Assembly: GCF_018780585.1 (NCBI RefSeq)
Contig: NZ_JADMJL010000036.1
Coordinates: 1 to 58,643 of the forward strand
Source of the DNA: Methyloversatilis discipulorum
GTDB lineage: Bacteria > Pseudomonadota > Gammaproteobacteria > Burkholderiales > Rhodocyclaceae
Length of the DNA: 58,643 nucleotides
Reading direction: 5' to 3'
A program made the position numbers and the translations under genes. The notes under the pieces were generated by a model. The model ran no database searches, was not told the origin of the DNA, and was given only the letters and a program-made list of their open reading frames with translations. Shown here piece by piece: positions 1-58,643 of this stretch. The stretch's first letter is position 1; each line of letters begins with the position of its first letter.

Positions 1-225
1 CTGCTGGGTTTCCCAGGTGACGATGCCGCCCTTGACGTAGATCTTCCACGAGCAGGAACCCGTGCAGTTCACGCCGTGGGTGGAACGCACGATCTTGTCG
101 TGCGCCCAGCGGTCGCGGTAGGCGTCCTCCCAGCTGCGGTCCTCGCCGGTGGCGATGCCGTGGTCGCCCGAGAAGCTTTCCTTCGGAGCGGAGAAGTGGG
201 TCAGTCGGTCGAGAAAGTGGCTCAT
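1..225 (-). CDS. narG: Respiratory nitrate reductase alpha subunit NarG, N-terminal fragment
   Basis: The first 75 codons of the catalytic molybdenum subunit of the membrane-bound nitrate reductase, which reduces nitrate to nitrite in the cytoplasm with electrons from quinol. The frame runs off the left window edge, so only the N-terminus is present. It starts [11 protein letters not shown] and contains [19 protein letters not shown]. That block is characteristic of NarG: it supplies ligands of the FS0 iron-sulfur cluster (His and Cys residues) and closely matches the E. coli protein from memory. A Shine-Dalgarno AGGAGAG lies about 6 bases before the ATG. It is 39 bases downstream of narK2 on the same strand, so narK1-narK2-narG(HJI) is very probably one operon. 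The remaining nar genes should lie to the left of the window. Confidence 0.96.
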
Positions 226-264
226 GTGTGCTCTCCTGTTGCGGGGCTCGGCGGGGGCATGGGG

Positions 265-1923
265 TCAGGGGTTCTTCACGTAGGCGTTGCGGCGCAGGTA
301 GAACCACCAGTTGATGAACAGGCAGATCGCGTAGAACGCGGCGAAGCCGTACATCGCGAGCTCGGGTGTGCCGGCCTTGATCTGCGCACCGATGACCACC
401 GGTGCGATGAAGGCGCCGTAGGCGGCGACTGCCGACGTCCAGCCCAGCACGGGGCCGGCCTGCTGGCGATCGAAAATGACGCCGATGGTGCGGAAGGTCG
501 AGCCATTGCCGATGCCGCTGGCAAAGAACAGCACGATGAACAGGCCGAGGAACATCGGGAAGTACTGCTCGGGCGTGGCGGAGCTGTAGGCCAGTTTCAT
601 CACGTAGCCGACCGCCACCGACGCGGCCACCATCACCAGCGAGATGATCTGCGTGACGATGGAACCGCCCCACTTGTCGGAAATCCAGCCACCGATCGGG
701 CGCACCGCGGCGCCGACGAAGGGGCCGATCCAGGCGAAGGCCAGTACGGTGGGCGCGTTCGGGTTCGGCAGCGTGTGCTGCATGACGCCATTGGCATCGG
801 GCACGTGGCTGACGCCGAAGATCACCTTCATCGCCAGCGGCAGCGCCATCGAGAAGCCGATGAAGGAACCGAAGGTGACGATGTAGAGGATGGTCATCGA
901 CCAGGTGTGCTTGTCGCTGAATATCCTGAACTGCCGCGTCACGCCTTCGCGCATCGGGCCGAAGGCGGCCAGCTTCATCACGGTCAGCGCCATGATGATG
1001 TCCAGCGGAATCGCCACCCACATGTTCAGCAGGCCCAGACCGGTCGGCGCCGGCAGGTACAGATAGAGCATGAAGATCGCCGGTACGAAGGCCAGCGTGT
1101 ACAGATAGGTGATCTTCGAGAAGGCGACGATGGGGTTGCCGGTGTCGGGCGACACGGCCTTCAGGTTGTTCATGCCGAACCAGCACAGGATGGACAGTGG
1201 CACCAGCGACAGCACCCAGGCGAAGCCGGCGTTCTGTATCCAGGTCGGCGTGCCGGCGGCGATCTTGCCGAAGATCCAGCCGCTGTCCTTCATCAGCGTC
1301 ATCGGCTCACCGCCGAAGGCGCCGAGCAGCGGCACGGTCATCACCAGCGGGATGACGATCTGCATCGTCGTCACGCCGAAGTTGCCGAGGCCGGCGTTGA
1401 GGCCCAGTGCGGTGCCCTGCAGTCGCTTCGGGAAGAAGGTGCTGATGTTGGACATCGAACTGGCGAAGTTGCCGCCGCCGACGCCGCACCACAGCGCCAT
1501 CAGCTGGAACACCCACAGCGGCCAGTCGGTGTGCTGCAGCGCGATGCCGGTGCCGATGGCCGGCGCCAGCAGCATGGCCGTGGTCAGGAAGATGGTGTTG
1601 CGGCCACCGGCCAGCCGGATCAGGAAGGAGGCCGGGATGCGCATCGTGGCGCCGGAGATGCCGGCGATGGCGGTCAGCGTGAACAGCTCGGCCTGGGTGA
1701 AGGGGAAGCCCAGGTTGAGCATCTGCACGGTGATGATGCCCCACATGCCCCAGACCGCGAATCCGCACAGCAGCGCGGGAATCGAGATCCACAGGTTGCG
1801 GTAGGCGATCTTCTTGCCGGTCGATTCCCAGAAGGCATCGTCCTCCGGCCGCCAGTCCTCGACATCGGGGCCGCGGGGGGCGCCCTGTACCGGACGTGTG
1901 CCGGCGTGTGTACTTGCGTTCAT
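265..1923 (-). CDS. narK2: Nitrate/nitrite transporter NarK2 (major facilitator)
   Basis: A 552-residue major-facilitator protein of the nitrate/nitrite porter family, with about 12 hydrophobic helices and a roughly 40-residue polar N-terminal extension. Family signatures include the glycine-rich nitrate-signature-like stretches GVGGGNFASSMSNIS and GLNAGLGNFGVT. In organisms with paired NarK proteins, the second copy usually acts as a nitrate/nitrite antiporter that exports the nitrite made by NarG. The antiporter assignment is inferred from gene order and length. It sits 22 bases downstream of narK1 and 39 bases upstream of narG, so it is co-transcribed. The start at 1923 has a plausible GGAG ribosome-binding site. 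Confidence 0.93.
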   Translation of the reverse strand: MNASTHAGTRPVQGAPRGPDVEDWRPEDDAFWESTGKKIAYRNLWISIPALLCGFAVWGMWGIITVQMLNLGFPFTQAELFTLTAIAGISGATMRIPASFLIRLAGGRNTIFLTTAMLLAPAIGTGIALQHTDWPLWVFQLMALWCGVGGGNFASSMSNISTFFPKRLQGTALGLNAGLGNFGVTTMQIVIPLVMTVPLLGAFGGEPMTLMKDSGWIFGKIAAGTPTWIQNAGFAWVLSLVPLSILCWFGMNNLKAVSPDTGNPIVAFSKITYLYTLAFVPAIFMLYLYLPAPTGLGLLNMWVAIPLDIIMALTVMKLAAFGPMREGVTRQFRIFSDKHTWSMTILYIVTFGSFIGFSMALPLAMKVIFGVSHVPDANGVMQHTLPNPNAPTVLAFAWIGPFVGAAVRPIGGWISDKWGGSIVTQIISLVMVAASVAVGYVMKLAYSSATPEQYFPMFLGLFIVLFFASGIGNGSTFRTIGVIFDRQQAGPVLGWTSAVAAYGAFIAPVVIGAQIKAGTPELAMYGFAAFYAICLFINWWFYLRRNAYVKNP

Positions 1924-1945
1924 GATGATCTCCGTGGTGTCCGGT

Positions 1946-3193
1946 TCAGGACTGGGCTGCGGACGTGCCGTCCATCAGCGGGGTGCGGCGGACTTCGGTG
2001 AAGTACATCCAGATCAGCGACACCCACACCACGCCGTACATCAGCATGAAGGCGCTGGAGCGTATGCCGGTGAGATCGACCAGGGCACCGAACATGATGG
2101 GCAGCACGAAGCCGCCGAGGCCGCCGGCCAGACCGACGATGCCGCTGATGGTGCCGATGTTGGCCGGGTAGTCGTTGCTGATGTACTTGAACACGCTGGC
2201 CTTGCCGAAGGCCCAGGCGATGCCGAGGACGAACATCAGGCCGGTGAAGGCATAGACGTTCAGGCCGATGTGGAAGGTCTGTTCGCCGTTGATGGTGACG
2301 ACGGTGAATTGCGTCTGCGGATAGCTCAGCAGGAAGAGGCAGATCCAGCTCACCCACAGCACCCACCAGGTGACGCTGTGCGCGCCGTACTTGTCGGACA
2401 GCCAGCCGCCGATGGCGCGCAGTACGCCGCCAGGCAGCGAGAAACAGGCGGCCAGCAGCGCGGCGGCGCGGATGTCGAGGCCGTACTCGCCGACGTAGTA
2501 CTGCACCATCCACAGGCTGAGCGCGACATAGCCGCCGAACACGATGCTGTAGTACTGGCAGTACTTCAGCACGCGCGGGTCCTTCAGCGCCTTCAGCTGG
2601 TCGACGAAGCGCACGTTGCTCGGCACCAGGTGGGCCGGGTCGCTGTGGCTGAACAGCCAGAAGATGATGACGGTGCCGAGCATGATGGCGGCGTACACCT
2701 GCGGCACCATGGTCCAGCCGAAGGCGACCAGCAGGGCCGGTGCGACGAACTTGTTGACTGCTGCGCCCGAGTTGCCGGCGCCATACACGCCCATCGCGAA
2801 GCCCTGCTGCGCCTTCGGGAACCAGCGCGCGACGTAGGGCGTGCCGACCGAGAACGAACCGCCAGCCAGGCCGACGAACAGGCCGATGACGAGGAAATGC
2901 CAGTACTCGGTGGCATAGCTCATCATCCAGATCGCCGGCACGGTGGCCGCCATCAGCAGCGTCATCACGATTCGACCGCCGTACTTGTCGGTCCAGATGC
3001 CCAGCGGCACCCGCACCAGCGAGCCGGTGAGCACCGGCGTGGCGGTCAGCAGACCGAACTGGGTGGCATTGAGATCGAGCGCTTTCTTGATCGGTATGCC
3101 GATCACGCCGAACATCATCCACACCATGAAACACACGGTGAACGCCAGGGTGCTGACGATCAGCACCGACAGTGCCTGCCCTTTCCTGGTCAT
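1946..3193 (-). CDS. narK1: Nitrate transporter NarK1 (nitrate/proton symporter type)
   Basis: A 415-residue major-facilitator protein of about 12 transmembrane helices and the first gene of the nar structural operon. The motif GLAGGSFSVGTPYVARWFP and the later GAGNSGAAVNKF are the paired nitrate-signature regions of the NarK/NasA family. The short type without an N-terminal extension (type I) is usually a nitrate/proton symporter that brings nitrate in before nitrite is available for exchange. It is separate from NarK2 rather than fused to it as in some Paracoccus-type organisms. A Shine-Dalgarno GGGAGGA precedes the ATG at 3193. Upstream lie a NarL-like 7-2-7 dyad and an FNR-like box, in line with anaerobic and nitrate control. 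Confidence 0.93.
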   Translation of the reverse strand: MTRKGQALSVLIVSTLAFTVCFMVWMMFGVIGIPIKKALDLNATQFGLLTATPVLTGSLVRVPLGIWTDKYGGRIVMTLLMAATVPAIWMMSYATEYWHFLVIGLFVGLAGGSFSVGTPYVARWFPKAQQGFAMGVYGAGNSGAAVNKFVAPALLVAFGWTMVPQVYAAIMLGTVIIFWLFSHSDPAHLVPSNVRFVDQLKALKDPRVLKYCQYYSIVFGGYVALSLWMVQYYVGEYGLDIRAAALLAACFSLPGGVLRAIGGWLSDKYGAHSVTWWVLWVSWICLFLLSYPQTQFTVVTINGEQTFHIGLNVYAFTGLMFVLGIAWAFGKASVFKYISNDYPANIGTISGIVGLAGGLGGFVLPIMFGALVDLTGIRSSAFMLMYGVVWVSLIWMYFTEVRRTPLMDGTSAAQS

Positions 3194-3306
3194 GACGGAA
3201 TCCTCCCTTTAAGACTGAGGCGATCTTAGGGAGCGGGGCAGTACGGCGGCATCCTTCGGTGGTAGCGCGCCGAGAGTGCGGAAGAACGATGGCCGGGGCC
3301 TTCGTG

Positions 3307-3322
3307 TAGTTCTGAAGAACTA
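3307..3322 (-). promoter_or_regulatory. NarL/NarP-type 7-2-7 inverted heptamer site
   Basis: The sequence TAGTTCT-GA-AGAACTA is a perfect inverted repeat of two heptamers separated by 2 bases. The NarL/NarP consensus for such paired sites is TACYYMT-N2-AKRRGTA, and each half here differs at one position (G for C at the third base). The arms extend one more base on each side. It lies between an FNR-like box and narK1, next to narXL, as expected for the response regulator's target. Confidence 0.6.
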
Positions 3323-3346
3323 CTGCATCGTCCGGTTGGACGAGGG

Positions 3347-3360
3347 TTGACCAGGGTCAA
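3347..3360 (-). promoter_or_regulatory. FNR/Anr-like box upstream of narK1
   Basis: TTGAC-CAGG-GTCAA is symmetric and differs from the FNR consensus TTGAT-N4-ATCAA at one position per half. It is centred about 160 bases before the narK1 start codon. Together with the NarL-like dyad 39 bases closer to the gene, it gives the oxygen-plus-nitrate control typical of narK1K2GHJI operons. Which site sits at -41.5 depends on the unmapped transcription start. Confidence 0.55.
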
Positions 3361-3443
3361 TACGCGGACGCTGGAAGGTGTCGCGCAGGCGCCTTGACCC
3401 CTCGTGCTCAGAGGAGGCGCGCCTGAGCGGTCGCAGGAGCTGG

Positions 3444-3540
3444 ATTCCCGTGGGAGCGGGCGTCCGATCGCGACAGCAACCGGTATCGAAGCCGGTGGCC
3501 TGCGACCGCCGCGTCGCGGTCAGAGGACCGCTCCTACAGG
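3444..3540. repeat. REP/BIME-like inverted repeat pair, copy 1
   Basis: The left element reads CCCGTGGGAGCGGGCGTCCG followed by ATCGCGAC. The right element is its rough inverted counterpart, GCGTCGCGGTC...GACCGCTCCTACAGG. The same vocabulary (TGTGGGAGC..., GCCGCGAC, GGTC-GACC) recurs at about 47641-47740 and 54118-54212. This copy lies just downstream of narL, outside any gene. It is typical of repetitive extragenic palindromic elements arranged as an inverted pair. Confidence 0.55.
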
Positions 3541-3712
3541 GCGTACGCCTGGACCGGTCGCCCGGGCGGGATTCTGCGGCCGCGGTCTTCTGAACGCGAC
3601 AGCGGGGCCGGATCAAAGAACGCGGACTGCAGCCGCCGCGTTGCGACGTCGGCCCCTCGCACAGGAATTGCGCATGAAGTTGGCGACGGATGCGGTGGCC
3701 GCGGTGCGGATG

Positions 3713-4390
3713 TCAGATCAGGCCGCGTTCCACCGCGATGACGGCGACCTGCACGCGCGAGGCGACGCCCAGCTTGCGCAGGATGTGCTGCACGTGGATC
3801 TTCACCGTGGTTTCTGCAATGCCGAGGTCGCGGGCGATCACCTTGTTGCTGTCACCGCGGGCGATACCGCGCAGGATGTCGGTTTCGCGCGGCGACAATG
3901 CGCCGCTCTGTGGCGCGGACGCTGCAGCAGGCGCCACCGGTGCCGCCGCCTGTCGATAGACCTCGACCAGCTTGCCGGTCATTTCGTCGGCCACCACCGG
4001 TTCGCCGCGCACGGCGCGGTGGATGGCCCGCGACAGCGCTTCGCCCTCCATCGTCTTCAGCAGGTAGCCGCTGGCGCCGGCGCGCAGCGCGGCGGCCAGA
4101 TCCTCGCCGTCCTCGCTGATGGTGAGCATGATCAGGCGTGCCTGTGGGGCCGCTTCGCGCAGCGCCGGCAGCGCGTCGACGCCATTGACGCCGGGCAGGT
4201 GGTTGTCGAGCAGGATGACATCGGGCTGCAGGGCCTGTGCCCGCCGTTGCGCTTCGCCGGCGTCGGCAGCGTCGCCGACGATCTGCAGCATCGGGTCGCG
4301 CGACAGCAGCGCGGTGAGGCCACGACGGAACAGGGTGTGGTCATCGACCAGCAGGATGCGGATCGGTGCGTCGCTGTGCGTGCTGTTCAT
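3713..4390 (-). CDS. narL: Nitrate/nitrite response regulator NarL
   Basis: A 225-residue two-component response regulator with an N-terminal receiver domain (about residues 10-130). The acidic pair is in LLVDDH and the likely phospho-acceptor Asp62 is in LLDNHLPG. The C-terminal LuxR-type helix-turn-helix contains LSPRETDILRGIARGDSNKVIARDLGIAETTVKIHVQHILRKLG. After phosphorylation by NarX it would bind heptamer sites and activate nitrate respiration genes. The start codon overlaps the narX stop (ATGA at 4387-4390), so the pair is translationally coupled. Candidate targets are visible in front of narK1 and narX. NarL rather than another NarL/FixJ-type regulator is supported by its partner and neighbours. 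Confidence 0.93.
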   Translation of the reverse strand: MNSTHSDAPIRILLVDDHTLFRRGLTALLSRDPMLQIVGDAADAGEAQRRAQALQPDVILLDNHLPGVNGVDALPALREAAPQARLIMLTISEDGEDLAAALRAGASGYLLKTMEGEALSRAIHRAVRGEPVVADEMTGKLVEVYRQAAAPVAPAAASAPQSGALSPRETDILRGIARGDSNKVIARDLGIAETTVKIHVQHILRKLGVASRVQVAVIAVERGLI

Positions 4391-6294
4391 GAGGCCGCCT
4401 GCATGGGCTGGAGGTCGAGCAGTGTGGGGTCGCTGGCCGGCAGCGTCAGCACCACCGAGGTACCGCGGCCGGGGGTCGAGAACACCTCGATGCGGGCGCC
4501 TATCCGTGCGGCGCGTTCAGTCATGATGCGCAGGCCGACGTGGGTTTCGTCCGGTGGTCGGCCGTCGGTGGAAAAGCCGCGACCGTCGTCGCGCACTTCG
4601 AAGCGCCACTGCGGCTGCTGCTGCACGTCGAGCCAGACATGGCTGGCGCGCGCGTGCTTGCGTACGTTCGACAGGGCTTCCTGGACGATGTGCAGCACCT
4701 GTATCTGCACGTCCGGCAACAGCGGCAGACCGTGGTCGCGCATCGCCAGCGAGGCGCGTACGCCGCTCTGGTGCTCGAACTTGCGCAGCGTCGACAGCAG
4801 GGCGGCTTCGATGTCCTCGGAATTGGCGCGCGTCCGGAAGTGCAGCAGCAGTTCGCGCACGTCGCCCGAACTTTCGCGCAGGCCGGCATCGAGTTCGTCC
4901 AGCATGGTGCGCGCACTGGCTTCGTCGTGCGTGGCCAGCGCCTCGCGCATCATTTCGACCTGCATCTTCATGAAAGCCAGCGATTGTGCGATCGAGTCGT
5001 GCAGTTCGCTGGCCAGGAAGTTGCGTTCCTGCGATACCGCAGCCTCGTTCTGCAGCGCGTTCAGGCGCAGGTTTTCCATGCCGCTGGCCAGATGCGTCGC
5101 CAGCGCTTCGAGCAGCGAACGCGTGGGCGCCGACAGTTCGACGTTGGCATGGAAGAACAGGTCGACCTCGCCCATCAGCCTGTCCTTCAGGCGGACCGGA
5201 ACCGACACCAGGGTTTCGAAGCCCGCTTCGCCGCAGTATTGCAGTGCCTCGCCACCCATCGTACGGATCGGAATGACGCGGGCGTAGGGCGGGGCGTTCG
5301 GCGCGCCGCAATGGCATTCGTCCGCCTTCAGGCAGCGTTCGCCGTCGGTCATGTAGGCGGGCAGCCCCTGCGAAGCGAGCAGCAGATAGCGCTGGTTCGA
5401 TTCGTCGGACCAGCGCAGCGCGACGCCGTCGGCGTGCACGGCGCGCGCGACGTAACCAACGAAGCCGCGCGCCAGTTCTTCCAGCGAGCGGGCGGTGGCG
5501 ATCAGCGAGGTCACTTCGTACAGTGCCTCCAGCCGCTCGCGCTTCTCCTGCAGCTCGGCCGTCTTGCTCGTCACCTTCGCTTCGAGATTGCGGTACATGG
5601 CCTGTATCTGTTCCGCCATGTCGTTGAAGCCGTCGGCCAGCGTGCCGAACTCGTCGCTGCTGCCGCGTTCGACGCGGGCACCCAGATCGCCCTGCTGTAT
5701 CCGTTCCAGCGCTTGCTTGAGCTGACCCACCGGTTCGAGAACGAACAGATAGCCGATGTAGAGCAGGACGGCCGCACCGATCACCGCCAGCGCCATCGTT
5801 GCGAGTTGCAGCAGGTTGAGCAGCGCCGTCCAGTGCGACATGTGGTTCTCGATGCCGGCCACCAGCGCATCGATGCGCCCGGTGAAGCGCGCGGTGTCGT
5901 CGCGCAGACCGTCGGTGCCGCGTGGTGCAGCGTCGAGCCAGCGCTCGCTGTAGATACGCCAGTCGCCGCGTACCTGATCGAAGCTGCGCCGGATGTCGTT
6001 GTCCAGCGGCATGAACAGCGGGCGTTCGGGGTCGCCGGCATGCAGCAGTTCAAGGCTGCGGTCGAATTCGCGTCGCGCGTGCGGCAGCGCTTCGCGTTCG
6101 CCGGTGGCGACCAGCAGCGACATCCGGTAGGCCTGCATGCGCATGCGACCGGCCTCGTTGACGGCAGCTGCGCCGCCGTCGAGCTGCCAGGACATCCACA
6201 GCGTAAGCGTGATCGACAGCAGCGCGAGCAGGGCGAACGGCGCCGCTGCAACAGCCAGCTTGGCGCCCAGTCCCCAGTGTTCTCGTTTCGACAT
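4387..6294 (-). CDS. narX: Nitrate/nitrite sensor histidine kinase NarX
   Basis: A 635-residue membrane sensor kinase. A first transmembrane helix (about 10-35) is followed by the periplasmic domain with the nitrate-binding P-box-like stretch NEAGRMRMQAYRMSLL (residues 46-61). A second helix lies at about 158-185, then a HAMP domain and a signalling helix. The central GAF-like module carries a cysteine cluster (Cys321, Cys327, Cys329, Cys354), a NarX hallmark. The HisKA_3 dimerisation box has His432 in ELHDSIAQSL, and a HATPase domain with DDGRGF follows. It autophosphorylates in response to nitrate or nitrite and passes phosphate to NarL, encoded immediately downstream with a 4-base overlap. 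Upstream are an FNR-like sequence and a NarL-type heptamer. Confidence 0.94.
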   Translation of the reverse strand: MSKREHWGLGAKLAVAAAPFALLALLSITLTLWMSWQLDGGAAAVNEAGRMRMQAYRMSLLVATGEREALPHARREFDRSLELLHAGDPERPLFMPLDNDIRRSFDQVRGDWRIYSERWLDAAPRGTDGLRDDTARFTGRIDALVAGIENHMSHWTALLNLLQLATMALAVIGAAVLLYIGYLFVLEPVGQLKQALERIQQGDLGARVERGSSDEFGTLADGFNDMAEQIQAMYRNLEAKVTSKTAELQEKRERLEALYEVTSLIATARSLEELARGFVGYVARAVHADGVALRWSDESNQRYLLLASQGLPAYMTDGERCLKADECHCGAPNAPPYARVIPIRTMGGEALQYCGEAGFETLVSVPVRLKDRLMGEVDLFFHANVELSAPTRSLLEALATHLASGMENLRLNALQNEAAVSQERNFLASELHDSIAQSLAFMKMQVEMMREALATHDEASARTMLDELDAGLRESSGDVRELLLHFRTRANSEDIEAALLSTLRKFEHQSGVRASLAMRDHGLPLLPDVQIQVLHIVQEALSNVRKHARASHVWLDVQQQPQWRFEVRDDGRGFSTDGRPPDETHVGLRIMTERAARIGARIEVFSTPGRGTSVVLTLPASDPTLLDLQPMQAAS

Positions 6295-6340
6295 GTGTCC
6301 GAGTTTAGGGGCTGTGCGTGCGAATTTCGAGGTCTACGAC

Positions 6341-6354
6341 GTGATCGACGTCAA
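6341..6354 (-). promoter_or_regulatory. Weak FNR-like box upstream of narX
   Basis: GTGAT-CGAC-GTCAA matches TTGAT-N4-ATCAA at 8 of 10 defined positions. It is centred about 53 bases before the narX start codon, a spacing that would fit a -41.5 activator position with a very short leader. The support is moderate because such matches occur by chance. Confidence 0.3.
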
Positions 6355-6360
6355 GCGATC

Positions 6361-6388
6361 TTGCCGCGTACTTATTTCCTTGTACTAT
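6361..6388 (+). promoter_or_regulatory. Candidate sigma-70 promoter for the orphan kinase, with an embedded NarL heptamer
   Basis: TTGCCG (6361-6366), a 16-base spacer and TACTAT (6383-6388) form a reasonable -35/-10 pair reading towards the gene starting at 6522. The spacer contains TACTTAT (6369-6375), an exact match to the NarL heptamer TACYYMT. This places a possible NarL site over the promoter of the divergent kinase and about 75 bases upstream of the narX start. Confidence 0.4.
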
Positions 6389-6521
6389 CCCCGAGACCGG
6401 AACGCCTCCACTTCCCGCCACTCGAAGGTGCGAAGACGGCCGCTTCCGGTGCGTGCAGCAGCGCCGCAGCACGCCGGCCCCGAGCCAGAACCCCGCTCGT
6501 CGTTTGCTCCTGGAGAAATGG

Positions 6522-9209
6522 ATGACCTTGTCGAGAGGCCTCCTGTCCGGTTTTTTCGGCCCGCTCCGCACACCCGGTCGCTTCCGTGCGCGCCTGGCGC
6601 TTGGCGTGGCGGCGCTCTGGGTGCCCGGGGCCTTTGTCCTGATCGACCACCCCTGGGTGGCCCAGGTCGGCTGGCTGGCCTGGTGCGTGGCCTGCGGCGT
6701 CTGGCTGGTACGTGCCGCGTCGGCGTCGCAGCCGGCCGAGCCTGTGGCCGTGCCGGCCGACGATACGGCCGAACTGCTGCACGACTTGCCGATGCCCGCC
6801 TGCATCTGCTCGCTGCCCGACGGCTGCATGCGCGAGCTCAATGCGGCGCTCGCCACGATGGCCAACGAGGCGGCCGATGCGCTGTGCGGTCGCAGCATCG
6901 TGGAGTTCTGCCAGAACGCCGAGGACAGATCGCGCGTGGTCGAAGTGCTGGCGCAGGGGCGCGGCACCGATGACGTCGAACTGCCGCTGCGCCGCAGTGA
7001 TGGCTCGGTGCGCTGGGTGTCGGCGGCCACCCGTCCGGTTTCCCATCAGGGGCTGCCGGCACTGCTGGTCATCTGCCACGACATCACCGGACACAAGCAG
7101 GCCGAGCGCTCGCTGGCCGCCAGCGAGGAGCGTTTCCGCGTGCTGCTCGGTGCGCTGTCGGAGGCGGTCGTGCTCTACGACGCGCAGGCCCGGGTGCTGA
7201 CCAGCAACCGCTCGGCCGAATCCTGTGCCTGGCTCGACGCGGCACACGCTGGTCTGCCTGGCGGCGGCGACGAATTCACGCTGTGCGATGAACAGGGGCG
7301 GTCGCTGGCGCGCGACATGCACCCGGTCATCCGGTCGCTGGCTGATGGTCTGCCGGCGCGCGACGTGGTGATCGGTGCCGAGAGCGCGTCCGGTCAGATG
7401 CGCTGGCTGACCGTCAACACGCAGCCGCTGTTCCACGCCGGCAGCAAGCGGCCGTACGCCGTGGTGGCGTCCTATTCCGATCTCACCGCGCGCATTCGCG
7501 CCGAGCGTGCGCTGCGCGCCAGCGAGCAGCGCTACGCACTGGCCCTGCGCGGCATGAACGAGGGGCTGGCCGAGTGGATCACCGGCAGCGACCGCATGTA
7601 TGTGTCGCCACGTCTGTCGCAGATCATGGGTTACGACGCGGGTGGCCGCCGCATGCGCGTGCGCGAGTTCGTCGCCGGCATTCACCCGCACGACCGCAAG
7701 GCCTGGTCGGCCATGGTTGCCAGCCATCTGAAGGGGCGCAGCGATCACTTCCAGCAGGAACTGCGCATGCGTCATGCCGACGGCGGTTACCGCTGGTTCC
7801 TGCTGCGTGGCGTCGCACAGCGCGACGCCAGCGGACGCAGCAGCCGCGTCGTCGGCACCGTGGCCGACATCACACTGCGCAAACGGCTGGAAGAGGTCGA
7901 TGTGGCCGAACGCGAACTGCTGTCGCTGATCGCCGCCGCCATGCCGCTGACCGAAGTGATGTCGCGTTTTGCGCGGCTGGTGTCCGGCCTGCTCAACGAG
8001 GACTCGATCTGCGCGGTGCTTACGCTGACACCGAATACGAGCGCCGTGGTCGATGTGGTTGGTGCGAATCTGCCGACTGTGCTTGGGGACTGGCTGCGCC
8101 GCAGTCCGGCCGGTGCCGACCATGATGGGCGCCTTCTCGAAACGCTGGCGGGGCGCCGTCCGCTGTTGTGCGAGGATGTTCAGGCGTCGCCCGATCTCGA
8201 GGGCTGTCGTGCGCTGTTCGCCGCCGAGGGCGTGCGTGCGTTGTGGGCGCTGCCGCTGGCGGCGCAGGACGGCGCAGTGCTGGGCGGACTGATCATCCTG
8301 CACCCGCAGGCCTGGCGGCCCGGGCGGGCGGACGAGAACGTGATCGAGCGGCTGGTCGACATTGCCCAGCTGGCGCTCGAACGGGCGCGCGCCGAGCGCC
8401 AGGTGCGCGAACTGAACGAATCGCTGGAGCGCCGCGTGGCCGAGCGCACCACGTTGCTGGAGCAGGCAAACAGCGAACTGGAAGCCTTCTCATACTCGGT
8501 GTCGCACGATCTGCGCAGCCCGCTGCGGGCGATCAACGGCTTCGCGCACCTGCTGGCCGAGCACGCCGGCGCGGCGCTGGACGACGAAGGGCGCGACATG
8601 CTGGAGCGCATACAGCGCGGCGCCACGCGCATGGGTCTGCTGATCGACGACATCCTGCATTTCTCGCGGGTGTCGCGCGTCGACATGGCGCACAGCGAAA
8701 TCAATCTGGATACGCTGGCGGCCCATGTCGTCGCCGATCTGGCCGAACAGTACCCGGCGGCCAGCGTCGAACTGTCGCCGCTGGGGCATGCCAGCGGCGA
8801 CCCGTCCATGCTGCGGCAGGTGTTCGTTAACCTGATAGGCAATGCGCTGAAGTTCTCGTCGCGCAGCCCGCAACCGCGGGTCGAGGTGTTCGTCGAGAGC
8901 CGGCGCGGCATCGCGGCGATCTGCGTGCGCGACAATGGGGTCGGCTTCGATCCGGCCTACGCCGATCGCCTGTTCGGCGTGTTCCAGCGCATGCATGGCG
9001 CGGAAGAGTTTCCGGGCACCGGGGTGGGGCTCGCGATCGTCAAGCGCATCGTCGAGCGGCACGGCGGCGTCATCGGCGTCGAGGCGGCGCCGGGGCGCGG
9101 CGCCACCTTCCGTTTCACGCTGGCGGGCTTTCGTCCGTTCGATCAGGCGGACGCCGTGCCGGCCGACGCACCGGCACGGACCGGGACGGTACCGCGTACC
9201 GGCACCTGA
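6522..9209 (+). CDS. Multi-PAS/GAF sensor histidine kinase, orphan
   Basis: An 895-residue hybrid-free sensor kinase. Two N-terminal hydrophobic helices (about 22-65) anchor it. Three PAS-like modules follow (about 85-195, 200-328 and 332-455, the last with a PAC-type ending VVGTVADITLRKR). A GAF-like domain spans about 460-615 and leads into a coiled linker. The HisKA domain has His662 in SYSVSHDLRSPLRAINGF, and the HATPase carries N, G1 (DNGVGF) and G2 (GTGVGLAIVKRIVERHGG) boxes. The LRSPLRAINGF context resembles phytochrome-like kinases. No response regulator lies beside it, so its partner is unknown. The start at 6522 is preferred over an upstream ATG at 6453 because CTGGAG sits about 6 bases before it. 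It is divergent from narX. The signal sensed cannot be read from the sequence. Confidence 0.85.
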   Translation: MTLSRGLLSGFFGPLRTPGRFRARLALGVAALWVPGAFVLIDHPWVAQVGWLAWCVACGVWLVRAASASQPAEPVAVPADDTAELLHDLPMPACICSLPDGCMRELNAALATMANEAADALCGRSIVEFCQNAEDRSRVVEVLAQGRGTDDVELPLRRSDGSVRWVSAATRPVSHQGLPALLVICHDITGHKQAERSLAASEERFRVLLGALSEAVVLYDAQARVLTSNRSAESCAWLDAAHAGLPGGGDEFTLCDEQGRSLARDMHPVIRSLADGLPARDVVIGAESASGQMRWLTVNTQPLFHAGSKRPYAVVASYSDLTARIRAERALRASEQRYALALRGMNEGLAEWITGSDRMYVSPRLSQIMGYDAGGRRMRVREFVAGIHPHDRKAWSAMVASHLKGRSDHFQQELRMRHADGGYRWFLLRGVAQRDASGRSSRVVGTVADITLRKRLEEVDVAERELLSLIAAAMPLTEVMSRFARLVSGLLNEDSICAVLTLTPNTSAVVDVVGANLPTVLGDWLRRSPAGADHDGRLLETLAGRRPLLCEDVQASPDLEGCRALFAAEGVRALWALPLAAQDGAVLGGLIILHPQAWRPGRADENVIERLVDIAQLALERARAERQVRELNESLERRVAERTTLLEQANSELEAFSYSVSHDLRSPLRAINGFAHLLAEHAGAALDDEGRDMLERIQRGATRMGLLIDDILHFSRVSRVDMAHSEINLDTLAAHVVADLAEQYPAASVELSPLGHASGDPSMLRQVFVNLIGNALKFSSRSPQPRVEVFVESRRGIAAICVRDNGVGFDPAYADRLFGVFQRMHGAEEFPGTGVGLAIVKRIVERHGGVIGVEAAPGRGATFRFTLAGFRPFDQADAVPADAPARTGTVPRTGT

Positions 9210-9226
9210 GAACGACAGAAGCGAAA

Positions 9227-9258
9227 ACGGAGCGGTCCGCCAGGGCGGAGCGCTCCGT
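9227..9258 (-). terminator. Rho-independent terminator after purC
   Basis: A long GC-rich hairpin with outer arms ACGGAGCG and CGCTCCGT is followed, on the leftward strand, by TTTT. It lies between the convergent stops of the orphan kinase and purC. It may act on both strands, although the rightward side lacks a T-run. Confidence 0.6.
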
Positions 9259-9279
9259 TGTGTCGGGGCGGAAGGCGGG

Positions 9280-10161
9280 TCAGCCGATCAGCCGCGTCAG
9301 CGCCTCACGGTACTTGTCGCCGGTGCGCTGGATGATGTCGGCCGGCAGGCGCGGGCCCGGCGCAGTCTTGTTCCAGTCCAGCGTTTCCAGGTAGTCGCGC
9401 ACGAACTGCTTGTCGAAGGACGGTGGATTGCTGCCTTCCTGGTACTGGTCGGCCGGCCAGAAGCGCGACGAATCCGGCGTCAGTGCCTCGTCGATCAGGA
9501 TCAGATTGCCGTCCGCGTCGAGGCCGAACTCGAACTTGGTGTCGGCGATGATGATGCCGCGGCTCTTCGCGTAGTCGGCGGCCGCGCTGTACAGCGCGAT
9601 CGCGGTGTCGCGCACCTTGGCCGCCATGGCGGCACCGATCAGCGCTTCGGTCTGGGCATAACTGATGTTCTCGTCGTGGTCGCCCACCGCCGCCTTGGTG
9701 GCCGGCGTGAAAATCGGCGACGGCAGCTTCGAGGCCATGCGCAGACCGTGCGGCAACTGCACGCCGCACACGGAACCGGTGCGAGAGTAGTCGCCCCAGC
9801 CGGAACCGATCAGGTAGCCGCGCACGACCGCTTCGATCGGCAGCGGCTTGAGCCGCCGCACGACGATGGCACGGCCTTCGACCTGATCGCGTTCGTCCGC
9901 GGTCACCACCGACTCCGGCGCGATGCCGGTCAGGTGGTTGGGCGATACGCCGGCCAGCTTGCCGAACCAGAAGTTCGAAACGGCCGTCAGCACCTTGCCC
10001 TTGCCCGGGATGGGGTCGGGCAGGATGACGTCGAACGCCGACAGGCGATCGGTGGTGACGATGAGCATCTTCTCGTCGTCGATCGCGTAGATGTCACGGA
10101 CCTTGCCGCGGGCGATCAGCGGCAGGCTCTTGATGCTGGATTCGAACAGTGCGTCGGCCAT
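9280..10161 (-). CDS. purC: SAICAR synthetase (phosphoribosylaminoimidazole-succinocarboxamide synthase)
   Basis: A 293-residue enzyme of de novo purine synthesis. It joins CAIR and aspartate with ATP to give SAICAR. The N-terminus [33 protein letters not shown] is the highly conserved SAICAR-synthetase opening, and [14 protein letters not shown] and FEFG are further family blocks. The length fits the longer form seen in many proteobacteria. It sits 30 bases downstream of fba as the last gene of the leftward carbon-metabolism cluster, and a terminator follows. Placing a purine gene behind aldolase is a positional link rather than a pathway one. Confidence 0.95.
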
Positions 10162-10191
10162 TTCGATCTTCGTTGCGGTCTTCGGTAAGGA

Positions 10192-11256
10192 TCAGTTGAC
10201 GGTCTGGGCCAGCTTGCCGCTGGCGTACTGGCGGGCGATCTCGTCGAGCGGGATGGCCTTGATCTTGCTGCCCTGGCCTTCGCAACCGAACTGCAGATAA
10301 CGTTCCTTGCAGATCAGCTTGGCCGCCTCGCGGGCCGGCTTCAGCCATTCGCGGGCGTCGAACTTGTCCGGGTTCTCGGCCAGGAACTTGCGCACCGCGC
10401 CGGTCATCGCCAGGCGGATGTCGGTGTCGATGTTGATCTTGCGCACGCCGTACTTGATCGCTTCCTGGATTTCCTCGACCGGCACGCCGTAGGTTTCCTT
10501 CATCTTGCCGCCGTACTGGTTGATGATGGCCAGCAGGTCCTGCGGCACCGACGACGAACCGTGCATCACCAGGTGCGTGTTCGGGATGCGCTTGTTGATT
10601 TCCTTGACGCGCGAGATCGCCAGGATGTCGCCGGTCGGCTTGCGGGTGAACTTGTAGGCGCCGTGGCTGGTGCCGATGGCGATGGCCAGCGCGTCCAGCT
10701 GGGTGGCCTTGACGAACTGGGCGGCTTCTTCCGGGTCGGTCAGCAGCGACGAGTGGTCCAGCTTGCCTTCGGCGCCGTGGCCGTCTTCCTCGCCGGCCAT
10801 GCCGGTTTCGAGCGAGCCGAGGCAGCCCAGCTCGCCTTCGACCGTGACGCCGACCTTGTGCGCCATGTCGACCACGCGGCGGGTGACGTCGACGTTGTAG
10901 TCGAAGGAGGCCGGGGTCTTGCCGTCTTCCTTCAGCGAGCCGTCCATCATGACCGAGCCGAAGCCCAGATCGATGGCGCCCTGACAGATCGCCGGCGACT
11001 GGCCGTGATCCTGGTGCATCACCAGCGGGATGTGCGGATAGGCTTCGACCGCGGCCTGGATCAGGTGCTTGATGAAGCTCTCGCCGGCGTACTTGCGGGC
11101 ACCGGCACTGGCCTGCAGGATGACCGGGGCGCCGACTTCGTCGGCGGCGCTCATCACCGCCTGCACCTGCTCGAGATTGTTCACGTTGAATGCCGGCAGG
11201 CCGTAGCCGTTTTCGGCGGCGTGGTCGAGCAGTTGGCGCATGGATACCAGAGGCAT
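10192..11256 (-). CDS. fba: Fructose-bisphosphate aldolase, class II
   Basis: A 354-residue zinc-dependent aldolase that interconverts fructose 1,6-bisphosphate with dihydroxyacetone phosphate and glyceraldehyde 3-phosphate. In the Calvin cycle it can also form sedoheptulose bisphosphate. Visible features are the metal-ligand motif VMHQDHG and the following conserved block with SVMMDGS, the GTSHGAYKF region, and [10 protein letters not shown] with a zinc-binding His. This is the Calvin-cycle (CbbA) subgroup by context. It starts 17 bases after pyk ends, with a CAGGAGAAA ribosome-binding site, and is followed by purC, so co-transcription is likely. Confidence 0.95.
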
Positions 11257-11273
11257 GAGTTTCTCCTGCGAGT

Positions 11274-12722
11274 TCAGATTACGGTGGAGAGTTGACGATA
11301 CTCCCCGACCTTGACGATTTTCAGTGTATTGGTACCGCCCGGAACGCCAATAGGCTCGCCGAAGGACAGCACGATGAGGTCACCGACCTTCACGGCACCG
11401 CTGCGCAGCAGTTCGGCCTCGGCGTCGATCAGCATGCGGTCGCGGTCGGCGTCCGGATCGAGCTTGATCATCAGCGGCGTCACGCCACGGTACATCGACA
11501 ACTTGTAACGGGTGCGCACTTCCGGTGTCAGCGCGTAAATGGGCACGCCGCTGTTCAGGCGCGACATCCACAGCGAGGTCGAGCCGGACTGCGTCAGCGT
11601 GGCGATCGCCTTCACTTTCAGGTGGAAGGCCGAGAACAGTGCGGCCATCGCGATCGACTGGTCGATGCGGGTGAATACGCGCTGCAGGAATTCCTGATCC
11701 AGCTTCACCTCGGCCGATTTCTCGGCTTCGATGCAGATGCGGCTCATCGCCTCGACCGTTTCGACCGGGTACTGGCCGGAGGCGGTTTCGGCCGACAGCA
11801 TGACGGCGTCGGTGCCATCGAGCACCGCGTTGGCGACGTCCGACACTTCGGCGCGGGTGGGCACCGGGCTGCTGATCATCGATTCCATCATCTGCGTGGC
11901 GGTGATGACCAGCTTGTTCATTTCGCGCGACACGCGAATGATGCGCTTCTGCATCGCCGGTACGGCCGCGTCGCCCACTTCGACCGCGAGGTCGCCGCGC
12001 GCCACCATGGCGCCGTCCGACGCTTCGAGAATCTCCTCGAGCGCGGGGATCGCCTCGACGCGCTCGATCTTGGCGATCAGTTGCGCGTTGGAGCCGGCCG
12101 CGCGCAGCAGATCACGCGCCTGCCTCATGTCGGCGCCGCTCTTCGGGAAGCTCACCGCGACGAAGTCGACATTCAGCGACGCCGCCACCTTGATGTCTTC
12201 CATGTCCTTCGCGGTCAGCGCTGGCGCCGACAGGCCGCCGCCCTGGCGGTTGATGCCCTTGTTGTTCGACAGCTCGCCGCCGTGGCGCACCGTGCAGTGG
12301 ATCTGCGTGTCGGTGACCGACTTCACGTCCATCACGATGCGACCGTCGTCGAGCAGCAGTACGGCACCCGGTTCGACATCGTTTACCAGTTCCGGATAGT
12401 CCAGACCGACATGGTCGGCGTCGCCGAGCTGGCACTCGATGTCGAACACGAACTTCTGGCCGGCCTTCAGCAGCACCTTGCTGCCGGCGAACTTGCCGAC
12501 GCGGATCTTCGGGCCCTGCAGATCGGCCATGATGCCGACCGTGCGGCCGACCTTGGCGCAGACCGCGTGCAGCGTTTCGACGCGCGCACGGTGGTCGTCC
12601 GCCTTGCCATGCGAAAAGTTGAGCCGCACGACATCGACCCCGGCCTCGACCAGGCGGGTGAGCGTGGCCAGGTCGCTGGAAGCGGGGCCGAGTGTGGCGA
12701 CGATTTTGGTGAAGCGATGCAT
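11274..12722 (-). CDS. pyk: Pyruvate kinase
   Basis: A 482-residue pyruvate kinase converting phosphoenolpyruvate and ADP to pyruvate and ATP. It begins [36 protein letters not shown], the conserved substrate- and potassium-binding start. It then carries [13 protein letters not shown] and the active-site signature [11 protein letters not shown] (Lys and Glu). [12 protein letters not shown] and [10 protein letters not shown] complete the catalytic barrel, and the C-terminal allosteric domain is intact. Its place inside a Calvin-cycle gene string (pgk-pyk-fba) is common in betaproteobacteria. The 45-base gap after pgk suggests one transcript. Confidence 0.96.
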
Positions 12723-12767
12723 GGCTGGGCGGACTCCTCGTTGTTTTGTATGCGCGTTCTGTAATGT

Positions 12768-13934
12768 TCAGCCGTTGGCGCGCTTGAGCAGGATATCGAC
12801 TGCCGGCAGCGTCTTGCCCTCGAGGAATTCGAGGAAGGCGCCGCCGCCGGTCGAGATATAGCTCACCTGGTCGGCAATCCCGTATTTTGCGATGGCGGCG
12901 AGCGTGTCGCCACCACCTGCGATCGAATAGGCCTTCGATTCGGCGATCGCGCGGGCCACCGTTTCGGTGCCGTGACCGAATGCGTCGAACTCGAACACGC
13001 CGACCGGGCCGTTCCACACGACCGTACCGGCGGCCTTCAGCGTTTCCGCCAGCTTGGCCGCGGCCTTCGGACCGATGTCCAGAATCATGTCGTCGTCGGC
13101 CACGTCATCGACCGCCTTGACCGTGGCTTCGGCGTCGGCGGCGAAGGCCTTCGCACATACGACATCTTCCGGCAGCGGCACGTTCGTCTTGGCCATCACG
13201 CGCTTTGCAGCGTCGACCAGGTCGGCTTCGGCCAGCGACTTGCCGATCTTCTTGCCGGCAGCCAGCAGGAAGGTGTTGGCGATGCCGCCGCCGACGATGA
13301 GCTGGTCGACCTTGTCGGCCAGGTTTTCCAGCAGCGTGAGCTTGGTCGATACCTTGGAACCGGCGACGATGGCCGCCAGCGGGCGGGCCGGCTGGCCCAG
13401 CGCCTTGCCCAGCGCGTCCAGCTCGCTCGCCATCAGCGGGCCGGCGCAGGCGATCGGGGCGTACTGGCCCATGCCGAAGGTGGTCGCTTCGGCACGGTGA
13501 GCGGTGCCGAAGGCGTCGTTCACCCACACGTCGCACAGCGCGGCGAGCTTCTTCGACAGCGCATCGTCGCACTTCTTCTCGCCCTTGTTGGCGCGGCAGT
13601 TCTCCAGCAGCACCACTTCGCCCGGCGCGACCTGCACGCCATCGACCCAGTTCGCCACCAGCTTCACTTCGAAGCCCAGCAGTTCCGACATGCGGCGGGC
13701 GATCGGCGCCAGCGAGTCTTCCGGCTTCAGTTCGCCTTCGGTCGGACGACCGAGGTGGGAGGTGACCATGACGGCGGCGCCGGCGTCGCGGGCGGCGCGG
13801 ATGGCCGGCAGCGAGGCGCGGATGCGCGTGTCTTCGGTGATATTGCCGGCGTCGTCCTGCGGTACGTTCAGGTCGGAGCGGATGAATACCCGCTTGCCCT
13901 TGAGATCGAGATCGGAAAGTCGCTTGAACTGCAT
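12768..13934 (-). CDS. pgk: Phosphoglycerate kinase
   Basis: A 388-residue two-domain kinase that interconverts 1,3-bisphosphoglycerate plus ADP and 3-phosphoglycerate plus ATP. N-domain substrate motifs are [11 protein letters not shown] and [12 protein letters not shown]. The C-domain nucleotide motifs include [32 protein letters not shown] and the closing [12 protein letters not shown] and [15 protein letters not shown]. The length is normal. It is separated from gap by a terminator-like hairpin, so part of its transcription may start in the 115-base gap. Confidence 0.97.
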
Positions 13935-13991
13935 GATGAATCCTCCGCGCGGTGCGTGATGAGCGTGATCGAGTGGATTTTCGGGAAGGGG

Positions 13992-14033
13992 AAAAACGAA
14001 GCGGGGCAGGGGCGCACGCGCCCGAACCCCGCT
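13992..14033 (-). terminator. Terminator between gap and pgk
   Basis: On the leftward strand a hairpin with arms AGCGGGG and CCCCGCT, plus an inner GGGCGC/GCGCCC stem, is followed after four bases by TTTTT. It begins 17 bases after the gap stop codon. It should reduce read-through from gap into pgk. Confidence 0.6.
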
Positions 14034-14049
14034 CGTCGATGCCGTGTCC

Positions 14050-15066
14050 TTACTTGGCGCTCATCAGCGCGACGGTGGTGTCCAGCATGCGGTTGGAGAA
14101 GCCCCACTCGTTGTCGTACCAGGACAGCACCTTGACCAGCTTGCCGTCGGCCGACACGCGGGTCTGGGTCGAGTCGAACACGCTCGAACGCGGATCGTGG
14201 TTGAAGTCGATGCTCACCAGCGGCAGCGTGTTATAGCCGAGGATGCCGGCCAGTTCGCCTTCCGATGCGGCCTTCAGGATGGCGTTCACTTCATCCACCG
14301 TGGTGGCGCGCTTGGCGGTGAAGGTCAGGTCGACCACCGACACGTTGATGGTCGGCACGCGCATCGCGAAACCGTCCAGCTTGCCATTCAGTTCCGGCAG
14401 CACCAGACCGACCGCGGCGGCGGCGCCGGTCTTGGTCGGGATCATCGACTGCGTGGCGCTGCGGGCGCGGCGCAGGTCTTCGTGATAGACGTCGGTCAGC
14501 ACCTGGTCGTTAGTGAAGGCATGGATGGTGGTCATCAGGCCGGTTTCGATGCCGATCTTGTCGTTCAGCGGCTTGGCCAGCGGCGCCAGGCAGTTGGTCG
14601 TGCAGCTGGCGTTCGAAATGACGGTGTCGGTGGCCTTCAGCACGCCGTGGTTCACGCCATAGACGACGGTGGCGTCCACGTCCTTGCCGCCCGGGGCGGA
14701 AATGATCACCTTCTTGGCGCCGCCCTTCAGGTGGGCCGAGGCCTTTTCCTTGGTGGTGAAGAAGCCGGTGCATTCCATCACCACGTCGACGCCCAGTTCG
14801 CCCCACGGCAGTTCGGCCGGGTTGCGGTTGGCCAGCACGCGGATCTTGTCGCCATTCACCACCATGTAGTCGCCGTCGACGCTGACCGTGCCCGGGAACT
14901 TGCCGTGCGCGGTGTCGTACTGCGTCAGGTGCGCGTTGGTCTTCGGGTCGCCGAGGTCGTTGATCGCGACGATCTCGATGTCGTGGCGCTTGCCGCCTTC
15001 GTAGTGCGCACGCAGCACATTGCGGCCGATACGCCCGTAACCATTGATCGCAACCTTGATCGTCAT
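14050..15066 (-). CDS. gap: Glyceraldehyde-3-phosphate dehydrogenase, type I
   Basis: A 338-residue dehydrogenase that interconverts glyceraldehyde 3-phosphate and 1,3-bisphosphoglycerate. The NAD(P)-binding start [22 protein letters not shown], the catalytic cysteine box [19 protein letters not shown] and the closing [15 protein letters not shown] are all present. It lies between tkt and pgk on the same strand. A hairpin on the upstream side (15171-15200) and a terminator on the downstream side suggest it may form its own transcription unit in addition to read-through from the cbb promoter. Confidence 0.97.
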
Positions 15067-15170
15067 TTCAGCAACTCCCTCTCCGTTGGGTGTGGATTCA
15101 AGAAAAGTCTTCGATTGTGCGGCGCAACTTGTGGCTGCGCTGCGCCTAAATTGGCATTTGGAAACGCAAA

Positions 15171-15200
15171 CGCGGCGGATCGGGACTTCATTCCGCCGCG
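15171..15200 (-). terminator. Possible terminator or processing hairpin between tkt and gap
   Basis: Nine-base arms CGCGGCGGA and TCCGCCGCG enclose a 12-base loop. On the leftward strand the hairpin is followed by TTTGCGTTT, an interrupted T-run. It begins 7 bases after the tkt stop. It could be a leaky terminator or an mRNA-processing structure. Confidence 0.45.
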
Positions 15201-15207
15201 TCGGCGC

Positions 15208-17229
15208 TTACCTGCCAAGCAGTTGTCGTGCCGCCTGCGCCACCGCGTCGGCGGTGATGCCGAAAGCCTTGTACAGCTCGCCGGCCGGAGCGGACTCGCC
15301 GAAGTGGTCCAGACCCACCACGGCGCCTTCGAGACCGACGTACTTGCGCCACAGATCGGTCACGCCCGCTTCCACCGCGACGCGCGGAATGCCGCGCGGC
15401 AGCACGGTTTCGCGCCAGGCGGCGTCCTGACGGTCGAACACGCTGGTCGACGGCATCGACACCACGCGCACCGTGATGCCTTCCGCTTCCAGCGTCTTCT
15501 GTGCGGCCAGTGCCAGAGATACTTCCGAGCCCGTGGCGATCAGCACGGCTTCCACCTTGCCGGCCGCATCGGACAGCACGTAACCACCGCGCGCGATGGC
15601 GGCGGTGGTCGCGGCGTCGCGCGGAACGTGCGGCAGGTTCTGGCGCGAGAACATCATCGAGGTCGGGCCGTCGGCACGCTTGATCGCACTGGCCCAAGCC
15701 ACGGCGGATTCAACCGTGTCGCACGGACGCCAGACGTCCATGTTCGGCATCAGGCGCAGCGTGGCGGTCTGTTCCACCGGCTGGTGGGTCGGGCCGTCTT
15801 CGCCGAGGCCGATCGAGTCGTGCGTGAACACGAACACCTGACGCACCTTCATCAGCGCCGCCATGCGCAGCGCGTTGCGCGCGTACTCGGAGAACATCAG
15901 GAAGGTGGCGGTATAGGGGATGAAGCCGCCATGCAGCGCAATGCCGTTGGCGATGGCCGCCATGCCGAATTCGCGCACGCCGTAGTAGATGTAGTTGCCG
16001 CCCGGGTTCTTCGGCGAGATGCCCTTGGAGCCGGACCACAGCGTCAGGTTGGAACCGGCCAGGTCGGCCGAGCCGCCCAGCAGCTCCGGCAATGCCGGCG
16101 CGAACGCTTCGATGCAGTTCTGGCTGGCCTTGCGGCTGGCGATGTTCTCGGCCTTGCCGTCGAACTTCGCGATCGTGTCGGCGACCACCTCTTCGAAGTT
16201 GTCGGGCAGCGTGCCGCGCATGCGGCGGGTGAATTCGGCGGCCAGTTCCGGGTGTTCGGCGCTGTAGGCGGTGAAGCGGGCGGACCATTCCTCTTCCGCC
16301 TTCTTGCCGGCCGGACGGCCATCCCAGGCGGCGTACACGTCGGCCGGAATCTCGAACGGTGCGTGCGTCCAGCCAATGTGGGCGCGGGCGGCCTCGATTT
16401 CGGCGGCGCCGAGCGGCGCGCCGTGCACGTCGTGACCGCCGGCCTTGTTCGGCGAACCGAGGCCGATGACCGTGCGGCAGCAGATCAGCGTCGGGCGCGC
16501 CGTGTCGGCCTTGGCGGCGCGGATGGCGGCGTCGATGGCGGCGGCGTCATGGCCGTCGACCGCCGGGATGACCTGCCAGCCGTAGGCTTCGAAGCGCTTC
16601 GGCGTGTCGTCGGCGAACCAGCCCTTGACGTGGCCGTCGATCGAAATGCCGTTGTCGTCGTAGAACACGATCAGCTTGCCCAGACCCTGGGTGCCGGCCA
16701 GCGAACACGCCTCGTGCGAGATGCCTTCCATCAGGCAGCCGTCACCGGCAAAGGCATAGGTGTAGTGGTCGACCACCGTGTGGCCGGGGCGGTTGAACTG
16801 CGCCGCCATCGCCCGTTCGGCGATCGCCATGCCGACCGCGTTCGCAAGACCCTGGCCCAGCGGGCCGGTGGTGGTTTCGACGCCCGGCGCGTAGCCGTGC
16901 TCCGGGTGGCCTGGCGTCTTCGAGTGCAGCTGGCGGAAGGACTTGATGTCGTCGATCGACAGGTCGTAGCCGGAGAGGTGCAGCAGCGCGTACAGCAGCA
17001 TCGAGCCGTGGCCATTCGACAGCACGAAGCGGTCGCGGTCAGCCCAGTTCGGGTTGGCCGGGTTGTGCTTCAGGTGGTGACGCCACAGCACTTCGGCGAT
17101 CTCTGCCATGCCCATCGGGGCGCCGGGGTGACCGGAATTGGCTTTCTGCACGGCGTCCATCGCCAGGGCGCGGATTGCGCCGGTGATCGGGTTGAAGCCT
17201 GCTTTCGGGGTGATGGAGGGCGCGCTCAT
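15208..17229 (-). CDS. tkt: Transketolase
   Basis: A 673-residue thiamine-diphosphate enzyme that transfers two-carbon units between sugar phosphates in the Calvin and pentose-phosphate cycles. Domain order is normal. The N-terminal pyrophosphate domain has [25 protein letters not shown] and the cofactor motif [13 protein letters not shown]. The pyrimidine domain has the catalytic Glu block near [16 protein letters not shown] and [21 protein letters not shown]-terminal transferrin-like domain follows. It lies in the prk-tkt-gap part of the cluster. Either the tktA or the cbbT name would apply. Confidence 0.96.
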
Positions 17230-17371
17230 CAGAGGGGGTTCCGGCCGGAAAAACCCGCAATTATCCGCGAAAACAAGGGGTCACGCCAGCCGTGCTGCGG
17301 CGCAGGAAGGGCGCGGATCTGCCGGCGATCGGGGTGGAGCAGTGGCGGCAACAGCGGCGTTGCCGTGCTTT

Positions 17372-18256
17372 TCAGTAGCGAGCGCGCGCTTTGCGGCCGT
17401 TCTCGACCAGTCGCAGGATGAGCGGCGTGAAGATGAGCTGCATCGCCAGGTCGATCTTGCCGCCGGGAATCACAATGGTGTTGGCGCGCGACATGAAGGC
17501 GCCGCCCATCATCGCCAGCAGGTACTGGAAATCGATGCCGCGCGGGTTGGCGAAGCGGATCACCACCATTGATTCTTCCGGCGTCGGAATCGAGCGCGCG
17601 ATGAAGGGGTTGGACGTATCCACCATCGGTACGCGCTGGAAGTTGATGTGCGTGTTCTCGAACTGCGAACAGATGAAGTGCACGTACTCGGGCATCCGGC
17701 GGAGGATGGTGTCGGTCACCGCCTCGGTCGTGTAACCGCGCTGTTCGCGGTCGCGATGCAGCTTCTGTATCCACTCCAGATTGATGATGGGCACCACGCC
17801 GATCCGCAGATCGACATGCTGGGCGACATCGACCTTGTCCGTCTTCACCGCGCCATGCAGGCCCTCGTAGAACAGGATGTCAGTGCCGGCTGGGATGTCC
17901 TCCCACGGCGTGAAGGTGCCGGGCGCCTGCTGATAGGGAGCGGCTTCACACTCGTTGTGCAGGTATTTGCGGATGCGCCCGCTACCGTCGTTGCCGTACT
18001 GGCGGAACAGCGTCTCCAGTTCCTCGAACAGATTGGCGTCCGGACCGAAGTGGCTGAAGTGTTCGTTGCCGGCGGCGGCCTCGCGCGCCATCGCTGCCTT
18101 CATTTCCTCGCGGTCGTAGCGATGGAAGGCGTCGCCTTCGACGATGACCGGGTTGACGCCTTCGCGGCGGAAGATGTGCTGGAAGGTGCGCGTGACCGTG
18201 CTCGTGCCGGCACCCGATGAGCCGGTGATCGCGATGACAGGGTGGCGGGCGGACAT
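17372..18256 (-). CDS. prk: Phosphoribulokinase
   Basis: A 294-residue bacterial-type phosphoribulokinase (CbbP). It makes ribulose 1,5-bisphosphate from ribulose 5-phosphate and ATP, the substrate-generating step specific to the Calvin cycle. The P-loop GSSGAGTSTV lies near the N-terminus (about residues 12-21). EGDAFHRYDREEMK contains the catalytic Asp and substrate-binding His/Arg residues, and FYEGLHG and RRMPEYVHFICSQFENTHINFQRVP are family blocks. It starts 37 bases after fbp. This is the strongest evidence in the window for autotrophic potential, but RuBisCO is not present here. Confidence 0.96.
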   Translation of the reverse strand: MSARHPVIAITGSSGAGTSTVTRTFQHIFRREGVNPVIVEGDAFHRYDREEMKAAMAREAAAGNEHFSHFGPDANLFEELETLFRQYGNDGSGRIRKYLHNECEAAPYQQAPGTFTPWEDIPAGTDILFYEGLHGAVKTDKVDVAQHVDLRIGVVPIINLEWIQKLHRDREQRGYTTEAVTDTILRRMPEYVHFICSQFENTHINFQRVPMVDTSNPFIARSIPTPEESMVVIRFANPRGIDFQYLLAMMGGAFMSRANTIVIPGGKIDLAMQLIFTPLILRLVENGRKARARY

Positions 18257-18293
18257 CCGGAGTACTTTCCCGTGGGCTGGTGCGCGCGACCGC

Positions 18294-19388
18294 TCAGAGC
18301 GCCGAGAACAGGCCGCGCACGTTGAAGAGCGGCGAAGTGTATTCCCGATCGAGTCCCTGGTCGCTTTCCGTGTGGTACTGGACGATGCGGCGCACCTCCT
18401 CGCGCGAGCCGAAGATCAGCGGCGTGCGGCTCTGCAGGCTGCGCGGCGTCAGTTCCATGATGCGCTGCCGACCGTTGGTGGCTTCGCCGCCTGCCTGTTC
18501 GATCAGGAAGGCGATCGGATTCGCCTCATACATCAGCGAAATGCGGCCCGGCGACGCGCTCTGCATCGTGTCTTCCGGATACATGATGACGCCGCCGCGC
18601 GTCAGCACGCGGAAGGTTTCCGCCACCAGCGAGGCGATCCAGCGCATGTTGAAATCCTCGCCGCGCGGTCCGGTCTGGCCGGCCAGACATTCCTCGACGT
18701 AGCGCTTGACCGGTGGCTCCCAGAAACGCGACTTCGACGCGTTGATCGCGAATTCGGTCGTGTGCTCGGGAATCCGCATCTGCGGGTGCGTGAGGATGAA
18801 GGCGCCGATGTCGCGATCGAGCGTAAAGCCGTCCACGCCCTCGCCGGTGGTCAGCACCAGCATCGTCGACGGGCCGTACAGCGCGAAACCGGCGCACACC
18901 TGTTCGGTGCCCGGCTGCAGGAAATCGGACAACTGCGGTTCGGCGCCCGGGTTCGGCGCGTGCAACACCGAAAACAGACTGCCTACGGTCAGGTTCACGT
19001 CGATGTTGTTGCTGCAATCGAGCGCATCGAACAGCAGCAGGTATTTGCCGCGCGGCGGCTCGTCCGGTGTCGGGATGAAGCCTTCCAGACCCTCCGGCGC
19101 CAACGCGGCCAGATGGCCTCCCCATTCGCACTCGCGCTGCATCGCCTCGTTGGCGATGGTGTCGAGCTTCTGCGTGACGCGACCGGACAGATTGATGGCG
19201 GCGCCGCTGCCGACGGCTTCGAAGCTGCCGAGCGAACCGACCAGCGCGCCCTTGTTCACGTGATTGGCGATGATTTTCACCGCGGTGGCCACGGCGTTCA
19301 GCAGGCTGGAAAAGATCCCGCTGGCGTGCGGGTGGCGCTGCTGCGCCTCGATGGTGTAACGCGTCAGGGTCTTGCGCCCTTCACTCAT
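18294..19388 (-). CDS. fbp: Fructose-1,6-bisphosphatase, class I
   Basis: A 364-residue phosphatase that hydrolyses fructose 1,6-bisphosphate, and often sedoheptulose bisphosphate in Calvin-cycle operons. The active-site block YLLLFDALDCSNNIDVNLTVGSLFSVL is present. In most class I enzymes this reads DPLDGSSNID, and the ALDCSNNID form is the variant usual in proteobacteria. GGVIMYPEDTM and FLIEQAGGEATNGRQRIMELTPRSLQSRTPLIFGS are also conserved. The start at 19388 is chosen over an in-frame ATG at 19421 because GAGGAGG lies 5 bases before it and the family start (MSEGRKTLTRY) matches. It is the first gene of the leftward cbb cluster, opposite cbbR. Confidence 0.94.
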   Translation of the reverse strand: MSEGRKTLTRYTIEAQQRHPHASGIFSSLLNAVATAVKIIANHVNKGALVGSLGSFEAVGSGAAINLSGRVTQKLDTIANEAMQRECEWGGHLAALAPEGLEGFIPTPDEPPRGKYLLLFDALDCSNNIDVNLTVGSLFSVLHAPNPGAEPQLSDFLQPGTEQVCAGFALYGPSTMLVLTTGEGVDGFTLDRDIGAFILTHPQMRIPEHTTEFAINASKSRFWEPPVKRYVEECLAGQTGPRGEDFNMRWIASLVAETFRVLTRGGVIMYPEDTMQSASPGRISLMYEANPIAFLIEQAGGEATNGRQRIMELTPRSLQSRTPLIFGSREEVRRIVQYHTESDQGLDREYTSPLFNVRGLFSAL

Positions 19389-19419
19389 GGCAGCCTCCTC
19401 GGGTCCCGGTGTCGATTCC

Positions 19420-19449
19420 ATCGTAGCCGCAGCGCGCGATCGCTGTCAC
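19420..19449 (-). promoter_or_regulatory. Candidate sigma-70 promoter for the fbp-prk-tkt cluster
   Basis: On the leftward strand GTGACA (19449-19444), an 18-base spacer and TACGAT (19425-19420) match the -35 and -10 consensus at 5 of 6 and 4 of 6 positions. Transcription would start near 19413, about 25 bases before the fbp ATG. It lies downstream of the leftward terminator at 19548, so it would escape it. Confidence 0.5.
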
Positions 19450-19547
19450 ATGCGGTTCGGCCAAGGCACTCGGGAAGTCGTGCAGGAGGGGTGTTGCTGC
19501 GCCGCCGGAGCGATGTGTTCCGTTCGTTGCAACAGAGTGTGCAATGC

Positions 19548-19582
19548 AAAAAAATACCCCGGACTCTTGCGAGCCGGGGTAT
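19548..19582 (-). terminator. Leftward rho-independent terminator upstream of fbp
   Basis: ATACCCCGG and CCGGGGTAT form a perfect 9-base stem, with an inner CTC/GAG pair around a TTGC loop. On the leftward strand it is followed by seven T residues (19554-19548). This is the best-formed intrinsic terminator in the window. It does not end any annotated gene, since only non-coding DNA lies between it and cbbR's divergent start. Confidence 0.8.
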
Positions 19583-19721
19583 GAATCCACAAACAAGGTT
19601 GTGGAGGAGGAGCCTGGGTCACCTGTCCGTTTTTGTTGAGCTGACAGGCTTTGACGCTAAACTGGTCGCTTCGGTTTGCAGTGCCTGCGAGGCGGTATTC
19701 GCTGCGTTTCCGTTGCTGTTG
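19548..19721 (-). ncRNA. Candidate small RNA or attenuated leader
   Basis: This is a proposed leftward transcript of about 175 nt ending at the strong terminator at 19548-19582. A -10-like TATATT lies at 19733-19728 with a poor -35. Predicted structure by eye: a hairpin with arms CCTGTC/GACAGG (19648-19622), a C-rich stretch CCTCCTCC (19610-19603) able to pair with Shine-Dalgarno sequences, a small CCACAA/TTGTGG hairpin (19604-19587, partly overlapping it), and the terminator. It could alternatively be a leader attenuating cbb expression. The promoter and exact start are guesses; the terminator is the firm part. Confidence 0.4.
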
Positions 19722-19765
19722 CAGTGCAATATATCTGGAACTGGCCTTGGTTGAAAATAAGTTGT

Positions 19766-19784
19766 TTTGATAAGATCGATCAAA
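19766..19784. promoter_or_regulatory. Dyad TTTGAT-N7-ATCAAA in front of cbbR
   Basis: A perfect inverted repeat of TTTGAT ends 19 bases before the cbbR start codon. LysR-type regulators commonly bind dyads at this position to repress themselves and activate the divergent gene, so it is a candidate CbbR site. The spacer is 7 rather than the spacing that would give a symmetric T-N11-A. The same half-site, with an 11-base spacer, recurs before aceE. Confidence 0.4.
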
Positions 19785-19803
19785 CATTCTTATTTAGACT
19801 GAT

Positions 19804-20760
19804 ATGGCGACACAATGGACGCGCGGGGTGTCTCTCCGCCAGTTGAGAATATTCGAGGCGGTCGCACGACTGGGCTCGATTTCCCGCGCCGCGGAAGAAC
19901 TGCATCTGACGCAGCCGGCAGTTTCGATGCAGGTGAAGGCGCTGGACGGGCTGATCGGCCTTCCTCTGATCGAGACCCTGGGCAAGAAGTTGCGCGTGAC
20001 CGAAGTCGGCATGGAGATCGCCCGGCACGCGCGCGCCATCGACCACCAGTTGGCGGAGGCCGAGGCCGCGCTGGCGCAGATGGCGAGCGGACATTCGGGC
20101 CTGGTGTCGGTCGGCGTGGTCAGTACCGCCAAATACGTCGCCCCGCGTCTGCTGATGGCTTTCCGCGAGCGTTACCCGGACGTGCAGGTCCGCATCTCCC
20201 TGCACAACCGCGACGACATCTTCCGTCATCTCGAAGACAACCTGATCGACATCGCCATCATGGGCCGCCCACCGGCAGCGCTGGGCTGCGAGGCGCATGT
20301 CTTTGCCGAACACCCGCTGTCGGTGCTGGCGTGCGAGGGCCATCCGCTGGCCGGTGGTCGCACCGTCACGGCCGACGATCTGGGCAAGGAGGCCTTCCTG
20401 ATCCGCGAACGGGGGTCCGGTACGCGGGTGACGCAGGAAAGCTATCTGGTCGAGCAGGGCATACGCCCGGCCGAAATCATCGAACTGCCCAGCAATGAAA
20501 TCATCAAGCAGGCGGCCATCGCCGGCATGGGCCTGGCCTTCCTGTCCGAGCACACCTGCCAGCTCGAACTGCGCACCGGCGTGCTGTGCCGCATCGCGGC
20601 GCCCGGCACGCCCATCGTGCGCAACTGGCACGTTGTATACAGGGATCGCAAGAATCTGTTGCCTGCCGCCCTCGCGCTACGTGATTTCCTGATGCACGAG
20701 GGGGGGCGGCTGGTGAATTCGCAGGTGGCGCCGGTCCATCTGCCGGTGCACCACCCCTGA
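19804..20760 (+). CDS. cbbR: CbbR-type LysR-family transcriptional regulator
   Basis: A 318-residue LysR regulator. The N-terminal winged helix-turn-helix (about 9-67) contains SLRQLRIFEAVARLGSISRAAEELHLTQPAVSMQVKALD, and a periplasmic-binding-like effector domain follows. The AVSMQVKALD form is typical of CbbR. It diverges from fbp-prk-tkt, the classical arrangement for the activator of Calvin-cycle operons, which senses metabolites such as phosphoenolpyruvate or NADPH. The start is at 19804 with no strong ribosome-binding site. The stop is 7 bases from the convergent monophosphatase gene. CbbR function is inferred from family and position. Confidence 0.85.
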   Translation: MATQWTRGVSLRQLRIFEAVARLGSISRAAEELHLTQPAVSMQVKALDGLIGLPLIETLGKKLRVTEVGMEIARHARAIDHQLAEAEAALAQMASGHSGLVSVGVVSTAKYVAPRLLMAFRERYPDVQVRISLHNRDDIFRHLEDNLIDIAIMGRPPAALGCEAHVFAEHPLSVLACEGHPLAGGRTVTADDLGKEAFLIRERGSGTRVTQESYLVEQGIRPAEIIELPSNEIIKQAAIAGMGLAFLSEHTCQLELRTGVLCRIAAPGTPIVRNWHVVYRDRKNLLPAALALRDFLMHEGGRLVNSQVAPVHLPVHHP

Positions 20761-20767
20761 GGACAGA

Positions 20768-21568
20768 TCAGCGGCCGCCGTGTGCGGCCAGCCAGTCCAT
20801 CCATTCACGGTAGAGGTCGGCGCTGGCGCCGACCACCACCGGCGTCTTGCGGCCAGGCGCCATGTCCAGCGGCTCGCCATCCAGCATCGAGCAGCGTGCA
20901 CCGGCTTCGGCGGCGATCAGGCTGCCGGCGGCAAAGTCCCACATCATCTGGCCACCGTGCAGGTAAACGTCCAGCCTGGCGGCGGCAATGAAGCACCATT
21001 CGAGCGCGCTGGAACCGAAGTTGCGCTGCGAGTAGAAGGGCGACTGGGTGGCCAGTGCGTCGCCAAGTGCCTTCGGAATCCGTTTGAAATCGACGCCTGC
21101 CACCGCATCCAGCAGATGGCGCGCCGGCGTGCGCAGCGGCAGCGCATTGCCGTTGAGAAAGGCACCGCCACCTTCTTCCGCGTAGAAGGCTTCGTCGGTC
21201 ATCGGGTTGTAGACGACGCCGTGGCGCGTGCGGCCCTCCTCGATGTACGCGATCGCGACGCCGAAGAAGGGGATGCCGTTGACGAAGTTGGTGGTGCCGT
21301 CGATCGGGTCTATGCACCAGATGCCGTCGTGACCTTCGTGCCACAAGCGCAACTGCACTGACTCCGGCATTTCCTCGCCGAGAACCGGGCGGTCGATGAT
21401 GCGGGGCAGTCGTTCGATCAGCGCTTCCTGTGCTGCCAGATCGACCACGGTGAACAGGCTGCCGTCGTCCTTCTGGTTGCGCTGCGCGGTCAGGAAGTGC
21501 GGCATGATCACCTCGCGGGCGACGCTGCGTGCGGTGTCGACGATCTGTAGCAGTGTGGTTGAGCTCAT
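20768..21568 (-). CDS. Inositol monophosphatase family protein
   Basis: A 266-residue metal-dependent phosphatase of the IMPase/SuhB/CysQ superfamily. The metal-binding motif is WCIDPIDGTTNFVNGIPFFGVAIAY (canonical DPxDGT), with GEEMPES upstream and WDFAAGSLIAAEAGA downstream completing the site. The likely substrates are inositol phosphates or related sugar monophosphates. It is distinct enough from E. coli SuhB that I do not assign that symbol, and a histidinol- or fructose-bisphosphatase role cannot be excluded. It is convergent with cbbR and divergent from rsmE. Confidence 0.85.
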   Translation of the reverse strand: MSSTTLLQIVDTARSVAREVIMPHFLTAQRNQKDDGSLFTVVDLAAQEALIERLPRIIDRPVLGEEMPESVQLRLWHEGHDGIWCIDPIDGTTNFVNGIPFFGVAIAYIEEGRTRHGVVYNPMTDEAFYAEEGGGAFLNGNALPLRTPARHLLDAVAGVDFKRIPKALGDALATQSPFYSQRNFGSSALEWCFIAAARLDVYLHGGQMMWDFAAGSLIAAEAGARCSMLDGEPLDMAPGRKTPVVVGASADLYREWMDWLAAHGGR

Positions 21569-21770
21569 GGTCGTTCGTCAGTGAGCCGCGTCGCGACGCC
21601 GGAAGCACTCCGGCCGGCTGGCGTGGCAGTATCGTTCGCGGCGGCAGCCCGTCGTCGGATGCCCTGATGCCATAACGGTTACGGACATTCCGACCATGAG
21701 GGGCCGATCGTCGCCGACGGTGCAAAAAGCCTCGCCGGCGGGTGTTCTTGCAGTGCACAAATATAACACG

Positions 21771-22493
21771 ATGATTCCACGCTTCTTTTGTCCCTTGCCC
21801 GCGGAACCGGCCGGAACGATCACCTTGCCGGCGCCGGTGGCGCATCACATCGACCGTGTGCTGCGCCTGACCGACGGCGATGCGATCACGCTGTTCGACG
21901 GTCGCGGCAGCGAATTCGCCGCCCGCCTGGTGCGCAACGGTCGCAGTGTCGATGCCGCGGTCGGCGCCGAATCGACGCCACAGCGCGAGTCCGCGCTCGA
22001 CGTCACGCTGCTGCAATGCCTCGCCGCCGCCGACAAGATGGACTGGATCGTACAGAAGGCGGTCGAGCTCGGTGTGGCGCGGGTGCAACCGGTGGCCAGC
22101 CGGCGCGCCGTGGTCAAGCTGGCCGGCGAGCGTGCGCAGCGGCGGGTCGAGCACTGGCAGCAGGTGGCGGTGTCGGCCTGCGAACAGTGCGGCCGTAATT
22201 GCGTGCCCGAGGTACAGCCCGTGCTGACCTTGCCGCAGGCGCTTGCGGCCGCGAGCGGGCAGCGCCTGCTGCTGCACCCGGAAGGCGGCGTGCCGCTGAA
22301 GTCGGCCGGGCTGCGCGCCGATGAACCCATTACCGTGCTGATCGGACCGGAGGGCGGCTTCGATGCCGACGAACTGGCCGCTGCGCGCGCTGCCGGCTTT
22401 GCCGCGTTGACGCTGGGGCCGCGCGTGCTGCGCACGGAGACGGCGGGCGTTGCCGTGCTGTCGGCACTGAATACCCTGATCGGAGATTTCTGA
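21771..22493 (+). CDS. rsmE: 16S rRNA (uracil(1498)-N3)-methyltransferase
   Basis: A 240-residue SPOUT-class methyltransferase that methylates U1498 of 16S rRNA using S-adenosylmethionine. It begins MIPRFFCPLPAEPAGTITLP, typical for RsmE. The knotted cofactor site is visible as VLIGPEGGFDADELAAARAAGFAALTLGPRVLRTETAGVAVLSAL. The start at 21771 matches the family's usual start, although no strong Shine-Dalgarno precedes it. Its stop codon overlaps the next gene's ATG (TGATG), so the pair is translationally coupled. Confidence 0.93.
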   Translation: MIPRFFCPLPAEPAGTITLPAPVAHHIDRVLRLTDGDAITLFDGRGSEFAARLVRNGRSVDAAVGAESTPQRESALDVTLLQCLAAADKMDWIVQKAVELGVARVQPVASRRAVVKLAGERAQRRVEHWQQVAVSACEQCGRNCVPEVQPVLTLPQALAAASGQRLLLHPEGGVPLKSAGLRADEPITVLIGPEGGFDADELAAARAAGFAALTLGPRVLRTETAGVAVLSALNTLIGDF

Positions 22494-23968
22494 TGTTCGA
22501 TGCGCTGCCTGCCGTCGCCCCGCTGGACGAAGCCCGGCTCGAACGCGCGGTGTCCAGATTGCGTGCCGATCTGCTCGACGCCCAGTACTCGATACTGGAA
22601 CAGGGGCGTACGCCGGTCGTGCTGCTGATCGCCGGTGTGGCTGGTGCCGGACGCGGACGCCTGGTCAATACGCTGAACGAATGGATGGACCCCCGTCACA
22701 TCCGCACCAGTGCCTTCGGGCCGCGCGACGAGGCGGAACGGCAGCGACCGCACATGTGGCGCTACTGGCAGGCGCTGCCGTCGCGCGGTCGTACCGCGAT
22801 GATCTTTGAGGGCTGGTACAGCGAGGCGATCAACGCCCGCGTCGAGCGCCGGATCAAGCGGCGCGCCTTCTGGCACACCCTGCACGAGATCCAGCGCTTC
22901 GAACGCATGCTGGCGATGGAAGGCGCGGTGCTGCTGAAGTTCTGGCTGCACCTCGATGCCGACCGTCAGCGTGCGCACTTCCGTGCGCTGGAGCGTGACG
23001 CGGCGACGCGTTGGCGGGTGACTGCCGAGGACTGGCGTGCGAATCGCCGGCACAAGCGCATCTGCAAGGTGGCGGAAGAGGCGATCCGGCTGTCGGACAC
23101 CTCGCATGCGCCCTGGCACCTGGTCGACGCAAGCGACGCCGCGCAGACCGAACTGGTGGTCGGCCGCATCGTCCTGAAGGCGCTCCGAGAAGCGCTGGCG
23201 GGGCCGCGCAAGCCACTTGCGCCGGCGCTGCCTCCGCTGGTGGTGCCGAGCGAACAGCCGGCTCAGCCCGCGCGTGCACCGTCCAAGCCGATGCGCAAGG
23301 ACGACTATCAGCCCGAACTCGAACGCCTGCAGGGCCGGCTCAACCTGCTGTTGCGCCATCCGGCCTTTGCCCGGCGCGCGCTGGCGGTGGTGTTCGAAGG
23401 CATGGACGCCGCCGGCAAGGGCGGCGCGATACGCCGCATCACGCACGCGCTCGATGCGCGCAATTACCGTGTGCACCCGGTGGCGGCGCCGACCGAGCAC
23501 GAGCGCCTCTATCCGTGGCTGTGGCGCTTCTGGCGTGACGTGCCGCGCGATGGCCGGGTTTCGCTGTTCGACCGCTCCTGGTATGGCCGCGTGCTGGTCG
23601 AGCGGGTCGAGGGCTTTGCCGTGGAAGCCGACTGGTCGCGTGCCTTCGAGGAGATCAACGCGTTCGAACAGGAGTGGACCGAACACGGCATCATCGTCTG
23701 CAAGTTCTGGCTCGAAGTCAGTTCCGACGAGCAGCTGCGCCGTTTCAACGAGCGCGGGCGCCAGCGCTTCAAGCGTTTCAAGATCACGCCCGAGGACTGG
23801 CGCAACCGTGACAAGTGGTCGCAGTACGTGCCCGCGGTGCAGGACATGCTGGTGCGCACGCACACCGAGCAGGCGCCGTGGAACGTGGTGTCCGCCGACG
23901 ACAAGTACCGTGCGCGGCTGGCCATACTCGACGCCCTGTGCGATCGCCTCGAGTCGGAACTGGGCTGA
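22493..23968 (+). CDS. pap: Polyphosphate:AMP phosphotransferase (two-domain PPK2)
   Basis: A 491-residue protein made of two PPK2 domains in tandem, the layout of class II PPK2 enzymes that phosphorylate AMP to ADP with polyphosphate. The C-terminal domain is canonical: Walker A FEGMDAAGKGGAI (about residues 301-313), FDRSWYGRVLVERVEG and FKRFKITPEDWRNRDKW. The N-terminal domain looks degenerate. Its Walker A reads AGVAGAGRG, lacking the usual Asp and Lys, and the equivalent of DRSWYGR is FEGWYSEA. Catalysis is therefore assigned to the C-terminal half and a structural or regulatory role to the N-terminal half. It overlaps rsmE by one base. Confidence 0.9.
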   Translation: MFDALPAVAPLDEARLERAVSRLRADLLDAQYSILEQGRTPVVLLIAGVAGAGRGRLVNTLNEWMDPRHIRTSAFGPRDEAERQRPHMWRYWQALPSRGRTAMIFEGWYSEAINARVERRIKRRAFWHTLHEIQRFERMLAMEGAVLLKFWLHLDADRQRAHFRALERDAATRWRVTAEDWRANRRHKRICKVAEEAIRLSDTSHAPWHLVDASDAAQTELVVGRIVLKALREALAGPRKPLAPALPPLVVPSEQPAQPARAPSKPMRKDDYQPELERLQGRLNLLLRHPAFARRALAVVFEGMDAAGKGGAIRRITHALDARNYRVHPVAAPTEHERLYPWLWRFWRDVPRDGRVSLFDRSWYGRVLVERVEGFAVEADWSRAFEEINAFEQEWTEHGIIVCKFWLEVSSDEQLRRFNERGRQRFKRFKITPEDWRNRDKWSQYVPAVQDMLVRTHTEQAPWNVVSADDKYRARLAILDALCDRLESELG

Positions 23969-24059
23969 ACGTGCCGGAATTGAGACAACGCAAGTTCTGC
24001 GGCGCGTCCGCTGGCGCGCGCTCGGCTAGAATTCGTTGAATTTTCCCATCGGAACCCGC

Positions 24060-25382
24060 ATGCACGCCGATCCCGACTCGCCGCGTTTCGTTGCCTGGGT
24101 GCGCAGTGCCGCGCCCTACATCCACGCCTTCGGCGGTCGAACCTTCGTCATCGCGGTCGGCGGCGAGGTGCTGCAGGGGCCGCTGGCCAATTCGCTGGTG
24201 CAGGACTGCAACCTGCTCGCCGCGCTCGGCATCAAGCTGGTGCTAGTGGTAGGGGCCCGCCCGCAGATCGAGGAGGAACTGGCCGCACGCGGCCTGCCGC
24301 CGCGCTATCACAAGGGCTTGCGGGTCACCGACGCGCAGGCGATGGACTGCGTCAAGCGCGCCAATGGCGCCATTCGCATCGACGTCGAGGCGCTGTTCTC
24401 GCAGGGCTTGCCGAACACGCCGATGGCCGGCAGCACGATCGAGGTTGCCTCCGGCAATTTCCTGACCGCGCGCCCGGTGGGCGTGGTCGATGGCATCGAC
24501 CATGGTTACACCGGCACCGTACGCAAGGTCGATGTCGAGGCGCTGAACGACGCGCTGGCCGACAGCGACATCGTACTGATGCAGCCCTACGGTTACTCGC
24601 TGACCGGCGAGGTGTTCAACCTGAGCATGGAAGAGGTGGCCGAATCGGTCGCCGTCGCGCTGCAGGCGACCAAGCTCATCTACCTGTGCGACGCGCCGGG
24701 CATCGTCGACGAACAGGGCGCGCTGGTGCCCGAGCTGACCGCCGACGAAGCGGCGCAGTGGCTCAAGGCCGGGCGCGGCATTACCGAAGATCTCGGGCTC
24801 TACCTGCCGCGCGCCATCCGCGCGGTGAAGCTGGGCGTGGCGCGCGCCCACATGATCGATCGCGATCTCGATGGCGCACTGCTGCTCGAATTCTTCACCA
24901 CCCAGGGCGTGGGCAGCGTCATTTCGCGCGAGCGGCTGGCACTGATGCGCAACGCGCGGGTGGACGACGTACCCGCCATCGCCGGCCTGATCGCACCGCT
25001 GGAGGCCGACGGCACGCTGGTCAGCCGCGGCCGCGAGCGGCTGGAACGCGAGATCGAGCGCTTCAGCGTGCTCGAACACGACGAAGTGATCATGGGCTGC
25101 GCCGCCTTCTATCCCTATCCGGAAGAGCAGATGGCTGAGCTGGCCTGTCTGGCGGTGATGGCGGAATACCGTCGCCACGGCTACGGCGAGCAGATCCTGA
25201 GCTATGTCGAGACGCGTGCTCGCGCCGAGCGGATCAAGCAGCTGTTCGTGCTCACCACGGTGACCGCGCACTGGTTCGTCGAGCGGGGGTTCGTCGAGGC
25301 CGGTGTCGATGCGCTGCCGCGCGTGCGTCGAGAAAACTACAACCCGCAGCGGCGCAGCAAGGTCCTGGTAAAACGCCTGTGA
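24060..25382 (+). CDS. argA: N-acetylglutamate synthase (amino-acid kinase-like plus GNAT domain)
   Basis: A 440-residue enzyme that acetylates glutamate from acetyl-CoA, the first step of arginine biosynthesis. The N-terminal amino-acid-kinase-like domain (about 20-280) has FVIAVGGEVLQG, LVLVVGARPQIEEEL and YLCDAPGIVDEQGALVPELT. This domain binds arginine as feedback inhibitor in the family. The C-terminal GNAT domain (about 295-440) has LACLAVMAEYRRHGYGEQIL. The length matches E. coli ArgA. The ATG at 24060 is preferred to an upstream TTG at 24036. Neighbours are not arginine genes, as usual for scattered arg genes. Confidence 0.94.
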   Translation: MHADPDSPRFVAWVRSAAPYIHAFGGRTFVIAVGGEVLQGPLANSLVQDCNLLAALGIKLVLVVGARPQIEEELAARGLPPRYHKGLRVTDAQAMDCVKRANGAIRIDVEALFSQGLPNTPMAGSTIEVASGNFLTARPVGVVDGIDHGYTGTVRKVDVEALNDALADSDIVLMQPYGYSLTGEVFNLSMEEVAESVAVALQATKLIYLCDAPGIVDEQGALVPELTADEAAQWLKAGRGITEDLGLYLPRAIRAVKLGVARAHMIDRDLDGALLLEFFTTQGVGSVISRERLALMRNARVDDVPAIAGLIAPLEADGTLVSRGRERLEREIERFSVLEHDEVIMGCAAFYPYPEEQMAELACLAVMAEYRRHGYGEQILSYVETRARAERIKQLFVLTTVTAHWFVERGFVEAGVDALPRVRRENYNPQRRSKVLVKRL

Positions 25383-25401
25383 TCGCAGCCGGAGCCCGCT
25401 C

Positions 25402-27465
25402 ATGCTCAGTGCTCTGACACGTCGCATCGGCGTGCTGCAGGGGCGCTTGCTCGCCTCCGGCATCCTTCTGGGCGGTGTGCTGTGCGTGGCGCTGCTGTGG
25501 GCTTACGGCCTCATTTCCATGCACCTGGTCGAGCGGGAGTCGGCGCGCATCGATTACCTCGTCGCCGACATGCAGGCCCGGCTCGCTGCCGCACTGATCG
25601 CTGATCCGGCGCGGCTGGGGGCGGAGGTGAGCATGCTCCGGCGCGTCGGCCAGCTCGACTATGTCGAGGTGCGGGACGAGGCGGGTCGCGTCCTGATCGC
25701 CGACGGTGGTCCGGCCGTGCTCGGTGCGGCCCACGGCAGTATTCGTGAGGCCCTGGAATCCGGGCGTGGTCGCTACGACATGCGCATCGATCTGCTGCAG
25801 CCGGGCCGGCGTGTGCCGGTCGGTGTGCTGCGCGCCAGCGTCGACCTGTCGGGGCTGCTCTCCTCGCTGGCCATGTTGCGCAACGGCGCGCTGGCGCTCG
25901 GCGGGCTGGTGTTGCTGCTGCATGTCTGGCTGGCGCGCTGGGTGCTGGGCGGGGTGCTCGAAGGCGTCAGCGCGATCGAAACCCGGGCAGTGGCGCTGCG
26001 TCGCGCCGAAGAGGTCGATCCCTTGCCGGTGCGCGGCGACGACGCGCTGGCCCGGCTGACGCGCGCCTTCAACCAGATGGTGCAGGCGCTGGAAGAGCGC
26101 GTCACCGCGCTGCGCAAGAGCGAGTCGCGCTTCCACGCGATCGCCGACTTCACCTTTGGCGTCGAGGCTTGGTTCAGTCCGCAGGGGCGGCTCATCTGGG
26201 TGAACCGCTCGATCGAACGGGTGACCGGGCACAGTCCGCTCGACTGTCTGCTGGCCGAGGATCTGGCGAGCATGCTGATTCACGAGAAGGACCGCAAGAT
26301 TTTTGCCGCCCGCGCGGCCGACGCGCTGGCCGGCGCCAGTGGCGAGAATTTCGAGGTGAGGCTGCTGCGCCGTGACGGGTCGATCGTGTGGGTTTCACTG
26401 AACTGGCAGCCCATCTACGACGAGTCGGGTACCTGCCTCGGCGTGCGCGTGTCGGCCGACGACATCCAGAGCCGCAAGGAAGCCGAATTGAAGCTGCTCG
26501 ACACGGTGACCGCGCTGCGCCGCGAACAGGGCCTGCGCGACTACTACCTGACGCGCAGCGAGGAAGAGCGTTCGCGGCTGGAAGCGCTGCTCGATCTGAT
26601 CAAGCTGGGCGTGCTTTTCGTCGACCGCGATGGCCGCGCCCAGCACGCCAACCGGATGCTGAAGACGATCTGGGGCTTTGCCGAGAACGAGAACCTGTCC
26701 GGCATGCGCGATGCCGTGCTGATCGAGCGCACAGCGGTGCTGCGGGCCGACGAAGACATCTACCGCGAGCGCGTGAAGTCGATACTGGCCGCGCGTGCGC
26801 CGACCGATCCGCAGGACATTCCGCTGCGCGATGGCCGCATTATCCGCGAGCAGTCGGCCCTGGTGCCGTCGGCCACGCCCGGCCGCTTCCTCGGCCGCGT
26901 CTGGCTCTACGAGGACGTCACCGCCGAGCGGCGGGCCGCCGAGGCGCTGGTTAATATGGCGGAACGCGATCCGCTGACCAATCTGTACAACCGTCGCCGC
27001 TTCCACGAGGAGCTCGCACGGATGATTGCCGACGCCGCCCGCCGCCGCACCCAGCTCGGCCTGCTGCTGTTCGATCTCGACGGCTTCAAGCCGGTGAACG
27101 ACCGTTTCGGCCATCAGGCCGGCGATGAGGTGCTGACGCGGCTGGCGCGCGACGTCGGTGCCATCATCCGGCGCAACGAAATGTTCTTCCGCCTCGGCGG
27201 TGACGAATTCGCGGTGCTCGCGCCGGATACCGACGAGACCGCGCTGACCGGCCTCGCCCGCCGCATCGGCGAGCGCGTCGCCGGCATGGTGTTCGAGTTC
27301 GACGGCGCCCAGGCCTGCGTCACCACCAGTACCGGCATCGGCATCTATCCCTTGCACGCGCACAGCGGCGAAACCTTGCTCAGCGCCGCGGATTCGGCGA
27401 TGTACGCGGCAAAGAACGACGGCAAGAACGCATTCCGGATGTCGCAGCGGCGGCACGGCACCTGA
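25402..27465 (+). CDS. Membrane diguanylate cyclase with PAS sensors (GGDEF)
   Basis: A 687-residue protein predicted to make cyclic di-GMP. One transmembrane helix lies at about 20-42, then a periplasmic segment, a second helix at about 160-185 and a HAMP-like region. A PAS/PAC module is at about 240-365 and a second PAS-like region at about 395-510. The C-terminal GGDEF domain has [16 protein letters not shown], the substrate motif [22 protein letters not shown] and the intact active site GGDEF at 599-603. The inhibitory I-site position reads RRNE rather than RxxD, so product inhibition may be altered. No EAL domain is present. It lies 19 bases after argA. Confidence 0.9.
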
Positions 27466-27553
27466 CGCGGCCGTCTTCATGATTCAACATGTCGATTCAG
27501 CGCCCGGCACAGGGCCTAGAATTCGATACATCCAACGTTTACAGGAGTTACAG

Positions 27554-27826
27554 ATGGCACGCATGGTTCAATGCATCAAACTGGGTCGCGAGGCCGAAGG
27601 CCTCGACTTTCCGCCGGTGCCCGGCGCGCTGGGCGCACGCATCTTCGAATCGGTGTCGAAGGAAGCGTGGCAGCAGTGGGTGAAGTACCAGACCATGCTG
27701 ATCAACGAAAACCGTCTCAGCCTGATGGACCCGCGCGCACGCAAGTATCTGGCGGAACAGATGGAAAAGCACTTTTTTGGCGAAGGTGCGGACCAGGTCA
27801 CGGGCTTCGTGCCGCCGGCCGCCTGA
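27554..27826 (+). CDS. yggX: Probable Fe(II)-trafficking protein (YggX family)
   Basis: A 90-residue cytosolic protein of the YggX family, thought to protect iron-sulfur clusters and traffic Fe(II) under oxidative stress. It begins [24 protein letters not shown], with the conserved Cys7 typical of the family. It continues [42 protein letters not shown]. Length and composition are standard. The start at 27554 is fixed by AGGAG seven bases upstream and by the family start; longer in-frame starts have no support. Confidence 0.95.
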
Positions 27827-27877
27827 TCGACACAGTTCTTCACGGGAGCCGTCCAGGGTGCGTGATAGCTTTTCATC

Positions 27878-28726
27878 ATGACTGTATCCACCCGCCTGTC
27901 CAGCGTCCTGCAGGGGCCGCGTTGCTGTCCGTATTGCCTCAGCAGCAACACGAAGGACTCCAGCTGGAAGAACTCGGACGAGAAGGCCGGACGCTTCTGG
28001 CTCAAGCCGGTACGTTGCCGCAACTGCCACAAGCGCTTCGTCCGTTTCCGGCGTATTCCGCTCGCGGCGGTCGGCGGCTCACTTGCGCTCGGTCTGCTGG
28101 TGGCCATCGTGGTCACCGTCCAGGGTGTCGAGACGCGCACGCCGACCGAGCACGAACAGCTCATTGCCGAACTGGAACCGCTGGAGGCGGAGCGTCTGCG
28201 CGCTGAAACCGGTGACCCCGAAGCGCAGTACGCCTACGGGATGATGCTGGCCCAGGGCGGGACCGGCGAAGCGACGGATGTGGCGGAATCGGTGAAGTGG
28301 CTGGAGAAGGCGGCCGAACAGGGACACGCGCGGGCGCAGTACGAACTTGCGCTGGCGCTGAAACTCGGCCGCGGCACGCTGCAGGATTACAAGGCCGCAG
28401 GCAGGTGGTTCCGCACCGCGGCGCGCAGTGGCCATGTCGGCGCGCAATACCACATGGGCCGCCTGCACCGCATCGGCGAGGGCGTCTCGCTCGATCTGGT
28501 GCGTGCCTACGCGTGGTTCAATCGGGCTGCCGCACAGGGCCACGGCGCGGCGCGCGGGGCGCGGGACGAAATCGCGGCGTCGCTCAAGCCGGATCAGCTG
28601 GCGCTGGCGCAGCAGCTGTCGCGCGCGCCCGAAATGCCCGAGAGCGACGCCCCGCTGCCCGACATCGCCAGTTCTACCGCATCCGGGGAAGGCGACGCCC
28701 CGGCGGCGACCGACTCGCCGCGCTGA
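27878..28726 (+). CDS. Membrane-anchored Sel1-repeat protein with N-terminal zinc ribbon
   Basis: A 282-residue protein of unknown function. The N-terminus has two CxxC knuckles (CCPYC at about 17-20 and CRNC at about 47-50), suggesting a small zinc ribbon. A transmembrane helix follows at about 63-83. About three to four Sel1-like (TPR-like) repeats then cover 105-235, for example GDPEAQYAYGMMLAQGG and GHARAQYELALALKLGRG. A disordered acidic, Ala-rich tail closes it. Sel1 repeats usually mediate protein-protein contacts. The cytoplasmic ribbon and extracytoplasmic repeats are topology guesses. It ends 3 bases from the convergent phoU stop. Confidence 0.75.
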   Translation: MTVSTRLSSVLQGPRCCPYCLSSNTKDSSWKNSDEKAGRFWLKPVRCRNCHKRFVRFRRIPLAAVGGSLALGLLVAIVVTVQGVETRTPTEHEQLIAELEPLEAERLRAETGDPEAQYAYGMMLAQGGTGEATDVAESVKWLEKAAEQGHARAQYELALALKLGRGTLQDYKAAGRWFRTAARSGHVGAQYHMGRLHRIGEGVSLDLVRAYAWFNRAAAQGHGAARGARDEIAASLKPDQLALAQQLSRAPEMPESDAPLPDIASSTASGEGDAPAATDSPR

Positions 28727-28729
28727 AAC

Positions 28730-29431
28730 TCAATCGGCGGCTGCGGCGGCTTCCATCGCGGCCAGTCCGGCGTGGCGGACGTCGGTACCCTTCACCATGA
28801 ACACCACGTACTGCGCCATGTTCTTCGAGTGGTCGCCGATGCGCTCGATCGCCTTGGCGATGAACAGCAGGTCGAGGCCGCAGGAGATGGTGCGCGGGTC
28901 TTCCATCATGAAGGTGATGAGCTGACGCATGATGGACTTGAATTCGGCATCCACCTCCTTGTCCTGACGCACCACCTCGGTGGCGCTGGCGAGATCCATG
29001 CGCGCCAGCGCGTCCAGCGTGCGGCGCAGCATGTCCACTGCCATCGAGGCCGCGTGCCGCAGTTCGACGCGCGGCACGAAGATGGCGTCGGACTCGAGGA
29101 TGTGACGTCCCATCTTGGCGATCTTCTTCGCCTCGTCGCCGATGCGCTCCAGATCGGTGATGGTCTTCACCACCGACATGATGACGCGCAGGTCGCTGGC
29201 GGCCGGCTGGCGCTTGGCAATCAGGTGATTGCAGGCGTCGTCCAACTCGATCTCCATCGCATTGACCTTCTTGTCGTTGGCGATCACTTCTTCGAGCAAC
29301 GGCAGGTTGCGCTCGATCACGCCGCGCATCGCGTGTTCGATTTGCTGTTCGATCAGGCCGCCCATCTGCAGCAGGCCGGTGCGGACGCTTTCGAGTTCGG
29401 CATCGTAGCGTTTGGAAATGTGTTCGCTCAT
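28730..29431 (-). CDS. phoU: Phosphate-signalling protein PhoU
   Basis: A 233-residue all-helical protein with two PhoU repeats, each with the metal-binding pattern seen in ITDLERIGDEAKKIAKM and FIAKAIERIGDHSKNMAQYVVF. It links the Pst phosphate transporter to the PhoR kinase and restrains the Pho response. The start at 29431 (MSEHISKRYDAEL) matches the family; a longer in-frame extension does not. It follows rpiA by 52 bases and is not next to pst or phoBR genes, which are absent from the window. Confidence 0.95.
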   Translation of the reverse strand: MSEHISKRYDAELESVRTGLLQMGGLIEQQIEHAMRGVIERNLPLLEEVIANDKKVNAMEIELDDACNHLIAKRQPAASDLRVIMSVVKTITDLERIGDEAKKIAKMGRHILESDAIFVPRVELRHAASMAVDMLRRTLDALARMDLASATEVVRQDKEVDAEFKSIMRQLITFMMEDPRTISCGLDLLFIAKAIERIGDHSKNMAQYVVFMVKGTDVRHAGLAAMEAAAAAD

Positions 29432-29483
29432 GACGTCAGATCCTGAAAGTATTGAGTGTTCGACCCCGTGCGGGCGTCGATGT

Positions 29484-30155
29484 TCAGGCGTGCAGCGTGC
29501 GCACGCCGTCGGCTGACGACACCAGCGCAAGGTCGGCGCGTCGGCGGGCGAACAGCCCGTTGGTCACGGTACCGGTCAGATGGTCGAGTTCGCTCTCGAA
29601 CAGTGCCGGTTCGGCGATCTTCAGCCCTGCAACGTCCAGGATGAGATTTCCGTTGTCGGTGACGAAGCCTTCACGCAGCTTCGGTACGCCGCCGAGCTTG
29701 GCCAGTTCGCGTGCGACCAGGCCGAGTGCCATCGGAACGACCTCGATCGGCAGCGGGAAGCGCCCCAGCATGTCGACGCACTTCGAACTGTCGGCGATGC
29801 AGACGAAACAGTCGGACGCGGCGGCGACGATCTTCTCCCGCGTCAGCGCACCGCCACCGCCCTTGATCAGGTTGAGGCCGGGGTCGATCTCGTCGGCACC
29901 GTCGACATAGACCGGTATGCGGCGGCCGGAGGCGATCGCCTCGTCCAGCGTCAGCACCTTGATGCCGTGCCCGCGCAGGCGGGCGGCGGACGCTTCCGAA
30001 CTGGCGATCGCGCCAGCGATCTCGATCTTCTCGGCGGCCAGCAGGTCGATGAAGTGGTTGGCGGTGGAGCCGGTACCCACACCCAGCAGGTCGCCCTGTA
30101 TGACGTGGGGCAGGGCAGCGCGGGCTACGGCAATCTTCAGTTCATCGGCGGTCAT
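29484..30155 (-). CDS. rpiA: Ribose-5-phosphate isomerase A
   Basis: A 223-residue isomerase that interconverts ribose 5-phosphate and ribulose 5-phosphate, feeding phosphoribulokinase and the pentose-phosphate pathway. The substrate-binding loop [16 protein letters not shown], the [28 protein letters not shown] block and the closing [14 protein letters not shown] are diagnostic. The start at 30155 gives [15 protein letters not shown]. It is 19 bases downstream of the nucleotidyltransferase of the HPr-rel-A-like cassette and may share its transcript. Confidence 0.96.
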
Positions 30156-30174
30156 CGAACGGAGTCCTCGGTAT

Positions 30175-31269
30175 TCAGGCGGCCTTGCCATCGTCGTGGA
30201 TGAAGGCCTTGTATGCAAGATGCGGAATCAGCAGGTGCAAGGGCATTCTAAGCCAGTGGCTGCGCGCGTAGAGGATCTGCCGGCGCGCGCGACGCCACGG
30301 AGAATCGCTGCTCGGGTGCAGCGGATACATCGACGCGTCGATCAAGTGGTCGGTCAGCGCACCGGTCGGACGGGCCGCCAGTCGCTTGCGGCCTTCGCTC
30401 GCCACCGCCTCGGGAATGTCGGTGCCGAAGATCCGCTGCGCGAAGCGCAGTGTCAGCAGTACCGGATACTCGAGTTGCTGCGCGCGTGCGCGCGGCAGAA
30501 GTGCTGTCCAGAATCCGGGCTCCGGCGAGAACTCGTCCAGCAGGCAGTGCAGGTCGTAGAGATCGCGCAAGCCCTTCTGCAACTCGCCGAAGAACAGGTG
30601 GCAGGCCGAGTGCATCACCATGTCGACCGGTGACAGCACGTGGAACACATCCGGGCAGTGCGGCAAGGCGACCGGACGCGCGTCGGCGATCAGCTGTGCC
30701 GCGTCGGGAATGTGGCCGGAGGTCGGCGGCACGATGGTGTGGTGCAGGTCGATCACGGTGCCACGCGTCATGTGCTCGATCGGCGGCAGCTCGTGCATCC
30801 ACTCCCGGTAATAGCGCTGGTCGTAGGAATTCAGGTGGGTCGGGCGCCAGCCACAGCGAAACAAGGCGCCTTCGGCACGCTCGATGACGTCCTTTGCCAC
30901 CATCAGGTCGATGTCGTTGAACAGCCGCGAACGTCCTGCGCGCAGGCCGGCTGCGGCATAGGCGGCGCCCTTGAGCAGCAGCACCGGCTGGCCGAGCGAC
31001 TGCAGCGCGTCGCCGATCACCGCCAGTTCATTCAGCAGCGAATCGCGGTGCAGCGCGGCGATGCGCAGCGCTGCGTCGAGATGGAAACGGACCTGCGGCG
31101 GCACGCGCTCGATGCGCCCGGTGTCGTGCAGCCGCTCGGCCAGTTGACCGAGCAGATCGCTGGTGCGCGCCTGCCCGATCAGGGCTTCCCAGTCGCGCGC
31201 GTCGAAGCGTTCGGTGAATTCGGGTGTGGCGAGTGTTCTCGCCAGGTGGGTGTCCGTCTGTCGGCTCAT
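30175..31269 (-). CDS. Nucleotidyltransferase family protein of the HPr-rel-A-like cassette
   Basis: A 364-residue protein of the uncharacterised nucleotidyltransferase family PF14907. The glycine loop and metal motif are visible as [40 protein letters not shown], with the DxD pair in NDIDLMV. Such enzymes transfer nucleotides or modified groups, and members occur in some lasso-peptide tailoring clusters and next to HprK-like kinases. The start at 31269 ([12 protein letters not shown]) is 40 bases after the kinase gene; a longer in-frame extension would run into it. Substrate unknown. The likely target is whatever the PqqD-like protein presents, by inference from the cassette. Confidence 0.75.
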
Positions 31270-31309
31270 GTTCCGGTCGGGGCGCAGCGGCCGGCGGTGC
31301 CGGCCCGCC

Positions 31310-32236
31310 TCAGGCGCTACGCGTGCAGATCGATTCGAGTGCCGGCACGATCTGGTCGAGCGAGCCGTAACGCGCAGTGTAACCGTCGCAGCCATCGACC
31401 AGACGGTCCATCGCCTCGAAGCCGGTGACGCCGAGCCGCGGATAGTTGAAGGAATTGCTCACCAGCTGCATGAAGGTGTGCGCCTTGCCGTTTGCTTCGA
31501 TGTCCAGTGCATGACCGGCCGCGAACTGCGGAAACAGGATCCAGCGCGGTTGCACCGGTTTCAGCGCCGCCTCGACGCTGGCGCGCGGCGCGCGCATGTG
31601 CGCCACCGTGCCCTTGGCGGTGTCGTGGGCGATCGGGCCGATCACCGGCTGGCCCGGGAGCTGGCGGACGATGTCTATCGACTGGTTCTTCAGACTGACC
31701 GGTCGCGGCAGCGGCATCAGCAGACCGTCGTCGAGGCCGACCATCGCCAGTTCGTCCGACAGCAGGCGCCAGCCGCGCAACGCCAGTGCGGCGCACAGCG
31801 TGCTCTTGCCCGAGCCGGGCGGCGCGGCCATGACGAGGCCCAGCCCGTCGCGCTCGAGCACGGCGGCGTGGATGATGAGGTAGTGCTGGGCGTGGTTGGT
31901 GAATACCCAGTTCAGGCCCCATTCGAGCATGGCGACCGCCTGATCGCCGGGCAGCGGCTTGAACGGCTGCATGCCCTCGAAGCGGAAGATGGCCTGCGGA
32001 CGCACATAGCGACGCAGTCCGCTGCTGCGCACTTCGACCGGGTAATCACAGAAATCGTCGTCCGACGCGACCGGGTAGTCAGCGTAAAGTGCGTGCAGAC
32101 CTTCCGCGACCGAATCGAAGTTGGAACGGATGCCGGCGACGAAGCGGCCGAGCTGCAGCCGCAGACCGTTGCGGCTGCGCAGCCGCTGACGCAGTTCGGC
32201 GGGGGGCAATGCAGAGAGATGGAGGCGTGGCGACAC
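31310..32236 (-). CDS. HprK-related kinase (HPr-rel-A type)
   Basis: A 308-residue kinase distantly related to the HPr(Ser) kinase/phosphorylase. An N-terminal domain (SALPPAELRQRLRSRNGLRLQLGRFVAGIRS) leads to a P-loop AAPPGSGKSTLCAALALRGWRLLSDEL, with Walker A at about 138-146 and the following SDEL acidic motif. His123 in IIHAAVLERDG precedes the loop, as in HprK-like folds. No phosphotransferase-system gene is nearby, so the substrate is unlikely to be HPr. A GTG start at 32236 is chosen because it avoids overlap with the PqqD-like gene, which ends 7 bases upstream, and matches the family start as I recall it. Longer in-frame ATGs read through the other gene. Confidence 0.8.
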   Translation of the reverse strand: MSPRLHLSALPPAELRQRLRSRNGLRLQLGRFVAGIRSNFDSVAEGLHALYADYPVASDDDFCDYPVEVRSSGLRRYVRPQAIFRFEGMQPFKPLPGDQAVAMLEWGLNWVFTNHAQHYLIIHAAVLERDGLGLVMAAPPGSGKSTLCAALALRGWRLLSDELAMVGLDDGLLMPLPRPVSLKNQSIDIVRQLPGQPVIGPIAHDTAKGTVAHMRAPRASVEAALKPVQPRWILFPQFAAGHALDIEANGKAHTFMQLVSNSFNYPRLGVTGFEAMDRLVDGCDGYTARYGSLDQIVPALESICTRSA

Positions 32237-32243
32237 GGGCCGT

Positions 32244-32504
32244 TCAGCCTGCGGCCCGCACGATGCCGTGCCGTGCAAGGGCATCCAGCAGTTCGGAAAG
32301 CGGCAGGTCGTCATCAGACGGCAGCACTTCGGCCAGCGCATCCGTGTCGGCCGGACCGGCCTTCAGCCGTGCGACGATGGCGCCGGCAGTGGGCGCGAGC
32401 ATCGTCGTGGTCGTGGTTCTCGCGTTGTACAGCACTGACCCGTCTGGCCAGTTCAGAACCGACATGGCCTCCGGCGTCACCAGAGACCACTGCACTGCGG
32501 TCAC
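32244..32504 (-). CDS. PqqD-like peptide chaperone of the HPr-rel-A-like cassette
   Basis: An 86-residue protein that looks like a PqqD-type RiPP recognition element: VQWSLVTPEAMSVLNWPDGSVLYNARTTTTTMLAPTAGAIVARL, then a helical C-terminal half LSELLDALARHGIV. PqqD-type domains hold a peptide leader and deliver it to a modifying enzyme. It starts with GTG 7 bases after the Cys-rich gene stops and ends 7 bases before the kinase gene, so the three are tightly coupled. An internal ATG (32465) is possible but would delete the first conserved strand. No pqq biosynthesis genes are nearby, so this is not the PQQ-pathway PqqD. Confidence 0.75.
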   Translation of the reverse strand: MTAVQWSLVTPEAMSVLNWPDGSVLYNARTTTTTMLAPTAGAIVARLKAGPADTDALAEVLPSDDDLPLSELLDALARHGIVRAAG

Positions 32505-32511
32505 GTCGCGA

Positions 32512-33174
32512 TCAGCCGTTCTGGCCTTCGCACCAGACGCCCGAGGTATAGACATCGACCTTGGAAATGAAGGACTCCAGGGCACTGACGCCGCCGCTGA
32601 ATGCGGTCTGGAAGGCCGAGATCACCGCCTCAGGCGACTGCATGCCGATGACCGGGTAGCGGTTGCCGTAGTACTGCGCGTTGAGTAGCGCCGCCACGGC
32701 GTGGAAGGCGCAGGTCTTCATGTTGTTAAGCTTGTTGGTCGGGCACCAGCCGCCGCTCATCGTCTTGTCGTAGATCACGCCGGTCTTGTCGATCGCCTCG
32801 CGCAGCGTTTCGTTCTTCGACGGCTTGAAGAAGGGCACGCCGAACACGCTGTTGAAGTACTGGCCTTGCGCGTAGATGAAGGGGATGAGATCCGGGTTCT
32901 CCCAGATTTTCTTGCCATTCGTGTTGCCCCAGAAGCCGGGGCTGCAGCCGCAGGGGCGCGGCGTGCCGTCACGCGACAGGTTGCCGGAAGCGATTTCCGA
33001 GCCGGTGCAGGTGCCCCACGTGCCGGTGCCGAAAGCGGAACGGCTCGCCACCGACAGCAGCACGCCGGCGCCCGCTGCACCGCCGCGGGTCAGACGCCGC
33101 CGCGCGGCATCCACTTGCTCGGTCTGCGGGGTGGGGACTGCGTCGGTCTGGCTGTTCTTGTCGAGCTCGTTCAT
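32512..33174 (-). CDS. Cys-rich exported protein with a Tat-like leader, probable client of the HPr-rel-A-like cassette
   Basis: A 220-residue protein I cannot place in a characterised family. A polar N-terminus leads to a twin-arginine-like RRRLTRGGAAGAGVLLSVASRSAFG (arginines 25-27, hydrophobic core 31-44), suggesting export in folded form. The mature part has six cysteines (56, 75, 77, 144, 155 and 215) and the motif CGCSPGFWGNTNGKKIW (75-91). That recalls the C-x-PGYWKN motif of other secreted proteins. It ends VDVYTSGVWCEGQNG. It is the first gene of the cassette, transcribed with the PqqD-like, kinase and nucleotidyltransferase genes. The role as substrate is inferred from position. An AT-rich promoter lies upstream. 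Confidence 0.65.
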   Translation of the reverse strand: MNELDKNSQTDAVPTPQTEQVDAARRRLTRGGAAGAGVLLSVASRSAFGTGTWGTCTGSEIASGNLSRDGTPRPCGCSPGFWGNTNGKKIWENPDLIPFIYAQGQYFNSVFGVPFFKPSKNETLREAIDKTGVIYDKTMSGGWCPTNKLNNMKTCAFHAVAALLNAQYYGNRYPVIGMQSPEAVISAFQTAFSGGVSALESFISKVDVYTSGVWCEGQNG

Positions 33175-33482
33175 TTGATTTCACCGATAAGGCACGTTGC
33201 CGCGGATGTTAGCGCGCTTGTCCGTGCTGGCGCGCCGACTTGATCACGGCGACCTGAGGATGCGCAGCTTGCATCAGGCGATCGTTGGATAGCCGATGAC
33301 TAGCAAGAAGCGGACCGCTTGTGATTTTTCCATGTAAGCGAATGATTTAATGTGTGTTTTCATATTTTTTCAATCATTGCGCCGGGGCTTGCCGGGGGGA
33401 CTGTAAATTTCGCCGACGGCCGCTGCCGGACAGCCTGCAAGGCCTGCCCGGCAGCGGGTCGGACCCGCGTCGCAGCGCTGTG
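33175..33482. other. Intergenic region between lpd and the HPr-rel-A-like cassette (308 bp)
   Basis: Both neighbours run leftward. The right part holds GC-rich hairpins after lpd: GCTGCCGG/CCGGCAGC at 33422-33456 and GCGGGTC/GACCCGC at 33454-33468. They lack a clear T-run. The middle (33320-33378) is strikingly AT-rich for this genome and carries a promoter-like pair, flanked by the inverted repeat AATGATT/AATCATT. The left 150 bases show nothing further and would form a long leader. Confidence 0.6.
33345..33373 (-). promoter_or_regulatory. Candidate sigma-70 promoter of the HPr-rel-A-like cassette
   Basis: On the leftward strand TTGAAA (33373-33368), a 17-base spacer and TTAAAT (33350-33345) match the -35 and -10 consensus at 5 of 6 and 4 of 6 positions. 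The inverted repeat AATGATT (33341-33347) and AATCATT (33372-33378) brackets both elements and could be an operator. Transcription would begin about 160 bases before the first start codon, leaving a long leader. Confidence 0.45.
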
Positions 33483-35267
33483 TCAGCGGCGTAGCGGCGG
33501 CAGGTCGGTGCAACTGCCTTCGGCGACTTCGGCGGAGAGGCCGATCGATTCGCCCAGCGTCGGGTGCGGGTGGATGGTGTGGCCGATATCGACCGCGTCG
33601 GCACCCATCTCGATAGCCAGCGCCACTTCGCCGATCATGTCGCCGGCCGAGGTGCCGACGATGCCGCCGCCGACGACGCGGTGGGTTTCCGCGTCGAAGA
33701 TCAGCTTGGTGAAACCCTCATCCCGACCGTTGGCAATGGCCCGTCCGCTGGCCGCCCACGGGAATTTGCCGACCGTCACCTTGCGGCCCTGGGCCTTCGC
33801 GTCGTCCTCGGTCAGGCCGACCCAGGCGACTTCCGGATCGGTGTAGGCGACCGACGGAATCACGGTGGCGTCGAAGTGGCGCTTGTGGCCGGCGATCACT
33901 TCCGCCGCGACGTGGCCTTCGTGCACCGCCTTGTGCGCCAGCATGGGCTGGCCGACGATGTCGCCGATGGCGTGGATGTGCGCCACATTGGTCCGCATCT
34001 GGCTGTCCACCGGGATGAAACCACGCTCGTCCACGTGCAGACCGGCCGCTTCCGCGTTCAGCTTGCGGCCATTCGGCGAGCGGCCGACCGCCACCAGCAC
34101 GCGGTCGTAGGTCTGCGGCCCGGCCGGCGCGTTGGCGCCTTCGAAACTTACCTTGATGCCTTCGGCCGTCGCTTCGGCGCCGGTCACCCGGGTGTTCAGC
34201 ATGACCGCGTCGAAGCGGTGGGCGTTCTTCTTCTCCCACACTTTGGCCAGATCGCGGTCGGCGCCCTGCATCAGCCCGCCGGTCATTTCGACCACGTCGA
34301 TGCGGGCACCCAGCGTCGAGTAGACGGTGGCCATTTCGAGGCCGATGATGCCGCCGCCGATCACCAGCATGCGCTTCGGAATGTCGGCCAGCAGTAGTGC
34401 GCCGGTTGAATCGACGACGCGCGGGTCGTCCGGCATGAAAGGCAGTTTCACCGCCTGGCTGCCGGCGGCGACGATGCAGTGGCCGAACTTCAGCATCTTC
34501 TTCTCGCCGGTTTCAGCCTTGCCGTCGCCCGTGGTCAGTGCGATCTCGACATGGTTCGGATCGACGAAGCGGGCGGTGCCGCGCACCACGTTCACCTTGC
34601 GTGCCTTGGCCATGCCGGCCAGGCCGCCGGTCAGCTTGCCGACCACCTTGTCCTTCCAGCCGCGCAATGCGCCGAGATCCACTTCGCGCGCGCCGAACTT
34701 GATGCCGTGCGCGGCCAGCGCTTCGGCCTCGTCGGCCACGGCTGCCACGTGCAGCAGCGCTTTGGACGGGATGCAGCCGACGTTCAGGCAGACGCCGCCC
34801 AGCGTGGCGTAGCGCTCGACGATGACGACATCGAGGCCGAGGTCGGCGGCGCGGAAGGCGGCCGAGTAGCCGCCGGGGCCGCCACCGATCACCAGCACGG
34901 CGCAGCTTTCATCGACCTTGGCCGGTGTGCTGCCGGTGGCGGCCTCTGGCGCGGCGGCTGCGGCCGGTGCCGGGGGCGGGGCGACCGGAGCAGCCGCCGG
35001 TGCCGGCGCAGGCGCCGCTTCGGCAGCGCCCGTGGCGTCCATCGTCAGCACGACGCTGCCTTCGGACACACGGTCGCCGACCTTCACCATCAGTTCGACA
35101 ATGCGGCCGGCCTGCGGCGCGGGGATGTCCATCGTGGCCTTGTCGGACTCGAGCGACATCAGCGGCGCGTCCGCCTCCACGGCGTCGCCCGGTTTCACCA
35201 TGATTTCGATGACGGGCACGTCCTTGAAGTCGCCGATGTCGGGGATTTTTACAGTCAGTGTGCTCAT
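33483..35267 (-). CDS. lpdA: Dihydrolipoamide dehydrogenase (E3) with N-terminal lipoyl domain
   Basis: A 594-residue E3 component that reoxidises dihydrolipoyl groups with NAD. An N-terminal lipoyl domain (about 1-80) carries the lipoylation site LESDKATMDIP. An Ala/Pro-rich linker (about 85-115) follows, then a full flavoprotein disulfide reductase: FAD motif VLVIGGGPGGYSAAFRAADLGLDVVIVE, redox-active disulfide GGVCLNVGCIPSKALLH, an NAD fold and the C-terminal HPHPTLGESI His-Glu pair. The lipoyl-fused form resembles Neisseria P64k. It starts 11 bases after aceF with GAGGGGAA as ribosome-binding site. Confidence 0.95.
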   Translation of the reverse strand: MSTLTVKIPDIGDFKDVPVIEIMVKPGDAVEADAPLMSLESDKATMDIPAPQAGRIVELMVKVGDRVSEGSVVLTMDATGAAEAAPAPAPAAAPVAPPPAPAAAAAPEAATGSTPAKVDESCAVLVIGGGPGGYSAAFRAADLGLDVVIVERYATLGGVCLNVGCIPSKALLHVAAVADEAEALAAHGIKFGAREVDLGALRGWKDKVVGKLTGGLAGMAKARKVNVVRGTARFVDPNHVEIALTTGDGKAETGEKKMLKFGHCIVAAGSQAVKLPFMPDDPRVVDSTGALLLADIPKRMLVIGGGIIGLEMATVYSTLGARIDVVEMTGGLMQGADRDLAKVWEKKNAHRFDAVMLNTRVTGAEATAEGIKVSFEGANAPAGPQTYDRVLVAVGRSPNGRKLNAEAAGLHVDERGFIPVDSQMRTNVAHIHAIGDIVGQPMLAHKAVHEGHVAAEVIAGHKRHFDATVIPSVAYTDPEVAWVGLTEDDAKAQGRKVTVGKFPWAASGRAIANGRDEGFTKLIFDAETHRVVGGGIVGTSAGDMIGEVALAIEMGADAVDIGHTIHPHPTLGESIGLSAEVAEGSCTDLPPLRR

Positions 35268-35278
35268 GGCCGTTCCCC

Positions 35279-36688
35279 TCACATCAGTACGCGACGCATG
35301 TCAGCCAGTAGTGCGGCGACATGGGCATTGAAGCGGGTGGCCGCTGCGCCGTCGATCACCCGGTGATCAGCGGTCAGTGACAGCGGCAGTATCAGGCGTG
35401 GCTGGAAGGCCGAGCCGTCCCACACCGGCTTCATCGTGGTGCGGCTGACGCCGAGGATGGCGACCTCCGGCGCATTGATGATGGGCGCGAATCCGGTGCC
35501 GCCGAGGCCGCCCACGCTGGAAATCGTGAAGCAGGCGCCCTGCATTTCCGCCGCGGACAGCTTGCCGTCACGCGCCTTGGCCGCCAGTTCGCCGCACTCG
35601 GCTGCCAGCTGCGCCACGCCCTTTCTATCCGCGTCGCGGATGACCGGCACCACCAGACCGCCCGGCGTGTCGGCGGCGAAGCCGATGTGGCAGTACTGCT
35701 TCATGATCAGCGCCGGTTCTTCCGCCTGCAGGTCGATCGAGCTGTTGAACTCGGGGAATTTCTTCAGCGCCGCGCACACCGCCTTGATGATGAAGGCCAG
35801 CATGGTGAGCTTGACGCCGGCCTTGGCCTGTTCCGCGTTGATCTGCTGACGGAAGGCTTCGAGGTCGGTCACGTCCGCTTCTTCGTGGTAGGTGACCGCC
35901 GGGATCATGACCCAGTTGCGAGCCAGATTCGCGGCCGACAGCTTGCGGATGCGCGACAGCGGCTTGCGTTCGATTTCGCCGAACTTCGTGAAATCGACCT
36001 TGGGCCAGGGCAGCAGATCCAGTCCTCCACCGCCGCCGGTCGCGGCCGGTGCGGTGGCCGGCGCCTGCAGCGCGCCCTTGACGAAGGCGTTGATGTCTTC
36101 GCGTGTGATGCGGCCTTTCGGACCGCTGGCTTTCACGCGGGCGAGATCGACGCCCAGTTCGCGCGCATAGGCACGCATCGACGGGCTGGCGTGCGCCTTC
36201 TTGCCGCCCACCAGTTCGGCCGCGATGTCCGCGGCACTGGGCAGGGCGACTGCGCCGGCGGCCGGCGTGTAGTCGCCGCGGGCCGACTGCGTGGTCGTGG
36301 CCGGTGCAGCGCTGGCGGCTGTGATGGGAGCGGCGACCGGCGCGGCGGCGACAGCCGCTGTCGGAGCCGGCGCCGCGGCGGCCGCAACAGGCGCCGATGC
36401 GGGCGCCGGCGCAGCGGCGGGTGCGGCGGCGGGCGCGGCGGCGGGCGCCTCGCCCACCTCCATCGTGCCGATCACGCTGCCCTGCGACACGCGGTCGCCG
36501 ACCTTCACCGTGATCTGGCCGATGACGCCGGCGTGCGGCGCCGGAATGTCCATCGTGGCCTTGTCCGATTCGAGTGATACCAGCGGCGCGTCGGCTTCGA
36601 CGCGGTCGCCGGGTTTGACCATCACTTCGATGACGGGGACATCGGAGAAGTCGCCGATGTCGGGTACTTCGATATTGATCGTGCTCAT
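35279..36688 (-). CDS. aceF: Dihydrolipoamide acetyltransferase, pyruvate dehydrogenase E2
   Basis: A 469-residue E2 core of the pyruvate dehydrogenase complex that passes acetyl from lipoamide to CoA. One lipoyl domain (1-75, lysine in LESDKATMDIP) is followed by a long Ala/Pro linker (about 80-145). The peripheral-subunit-binding domain (KKAHASPSMRAYARELGVDLARVKASGPKGRITREDI) comes next, and then the catalytic acyltransferase domain ending with LPLSLTADHRVIDGAAATRF (active-site HxxxDG). E. coli AceF has three lipoyl domains; here there is one, and a second lies on the E3 subunit. The order aceE-aceF-lpd is a typical operon. Confidence 0.95.
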   Translation of the reverse strand: MSTINIEVPDIGDFSDVPVIEVMVKPGDRVEADAPLVSLESDKATMDIPAPHAGVIGQITVKVGDRVSQGSVIGTMEVGEAPAAAPAAAPAAAPAPASAPVAAAAAPAPTAAVAAAPVAAPITAASAAPATTTQSARGDYTPAAGAVALPSAADIAAELVGGKKAHASPSMRAYARELGVDLARVKASGPKGRITREDINAFVKGALQAPATAPAATGGGGGLDLLPWPKVDFTKFGEIERKPLSRIRKLSAANLARNWVMIPAVTYHEEADVTDLEAFRQQINAEQAKAGVKLTMLAFIIKAVCAALKKFPEFNSSIDLQAEEPALIMKQYCHIGFAADTPGGLVVPVIRDADRKGVAQLAAECGELAAKARDGKLSAAEMQGACFTISSVGGLGGTGFAPIINAPEVAILGVSRTTMKPVWDGSAFQPRLILPLSLTADHRVIDGAAATRFNAHVAALLADMRRVLM

Positions 36689-36859
36689 TCAAGCCTCGCA
36701 TTCGATGCGGCCGCGCACAGCGCGACCGGGGCGTGGGTATTGAAGGCCGACCGTCGATCGGCGCGGACAGGTCCGGTCACCGCGGACAAAGACCGTGAAG
36801 CGTCTTCATCCGGGGCGATCAGCCGTGTCGGCGTCGATCCGCGGTCCGCTTCTTCCGAC

Positions 36860-39535
36860 TCAGACGTACAGCGGGTTCGGCTTGGTCACGTCCAGACCGT
36901 AGCGCGCGATGGCTTCCGCCACCTTCGCCCGGTCCAGCGCACCGTCGTCGGCCAGCGCCTTCAGCGCCGCCACCGTCACCCAGTGTCTGTCCACCTCGAA
37001 ATGCGAGCGCAGCGCCTCGCGCGTGTCCGAGCGGCCGAAGCCGTCGGTACCCAGCACGACGTAGCGACGCGGCACGTAGGCGCGGATCTGCTCGGCGAAC
37101 AGGCGCACGTAGTCGGTCGCCGCGATCACCGGACCGCGCGTGTCGCGCAGGCAGTTCTCGACGTGCGAGGCGCGCGGCGTCTCCAGCGGGTTGAGCAGGT
37201 TCCAGCGTGCGCAGTCGGCGCCGTCGCGGGCCAGTTGCGTGAAGCTCGGGCAGGACCAAAGATCGGCTTCGACGCCCCAGTCGCTCTTCAGCAGGTCGGC
37301 GGCGGCGATCACTTCGCGGAAGATGGTGCCGCTGCCGGTCAGCTGCACGCGCGGGCCGTTGGAGGCAGCACCGCGGCGGAACAGGTACATGCCCTTCAGG
37401 ATGTCCGCCTCGGCACCTTCCGGCATCGCCGGGTGCTCGTAGTTCTCGTTCATCACCGTCAGGTAATAGAACACGTCCTCCTGCTCGGCCATCATGCGGC
37501 GAAGACCGTCCTGCACGATCACCGCGACTTCGTACGAGAAGGTCGGGTCGTAGCTGATGCAGTTCGGCACCGCGCCCGACCACAGGTGGGAATGGCCGTC
37601 CTCGTGCTGCAACCCTTCGCCGTTCAGCGTGGTGCGACCGGCCGTGCCGCCGACCAGGAAACCGCGTGAGCGCTGGTCGCCGGCGGCCCAGATCAGGTCA
37701 CCGATGCGCTGGAAGCCGAACATCGAATAGAAGATGTAGATCGGAATCGTCGCCACGCCATGCACCGAGTAGGCGGTGGCAGCGGCGATCCAGTCGCTCA
37801 TGCCACCGGCTTCGTTGATGCCTTCCTGCAGGATCTGGCCGGTCTTCGACTCCTTGTAGAACATGAGCTGGTCGGCGTCCTGCGGCACGTACTTCTGGCC
37901 CTCCTGGTTCCAGATGCCGATCTGCCGGAACATGCCTTCCATGCCGAAGGTGCGCGATTCGTCGGGCACGATGGGCACCACGCGCTTGCCGATGTGCGGG
38001 TCGCGCAGCAGGATGTTCATGATGCGCACGAAGGCCATCGTGGTGGACAGTTCGCGGCCTTCACCGGACGCCTTCAGCAGCGCATCGAAGGCCGACAGCG
38101 GGGGCACTTCGAGCGGTTCGGCCTTGGAACGACGCTGCGGCAGGTAGCCGCCGAGCGCCATCCGGCGCTCGCGCATATAGGCCACTTCCTTCGAGTTCTC
38201 GTCGAACTTCAGATAAGGCAGCGATTCCAGTTCGCTGTCCTTGATCGGCAGGTCGAAGCGGTCGCGGAATTCGCGCAGCGATTCCAGATCGACCTTCTTC
38301 TGCTGGTGCGAAATGTTCTGCGCCTCGCCCGAACCACCCATGCCGTAGCCCTTGATGGTCTTGGCCAGAATGACGGTGGGCTGGCCGGTGTGGTTCACCG
38401 CCGAGTGGTAGGCGGCATACACCTTGTGCGGATCATGACCGCCGCGGTTCAGGCGGAAGATGTCGTCGTTGCTCCAGTTGGCGACCATGGCCGCCAGCTC
38501 CGGATACTTGCCGAAGAAGTGCTCGCGCACATAGGCGCCGTCGCGCGCCTTCATGGTCTGGTATTCGCCGTCGACCACTTCCATCATGCGCTGCGCCAGC
38601 AGGCCGGTCTTGTCCTGTGCCAGCAGCGGATCCCAGTAGCTGCCCCACAGCAGCTTGATCACGTTCCAGCCGGCGCCGCGGAAATCGCCCTCCAGTTCCT
38701 GGATGATCTTGCCATTGCCGCGCACCGGGCCGTCGAGGCGCTGCAGATTGCAGTTCACGACGAAGATCAGGTTGTCGAGCTTTTCGCGTGCCGCCATCGC
38801 GATCTCGCCCAGCGTTTCCGGCTCGTCGGTCTCGCCGTCGCCGATGAAGCACCACACCTTGCGGCCTTCGGTGTTGGCGATGCCGCGGTCCTGCAGATAC
38901 TTCATGAAGCGGGCCTGGTAGATGGCCTGCAGCGGGCCCAGGCCCATCGATACGGTCGGGAACTGCCAGAAGTCCGGCATCAGCCACGGATGCGGGTAGC
39001 TCGACAGACCCTTGCCGCCGACTTCCTGGCGGAAGCTGTCGAGTTGCGCCTCGCTCAGCCGGTCGAGCATGAAGGCGCGGGCGTAGATGCCGGGCGCCGA
39101 GTGACCCTGGAAGTAGATCAGGTCGCCGCCGTGAGTCGGGCTGGGGGCGTGCCAGAACCAGTTGAAGCCCACGTCGTACAGCGTGGCGCTGGAGCCGAAG
39201 CTGGCGATGTGGCCGCCAACGTTGGTGTCCTTGTTCGCGCGCAGCACCATGGCCATCGCATTCCAGCGGATGTAGCTGCGGATGCGGTGCTCGATCTCGT
39301 AATCACCGGGTGCCTGCACCTGCTTGCCGGCCGGGATGGTGTTTACATAGGCGGTGGTGGCCGAGTACGGAATGTTGATGCCGGCGCGCCGCGACAGCTC
39401 GGTCAGCCGCTCGATCAGGTAATGCGCACGCTGCTCGCCGGCGTGTTCGATCACGCCTTCCAGCGCGTCGAGCCATTCCTGGGTTTCGACGGCGTCCGGG
39501 TCGGAAGCGAGCAGGGGATTGGGTAGTGCAGACAT
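36860..39535 (-). CDS. aceE: Pyruvate dehydrogenase E1 component (homodimeric type)
   Basis: An 891-residue thiamine-diphosphate enzyme that decarboxylates pyruvate and reductively acetylates the E2 lipoyl group. It shows the homodimeric-E1 start ETQEWLDALEGVIEHAGEQRAHYLIERL. SGVA-free YFQGHSAPGIYARAFMLDRLSE and the cofactor motif CFIGDGETDEPETLGEIAMAAREKLDNLIFVVNCNLQRLDGPVRGNGKIIQELE follow. The length is close to the E. coli enzyme. AGAGGAGAAAG precedes the ATG. It is the first gene of the operon; a perfect dyad ends at 39554, 18 bases before the start codon. A 171-base gap separates it from aceF. Confidence 0.97.
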   Translation of the reverse strand: MSALPNPLLASDPDAVETQEWLDALEGVIEHAGEQRAHYLIERLTELSRRAGINIPYSATTAYVNTIPAGKQVQAPGDYEIEHRIRSYIRWNAMAMVLRANKDTNVGGHIASFGSSATLYDVGFNWFWHAPSPTHGGDLIYFQGHSAPGIYARAFMLDRLSEAQLDSFRQEVGGKGLSSYPHPWLMPDFWQFPTVSMGLGPLQAIYQARFMKYLQDRGIANTEGRKVWCFIGDGETDEPETLGEIAMAAREKLDNLIFVVNCNLQRLDGPVRGNGKIIQELEGDFRGAGWNVIKLLWGSYWDPLLAQDKTGLLAQRMMEVVDGEYQTMKARDGAYVREHFFGKYPELAAMVANWSNDDIFRLNRGGHDPHKVYAAYHSAVNHTGQPTVILAKTIKGYGMGGSGEAQNISHQQKKVDLESLREFRDRFDLPIKDSELESLPYLKFDENSKEVAYMRERRMALGGYLPQRRSKAEPLEVPPLSAFDALLKASGEGRELSTTMAFVRIMNILLRDPHIGKRVVPIVPDESRTFGMEGMFRQIGIWNQEGQKYVPQDADQLMFYKESKTGQILQEGINEAGGMSDWIAAATAYSVHGVATIPIYIFYSMFGFQRIGDLIWAAGDQRSRGFLVGGTAGRTTLNGEGLQHEDGHSHLWSGAVPNCISYDPTFSYEVAVIVQDGLRRMMAEQEDVFYYLTVMNENYEHPAMPEGAEADILKGMYLFRRGAASNGPRVQLTGSGTIFREVIAAADLLKSDWGVEADLWSCPSFTQLARDGADCARWNLLNPLETPRASHVENCLRDTRGPVIAATDYVRLFAEQIRAYVPRRYVVLGTDGFGRSDTREALRSHFEVDRHWVTVAALKALADDGALDRAKVAEAIARYGLDVTKPNPLYV

Positions 39536-39553
39536 CCAGGCTTTCTCCTCTTT

Positions 39554-39576
39554 TTTGATCGAGCCGTTCGATCAAA
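39554..39576. promoter_or_regulatory. Perfect dyad TTTGATCGA-N5-TCGATCAAA upstream of aceE
   Basis: Nine-base arms are exact inverted copies around GCCGT. Viewed as TTTGAT-N11-ATCAAA it has the T-N11-A form preferred by LysR-type regulators. It sits between the presumed promoter and the ribosome-binding site, a good location for a repressor. It does not match the E. coli PdhR operator (AATTGGT-N3-ACCAATT). The regulator is unknown. Confidence 0.5.
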
Positions 39577-39833
39577 TGCACCGCCGATGCACAACCCGGT
39601 CGGGGCATGGAGCCCGCCCGGGGTCGTCAGCGTGCCGGGCGAGGAGATGCTCGTCCGAGGCGCCTGTCCGTCTGCGCATGGGTGATGCAAGTGTCGACAG
39701 CTCTGAAGCGGCAGCGGGTAGCTGCCATGGCAGCGTCGAACGCAGGGATCGCCCGCGTCGACGTGTCGCAATTATGGACACCCCCCGGACTTGCCGCCAG
39801 TGGTGGAAAACCGAAATCCGGTCGTCCGGCCGC

Positions 39834-39868
39834 AAAAAAGCGGGCAACTCCGGGGCCGGAGTGCCCGC
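39834..39868 (-). terminator. Terminator of the alcohol-oxidation operon
   Basis: On the leftward strand a GC-rich stem (GCGGGC with GCCCGC, and ACTCCGG with CCGGAGT, around a GG loop, one bulged base) is followed by six T residues. It lies 80 bases after the aldA stop codon. It is a strong intrinsic terminator. Confidence 0.8.
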
Positions 39869-39885
39869 AACCGAGGAGATCGTCT

Positions 39886-39901
39886 GGTCTTGTACAAGAC
39901 C
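39886..39901. promoter_or_regulatory. Perfect 16-bp palindrome between aldA and its terminator
   Basis: GGTCTTGTACAAGACC is fully self-complementary with no spacer. It lies just upstream of the terminator, within the 3' untranslated region of the aldA transcript. It could be a protein-binding site or a cruciform; with no loop it is a poor RNA hairpin. Function unknown. Confidence 0.35.
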
Positions 39902-39947
39902 CGGATGGCGTACGACGGGTGAAGGATCGCCTCACCCGGATCGCGCG

Positions 39948-41384
39948 TCAGCCGTGCTGTATGTAGGCCACGTGGGTTTCCGTGTACTCGTACAGCCCGT
40001 GCTTGCCGTCGGCACCGCCTATGCCCGACTTGCGGCGGCCGGCGTGGAAACCCTGCATCGCCTCGAAGTTCTCGCGATTGACATAGGTTTCACCGAACTG
40101 CAGGTCGCGGATCGCGCGCATTGCAGCATTCAGATCGCGCGTATAGACCGACGAGGTCAGGCCGTAGTCCGACGCGTTGGCGTGGGCCACCGCCTCGTCC
40201 AGATCGTCGACCAGCTGCACCGGCAGCACCGGGCCGAAGATTTCCTTGCGCATGATGTCCATGTCGGCGTGGCAGTTGATCAGCACGGTGGGTTCGTAGT
40301 GATAGCCGGACGCGCGGTCGGCGATCTGGCCGCCGAGCACGCACTGGGCGCCGTCGCGCTTCGCCTGTTCGACCATGGCGGCGACCTTGTCCAGGCCTTC
40401 CTTGTTCACCAGCGGGCCCATGTCGATGCTCGGGTCGGCGATCGGGTCGCCGTAGCGGGTCGCCGCCATCTTCGCGGTGAGCTTGGTGATGAACTCGTCG
40501 GCCACTGCGCGCTGCACGTAGATGCGCTCGGCGCAGTTGCACACCTGTCCGGTGTTGATGACGCGCGAGGCGGTGATCGCGGTCGAGGCGAGATCGAGGT
40601 CGGCGTCGGCCAGCACGATGGCCGGCGCCTTGCCGCCCAGTTCAAGATTGACGCGGGTCAGGTTGCGGCCGGCGGCCTGCATGATGCGACTGCCGGTCTC
40701 GACGCTGCCGGTGAAGCTCACCATGTCGATGGCGCGGCTGCCGGTCAGCGCGGCGCCGGTGGTTTCACCGCGGCCGCCGACCAGATTGAACACGCCGCGC
40801 GGCAGTTCGGCGGCATGTACCAGCTTGGCGAACAGGAAGGCGTTGAGCGGTGTTTCCTCGCTCGGCTTGATCACGATGGTGTTGCCGGTGACCAGCGCTG
40901 GCGCCATCTTGCGGGCGATCAGGAAGAGCGGGAAGTTCCACGGCAGCACGCCGGCAACCACGCCGACCGGCTTGCGCAGCAGGAATATGCTTTCGCCCGG
41001 GCGGTCGCTGGTGAGCACCTCGCCTTCGATGCGGCGTGCCCATTCCGCCATGTAGTCGAGGTAGTCGGCAGTGAAGTCGACCTCGACCCGCGCCAGGCCC
41101 AGCGTCTTGCCCTGTTCCAGCGTCAGCAGGCGCGCCATCTCCTCGCGCACGCCGCGCAGGCCTTCGGCCACCTTGCGCAGCCAGCCGGCGCGCTGGATGG
41201 CCGGCAGCTTCGCCCACAGGGGCTGCGCCGCGCGGGCGGCGGCGATCGCACGCTCGACCGCGGCGACGCCGGCTTCCGGCACCGTGTCGAGCAAGGCGTG
41301 CGTGGCCGGATTGAACACCTCGATGCGGGTGGCGACGTCGGCCTCGTCGAAGCGTCCGTCGATGTAATTGTGATGGGTACTCAT
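39948..41384 (-). CDS. aldA: Aldehyde dehydrogenase, AldA type
   Basis: A 478-residue NAD-dependent aldehyde dehydrogenase. It follows E. coli AldA (lactaldehyde/glycolaldehyde dehydrogenase) closely from memory: EVDFTADYLDYMAEWARRIEGEVLTSDRPGE, GVLPWNFPLFLIARKMAPALVTGNTIVIKPSEETP, the catalytic Glu in NLELGGKAPAIV, the catalytic Cys in NTGQVCNCAERIYVQ and NRENFEAMQGFHAGRRKSGIGGADGKHGL. It would oxidise the aldehyde produced by the upstream PQQ dehydrogenase, but in the cytoplasm, so the aldehyde must cross the inner membrane. It is the last gene of the operon and has an AAGGAG ribosome-binding site. Confidence 0.9.
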   Translation of the reverse strand: MSTHHNYIDGRFDEADVATRIEVFNPATHALLDTVPEAGVAAVERAIAAARAAQPLWAKLPAIQRAGWLRKVAEGLRGVREEMARLLTLEQGKTLGLARVEVDFTADYLDYMAEWARRIEGEVLTSDRPGESIFLLRKPVGVVAGVLPWNFPLFLIARKMAPALVTGNTIVIKPSEETPLNAFLFAKLVHAAELPRGVFNLVGGRGETTGAALTGSRAIDMVSFTGSVETGSRIMQAAGRNLTRVNLELGGKAPAIVLADADLDLASTAITASRVINTGQVCNCAERIYVQRAVADEFITKLTAKMAATRYGDPIADPSIDMGPLVNKEGLDKVAAMVEQAKRDGAQCVLGGQIADRASGYHYEPTVLINCHADMDIMRKEIFGPVLPVQLVDDLDEAVAHANASDYGLTSSVYTRDLNAAMRAIRDLQFGETYVNRENFEAMQGFHAGRRKSGIGGADGKHGLYEYTETHVAYIQHG

Positions 41385-41408
41385 TGCAGCTTCTCCTTGG
41401 GACGGAAA

Positions 41409-41876
41409 TCAGGCGGCACGCGTCATGCGTTTGCCGAAGGACTCGGACAGGTAACCGAAGGTGAGGCCGGCGACCCAGGTCAGGCCGACGAACAGCGCCT
41501 TCTCGAAGGTGTCGCCGGTGGCGCCGAAATAGGTGGCCGCGCCAAGGAAGGCGGCCGGTGTGTAGGACAGCGCCGCGACGTCGGCCATCGCCACCAGCAC
41601 GAAGGCCAGCACCGCGACCAGCAGCGCCAGCGCCGGCAGGCTGCCGCCGGCCAGCGCGACCAGCCACATCGTGCCGGCGGTCAGCACGACGCCGGCCAGC
41701 GCGGCGAAGGCCGACTTGCCGAGCGCCTGACTGCCGCCGCCGGCGGCGAAGAAGGTGGCCCAGGCGACGAAGCCTATCCACGGGTTCAGCTGCAGGTTCG
41801 GCATGCCGATGCTCAGGCAGACCCACAGTGCGACCAGCAGGGCGATGCTCAGTGCGAGTGCGTGCAGCAGTTTCAT
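41409..41876 (-). CDS. DUF1097 family membrane protein
   Basis: A 155-residue, very hydrophobic protein with about five transmembrane helices. It matches the DUF1097 family by pattern: SIGMPNLQLNPWIGFVAWATFFAAGGGSQALGKSAFAALAGVV. Function unknown; members are thought to be small inner-membrane proteins, possibly transporters. It is 24 bases upstream of aldA and 56 bases downstream of the outer-membrane protein gene. That position in an alcohol-oxidation operon makes substrate or aldehyde transport a reasonable but unproven guess. Confidence 0.7.
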   Translation of the reverse strand: MKLLHALALSIALLVALWVCLSIGMPNLQLNPWIGFVAWATFFAAGGGSQALGKSAFAALAGVVLTAGTMWLVALAGGSLPALALLVAVLAFVLVAMADVAALSYTPAAFLGAATYFGATGDTFEKALFVGLTWVAGLTFGYLSESFGKRMTRAA

Positions 41877-41932
41877 TTGATGCCTCCTTGAGTGAGGCCG
41901 GAGGCGCGCCGCGGCACGCCTCCGGCCGGGAC

Positions 41933-42808
41933 TTACCAGACGTAGGCGTACTTGATGTTGATGCTGTTGTTGACCGGCCGGTTCTCGCCCTCGATGCCGT
42001 GCGAGTAGCGCAGCGCGATCGACTGGTTACCGTAGTAATGGAACATCACGCCGAGCGAACCATCGAAGCCCCACGAGTCATCGGCGCCGTTGCGGCCGCT
42101 GATGCGCTCGTAGTCGACACCGGCGAACGGCTCCAGCCAGTCGTTCACGCGGTAGCCGAAGCGGTTGTTGGTGTGCCACAGCATGCCCGGGCGATTGCCG
42201 TCGTCGCGCCGGCTCTGCGCGACGAAGCCCAGGTCGCCGGTCCAGCCGATGCGCTCGGTCAGCGGCACGTACCACAGCAGGCTGGACAGGTTCTTCCAGT
42301 TGGTGTCGCTGACGTCCTTGTCGCCGATCGGGATCTGCAGGAAGGTCTGGAAACCCAGGGTCGAACCGGGCGTCGGCTTGTACCAGATGGCCGCGCCGGT
42401 GATGGTGTCGCCGAAACCGCTGATGTGCCGCGCGTCCGGGTCGACGGCGTCGCGGTTGCGGATGCCCACCGTCGGCTGGATGACCTCGAAGGCCAGACCG
42501 ATGTTGCGGTTCGACTCGGGCGTCCAGAAGCGCACGTACTTCGACAGGCCGATGATCTTCTGCGCGCTGTTGCCGCGCTGACGGTCGCCGTCGTTGTCGA
42601 ACAGACGACTGTCGCGCTGCACGGTGGCGTACTGCACGAACACGTTGAACGGCTGGTCGAAATTGACCGGCAGGTCGTACTCGTGCGGACCGATCACGTC
42701 GAAGGTGGTCTGGGCACTGGCGCTGCCGGACAGCAGCGCCAGTGCGATACTGGAAGAGGAGACGACAGCCTTTGCGGCGCGGGCGGGAGTGATTGCAGCA
42801 GTGCTCAT
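41933..42808 (-). CDS. Outer-membrane beta-barrel protein of the phenol/MetA-like transporter family
   Basis: A 291-residue protein with a signal peptide (cleavage likely after SGSASA near residue 32). Alternating strands rich in aromatic residues follow: YDLPVNFDQPFNVFVQYATVQRD, KIIGLSKYVRFWTPESNRNIGLAFEVIQPTVGIRN and TLGFQTFLQIPIG. It ends with YAYVW, an outer-membrane-style terminal aromatic. This is typical of the PF13557-type 'putative MetA-pathway phenol degradation' outer-membrane family, often next to catabolic dehydrogenases. It probably forms a channel for the alcohol substrate. It lies 62 bases after the PQQ dehydrogenase gene. Confidence 0.7.
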   Translation of the reverse strand: MSTAAITPARAAKAVVSSSSIALALLSGSASAQTTFDVIGPHEYDLPVNFDQPFNVFVQYATVQRDSRLFDNDGDRQRGNSAQKIIGLSKYVRFWTPESNRNIGLAFEVIQPTVGIRNRDAVDPDARHISGFGDTITGAAIWYKPTPGSTLGFQTFLQIPIGDKDVSDTNWKNLSSLLWYVPLTERIGWTGDLGFVAQSRRDDGNRPGMLWHTNNRFGYRVNDWLEPFAGVDYERISGRNGADDSWGFDGSLGVMFHYYGNQSIALRYSHGIEGENRPVNNSINIKYAYVW

Positions 42809-42870
42809 GAGGGTATGTCCTTGTTATGGTTTGTCAGGCGGGCGCACGGTGGGCCGGGCGCCCCGGCCGA

Positions 42871-44592
42871 TCACTTCCTGGGCAGCTTGAACACCCAGAT
42901 GACGCCGCCCTGCGGCACGGTGGTCTTCTTGTCGAGCACTGCATTGAAGGCGCCCTGCATGCGTTCGGCATCGACGCCCCAGCCCGACTGCACGGCGATG
43001 TACTGTTCGCCGTCGACCTCGAAGCTGGAGGGCACGCCGGTCACACCCGAGTTGGTCGGGAATTCCCACAGCAGCTTGCCGGTGCTGGCGTTGAAGGCGC
43101 GGAACTTGCGGTCGTTGGTGCCTCCACCGAACACCAGGTTGCCGGCCGTGGTCATCAGCGGGCCCCAGTTCATTTCCGGGTAGGTGTGGGTCCACACCTT
43201 CTTGCCGGTCTTGAGGTCCCAGGCCTGCACTTCGCCGATATGCACCTTCGACTCCGGCGTCATGCGCACATTGGTGAGCACGTTCTCGATCGACACGCCG
43301 AGGTAGAGATCGCCCTTGTTGTACTTGACCGGCTCGCCGGTCAGTTCCGAGCACAGATTGTTCTGCGCCGGGATGTAGAGCAGGCCGGTATGCGGGTTGT
43401 AGGCCTCGGGCGGCCAGTCCTTGCCGCCCCACAGCGAGGGGCAGAAATTCACCGTCTTGCCGGTGGCCGGGATGCGTGCCGGGTCGTAGGTCGGGCGGCC
43501 GGTCTTCGGGTCGAGCCGGGTGAACACGTTCTGCGTGACGTAGGGCCAGGCATCGACGTAATTCACCTTGCTGTCGGTGCGCTCCAGCATCCACAGATAG
43601 CCGTTGCGGCCGGCGTGCACCAGCGACTTCACCTTCCTGCCCTTGTGCTCGAGGTCGATCAGCAGCGGGGCCGACACCTCGTCCCAGTCCCACGAGTCGT
43701 TGTGGTGGTACTGGTGATAGCCCTTGAGCTTGCCGGTGTCGACATCCAGTGCCAGCACCGAGTTGGCGTACAGGTTGTCGCCGCTGCGCGTGTCGGCCAT
43801 CCACGGGCCGGCGTTGCCGACGCCCCAGAAGGCGAGGTTAGTGTCCGGGTCGTAGGTGCCGGTGATCCACACCGAGCCGCCGCCGCGCTTGTAGGTATCG
43901 CCCGGCCAGCTGTCGCCGCCCGGTTCGCCGGGGCCGGCGATGGTGTAGGTGCGCCACGCTTCCTTGCCGGTGTCGGCATCGAAGGCGGCGACGAAACCGC
44001 GGATGCCGTACTCGCCACCCGAACTGCCGATCATGATCTTGCCCTTGGCCGCCAGGGGCGCCAGCGTCATGTAGTAGCCGGACTTCCAGTCGGCGACCGC
44101 GGTTTTCCACACCTCCTTGCCGGTCTTCGCGTCGAGCGCGACCAGGAAGGCGTCGGTGGTGGCCATGTAGACGCGGTCACCGTACAGCGCGACGCCGCGG
44201 TTGGTCGGGTGCAGCTGCTGCAGCTCGTCCGGAATGGTCTTCTTGTAGCGCCAGATCTCGCGGCCGGTCTTCGCTTCCAGACAGATGACCTGGTTGTTCG
44301 GCGTGGCGACGAACATGTAGCCGTTGTTCACGATGGGCGGCGCCTGATGCCCTTCGGTCATGCCGGTCGAGAACGCCCAGGCCAGCTGCAACTTGTCGAC
44401 GTTCCTGTCGCTCACCTGCTTGAGCGGGCTGTAGCCCCAGCCGGCGTAGTTAGCGCGGTACATCAGCCAGTTCTGCGCCTCAGGCTTGTTCAGCCGAGCG
44501 TCGGTCACCGGCGTGTAGGCCGGCAGCGCACCGGCCACCAGCGGTGCGAGCAGTGCCGCCGCGAGGGCGGTCCGCTTCATCATGGTTCTCAT
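42871..44592 (-). CDS. PQQ-dependent alcohol dehydrogenase (quinoprotein, methanol/ethanol family)
   Basis: A 573-residue periplasmic quinoprotein with a signal peptide (about 1-25) and an eight-bladed propeller with tryptophan-docking repeats (for example VALDAKTGKEVWKT). Predicted metal ligands are Glu194 (GGEYGIRG), Asn260 (GVGNAGPW) and the catalytic Asp302 in DSWDWDE. A second aspartate, Asp304, stands two residues later, as in lanthanide-dependent XoxF/ExaF enzymes; calcium enzymes have Ala or Ser/Thr there. The adjacent Cys-Cys pair usual before VNRG is missing (LHPTNRG at 127-133). No cytochrome domain is fused. The ribosome-binding site AGGAGG precedes the ATG at 44592. The substrate is probably a primary alcohol; methanol activity cannot be judged. 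Confidence 0.88.
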   Translation of the reverse strand: MRTMMKRTALAAALLAPLVAGALPAYTPVTDARLNKPEAQNWLMYRANYAGWGYSPLKQVSDRNVDKLQLAWAFSTGMTEGHQAPPIVNNGYMFVATPNNQVICLEAKTGREIWRYKKTIPDELQQLHPTNRGVALYGDRVYMATTDAFLVALDAKTGKEVWKTAVADWKSGYYMTLAPLAAKGKIMIGSSGGEYGIRGFVAAFDADTGKEAWRTYTIAGPGEPGGDSWPGDTYKRGGGSVWITGTYDPDTNLAFWGVGNAGPWMADTRSGDNLYANSVLALDVDTGKLKGYHQYHHNDSWDWDEVSAPLLIDLEHKGRKVKSLVHAGRNGYLWMLERTDSKVNYVDAWPYVTQNVFTRLDPKTGRPTYDPARIPATGKTVNFCPSLWGGKDWPPEAYNPHTGLLYIPAQNNLCSELTGEPVKYNKGDLYLGVSIENVLTNVRMTPESKVHIGEVQAWDLKTGKKVWTHTYPEMNWGPLMTTAGNLVFGGGTNDRKFRAFNASTGKLLWEFPTNSGVTGVPSSFEVDGEQYIAVQSGWGVDAERMQGAFNAVLDKKTTVPQGGVIWVFKLPRK

Positions 44593-44655
44593 GCTTCCTC
44601 CTGTGTTTTAGGGCGAAGGTGTGGTCGCGCCTCGTGGGTGCGACCGCTGCTGCAG

Positions 44656-44684
44656 CCCGGACGCTTCGCCTTGTGACGTCCGGG
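44656..44684 (-). other. Stable hairpin between the Rieske and PQQ dehydrogenase genes
   Basis: Eight-base arms CCCGGACG and CGTCCGGG enclose a 13-base loop in the 115-base gap. No T-run follows on the leftward strand, so it is more likely an mRNA-processing or stabilising hairpin than a terminator. It could allow different expression of the two genes. Confidence 0.35.
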
Positions 44685-44707
44685 CGGTGTAAAGCGGGAT
44701 TGGCCGG

Positions 44708-45316
44708 TCAGCCCTTGCGCACGCCGGGAACGGAGCTGAACGCGCCGGCCACCACCAGCTCGCCGTTCTCGCTCTTCAACGGCAGCCAGGGCAGCGCGCG
44801 TCCGGCCGGACCGGCGGTGACGGCGCCGGCCTTCAGCGGATCGAACTTCGAGAAATGGCAGAAACAGAACATCGCGCCGCCGTTGGCGTCCCACTCGCTG
44901 ACCTCGCAGCCCTGGTGGGTGCACACCGCCGAGTAGGCGAGCACGCCGTCGGCGCTGCGGGCACGGGTTTCTTCGTCGAGCGAAGCCGGGTCGAAGCGCA
45001 TCAGGATGACGCGACCCAGACGGCTGCCGTCGCGCACCAGCGCATCGGTCGCGGCGAAGGGCAGTGCGCGCACCGGCTTGCTGGCGAGCGGAATGTCGGC
45101 CGCCTTCAGCGGCTGCGGCGGCCCCTCTTCGTCCATGCGTACCAGGCGGTCACCCGGTTGCGGCGGCAGGTCGGCCGGCTCGCTGGCCTGCGCGCCACGC
45201 AGGCCGCCGCCGAGCATGACGGTGACCGCGATGGCGGCCTTCATTGCATCGCGACGCTGCATGCAGCAGGGGGCGCACGCGCTGTCGGCGATTTTTTTCG
45301 TGTTGTCCTTGTCCAT
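44708..45316 (-). CDS. Rieske [2Fe-2S] protein with Tat-type leader
   Basis: A 202-residue iron-sulfur protein. The Rieske ligand boxes are complete: Cys132-Thr-His134-Gln-Gly-Cys137 and Cys151-Phe-Cys153-His154. Cys132, His134, Cys151 and His154 bind the cluster, and Cys137-Cys153 form the disulfide. The N-terminus has a twin-arginine (QRRDAMKAAIAVTVMLGGG, Arg21-22) and, unusually, a cysteine-rich CAPCC just before it. It is the first gene of the operon and directly follows a -24/-12 promoter. It probably accepts electrons in the periplasm, perhaps from the quinoprotein encoded next, in place of a cytochrome c. It is not part of a bc1 operon; no cytochrome b or c1 is adjacent. The start at 45316 is supported by GAGGAG. 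Confidence 0.82.
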   Translation of the reverse strand: MDKDNTKKIADSACAPCCMQRRDAMKAAIAVTVMLGGGLRGAQASEPADLPPQPGDRLVRMDEEGPPQPLKAADIPLASKPVRALPFAATDALVRDGSRLGRVILMRFDPASLDEETRARSADGVLAYSAVCTHQGCEVSEWDANGGAMFCFCHFSKFDPLKAGAVTAGPAGRALPWLPLKSENGELVVAGAFSSVPGVRKG

Positions 45317-45354
45317 GGTCTCCTCGCAGGTTCGGTGTGGCGAACAGCCTTGGA

Positions 45355-45369
45355 GCGAGCGGCGTGCCA
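45355..45369 (-). promoter_or_regulatory. Sigma-54 (-24/-12) promoter of the Rieske/PQQ-ADH operon
   Basis: On the leftward strand TGGCAC (45369-45364), five bases, then TCGC (45358-45355) match TGGCAC-N5-TTGC at all but one position. GG and GC are exactly 10 bases apart. Transcription would start near 45343, about 27 bases before the Rieske ATG. The divergent gene encodes a sigma-54 activator with an intact GAFTGA motif. Confidence 0.7.
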
Positions 45370-45512
45370 TGTGCCGGACGTGGCTTCGATATGCGGATGG
45401 ACTGTGTTGCAGACGTGTTTCAAACGACGCAGTGACGCCGAATTTGCCCGCCAGCGCAGGGAATCCATCCCGCGGGCGAGCCCGATCGAGGGCGGCGGGA
45501 TTTCCCGCTCAG

Positions 45513-45540
45513 GTGAGACGGAATCTCACTTGAAGTGAGA
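45513..45540. promoter_or_regulatory. Candidate activator site 1: TCTCACTT-G-AAGTGAGA plus an extra GTGAGA
   Basis: A perfect 17-base palindrome (45524-45540) centred at 45532 is preceded by another GTGAGA (45513-45518) that also pairs with TCTCAC. It lies about 165 bases upstream of the -24/-12 promoter, a usual distance for the enhancer of a sigma-54 activator. The core CACTTGAAGTG resembles the second site at 45602-45612. Confidence 0.5.
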
Positions 45541-45590
45541 CAAATCCTTGTAATTCAGTGGCTTGCATGGGTGTGAAGATGCTGCGGTGC

Positions 45591-45612
45591 AGCGGAGATT
45601 CCGCTTGAAGCG
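45591..45612. promoter_or_regulatory. Candidate activator site 2: CGCTT-G-AAGCG with overlapping AGCGGA/TCCGCT
   Basis: The palindrome CGCTTGAAGCG is centred at 45607, 75 bases (about seven helical turns) from site 1, and shares the core CTTGAAG. An overlapping inverted repeat AGCGGA-GAT-TCCGCT lies at 45591-45605. It is close to the regulator gene (start 45701), so it may also serve autoregulation. Confidence 0.4.
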
Positions 45613-45700
45613 CGCGGAAGGCGTCTCCTACACTGTCGCGAAAACAGCCGGCGGCCTGACCGCACGGCGATGACGAAAACGTGTCGGAGGAGGACGGGCC

Positions 45701-47629
45701 ATGCGATTCAGGGACGAGTTTTCGCAACACATGCGGCGGGTCGCCGCAGCGTCGGATGCGCGCGCCGGCGCGCTCGCGCTGGCGGGCGAGGAGCGCATCG
45801 CCGATTCCTGGCGGCGCTCGCTGGAGCTCTACCGGGTGGACCCCGAAGTGCCGGCGGCGCCGCGCATCCTCAGTGCGGCGGAGGTGCGCGAGCGCTTAGG
45901 CCGCATCGAATCCTTCCTGCAGCTCGCGCGCCTGGGCGTGGGCAAGCTGCACAGCCAGATCAAGGACGCCGGCTATTGCGTGCTGATGACCGACGCCGAC
46001 GGCAGCACCGTCGATTTCCGTGGCCTGCCGACCATCGATCACGAATTCAAGTCGCGCGGTTTCCGTGTCGGCGCCTGCTGGTCCGAGCAGGACGAAGGCA
46101 CCTGCGGCGTCGGTACGACGCTGGTCGACCGCGCGCCCATCCTGGTACACAAGGGTGAGCATTTCCGCGCCTACAACATCGGCATCACGTGCAGCGCGGC
46201 ACCGATCTTCGGTCCCGACAACGACATCATGGGCGTGCTGAACGCTTCGGCGCTGGCTTCACCGGACGACCGGCGCAGCCAGTCCGTCGTGTTCCAGCTG
46301 GTGGCGCAGAACGCCCGTTTCATCGAGAACGCCTGGTTCATCGAAGCCAACCGCCACCGGTGGACGCTACAGATCGGCGGCGCCGGTCGCGGGCTTGAAC
46401 CGGAGCGCAGCTACCTGCTGGCGCTGGATGAGCGCGGCTACGTGGTGCAGGCCAATTTCCTCGCCCATGTCGAACTGCTGGAACACGCCGGTCCGCTGCC
46501 GCGTGCCTTCCACGAAGTGTTCGATCTGAGCGCCGACGAACTGCTGCGCGCGGCGCACGACCGTCCGGGCATGCCGGTCGCGTTGCGCCGGCTTACGACA
46601 GGCCAGGCGCTGTCGGCCATCGTGCGCGTGCCTGAACAGCGACGGGTCGCGCGGCGCTTGGTGCAGGGCCGCCACGACTTCAGCACGCTGACCGCGCGCG
46701 ACACCCGCCTGGTCAGCGACATCCAGCGTCTGAAACGCATCGTGAACAGCCGCCTGCCCATCCTGCTGCTCGGCGAAACAGGTTCCGGCAAGGAAGCGTT
46801 CGCGCACGCCATCCACGCGCAGAGCGAGCGGCGCGACAAGCCCTTCGTTGCGCTGAACTGCGCGGCGATTCCGGAGAACCTGATCGAGAGCGAACTGTTC
46901 GGCTACCGCGAAGGCGCATTCACCGGCGCCAAGGCGAAGGGCGAGGCGGGCAAGATCCAGCTGTCCAGCGGCGGCACGCTCTTTCTCGACGAGATCGGCG
47001 ACATGCCGCTGCCGCTGCAGACGCGGCTGCTGCGCGTTCTGGCCGAGGGCGAGGTGCTGCGTCTGGGCGGCACCGAGCCGGAGAAGGTCGATCTGAACGT
47101 CATCTGCGCCACCCACCGCGACCTCGAATCGCTGGTCGCCGGCGGCCGTTTCCGCGAGGACCTCTTCTACCGGCTCAACGCCGCCACCTTCACGCTGCCG
47201 CCGCTGCGTGCGCGCAGCGACCGGCGCGACGTTCTGCAGCAGGTGTTCGATGAGGAGTGCGCTGCGGCCGGTCGCGACATCGAGCTGCCGGCGGAACTGG
47301 CAGAAGAGCTGATGGGTTACGCCTGGCCCGGCAACATCCGCCAGCTGCGCAACACGCTGCGCTATGCGGTGGCAGTGTGCGAATCGGACACGATGTCGCG
47401 CGAGCATCTGCCGGACAACATCCTGCGCGCGCTCGACGAGCCGCCACCCGCCATCGCGCTGCCGCGCAGTGACGCCGAGGCGGACGAGCGGCGGCGCATC
47501 GTCGAAGCGATGGAAGCGACCGGCTGGCGCGCCACCGAGGCGGCCGCACTGATCGGCATGCCGCGCGCCACCTTCTACCGCCGGCTCAGCCGCTACGGCC
47601 TGGGTCGAGGGCGCTTCCCGAGCCGCTGA
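45701..47629 (+). CDS. AcoR-like sigma-54-dependent transcriptional activator
   Basis: A 642-residue activator. The N-terminal region has the AcoR-family start ERIADSWRRSLELYRVDPE and a GAF sensor (about 60-210). The central AAA+ domain has Walker A GETGSGKEAFA near 358, the sigma-54 contact loop GAFTGA near 405 and Walker B TLFLDEIGDMPLPLQTRLLRVL. A Fis-type helix-turn-helix closes it (ATEAAALIGMPRATFYRRLSRYG). Relatives respond to acetoin, alcohols or their aldehydes. It diverges from the Rieske/PQQ-ADH/AldA operon, whose promoter is of sigma-54 type, so it very probably controls it. GGAGGAGG precedes the ATG. Confidence 0.88.
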   Translation: MRFRDEFSQHMRRVAAASDARAGALALAGEERIADSWRRSLELYRVDPEVPAAPRILSAAEVRERLGRIESFLQLARLGVGKLHSQIKDAGYCVLMTDADGSTVDFRGLPTIDHEFKSRGFRVGACWSEQDEGTCGVGTTLVDRAPILVHKGEHFRAYNIGITCSAAPIFGPDNDIMGVLNASALASPDDRRSQSVVFQLVAQNARFIENAWFIEANRHRWTLQIGGAGRGLEPERSYLLALDERGYVVQANFLAHVELLEHAGPLPRAFHEVFDLSADELLRAAHDRPGMPVALRRLTTGQALSAIVRVPEQRRVARRLVQGRHDFSTLTARDTRLVSDIQRLKRIVNSRLPILLLGETGSGKEAFAHAIHAQSERRDKPFVALNCAAIPENLIESELFGYREGAFTGAKAKGEAGKIQLSSGGTLFLDEIGDMPLPLQTRLLRVLAEGEVLRLGGTEPEKVDLNVICATHRDLESLVAGGRFREDLFYRLNAATFTLPPLRARSDRRDVLQQVFDEECAAAGRDIELPAELAEELMGYAWPGNIRQLRNTLRYAVAVCESDTMSREHLPDNILRALDEPPPAIALPRSDAEADERRRIVEAMEATGWRATEAAALIGMPRATFYRRLSRYGLGRGRFPSR

Positions 47630-47640
47630 CGCAGGACATC

Positions 47641-47740
47641 GCGGCCGCTGTCGGGGTCGGAAGACCCCTCCCACAGGAACCGGCTGAGGCCATGGGGCGA
47701 GAGTGATTTTGTGGGGGCGGCCCTGGCCGCGACGGGGCGG
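47641..47740. repeat. REP/BIME-like inverted repeat pair, copy 2
   Basis: GTCGGGGTCGGAAGACCCCTCCCACAGG-type left element and TTGTGGGGGCGGCCCTGGCC-type right element, inverted to each other. It matches copy 3 near 54118-54212 in order and spacing. It lies between the convergent stops of the sigma-54 activator and lldR, with no T-run. Confidence 0.65.
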
Positions 47741-47778
47741 ATGCTTGCCGCGGACGTCGATCCAGACCGCTGTCGCGA

Positions 47779-48489
47779 TCAGGGCAGCGCGCCCGCAGCA
47801 TCGGGCGCCAGCCGCGCGCGCACGAAGTCGATGTGCGCGTACATGGTGTCGCGGGCCTGCTCCGGTGCCCGTGCGCGGATCGCCTCCCACAGCGCGAAGT
47901 GCTGCTGCCACAGCGCCTCCGCCACCGCGCGGTCGCCGAAGCGCAGACCGGCATGATTCTGTGCCATGTGTTCGCGGTGCAGTGCGAGCAGATTGGCCTG
48001 CAGGTAACCGAACATCGCGTTGTGCGCAGCGGTGGCGATGGCGCCGTGCCACAGCGAATCGAGCAGCACTTCCTGCGCTTCGTCGTCGTCGCGCCGGGCG
48101 CGGCGCAGGCGGTCGATCACGCCGCGCAGCATCGTCAGGTCGGCACGCGTCGCGCGCTCAGCCGCGAAGGCGGCCGCCTCACCTTCGAGTACGCGGCGGA
48201 ATTCCAGCATGTCCTTGCCAAGGTGCGGGTGTTCGGTCAGCAGCTGGCGCCACGGCGAGGTCAGCCCGCCGTGCAGGCGGTCGGTCACATAGACGCCACT
48301 ACCCACGCGGCTGGCCAGCAGTCCGCGCGCTGCCAGGCGCTGCACCGCTTCGCGCAGCGTGCCGCGCGACACGCCCAGTTCATCTGCCAGCGCACGTTCG
48401 GCCGGCAGACGGGCGCCAGCGGCATAGCGGCCGTCGAGCAGGCGGCTTTCGAGTTCGCGGGTGGCGCGGTCGGCGGCGGTGGGCGGCAT
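47779..48489 (-). CDS. lldR: GntR-family (FadR subfamily) lactate regulator LldR
   Basis: A 236-residue GntR/FadR-type repressor. The N-terminal winged helix-turn-helix (about 8-70) contains GARLPAERALADELGVSRGTLREAVQRLAARGLLASRVGSGVYV. An all-helical FCD effector domain (about 85-225) carries metal-ligand histidines, for example LLDSLWHGAIATAAHN. It diverges from lutA. An AATTGGT-type operator lies 18 bases before its start, so it should repress lutACB and itself until lactate is present. The start at 48489 fits the family; an upstream in-frame ATG (48558 region) would overlap the operator. Confidence 0.85.
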   Translation of the reverse strand: MPPTAADRATRELESRLLDGRYAAGARLPAERALADELGVSRGTLREAVQRLAARGLLASRVGSGVYVTDRLHGGLTSPWRQLLTEHPHLGKDMLEFRRVLEGEAAAFAAERATRADLTMLRGVIDRLRRARRDDDEAQEVLLDSLWHGAIATAAHNAMFGYLQANLLALHREHMAQNHAGLRFGDRAVAEALWQQHFALWEAIRARAPEQARDTMYAHIDFVRARLAPDAAGALP

Positions 48490-48506
48490 GGTGACGGGTG
48501 CAGAAG

Positions 48507-48523
48507 AATTGGTCCGACCAATT
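48507..48523. promoter_or_regulatory. LldR operator AATTGGT-N3-ACCAATT
   Basis: AATTGGTCCGACCAATT is a perfect palindrome of the PdhR/LldR/FadR-subfamily type. It lies in the 102-base gap between lldR and lutA. It would overlap the promoters of both, allowing one repressor to control the divergent pair. Confidence 0.85.
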
Positions 48524-48591
48524 TTGCCTGAAGCAATGGCGCCGCGATCATCTCGCTCCATCGCACCCGAGGGTGCCCACCGGAGTTTCCG

Positions 48592-49353
48592 ATGCACGCA
48601 GATCGTCCGCCGCGCCCCGATCAGGTCTATCTGTTCGGTACCTGCCTGATCGACCTTTTCGTGCCACAGGCCGGCGTCGATGCGGTACGTCTGCTGGAAC
48701 GCGAAGGACTGACCGTGCATTTCCCGCGCGCCCAGACCTGCTGCGGCCAGCCGGCCTTCACCAGCGGCAATCCGGACGAGGCGCGCCGCGTGGCCGCCGC
48801 GCAGATTGCGCTGTTCGACCAGCCCTGGCCCATCGTCGTGCCGTCCGGCTCCTGTGCCGGCATGATGCGTCACCACTGGCCGACGCTGTTCGACGACGAT
48901 CCGAAGATGCAGGCGCGCGCCCGCGATGTGGCCGGCCGCGTGTACGAACTGGCCGGCTTCCTGGTCGACGTGCTGCACGTCGACTACTCGGCTGCGAGCG
49001 CCGAGCCGGTCACCGTCGGCCTGCACACCTCGTGCAGTGCGCGACGCGAAATGGGTACCCGCGCGCACGGCGTGCAACTGCTGTCGGCACTGCCTGGCGT
49101 CACGCTGGACACGCATGCCAACGAATCGGAATGCTGCGGCTTCGGCGGGGTGTTCTCGCTCAAGCACGCGGACATATCGGGCGCCATCGTGCACGACAAG
49201 GTGGCCAGCCTGTCGGCGGTCTGCGAGCGCTTCGTCACCGCCGACTGCGGCTGCATGCTGAACATTTCGCACGCCGCCGAACACCAGGGTCGGGCGTTGC
49301 GCGGCGAGCACCTGGCGACCTTCCTGCTGCGTCGGCTGGAGGGACAGGCATGA
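48592..49353 (+). CDS. lutA: L-lactate utilisation protein LutA (LldE)
   Basis: A 253-residue subunit of the LutABC L-lactate dehydrogenase complex that oxidises lactate to pyruvate. It consists of two cysteine-rich CCG domains: LFGTCLIDLFVPQAG with FPRAQTCCGQPAFTSGN, and SCSARREMG with NESECCGFGGVFSLKHADIS. These bind non-canonical iron-sulfur centres in the heterodisulfide-reductase-related family. It is the first gene of lutA-lutC-lutB. Its stop overlaps the lutC start (ATGA). Confidence 0.93.
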   Translation: MHADRPPRPDQVYLFGTCLIDLFVPQAGVDAVRLLEREGLTVHFPRAQTCCGQPAFTSGNPDEARRVAAAQIALFDQPWPIVVPSGSCAGMMRHHWPTLFDDDPKMQARARDVAGRVYELAGFLVDVLHVDYSAASAEPVTVGLHTSCSARREMGTRAHGVQLLSALPGVTLDTHANESECCGFGGVFSLKHADISGAIVHDKVASLSAVCERFVTADCGCMLNISHAAEHQGRALRGEHLATFLLRRLEGQA

Positions 49354-50015
49354 GCGCGCGCGAACGCATCCTCGCCCGCCTGCGCGCGGCCGAGCCTGGC
49401 GCGCCGGTGGCGCCTCCCGACGTGGCGGCCTACTACGCGCAGCGACCACGGCTGACGCCGGGCGAGCGGCTGCAGCAACTGTGCGCACGACTGCGCGCCT
49501 CGCGCGCCGACGTGATGGTGGCGCAGCCGGCCGAGTGGGCACGCGTTGCGGCCGATGCGTTGCACCTGCGCGGCGTGCGTCGCCTGGCGCTGAACGGCGA
49601 AGTGCGCGCCGAAGAGCTGGCGGCGACCTTGCCGCCCGTCATCGAGGCGGTGCGCTTCGACGGCGAGATCGAGTCCTGGAAGCAGGAAATGTTTGCGACC
49701 ATCGACGCCGGGTTCACACCGGCCTCCGCCGGCATTGCGGCCACCGGCGCGCTGCTGCTGAACCACGGCGGCGCGCTGCCGCGCACGCTGTCGCTGGTGC
49801 CGCCGATCAGCCTGGTCTGCGTCGACGCGCGCGATCTGTACGACGACCTCCACCACGCGTCGAGCAGCCAGCGCTGGGCCGACGACATGCCGACCAACCG
49901 CGTGCTGGTGTCCAGCCCGTCGCGTACCGCAGACATCCAGCAGACGCTGGCCTACGGCGCGCACGGCCCGCGCGAACTGGTCGTGGTGGTGATCGCCGAC
50001 GGAGACTTGGCATGA
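49350..50015 (+). CDS. lutC: L-lactate utilisation protein LutC (LUD domain)
   Basis: A 221-residue LUD-domain protein (formerly DUF162), required with LutA and LutB for lactate oxidation. It shows the domain's blocks: VRRLALNGEV, GFTPASAGIAATGALLLNHGGALPRTLSLVPPISLVCVDARDLYDDL and SPSRTADIQQTLAYGAHGPRELVVVVI. The exact biochemical role in the complex is not settled. It overlaps lutA by 4 bases and lutB by 4 bases. The order lutA-lutC-lutB differs from the Bacillus order A-B-C. Confidence 0.9.
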   Translation: MSARERILARLRAAEPGAPVAPPDVAAYYAQRPRLTPGERLQQLCARLRASRADVMVAQPAEWARVAADALHLRGVRRLALNGEVRAEELAATLPPVIEAVRFDGEIESWKQEMFATIDAGFTPASAGIAATGALLLNHGGALPRTLSLVPPISLVCVDARDLYDDLHHASSSQRWADDMPTNRVLVSSPSRTADIQQTLAYGAHGPRELVVVVIADGDLA

Positions 50016-51457
50016 GTGCGCAGCCCATGCATTTCGTGTCGCCGGCGCAGTTCCGCGATCGCGTCAGCGAGGCGCTGGCGGATGACGGGCTGCGCGACAA
50101 CTTCCGCAGCGCGATGAACTTCCTGCGCGACAAGCGTGCCAGCCAGTTTCCGGACCCGGTCGAAACCGAGGCGCTGCGCGATCTTGGCGAGGCGGTGCGC
50201 AAGCACGCGCTGGCGCACCTGCCGGCACTGCTGGAGAAGCTGGAGACGAATCTGCAGGCGCGCGGCGTCGAGGTGCACTGGGCGGAAACGCCGGGGGAGG
50301 CCTGCGCCATCATCCACCGCATCGCCACCGAAGCGGGCGCGACGCGCGTGATCAAGGGCAAATCCATGGTGAGCGAGGAGGTGGAACTGAACCACTACCT
50401 CGAAGCGCGCGGCGTCGAGTGTCTCGAATCGGACATGGGCGAGTACATCGTGCAGCTGGCTGGCGAACGGCCGTCGCACATCGTCATGCCGGCCATCCAC
50501 AAGACGAAGCAGGACATCGCGCGGCTGTTCGAACAGAAGATTCCGGACGCCGGCTACACCGAGGACGTCGACGCGCTGATCCGCACCGGCCGCGAAGTGC
50601 TGCGCGAGCGCTTCATGCAGGCCGACATCGGCATTTCCGGCGTCAATTTCGCGATCGCCGAAACCGGCACGCTGTGGCTGGTCGAGAACGAGGGCAACGG
50701 TCGGCTGTCGACGACGGTGCCGGACATCCACATCGCGATGATGGGTATCGAGAAGGTGGTCGATACGCTGGAACACGCGATGCCGCTGGCCAGCCTGCTG
50801 CCGCGCTCGGCCACCGGTCAGGCCGCCACCACCTATTTCAACCTGATCACCGGTCCGCGTCGGCCCGGCGACCAGGACGGGCCGCGGCGCATGCACCTGG
50901 TGCTGCTCGACAACGGTCGCACCCAGGCCTATGCAGACGCCCAGCTGCGCGCAACGCTGCAGTGCATACGCTGCGGCGCGTGCATGAACCACTGCCCGGT
51001 CTATGCGCGCGTTGGCGGCCATGCCTACGGCACCACCTATCCTGGGCCGATCGGCCAGATCCTGTCGCCGCACCTGCTGGGGCTGGACGACAGCCGCGAT
51101 CTGCCGACCGCCTCCAGCCTGTGCGGCGCTTGCGCCGAGGTGTGCCCGGTGCGCATCCCTATCCCGTCGTTGCTGATGCGCCTGCGTACCGAAGCCAATC
51201 GCGCGCCTGGTGCCGCGGTGGCGCAGCCGCTGGCCGGGCAGGGGGCTTCGTTCAGCGTCGGGCAGAAGCTGGTGTGGCGCTTCTGGAGCGGCATCTACGC
51301 CAGCCCCGGACGTTACCGGCTGCTGCGCTGGGCGGCCACCCGCTTCCGCTGGCTGGCACCGCGCCGGCAGATGGGCTGGACGCAACACCGCACACCGCTG
51401 CGGCCGGCCGCGCGCAGCCTGCACGATCTGATGAAGGCGCGCGGACAGCCGCGTTGA
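50012..51457 (+). CDS. lutB: L-lactate utilisation iron-sulfur protein LutB (LldF)
   Basis: A 481-residue protein with an N-terminal LUD-like region (IKGKSMVSEEVELNHYLEARGVECLESDMGEYIVQLAGERPSHIVMPAIHK). A C-terminal ferredoxin-like module has two 4Fe-4S sets, CIRCGACMNHCPVY and CGACAEVCPVRIP. It carries electrons from lactate oxidation towards the respiratory chain. It is translationally coupled to lutC. No lactate permease gene (lldP/lctP) is in the window, so uptake must be encoded elsewhere. Confidence 0.93.
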   Translation: MSAQPMHFVSPAQFRDRVSEALADDGLRDNFRSAMNFLRDKRASQFPDPVETEALRDLGEAVRKHALAHLPALLEKLETNLQARGVEVHWAETPGEACAIIHRIATEAGATRVIKGKSMVSEEVELNHYLEARGVECLESDMGEYIVQLAGERPSHIVMPAIHKTKQDIARLFEQKIPDAGYTEDVDALIRTGREVLRERFMQADIGISGVNFAIAETGTLWLVENEGNGRLSTTVPDIHIAMMGIEKVVDTLEHAMPLASLLPRSATGQAATTYFNLITGPRRPGDQDGPRRMHLVLLDNGRTQAYADAQLRATLQCIRCGACMNHCPVYARVGGHAYGTTYPGPIGQILSPHLLGLDDSRDLPTASSLCGACAEVCPVRIPIPSLLMRLRTEANRAPGAAVAQPLAGQGASFSVGQKLVWRFWSGIYASPGRYRLLRWAATRFRWLAPRRQMGWTQHRTPLRPAARSLHDLMKARGQPR

Positions 51458-51523
51458 CCGGTGGCTTCAAGTTTTGGCGCGGTCTGTCGATACCCCGGGG
51501 ATACCGCTGCCTCCGAGGCCGTC

Positions 51524-52414
51524 ATGATTCCCGTGCGCAAGACCGATGTGGTGCTGGGCAAGCCCCTGCCGTATTCGCTGTACGACCAGAACAACAAACT
51601 GCTGCTGAAAGCCGGCGTCGTGGTGCAGACGCAGAACCAGCTCGACGTGCTGAGCGAGCGCGGTCTGTACCGCGACCGCATGGCGGCCAATCAGGTGCAG
51701 GCGCCGTCCAGCATCGTGCCGGACGGCGAGCCGGCACCGGACAAGGACGGCATCCTGCTCGACCTGGAGGACATCCGGCTGCAGGTCGGCGACCTGCTGC
51801 AACTGCAGGGCGTCGCCACCGACGCACCGCGCCATGCGGTGAAGCTGCTCGGCTACGCGAAGGGACGCAGCGTCATGGTGACGCCGCCGATGGTCGATGG
51901 CGCCTACGCGATGGTGAAACAGGACGCCGCCTTCGTCGTCCGTTTCTTCTCCGGCAAGAGCGTGTACGCCTTCCCCGCGCACGTGCTGAAGATGTCGAAC
52001 ACGCCCTTTCCCTACCTGCACCTGAGCTATCCGAAGAAGGTGCGTGGCATGCGCGTGCGCCGCGCCCAGCGCGCCAGCGTGCGGCTGATCTCGTCGGTCA
52101 CCGACATGTATGGAGCGCTGTACGCCGGCACCCTGGTCGATATCAGCAAGGGCGGGGCGTTGCTTGCCGCCAAGGCCGCGCTGGGTGAAATCGGCGACCT
52201 GTTGCAGTTGAAGTTCAGGCTGCAGTTCGACGACATCGACCAGTTCGTGCATGTCAAGGCGGGCATCCGCTCGGTACGCAGCAACCCGGAGCCGGAGAGC
52301 GAGACCCTCGCACTGCATCACGGACTCGAGTTCGTCGAGGTGCAGGGCAGCGACCGGCTGGCGCTGTCGGCCTATACCTATCAGAAGCTGATCGAAGCGA
52401 GCGACGTGGCCTGA
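51524..52414 (+). CDS. PilZ-domain cyclic di-GMP-binding protein (YcgR-like layout)
   Basis: A 296-residue protein. Its N-terminal half begins VRKTDVVLGKPLPYSLYDQNNKLLLKAGVVV, a segment found in front of PilZ effectors. A flagellar-brake-like region follows at about 85-180 (LLQLQGVATDAPRHAVKLLGYAKGRSVMVTPP). The C-terminal PilZ domain has the RxxxR motif (RRAQR) and DISKGG (DxSxxG), the two cyclic di-GMP-binding elements. The receptor could influence motility, adhesion or cell-surface functions. A possible ligand source is the diguanylate cyclase at 25402-27465, but no direct link is visible. CCGAGG precedes the ATG. Confidence 0.85.
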   Translation: MIPVRKTDVVLGKPLPYSLYDQNNKLLLKAGVVVQTQNQLDVLSERGLYRDRMAANQVQAPSSIVPDGEPAPDKDGILLDLEDIRLQVGDLLQLQGVATDAPRHAVKLLGYAKGRSVMVTPPMVDGAYAMVKQDAAFVVRFFSGKSVYAFPAHVLKMSNTPFPYLHLSYPKKVRGMRVRRAQRASVRLISSVTDMYGALYAGTLVDISKGGALLAAKAALGEIGDLLQLKFRLQFDDIDQFVHVKAGIRSVRSNPEPESETLALHHGLEFVEVQGSDRLALSAYTYQKLIEASDVA

Positions 52415-52495
52415 ATCTGCGCCTGTACGGACGAAATGCGGCGCAATGCCGCATCCGGGCGTAACATTCGCGCCGTCCATGCACGGAGCGACGCC

Positions 52496-52975
52496 ATGAA
52501 ATGCCCGTTCTGCAGCTCCCCCGATACCCAGGTGGTCGAAACCCGCGAAAGCGAGGATGGCGACATCATCCGTCGCCGGCGCCGCTGTGCGCACTGCGAC
52601 AAGCGCTTCACCACCTACGAGCGGGTCGAGCTGAAGATGCCGCAGATCGTCAAGAAGGACGGTCGGCGCGCCGACTACGATCGCGAAAAGCTGCGCGCCA
52701 GCATGATGCTGGCGCTGCGCAAGCGCCCGGTCACCACCGAGTCGGTGGATCTGGCGATGGACCGCATCGAGGAGCGCCTGCTCACGATGGGGGTGCGCGA
52801 ACTGGCGACCGACCGCCTCGGCGAACTGGTGATGCGTGAACTGAAGAAGCTCGACAAGATCGGCTACATCCGCTTCGCCAGCGTCTATCGCAACTTCGAG
52901 GATGTCGATGAATTTTCAGAGGTCGTGCGCGAGGTGACCAAACCGCCGCGCGCGCCGCGCAAGACGGGAGGCTGA
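52496..52975 (+). CDS. nrdR: Transcriptional repressor NrdR
   Basis: A 159-residue repressor of ribonucleotide reductase genes. The N-terminal zinc ribbon uses four cysteines ([45 protein letters not shown]). An ATP-cone domain follows ([29 protein letters not shown]) and senses ATP and dATP. The length is standard. Its stop directly abuts the ribD start, a common nrdR-ribD pairing in proteobacteria. Confidence 0.97.
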
Positions 52976-54082
52976 ATGGCGCACGACGCCTCGCTTGACA
53001 CCCTTTTCATGGCGCGCGCGCTGAAGCTGGCCGCGCGTGGTCTGTGGACCACCTCGCCGAATCCGCGCGTCGGCTGCGTACTCGTGCGCGACGGGCAGAT
53101 CGTCGGCGAAGGCTGGCATGAGAAGGCCGGCGAACCCCACGCAGAAGTGCACGCGTTGCGCGCCGCCGGCGAAGCCGCGCGTGGGGCGACCGCCTATGTC
53201 ACGCTGGAACCCTGCAGCCACCACGGCCGCACGCCACCCTGTGCCGATGCGCTGATCTCCGCGGGGGTCGCGCGCGTGGTCGCCGCTATGCAGGACCCGA
53301 ATCCGCTGGTCGCCGGCAACGGTCTGGCAAGCCTGCGCGCCGCCGGCATCGCGACCGACTGCGGCGTGCTGGAAGGCGATGCGCGCGAACTGAACATCGG
53401 TTTCGTGTCGCGCATGACGCGCGGCAAGCCCTGGGTCAGGCTGAAAACCGCCTCGACGCTGGACGGCGTGACGGCGCTGGAGAACGGCGTCAGCCAGTGG
53501 ATTACCGGCGCCGCGGCCCGACGTGACGGCCACCGCTGGCGGGCACGCGCCTGTGCGGTGCTGTCCGGCATCGGCACGGTGATCGAGGACGACCCCAGCC
53601 TGACCGTGCGCGAAGTCGATACCCCGCGCCAGCCGCTGCGCATCATTGTCGACGCGCGGTTGCAGCTGACGCCGCAGGCGAAGCTGTTTGCCGACATCGA
53701 ACGTTCACCGCTGCTGGTCGTGTGTGCGTCCGACGACACGCCGAAGGCGCAGGCCCTGCGCGACGCCGGCGCCGAACTGCTGGTGCTGCCGAACGAGGGC
53801 GGCAAGGTTGACCTGCCCGCGATGTTCCAGGCGCTGGGCGCGCGGGGGCTGAACGAGGTGCACGCCGAATCCGGTCACAAGCTGAACGGCTCGCTGCTCC
53901 GCGAGGGCTGTGTGGACGAACTGCTGATGTATCTGGCGCCCACCGTGCTCGGGCGCGGCATGGGCCTGTTCAATCTGGGCCCCTTCGACACGCTGGCCCA
54001 GCGCATCGATGTAGACGTCCGCGACATGCGGGCGGTGGGCAAGGACTGGCGGCTGCTGGCCCGGCTTAGACCTTCGTCTTGA
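52976..54082 (+). CDS. ribD: Bifunctional riboflavin biosynthesis protein RibD
   Basis: A 368-residue bifunctional enzyme: an N-terminal deaminase (about 1-145) and a C-terminal reductase (about 150-365) for the second and third steps of riboflavin synthesis. The deaminase zinc site is HAEVHALRAAGEAARGATAYVTLEPCSHHGRTPPC (His, Cys, Cys). The reductase has RLKTASTLDGVTAL and GIGTVIEDDPSLTVR. It follows nrdR without a gap. Other rib genes are not in the window. Confidence 0.96.
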   Translation: MAHDASLDTLFMARALKLAARGLWTTSPNPRVGCVLVRDGQIVGEGWHEKAGEPHAEVHALRAAGEAARGATAYVTLEPCSHHGRTPPCADALISAGVARVVAAMQDPNPLVAGNGLASLRAAGIATDCGVLEGDARELNIGFVSRMTRGKPWVRLKTASTLDGVTALENGVSQWITGAAARRDGHRWRARACAVLSGIGTVIEDDPSLTVREVDTPRQPLRIIVDARLQLTPQAKLFADIERSPLLVVCASDDTPKAQALRDAGAELLVLPNEGGKVDLPAMFQALGARGLNEVHAESGHKLNGSLLREGCVDELLMYLAPTVLGRGMGLFNLGPFDTLAQRIDVDVRDMRAVGKDWRLLARLRPSS

Positions 54083-54117
54083 GCGCGGGCCGTTCCGCGG
54101 CATAGGCTTCGGCACAG

Positions 54118-54212
54118 GCTGATGTCGGGGTCAGAAGGCCCGTCCCACAGAACACCCCTCCGGTCGCCGACCGGGCGTGGTTCCTGTGGGAGCAGCCTTG
54201 GCCGCGACGTCA
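54118..54212. repeat. REP/BIME-like inverted repeat pair, copy 3
   Basis: The left element GTCGGGGTCAGAAGGCCCGTCCCACAG and the right element TTCCTGTGGGAGCAGCCTTG followed by GCCGCGACGTC are inverted relatives. They occupy most of the gap between the convergent ribD and degP-like genes. This copy is the cleanest of the three main ones. Confidence 0.7.
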
Positions 54213-54224
54213 GCGGTGGGGCAA

Positions 54225-55715
54225 TCAGCCTACCCGGATCGGCACGAACAGCCGGTTGTCGCCGCGCTGGATCAGCAGCGCGATGCGGCCCTTGGCCTTC
54301 TCCACCAGTCTTGCCAGTTCTTCCGCGCTGCCCACCGGCTGGCCGTTCACCGCGAGGATGGCGTCGCCGGGCTGGATGCCGGCCTGTGCGGCCGCACCGC
54401 CGGCGTCGGCCACGACCAGACCGCGGGTGACGCCCAGCTGTTGCGATTCGGCGCCGGTCAGCGGGCGCACGGCCAGACCGAGTCGGTCGCGGACCGGTCC
54501 GCTGTCGCGGCCACCTTCGTCGAGCGCTGCCACCTCGCTGTCGCTCTGTTCGCCCAGCGTCGCGCTCAGATCGCGTTCCGCACCCTGGCGCCACACCTTC
54601 ATCTTCACCGTCTTGCCCGGCGCCAGATTGCCGATCACTTTCGGCAGGTCGAAGGAATCGGACACGGCGCGGCCATCGACCGACAGGATCACGTCGCCGG
54701 CCTGCAGACCGGCCTTGTCGGCCGGGCCGCCCTGTTCGACGTTGGCGACCAGCGCGCCGCGCGCGCGGTCGAGGCCGAAGCTGTCGGCCAGTTCGCGCGT
54801 GATCGGCTGGATGCTGACGCCGAGACGGGCGTGCTTGGCGCGTCCGTACTGCTTGATCTGATCGGCCACCCGCATCGCGACGTCGATCGGAATGGCGAAG
54901 GACAGACCCATGAAGCCGCCGGTGCGCGAGTAGATCTGCGAATTGATGCCGATCACCTCGCCGTTCAGGTTGAACAGCGGACCGCCGGAATTGCCGGGGT
55001 TGATCGCCACGTCGGTCTGGATGAAGGGCACCAGCGATTCGTCCGGCAGCGCGCGCGACTTGGCGCTGACGATGCCGGCCGTCACCGTGTTCTCGAAGCC
55101 GAAGGGTGCGCCGATGGCCGCCACCCACTCGCCGACGCGGGTGGTGTCGGCGTTGCCCAGCTTCACCGCCGGCAGGTTTTTCGCCTCGATCTTGATCAGC
55201 GCGACGTCGGTTCGCTTGTCGCTGCCGATCACCTTGGCCTTGTACTCGCGCTTGTCGGTGAACTTGACCGTCACCTCGGCGGCGTCGGCCACCACGTGCG
55301 CATTGGTCAGGATGTAGCCGTCAGGGCTGATGACAAAGCCGGAGCCGATGCCGCGCGGCGCCGGGCCCTCGCCGCCGCGCTGCGGGTTCTGCGGCACCGG
55401 GATGCCGAAGCGGCGGAAGAACTCGAACATCGGATCGTTCGGATTGACCGCCACGCGCGAAGGCTTGCCGATCACGCTGATGTTCACCACGGACGGCGAG
55501 GTCTGCTCGACCAGCGTGCTGAAATCCGGCAGACCGGCAACCAGCGGCGCCGTGGTCGGCGCGGTGATGGTCGCCGCCTGTGCAATCTGCACCGGCTTCG
55601 ACTGCGGTGCCGCTTCGGCGTGGCGCATCCAGTCGACCGTCGTCGCCGTGGCGCCCAGCCCGAAGGCGGTCGCGGTTAGCGCGGCGAGTGCGGTACGAGA
55701 AAGCTTGATCTTCAT
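54225..55715 (-). CDS. Do-family periplasmic serine protease (DegP/MucD-like)
   Basis: A 496-residue periplasmic protease and chaperone. A signal peptide (about 1-35) precedes the trypsin-like domain with catalytic His140 (TNAHVV), Asp170 (RTDVAL) and Ser243 (GNSGGPL). Two PDZ domains follow (about 285-375 and 395-490), each with a carboxylate-binding-loop-like start. It degrades or refolds misfolded envelope proteins. The two-PDZ layout fits DegP, DegQ or MucD, and the choice cannot be made from sequence alone. The start at 55715 is fixed by AGGAGAGG and the signal peptide. It is convergent with ribD and divergent from folE. No mucABC or rseABC genes are adjacent. Confidence 0.93.
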   Translation of the reverse strand: MKIKLSRTALAALTATAFGLGATATTVDWMRHAEAAPQSKPVQIAQAATITAPTTAPLVAGLPDFSTLVEQTSPSVVNISVIGKPSRVAVNPNDPMFEFFRRFGIPVPQNPQRGGEGPAPRGIGSGFVISPDGYILTNAHVVADAAEVTVKFTDKREYKAKVIGSDKRTDVALIKIEAKNLPAVKLGNADTTRVGEWVAAIGAPFGFENTVTAGIVSAKSRALPDESLVPFIQTDVAINPGNSGGPLFNLNGEVIGINSQIYSRTGGFMGLSFAIPIDVAMRVADQIKQYGRAKHARLGVSIQPITRELADSFGLDRARGALVANVEQGGPADKAGLQAGDVILSVDGRAVSDSFDLPKVIGNLAPGKTVKMKVWRQGAERDLSATLGEQSDSEVAALDEGGRDSGPVRDRLGLAVRPLTGAESQQLGVTRGLVVADAGGAAAQAGIQPGDAILAVNGQPVGSAEELARLVEKAKGRIALLIQRGDNRLFVPIRVG

Positions 55716-56022
55716 CGATGTCCTCTCCTGACGTGTGTTTGCGCGCCTGACAACCGGACTGAAATGAGTCGGCGCAACTTGTGGGCGAACGATGGAGCGG
55801 GGCCGGCGGCGGGCTGTTCCGGTGGCTTGCATCCGGAAACAATCGTCAAGCCGCGGGCCTAGCGCTGTTCAATCTGGGGAGCAAAAACGCCATATCAAGG
55901 GTCACACAGTGCTCAAACCTCTTGAAAACCCGGACTTGCACCGCCACCATGACCGATCCGGGTCGCCGAAGGCGGGCATGAGCCGGCCGCCGATCCACCA
56001 TATATATAAGTACAGGAAGAAC
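55716..56022. other. Divergent region between the Do-type protease and folE (307 bp)
   Basis: No gene is evident. On the rightward strand CTTGAAA (55921-55927) equals the heat-shock sigma-32 -35 box, with a poor -10 (CCACCAT, near 55944). A TATATATAAG tract (56001-56010) ends 12 bases before the folE ATG and could be a -10 with a very short leader. I did not find a clear sigma-E promoter for the protease. Confidence 0.5.
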
Positions 56023-56634
56023 ATGAAGAGCACTGACACCGGTCGTCCGACCCGCGAGGAAGCCGAAGCGGCCGTCCGCACCCTGATCCGCTGGACCGGC
56101 GACGATCCGGCGCGCGAAGGCCTGATCGACACGCCGAAGCGCGTGGTCAAGTCCTACGAGGAATTCTTTGCGGGCTACGCCGAAGATCCGCGCGAAATCC
56201 TGTCCCGCACCTTCGAGGAAGTCGAGGGCTACGACGAGGTGATTGCGCTGACCGGCATCCGCTTCGAAAGCCACTGCGAACACCACATGGTGCCCATCAT
56301 CGGTACCGCTCATGTCGCCTACCTTCCGGACAGGCGTGTGGTCGGCATTTCCAAGCTGGCGCGGCTGGTCGAGGTGTTCGCCAAGCGCCTGCAGATTCAG
56401 GAGAAGATGACCGTGCAGGTGGCCGATACACTGTACGAGGTGCTGCAGCCGCGCGGCGTGGCAGTCGTGATCGAGGCCGCGCACGAATGCATGACCACGC
56501 GTGGTGTGCACAAGCCGGGCGTGGCCATGGTCACCAGCCGCATGCTGGGCCTGTTCCGCGACGATGCGCGCACCCGCCGCGAGTTCTTCGACCTGATCGG
56601 CCGCTCCGGCGGCAGCGGTAGCTGCGGCGTCTGA
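56023..56634 (+). CDS. folE: GTP cyclohydrolase I
   Basis: A 203-residue enzyme that converts GTP to 7,8-dihydroneopterin triphosphate, the entry to folate and tetrahydropterin synthesis. Zinc-binding residues are visible in [23 protein letters not shown] (Cys and His) and in [12 protein letters not shown] (Cys). It continues [24 protein letters not shown]. The start at 56023 has AGGAAG about 4 bases upstream; longer in-frame starts add a non-conserved leader. A strong terminator follows. Confidence 0.96.
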
Positions 56635-56667
56635 ATTCACGCAGTGGTCCGTCTGGCAGACACATGG

Positions 56668-56698
56668 AGCCCGGGCGCTGATCGGCCCGGGCTTTTTT
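56668..56698 (+). terminator. Rho-independent terminator after folE
   Basis: AGCCCGGGC and GCCCGGGCT form a perfect 9-base stem with an 8-base loop, followed by six T residues. It starts 34 bases after the folE stop. Confidence 0.9.
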
Positions 56699-56876
56699 GT
56701 GTCCGTGCTCCGCAGGAGGCGATCGACCACATGGCTTCAATGCCGCGGAGCACGCCGAGCGACCGGGCGCGCGGCACCTTGCGCGTGCGCATGCCTCGCC
56801 GGTTTGGCGCGAACCGCTCCTGTTGCGCAAAAACCACAAGACTTGAGCCGGGGGCATACGTAATTCGACGCATGGC

Positions 56877-56906
56877 TTGCGGCCGACTTTACTGCTTCGG
56901 TACAGT
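56877..56906 (+). promoter_or_regulatory. Candidate promoter of the porin gene
   Basis: TTGCGG (56877-56882), an 18-base spacer and TACAGT (56901-56906) form a moderate sigma-70 match. It would give a leader of about 100 bases before the ATG at 57014, long enough for small-RNA control, which is common for porins. Confidence 0.4.
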
Positions 56907-57013
56907 CCGCCACACCTTCTGAAGCTCCGAAGGTGTGTAGCCCGGCAGTGCAGCGGCCGCGAGGCCGAATACGATCCGGGCACCCACTATCATCGCAAGA
57001 GGAGATTTGCGTA

Positions 57014-58192
57014 ATGTCCAAGAAACTGCTTGCCGCTGCCATCGCCGCAGCGCTCGCCCCGGCCGCCGTCATGGCCGAAGCTTCCAACGTGACCATCTAC
57101 GGTCGTGTCGACTACGGTTTCATGTCGCGTGGTGGTGACAACGGCGCCGCTTCGCAAGGTGGCCGCACTGGCCGCCTGAACGACTTCGAAGATGGCATCC
57201 TCGGTACCAATCGCTTCGGCTTCAAGGGCACCGAAGACCTGGGCAACGGTCTGAAGGCCATCTACGAATTCGAATTCGGCTTCTCCGGCGACAACGGCAC
57301 CTCGTTCGGCAGCACCACCAACCGTCACAGCTGGGTCGGCCTGACCGGTGCCTTCGGTACCGCCCTCGGCGGCCGTGTGGATGGCGCCCGTTACTCCTTC
57401 GTCGGCAAGTACGACCCGTTCAAGAACCAGACCGTTGCCAACGCCGGTTCGCTGTTCGGTCGTACGTCTGGCCTCGGTCAAGCTGACCGTGCCGACAATG
57501 CTGTTGTGTACATCTCTCCGGAACTGGCCCCTGGCCTGAAGTTCCTGGCCGCTTACACGACCTCGCTGCTGTCGGAAGCTGGCAACAATCAAGCACTCTT
57601 CACCGGCGACATCGAAACCGGCGACACGCCCCTGTATGCGATTGCCGCCATGTACGACAATGGCCCGCTGAGCATCACGCTTGATTATGAAAATCTGAAG
57701 ATCAAGCGCGCGAACACCGTGACTGGTGGCGACCTTGAGTACGATCTGTACGTTGCTGGTGCCAGCTATGATTTTGGCGTTGTCAAGCTCTTGGGTTACT
57801 ACGAGAAGACCGAGGGCAGCAACCGCGCAAGTCGTGGTGATGTTGCAGGCGGTGCCGTTACTTCTGACGGTGACGGCTGGCTGATTGGTCTGGAAGCACC
57901 GGTCACGGCGAACATCAAGCTGAAGGCAAGCTATGTTCAGGCCAATGATGATCGTGCTGCTCAAAGCGATTGCTCGAAGTGGGGCTTCGGTGGCGAGTAT
58001 GCCTTCTCGAAGCGCACCACGGCGTACGCAACCTACGCGAAGATTGACAATGATCGTAACGCCAACTGCGGTATCACCAAGAACGCCGCTGGTGCTGGTG
58101 CGAACGGTGGTGCGACCAACACCAACGGCACGTTCACGAACAACGCCTACGGCGATTCCGGCTTCAACGTCGGTCTGGCCCACACCTTCTAA
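57014..58192 (+). CDS. Outer-membrane porin (betaproteobacterial general porin family)
   Basis: A 392-residue trimeric-type porin. A signal peptide MSKKLLAAAIAAALAPAAVMA is followed by the family opening NVTIYGRVDYGFMS. It continues with RFGFKGTEDLGNGLKAIYEFEFGFS and SWVGLTGAFGTALGGRVD, and ends NVGLAHTF with the C-terminal Phe needed for outer-membrane insertion. The second half (from about 57480) uses many T-ending codons and is less GC-rich than neighbouring genes, as often seen in surface-exposed variable loops or in highly expressed genes. It allows diffusion of small hydrophilic solutes. It has its own promoter and terminator. Confidence 0.93.
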   Translation: MSKKLLAAAIAAALAPAAVMAEASNVTIYGRVDYGFMSRGGDNGAASQGGRTGRLNDFEDGILGTNRFGFKGTEDLGNGLKAIYEFEFGFSGDNGTSFGSTTNRHSWVGLTGAFGTALGGRVDGARYSFVGKYDPFKNQTVANAGSLFGRTSGLGQADRADNAVVYISPELAPGLKFLAAYTTSLLSEAGNNQALFTGDIETGDTPLYAIAAMYDNGPLSITLDYENLKIKRANTVTGGDLEYDLYVAGASYDFGVVKLLGYYEKTEGSNRASRGDVAGGAVTSDGDGWLIGLEAPVTANIKLKASYVQANDDRAAQSDCSKWGFGGEYAFSKRTTAYATYAKIDNDRNANCGITKNAAGAGANGGATNTNGTFTNNAYGDSGFNVGLAHTF

Positions 58193-58220
58193 TCGGTTTC
58201 CGATCAGAAAGTCGTGCTCA

Positions 58221-58247
58221 AACGGGCGCCTTCGGGCGCCCGTTTTT
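58221..58247 (+). terminator. Rho-independent terminator after the porin
   Basis: ACGGGCGCC-TTCG-GGCGCCCGT, a perfect stem with the very stable TTCG tetraloop, is followed by five T residues. It starts 29 bases after the porin stop. Confidence 0.95.
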
Positions 58248-58532
58248 CGTTGACCTTTCGTTGCGCAGGTACTCGTTTGACCAGGTTGTTGGTCGAGGTG
58301 AGGGGTGACGCGTCAGGTCAATATGCGGGAAGCGAAAGCGGTGCTGCCGGACCTGGCGGCGGCGCTGCGTGGGGCTGAATCTCGCGACGACCGATGGCGT
58401 GCTCGACGCCTATGCCGACGCAGGCGTATCAGTGCTGCGCTGCTGAGCAGCCCGCTGGGACCTTGACTAGATCGGCGCGACCTCTGGTCGCTGTGAGATC
58501 TCGGCACGTCGCGGGCTTCGATTAAGGCCGCA

Positions 58533-58600
58533 ATCGCGAGCAAGCTCGCTCTCACAAAACCCCGCTCCGGCGGCGAACAGGGAGCGATCCTTGTGGGAGA
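58533..58600. repeat. REP-like palindromic element, divergent copy
   Basis: ATCGCGAGCAAGCTCGCTCT followed by CACAAAAC is a palindrome with a GCGAGC/GCTCGC stem. It faces GGAGCGATCCTTGTGGGAGA about 30 bases on. It shares the TGTGGGAG end with the other copies but has a different stem, so it may belong to a second REP class. Confidence 0.4.
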
Positions 58601-58643
58601 TTCTATGTTCCGGCGCAAGCGTTTTCGTGCTGTTTCGGGACAT

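Follow-up and report, generated by a model that had tools for sequence, protein, structure and literature searches.

A four-gene cassette of the HPr-rel-A type

The window (the whole stretch of Methyloversatilis discipulorum DNA analysed here, 58,643 nucleotides) carries on its minus strand a row of four genes lying 7, 7, and 40 bases apart, in line with the initial annotation. The first gene (32512-33174; ATG start) encodes a 220-residue, exported-looking protein of the Tat type with a fast-evolving core, hereafter called the client. It is followed by genes for an 86-residue PqqD-like protein (32244-32504; GTG), a 308-residue HprK-related kinase A (31310-32236; GTG), and a 364-residue nucleotidyltransferase (30175-31269; ATG). 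The two GTG starts are our choice and putative, and the gap lengths depend on the starts.

The kinase scored 395.8 bits against TIGR04352 (HprK_rel_A; cut-off 200), the PqqD-like protein 43 bits against TIGR04353 ("HPr-rel-A system PqqD family peptide chaperone"; cut-off 35), and the nucleotidyltransferase 179.8 bits against PF14907 (cut-off 31.2), of which it is the sole match in the genome. With the kinase and the PqqD-like protein both above the curated NCBIfam cut-offs, the trio is the catalogued HPr-rel-A system, as had been proposed. The PF14907 gene lies adjacent to the kinase/PqqD-like pair, an arrangement that we take to be a defining feature of that system. We found no function assigned to the system, no paper that names it in our literature searches, and no model in the catalogue that matches the client.

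The kinase does not classify as a canonical HprK (15 bits against TIGR00679; cut-off 240). Its active-site segment (31754..31873, minus strand), comprising H122, the P-loop G140-T145, and D160-E161, is conserved at 0.98-1.0 among 195 kinases and aligns with HprK 1jb1 (E 0.18); the His, P-loop, and acidic residues correspond, although HprK has Asp-Asp where the cassette kinase has Asp-Glu. No phosphotransferase-system gene occurs in the cassette, in agreement with the earlier description, and a genome search placed the single HPr match and a canonical HprK match, distinct from the cassette kinase, on other contigs (C28 and C65). In the nucleotidyltransferase, the carboxylates D118-x-D120 and D173 (30751..30918, minus strand) are conserved at 1.0 in 183 sequences and are presumably catalytic, as in the superfamily. 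Neither a macrolactam cyclase nor a B2 leader peptidase was matched among the four cassette genes with NCBIfam and Pfam, the flanking genes in the window being judged by eye.

The client accompanies the trio across genomes

Is the client a regular companion of the trio? A client homologue was found in 109 of the 110 loci of a first set; overall, 213 of 224 kinase loci have one at the upstream position, in a survey that left out L113, L114, and L227 and counts some genomes twice (e.g., L002/L033 and L003/L099). Among 199 genomes of the window's family, the HprK_rel_A kinase was above cut-off in 82 and the client profile matched in 83, with both in 81, so that 81 of the 82 kinase-bearing genomes also carry the client; in the remaining one (G018), a client-like open reading frame sits in place. 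Within these 199 genomes, 81 of the 89 client matches have a kinase no more than 2 kb away. In a sample of 398 genomes of the phylum, the kinase was above cut-off in 61 and the client profile matched in 72, with both in 56. The earlier proposal of a consistent upstream protein survives these counts.

Linkage was occasionally lost. For 9 of the 11 loci lacking an upstream client, profile matches were found close by or elsewhere in the same genome, and all 13 genomes that have client and kinase but no nearby nucleotidyltransferase possess a PF14907 gene, slightly further downstream in 6 and on another contig in 7. As judged from sequence, the parts of the cassette are kept together even when unlinked.

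The client itself matched no NCBIfam or Pfam model, and when 80 of its relatives were compared with known families at E 0.01, no family matched more than one of them. Because homologues occur in nearly all loci of both surveys, the client is not a chance open frame. That it belongs to a genuine protein family, absent from the catalogues searched and linked to the trio, is new here.

A twin-arginine leader, a serine linker, and a fast-evolving core

The client has a Tat-like RRRL leader and contains six cysteines. The twin-arginine leader (RRRLTRGGAAGAGVLLSVASRSAFG; residues 25-49; 33028..33102, minus strand) includes R25 and R26, which are invariant in alignments A1 (80 of the 181 clients), A2, and A4. 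Of the 185 clients left by an 80% identity filter, 183 have twin arginines. After removal of four sequences that have no usable twin arginines or start, RRx[FLIVM] was counted in 178 of 181 clients, in keeping with the twin-arginine motif and hydrophobic region of a Tat substrate, and an Arg or Lys lies in the c-region of the leader in 136 of 181. Among 80 members, Pfam TAT_signal matched four, at E 0.049 at best, and the genome encodes TatC. Nearly all clients have a hydrophobic leader followed shortly by a cysteine; this first cysteine (175/185), together with an even cysteine count (132/181), fits an oxidising compartment, as far as sequence patterns can indicate.

Shortly after the leader, residues 56-67 (32974..33009, minus strand) hold C56 and the linker S59-x3-S63-x3-S67, a candidate modification site. 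All four residues are invariant across the 25 clients of the window's subgroup, and S-x3-S-x3-S occurs in 99 of 181 clients vs 6% of shuffled segments. The linker lies in a low-pLDDT stretch of the predicted client model and reads as flexible.

The remainder (residues 68-215; 32530..32973, minus strand) is a predicted helical core that starts with a C-GC-SPGFW stretch. It is folded in the model, with block means of pLDDT mostly between 80 and 96 (60 for residues 131-150), and the median client length is 204 residues. Foldseek comparison of the model with the PDB gave matches all with E above 1. For 536 of 600 pairs of clients, identity was higher in the leader than in the core, compared with 0 of 404 pairs of MsrP; for this comparison, 3 of the 181 clients (core shorter than 40 residues), 1 of 30 MsrP loci, and 2 of 406 MsrP pairs (core identity of at least 0.9) were removed, and the window-like group was represented by 20 of its 25 named loci, the others being redundant. 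Judged from these sequence identities, the contrast with MsrP stems from the fast-evolving core of the client and not from its leader. The client family thus displays the RiPP-like precursor pattern of a conserved leader and a variable core.

The PqqD-like protein resembles lasso-peptide RREs

RiPP recognition elements (RREs) are best known from peptide natural products, and an RRE requires a ribosomally made substrate. Besides TIGR04353, the PqqD-like protein matched the profiles of TfuB1 (E 4e-6) and TbiB1 (E 0.0013); the alignment of its family (A5) holds 81 sequences. Its predicted model has a pLDDT of 94.8, and its top six Foldseek hits are all structures of lasso RREs determined together with a leader peptide. 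The protein is thus predicted to be an RRE, nearest to those of lasso peptides, and its earlier assignment to the PqqD/RRE domain is upheld by profile and by predicted fold. The RRE-binding motif [YW]xxPx[LVIFA] of the leaders of lasso peptides and linear polyphosphorylated peptides (LPP) was found in 2 of 181 clients vs 1.4 expected from shuffles; as this is chance level, docking of the RRE to the client is not accounted for by that motif.

The initial annotation also drew a parallel to lasso-peptide tailoring, which proved apt. The kinases PadeK (paeninodin), ThcoK, and SyanK and the pair PsmK/PsmN (pseudomycoidin) act on a precursor Ser, and the product of PsmN is a hexose on the phosphate (PMC9266682, PMC8498205). 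These systems share an RRE and an HprK-like kinase with the cassette, and pseudomycoidin has a nucleotidyltransferase as well (PMC8498205, PMC9266682). The cassette differs in that its four genes include neither a lasso cyclase nor a B2 protease and in taking, as we propose, a complete exported protein as its substrate. Similar in gene content is the LPP family of Bacillota (LppA/K/B/S/D/N), described in 2026, which combines a discrete RRE, an HprK-like kinase, and an NTP transferase without a macrolactam cyclase; LppK acts on a precursor Ser (S3) beside the leader cleavage site (PMC13381572). Unlike its LPP counterpart, the cassette client has a Tat-type leader and a core of ~150 residues that is predicted to fold, it shows no [YW]xxPx motif, and the SpI-like peptidase and MsbA-like transporter are absent among the four cassette genes (PMC13381572).

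A proposed protein-modification system

Could the trio modify the client? The conserved gene set, the client family, the predicted RRE fold, the conserved catalytic residues, the separate HprK and HPr, and the tight co-occurrence form the observed basis for this reading. We give about even chances to the four genes being a protein-modification system that carries out RiPP-style tailoring of a whole exported protein. The chemistry at each step, its target residues, and export by Tat are inferred, as is whatever the mature protein does. The client would be synthesised with its twin-arginine leader, and the RRE would bind the leader region and deliver the client to the kinase. The kinase would phosphorylate hydroxyls in the flexible post-leader segment, possibly more than once; in the window's client, the sites may be S59, S63, and/or S67. 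The PF14907 enzyme would then add a group to that phosphate, most likely a hexose on the pseudomycoidin precedent. Finally, the folded, modified client would be exported by Tat, its leader would be removed, and its cysteines would pair.

The more specific outcome, which we put forward tentatively and consider rather doubtful, would be phosphoglycosylation of exported proteins: the RRE would direct two enzymes, the kinase and one that transfers a sugar or nucleotide, to a whole folded protein by way of its Tat leader, and a Ser-phosphate-sugar would reach the periplasm or cell surface. Part of that reading is a tie of the cassette to the phosphate regulon in one sphingomonad-like lineage. The overall interpretation in the initial annotation stands for the HPr-rel-A trio, the RRE, the upstream client, and the lasso parallel. 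Its order of phosphorylation and then nucleotidylation is less supported, since PsmN, the sole precedent with a product, places a hexose on the phosphate, and deletion of LppN changed nothing detectable (PMC9266682, PMC8498205, PMC13381572).

Alternatively, the trio might modify another target, either a separate small peptide or HPr/NPr, with the client as a co-expressed periplasmic partner or effector. HPr is indeed present in the genome, no modification of the client has been seen, and the client core domain also turns up in two secreted proteins whose genomes have no kinase above the cut-off. Nevertheless, across genera (80 loci) the client is, the trio aside, the sole cluster beside the kinase; the remaining fixed neighbours occur in at most 26 of the 80 loci and resemble shared local synteny. 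The genome already has a canonical HprK, and the client is the sole conserved candidate seen for the ribosomal substrate that an RRE needs, which makes this alternative unlikely.

We regard as similarly improbable that the PqqD-like protein acts mainly as a Tat proofreading chaperone, masking the leader until the client is matured, while the other two enzymes target the folded core or residues close to the Cys instead of the Ser linker. The twin arginines and the post-leader cysteine are the sole near-universal client residues, the Ser linker is confined to part of the family, and a C-terminal C-[WFY]-x-S is, by eye, common to compact clients of several groups, all of which would suit such a role. 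The idea of a dedicated chaperone per Tat substrate likewise recalls TorD/DmsD, the maturation chaperones of Tat redox enzymes; TorD, however, has an all-helical fold, whereas the cassette chaperone has a predicted RRE fold whose best structural relatives were solved with linear leader peptides, and the precedent HprK-like kinases target Ser hydroxyls. Lastly, a toxin-antitoxin or anti-phage unit, with the kinase regulating an AbiEii-like nucleotidyltransferase, is very improbable. In its favour is a weak PF08843 (AbiEii) match of the nucleotidyltransferase (15.4 bits, below the 22.5-bit cut-off). Against it, a PADLOC search of the four proteins gave only a 12-bit match at the kinase P-loop region, and neither an RRE nor a conserved exported client would be expected in such a unit.

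Implications

If tailoring of the client by the trio is correct, RRE-guided modification would extend beyond small peptide natural products to whole exported proteins in many Pseudomonadota, and a catalogued system of no known function would gain a substrate family. It would also become possible to test directly what HprK-related kinases and PF14907 enzymes do, and a route would open to secreted proteins tagged with phosphate or sugar.

The HPr-rel-A Cassette in the Window

The four-gene row described in the initial annotation was borne out by reading the window. All four genes lie on the minus strand, with 7, 7 and 40 bases between successive neighbours: the client, an exported-looking 220-residue protein (32512–33174); a PqqD-like protein (32244–32504; TIGR04353, 43 bits, cut-off 35); an HprK-related kinase (31310–32236; TIGR04352, 395.8 bits, cut-off 200); and a nucleotidyltransferase (30175–31269; PF14907, 179.8 bits, cut-off 31.2). 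Both GTG starts in the cassette were our choice. Because all three profile scores exceed their cut-offs, the cassette is assigned, in agreement with the initial annotation, to the NCBIfam HPr-rel-A system. Among loci that carry a species name, the nearest is from Methyloversatilis universalis, whose kinase is 76% identical. Downstream, rpiA starts 19 bases past the nucleotidyltransferase stop and is followed by phoU on the same strand (28730–30155), an order also seen in L031–L033, L179 and L206, the related surveyed loci long enough to show it.

In the literature searched, we found no paper naming the HPr-rel-A system, and the term "PqqD-rel" occurs once in PMC8068269. As far as searched, therefore, the trio is catalogued without a known function; the new part is the client family and its linkage to the trio.

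Linkage of the Client to the Trio

Using the kinase as bait, we collected 110 loci (from 80 named contigs and 30 genomes of the window's family), and a profile built up from the window's client detected a homologue in 109 of them. In an extended set of 224 kinase loci, in which some genomes are counted twice, 213 carried a client homologue in the upstream position, in line with the initial annotation's requirement of a consistent upstream protein, and one additional match lay off position. The PqqD-like profile matched in 200 of these loci, and a nucleotidyltransferase was found in 204 by single-sequence search and in 205 by profile. All 14 client loci that lack a PqqD-profile match nevertheless have an open frame, 73 to 144 codons long, between client and kinase, only some of these frames being recognisably PqqD-like by eye. 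The client is a real, conserved family; at E 0.01, each Pfam family matched at most one of 80 clients, TrAA12 giving the best match (E 1e-4), and one of the 80 had an NCBIfam match.

Furthermore, client–kinase co-occurrence is tight across whole genomes. Among 199 family genomes, 82 have the kinase above cut-off, 83 the client profile and 81 both (Fisher p 2e-52, a value that ignores relatedness), and 81 of 89 client matches lie less than 2 kb from a kinase. In a phylum sample of 398 genomes, the corresponding counts are 61, 72 and 56. The 16 client-only phylum genomes include two stronger matches (G539, E 5e-16; G481, E 3e-9), both to the core only (model positions 83–180) and inside larger secreted-looking proteins, of which the G481 protein has a signal with its own RR. 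In the remaining 14 genomes the matches are weak, with E from 2e-6 to 1e-3. The core domain, with a GCTPGYW-like motif, forms the C-terminus of larger secreted-looking proteins at L253 (1312–3591) and L254 (1990–2886), from genomes without an above-cut-off kinase, and may represent an extracellular module that has no name.

We examined the exceptions, namely 11 loci without an upstream client and 19 without a nucleotidyltransferase by profile, and they mostly retain the parts too. In genome G198, the client and PqqD-like gene lie 7.6 kb from the kinase with a minor-pilin operon between; in G335, the client adjoins the kinase on the opposite strand; and in G371, pieces of the kinase lie on different contigs, with a client match beside the N-terminal one. 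Client-profile matches lie elsewhere in the genome in G279, G267, G220 and G323, in G466 (leader region only) and, weakly, in G412 (E 1e-4); at L068 and L153, no client was found. Of the 19 nucleotidyltransferase-less loci, 13 include a client and extend downstream for 1.4 kb or more. All 13 genomes contain a PF14907 gene above cut-off, which in 6 lies no more than ~3 kb past the kinase and in 7 is located on a different contig; among 14 control genomes, only 2 had a PF14907 match.

In a single genome (L239, 3145–11185, and L199), client–PqqD and kinase–nucleotidyltransferase are separated by a type IV minor pilin operon that, as judged by eye, includes pilY1- and pilE-like genes. At L114, a Methylobacterium plasmid gene annotated as a PqqD family chaperone (3413–4564) gives a partial-length match to the kinase and is possibly a PqqD–kinase fusion; a nucleotidyltransferase gene lies near it.

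Client Anatomy

As a control, we used MsrP, an ordinary Tat-exported enzyme, at 29 loci of the family genomes. Median identity for MsrP was 0.43 in the leader and 0.73 in the core, with the leader exceeding the core in 0 of 404 pairs, whereas the client gave 0.36 and 0.24, with the leader ahead in 536 of 600 pairs (0.43 and 0.30 within the window-like group). Linker identity was 0.40 in window-like clients versus 0.30 in MsrP. This comparison indicates that conservation of the client leader is ordinary, and that what sets the client apart is unusual variability of the core, a trait shared with RiPP precursors.

Among 185 non-redundant clients, 183 retain the RR and 175 the first Cys, and 132 of the 181 with a usable RR and start have an even number of Cys. 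An alignment of 25 clients has M1, R25, R26, C56, S59, S63, S67, G76, P79, W82 and F107 invariant, and S-x3-S-x3-S follows the hydrophobic region in 99 of the 181 clients versus 6% of shuffled segments. The AlphaFold2 model of the window client has low confidence from residue 1 to ~65 and a helical core at 68–215 (pLDDT mostly 80–96, weaker at 131–150); therefore, the invariant serines sit in a probably flexible stretch between leader and fold. The model had no significant match among solved structures. The Ser linker is absent from some lineages, and sphingomonad-like and other compact clients retain the RR and Cys, several compact groups having a C-terminal C-[WFY]-x-S (by eye). Since the linker is not common to all lineages, these sequences speak against one universal modification site.

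A Probable RRE-Guided Modification Pathway

Could the PqqD-like protein, a putative RiPP recognition element (RRE), present the client for modification? According to reviews (PMC9266682, PMC8498205), PadeK, ThcoK and SyanK phosphorylate a Ser at the C-terminus of lasso precursors, in some cases more than once, and after phosphorylation by PsmK, the action of PsmN, annotated as a nucleotidyltransferase, results in that phosphate bearing one or two hexoses. Linear polyphosphorylated peptides (LPP) of Bacillota (PMC13381572) involve an RRE, an HprK-like kinase placing several phosphates on core Ser S3 and an NTP transferase without detected effect, with no cyclase. By analogy with these precedents, the RRE would present the client leader, the kinase would phosphorylate a Ser beside it and the nucleotidyltransferase would add a hexose, after which Tat would export the modified, folded protein. 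Tat exports folded proteins, which would fit because cytoplasmic modification could finish first. We file the cassette as a variant of RRE-guided tailoring, neither lasso nor LPP, because defining features of those pathways, when checked in the cassette, were absent. Docking is the main gap in the model: the lasso/LPP RRE-binding motif occurs in only 2 of 181 clients, which is chance level, and therefore the RRE must recognise some other stretch of the leader unless the model fails at this step.

Phosphate-Related Neighbourhoods

In family f45, taken as sphingomonads from likeness to a Sphingomonas plasmid, 8 of 11 above-cut-off cassettes face away from phoR-, pstS-, pstC-, phoU- or phoB-like genes, and the single f78 cassette has the same divergent arrangement (3.5 kb examined in each case). 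In 20-kb stretches, phosphate genes were present at 5 of 7 such loci. Because phosphate-regulon genes adjoin the cassette and are transcribed away from it (sphingomonad-like loci L162–L169, L171, L256–L260 and L112), this suggests a link to phosphate in sphingomonad-like genomes. The PhoR- and PstS-like proteins of the Sphingomonas plasmid score below NCBIfam cut-offs, and a search upstream of the clients turned up no Pho box. On a Vibrio alfacsensis plasmid (L111), the cassette adjoins 2-aminoethylphosphonate regulator and transport genes.
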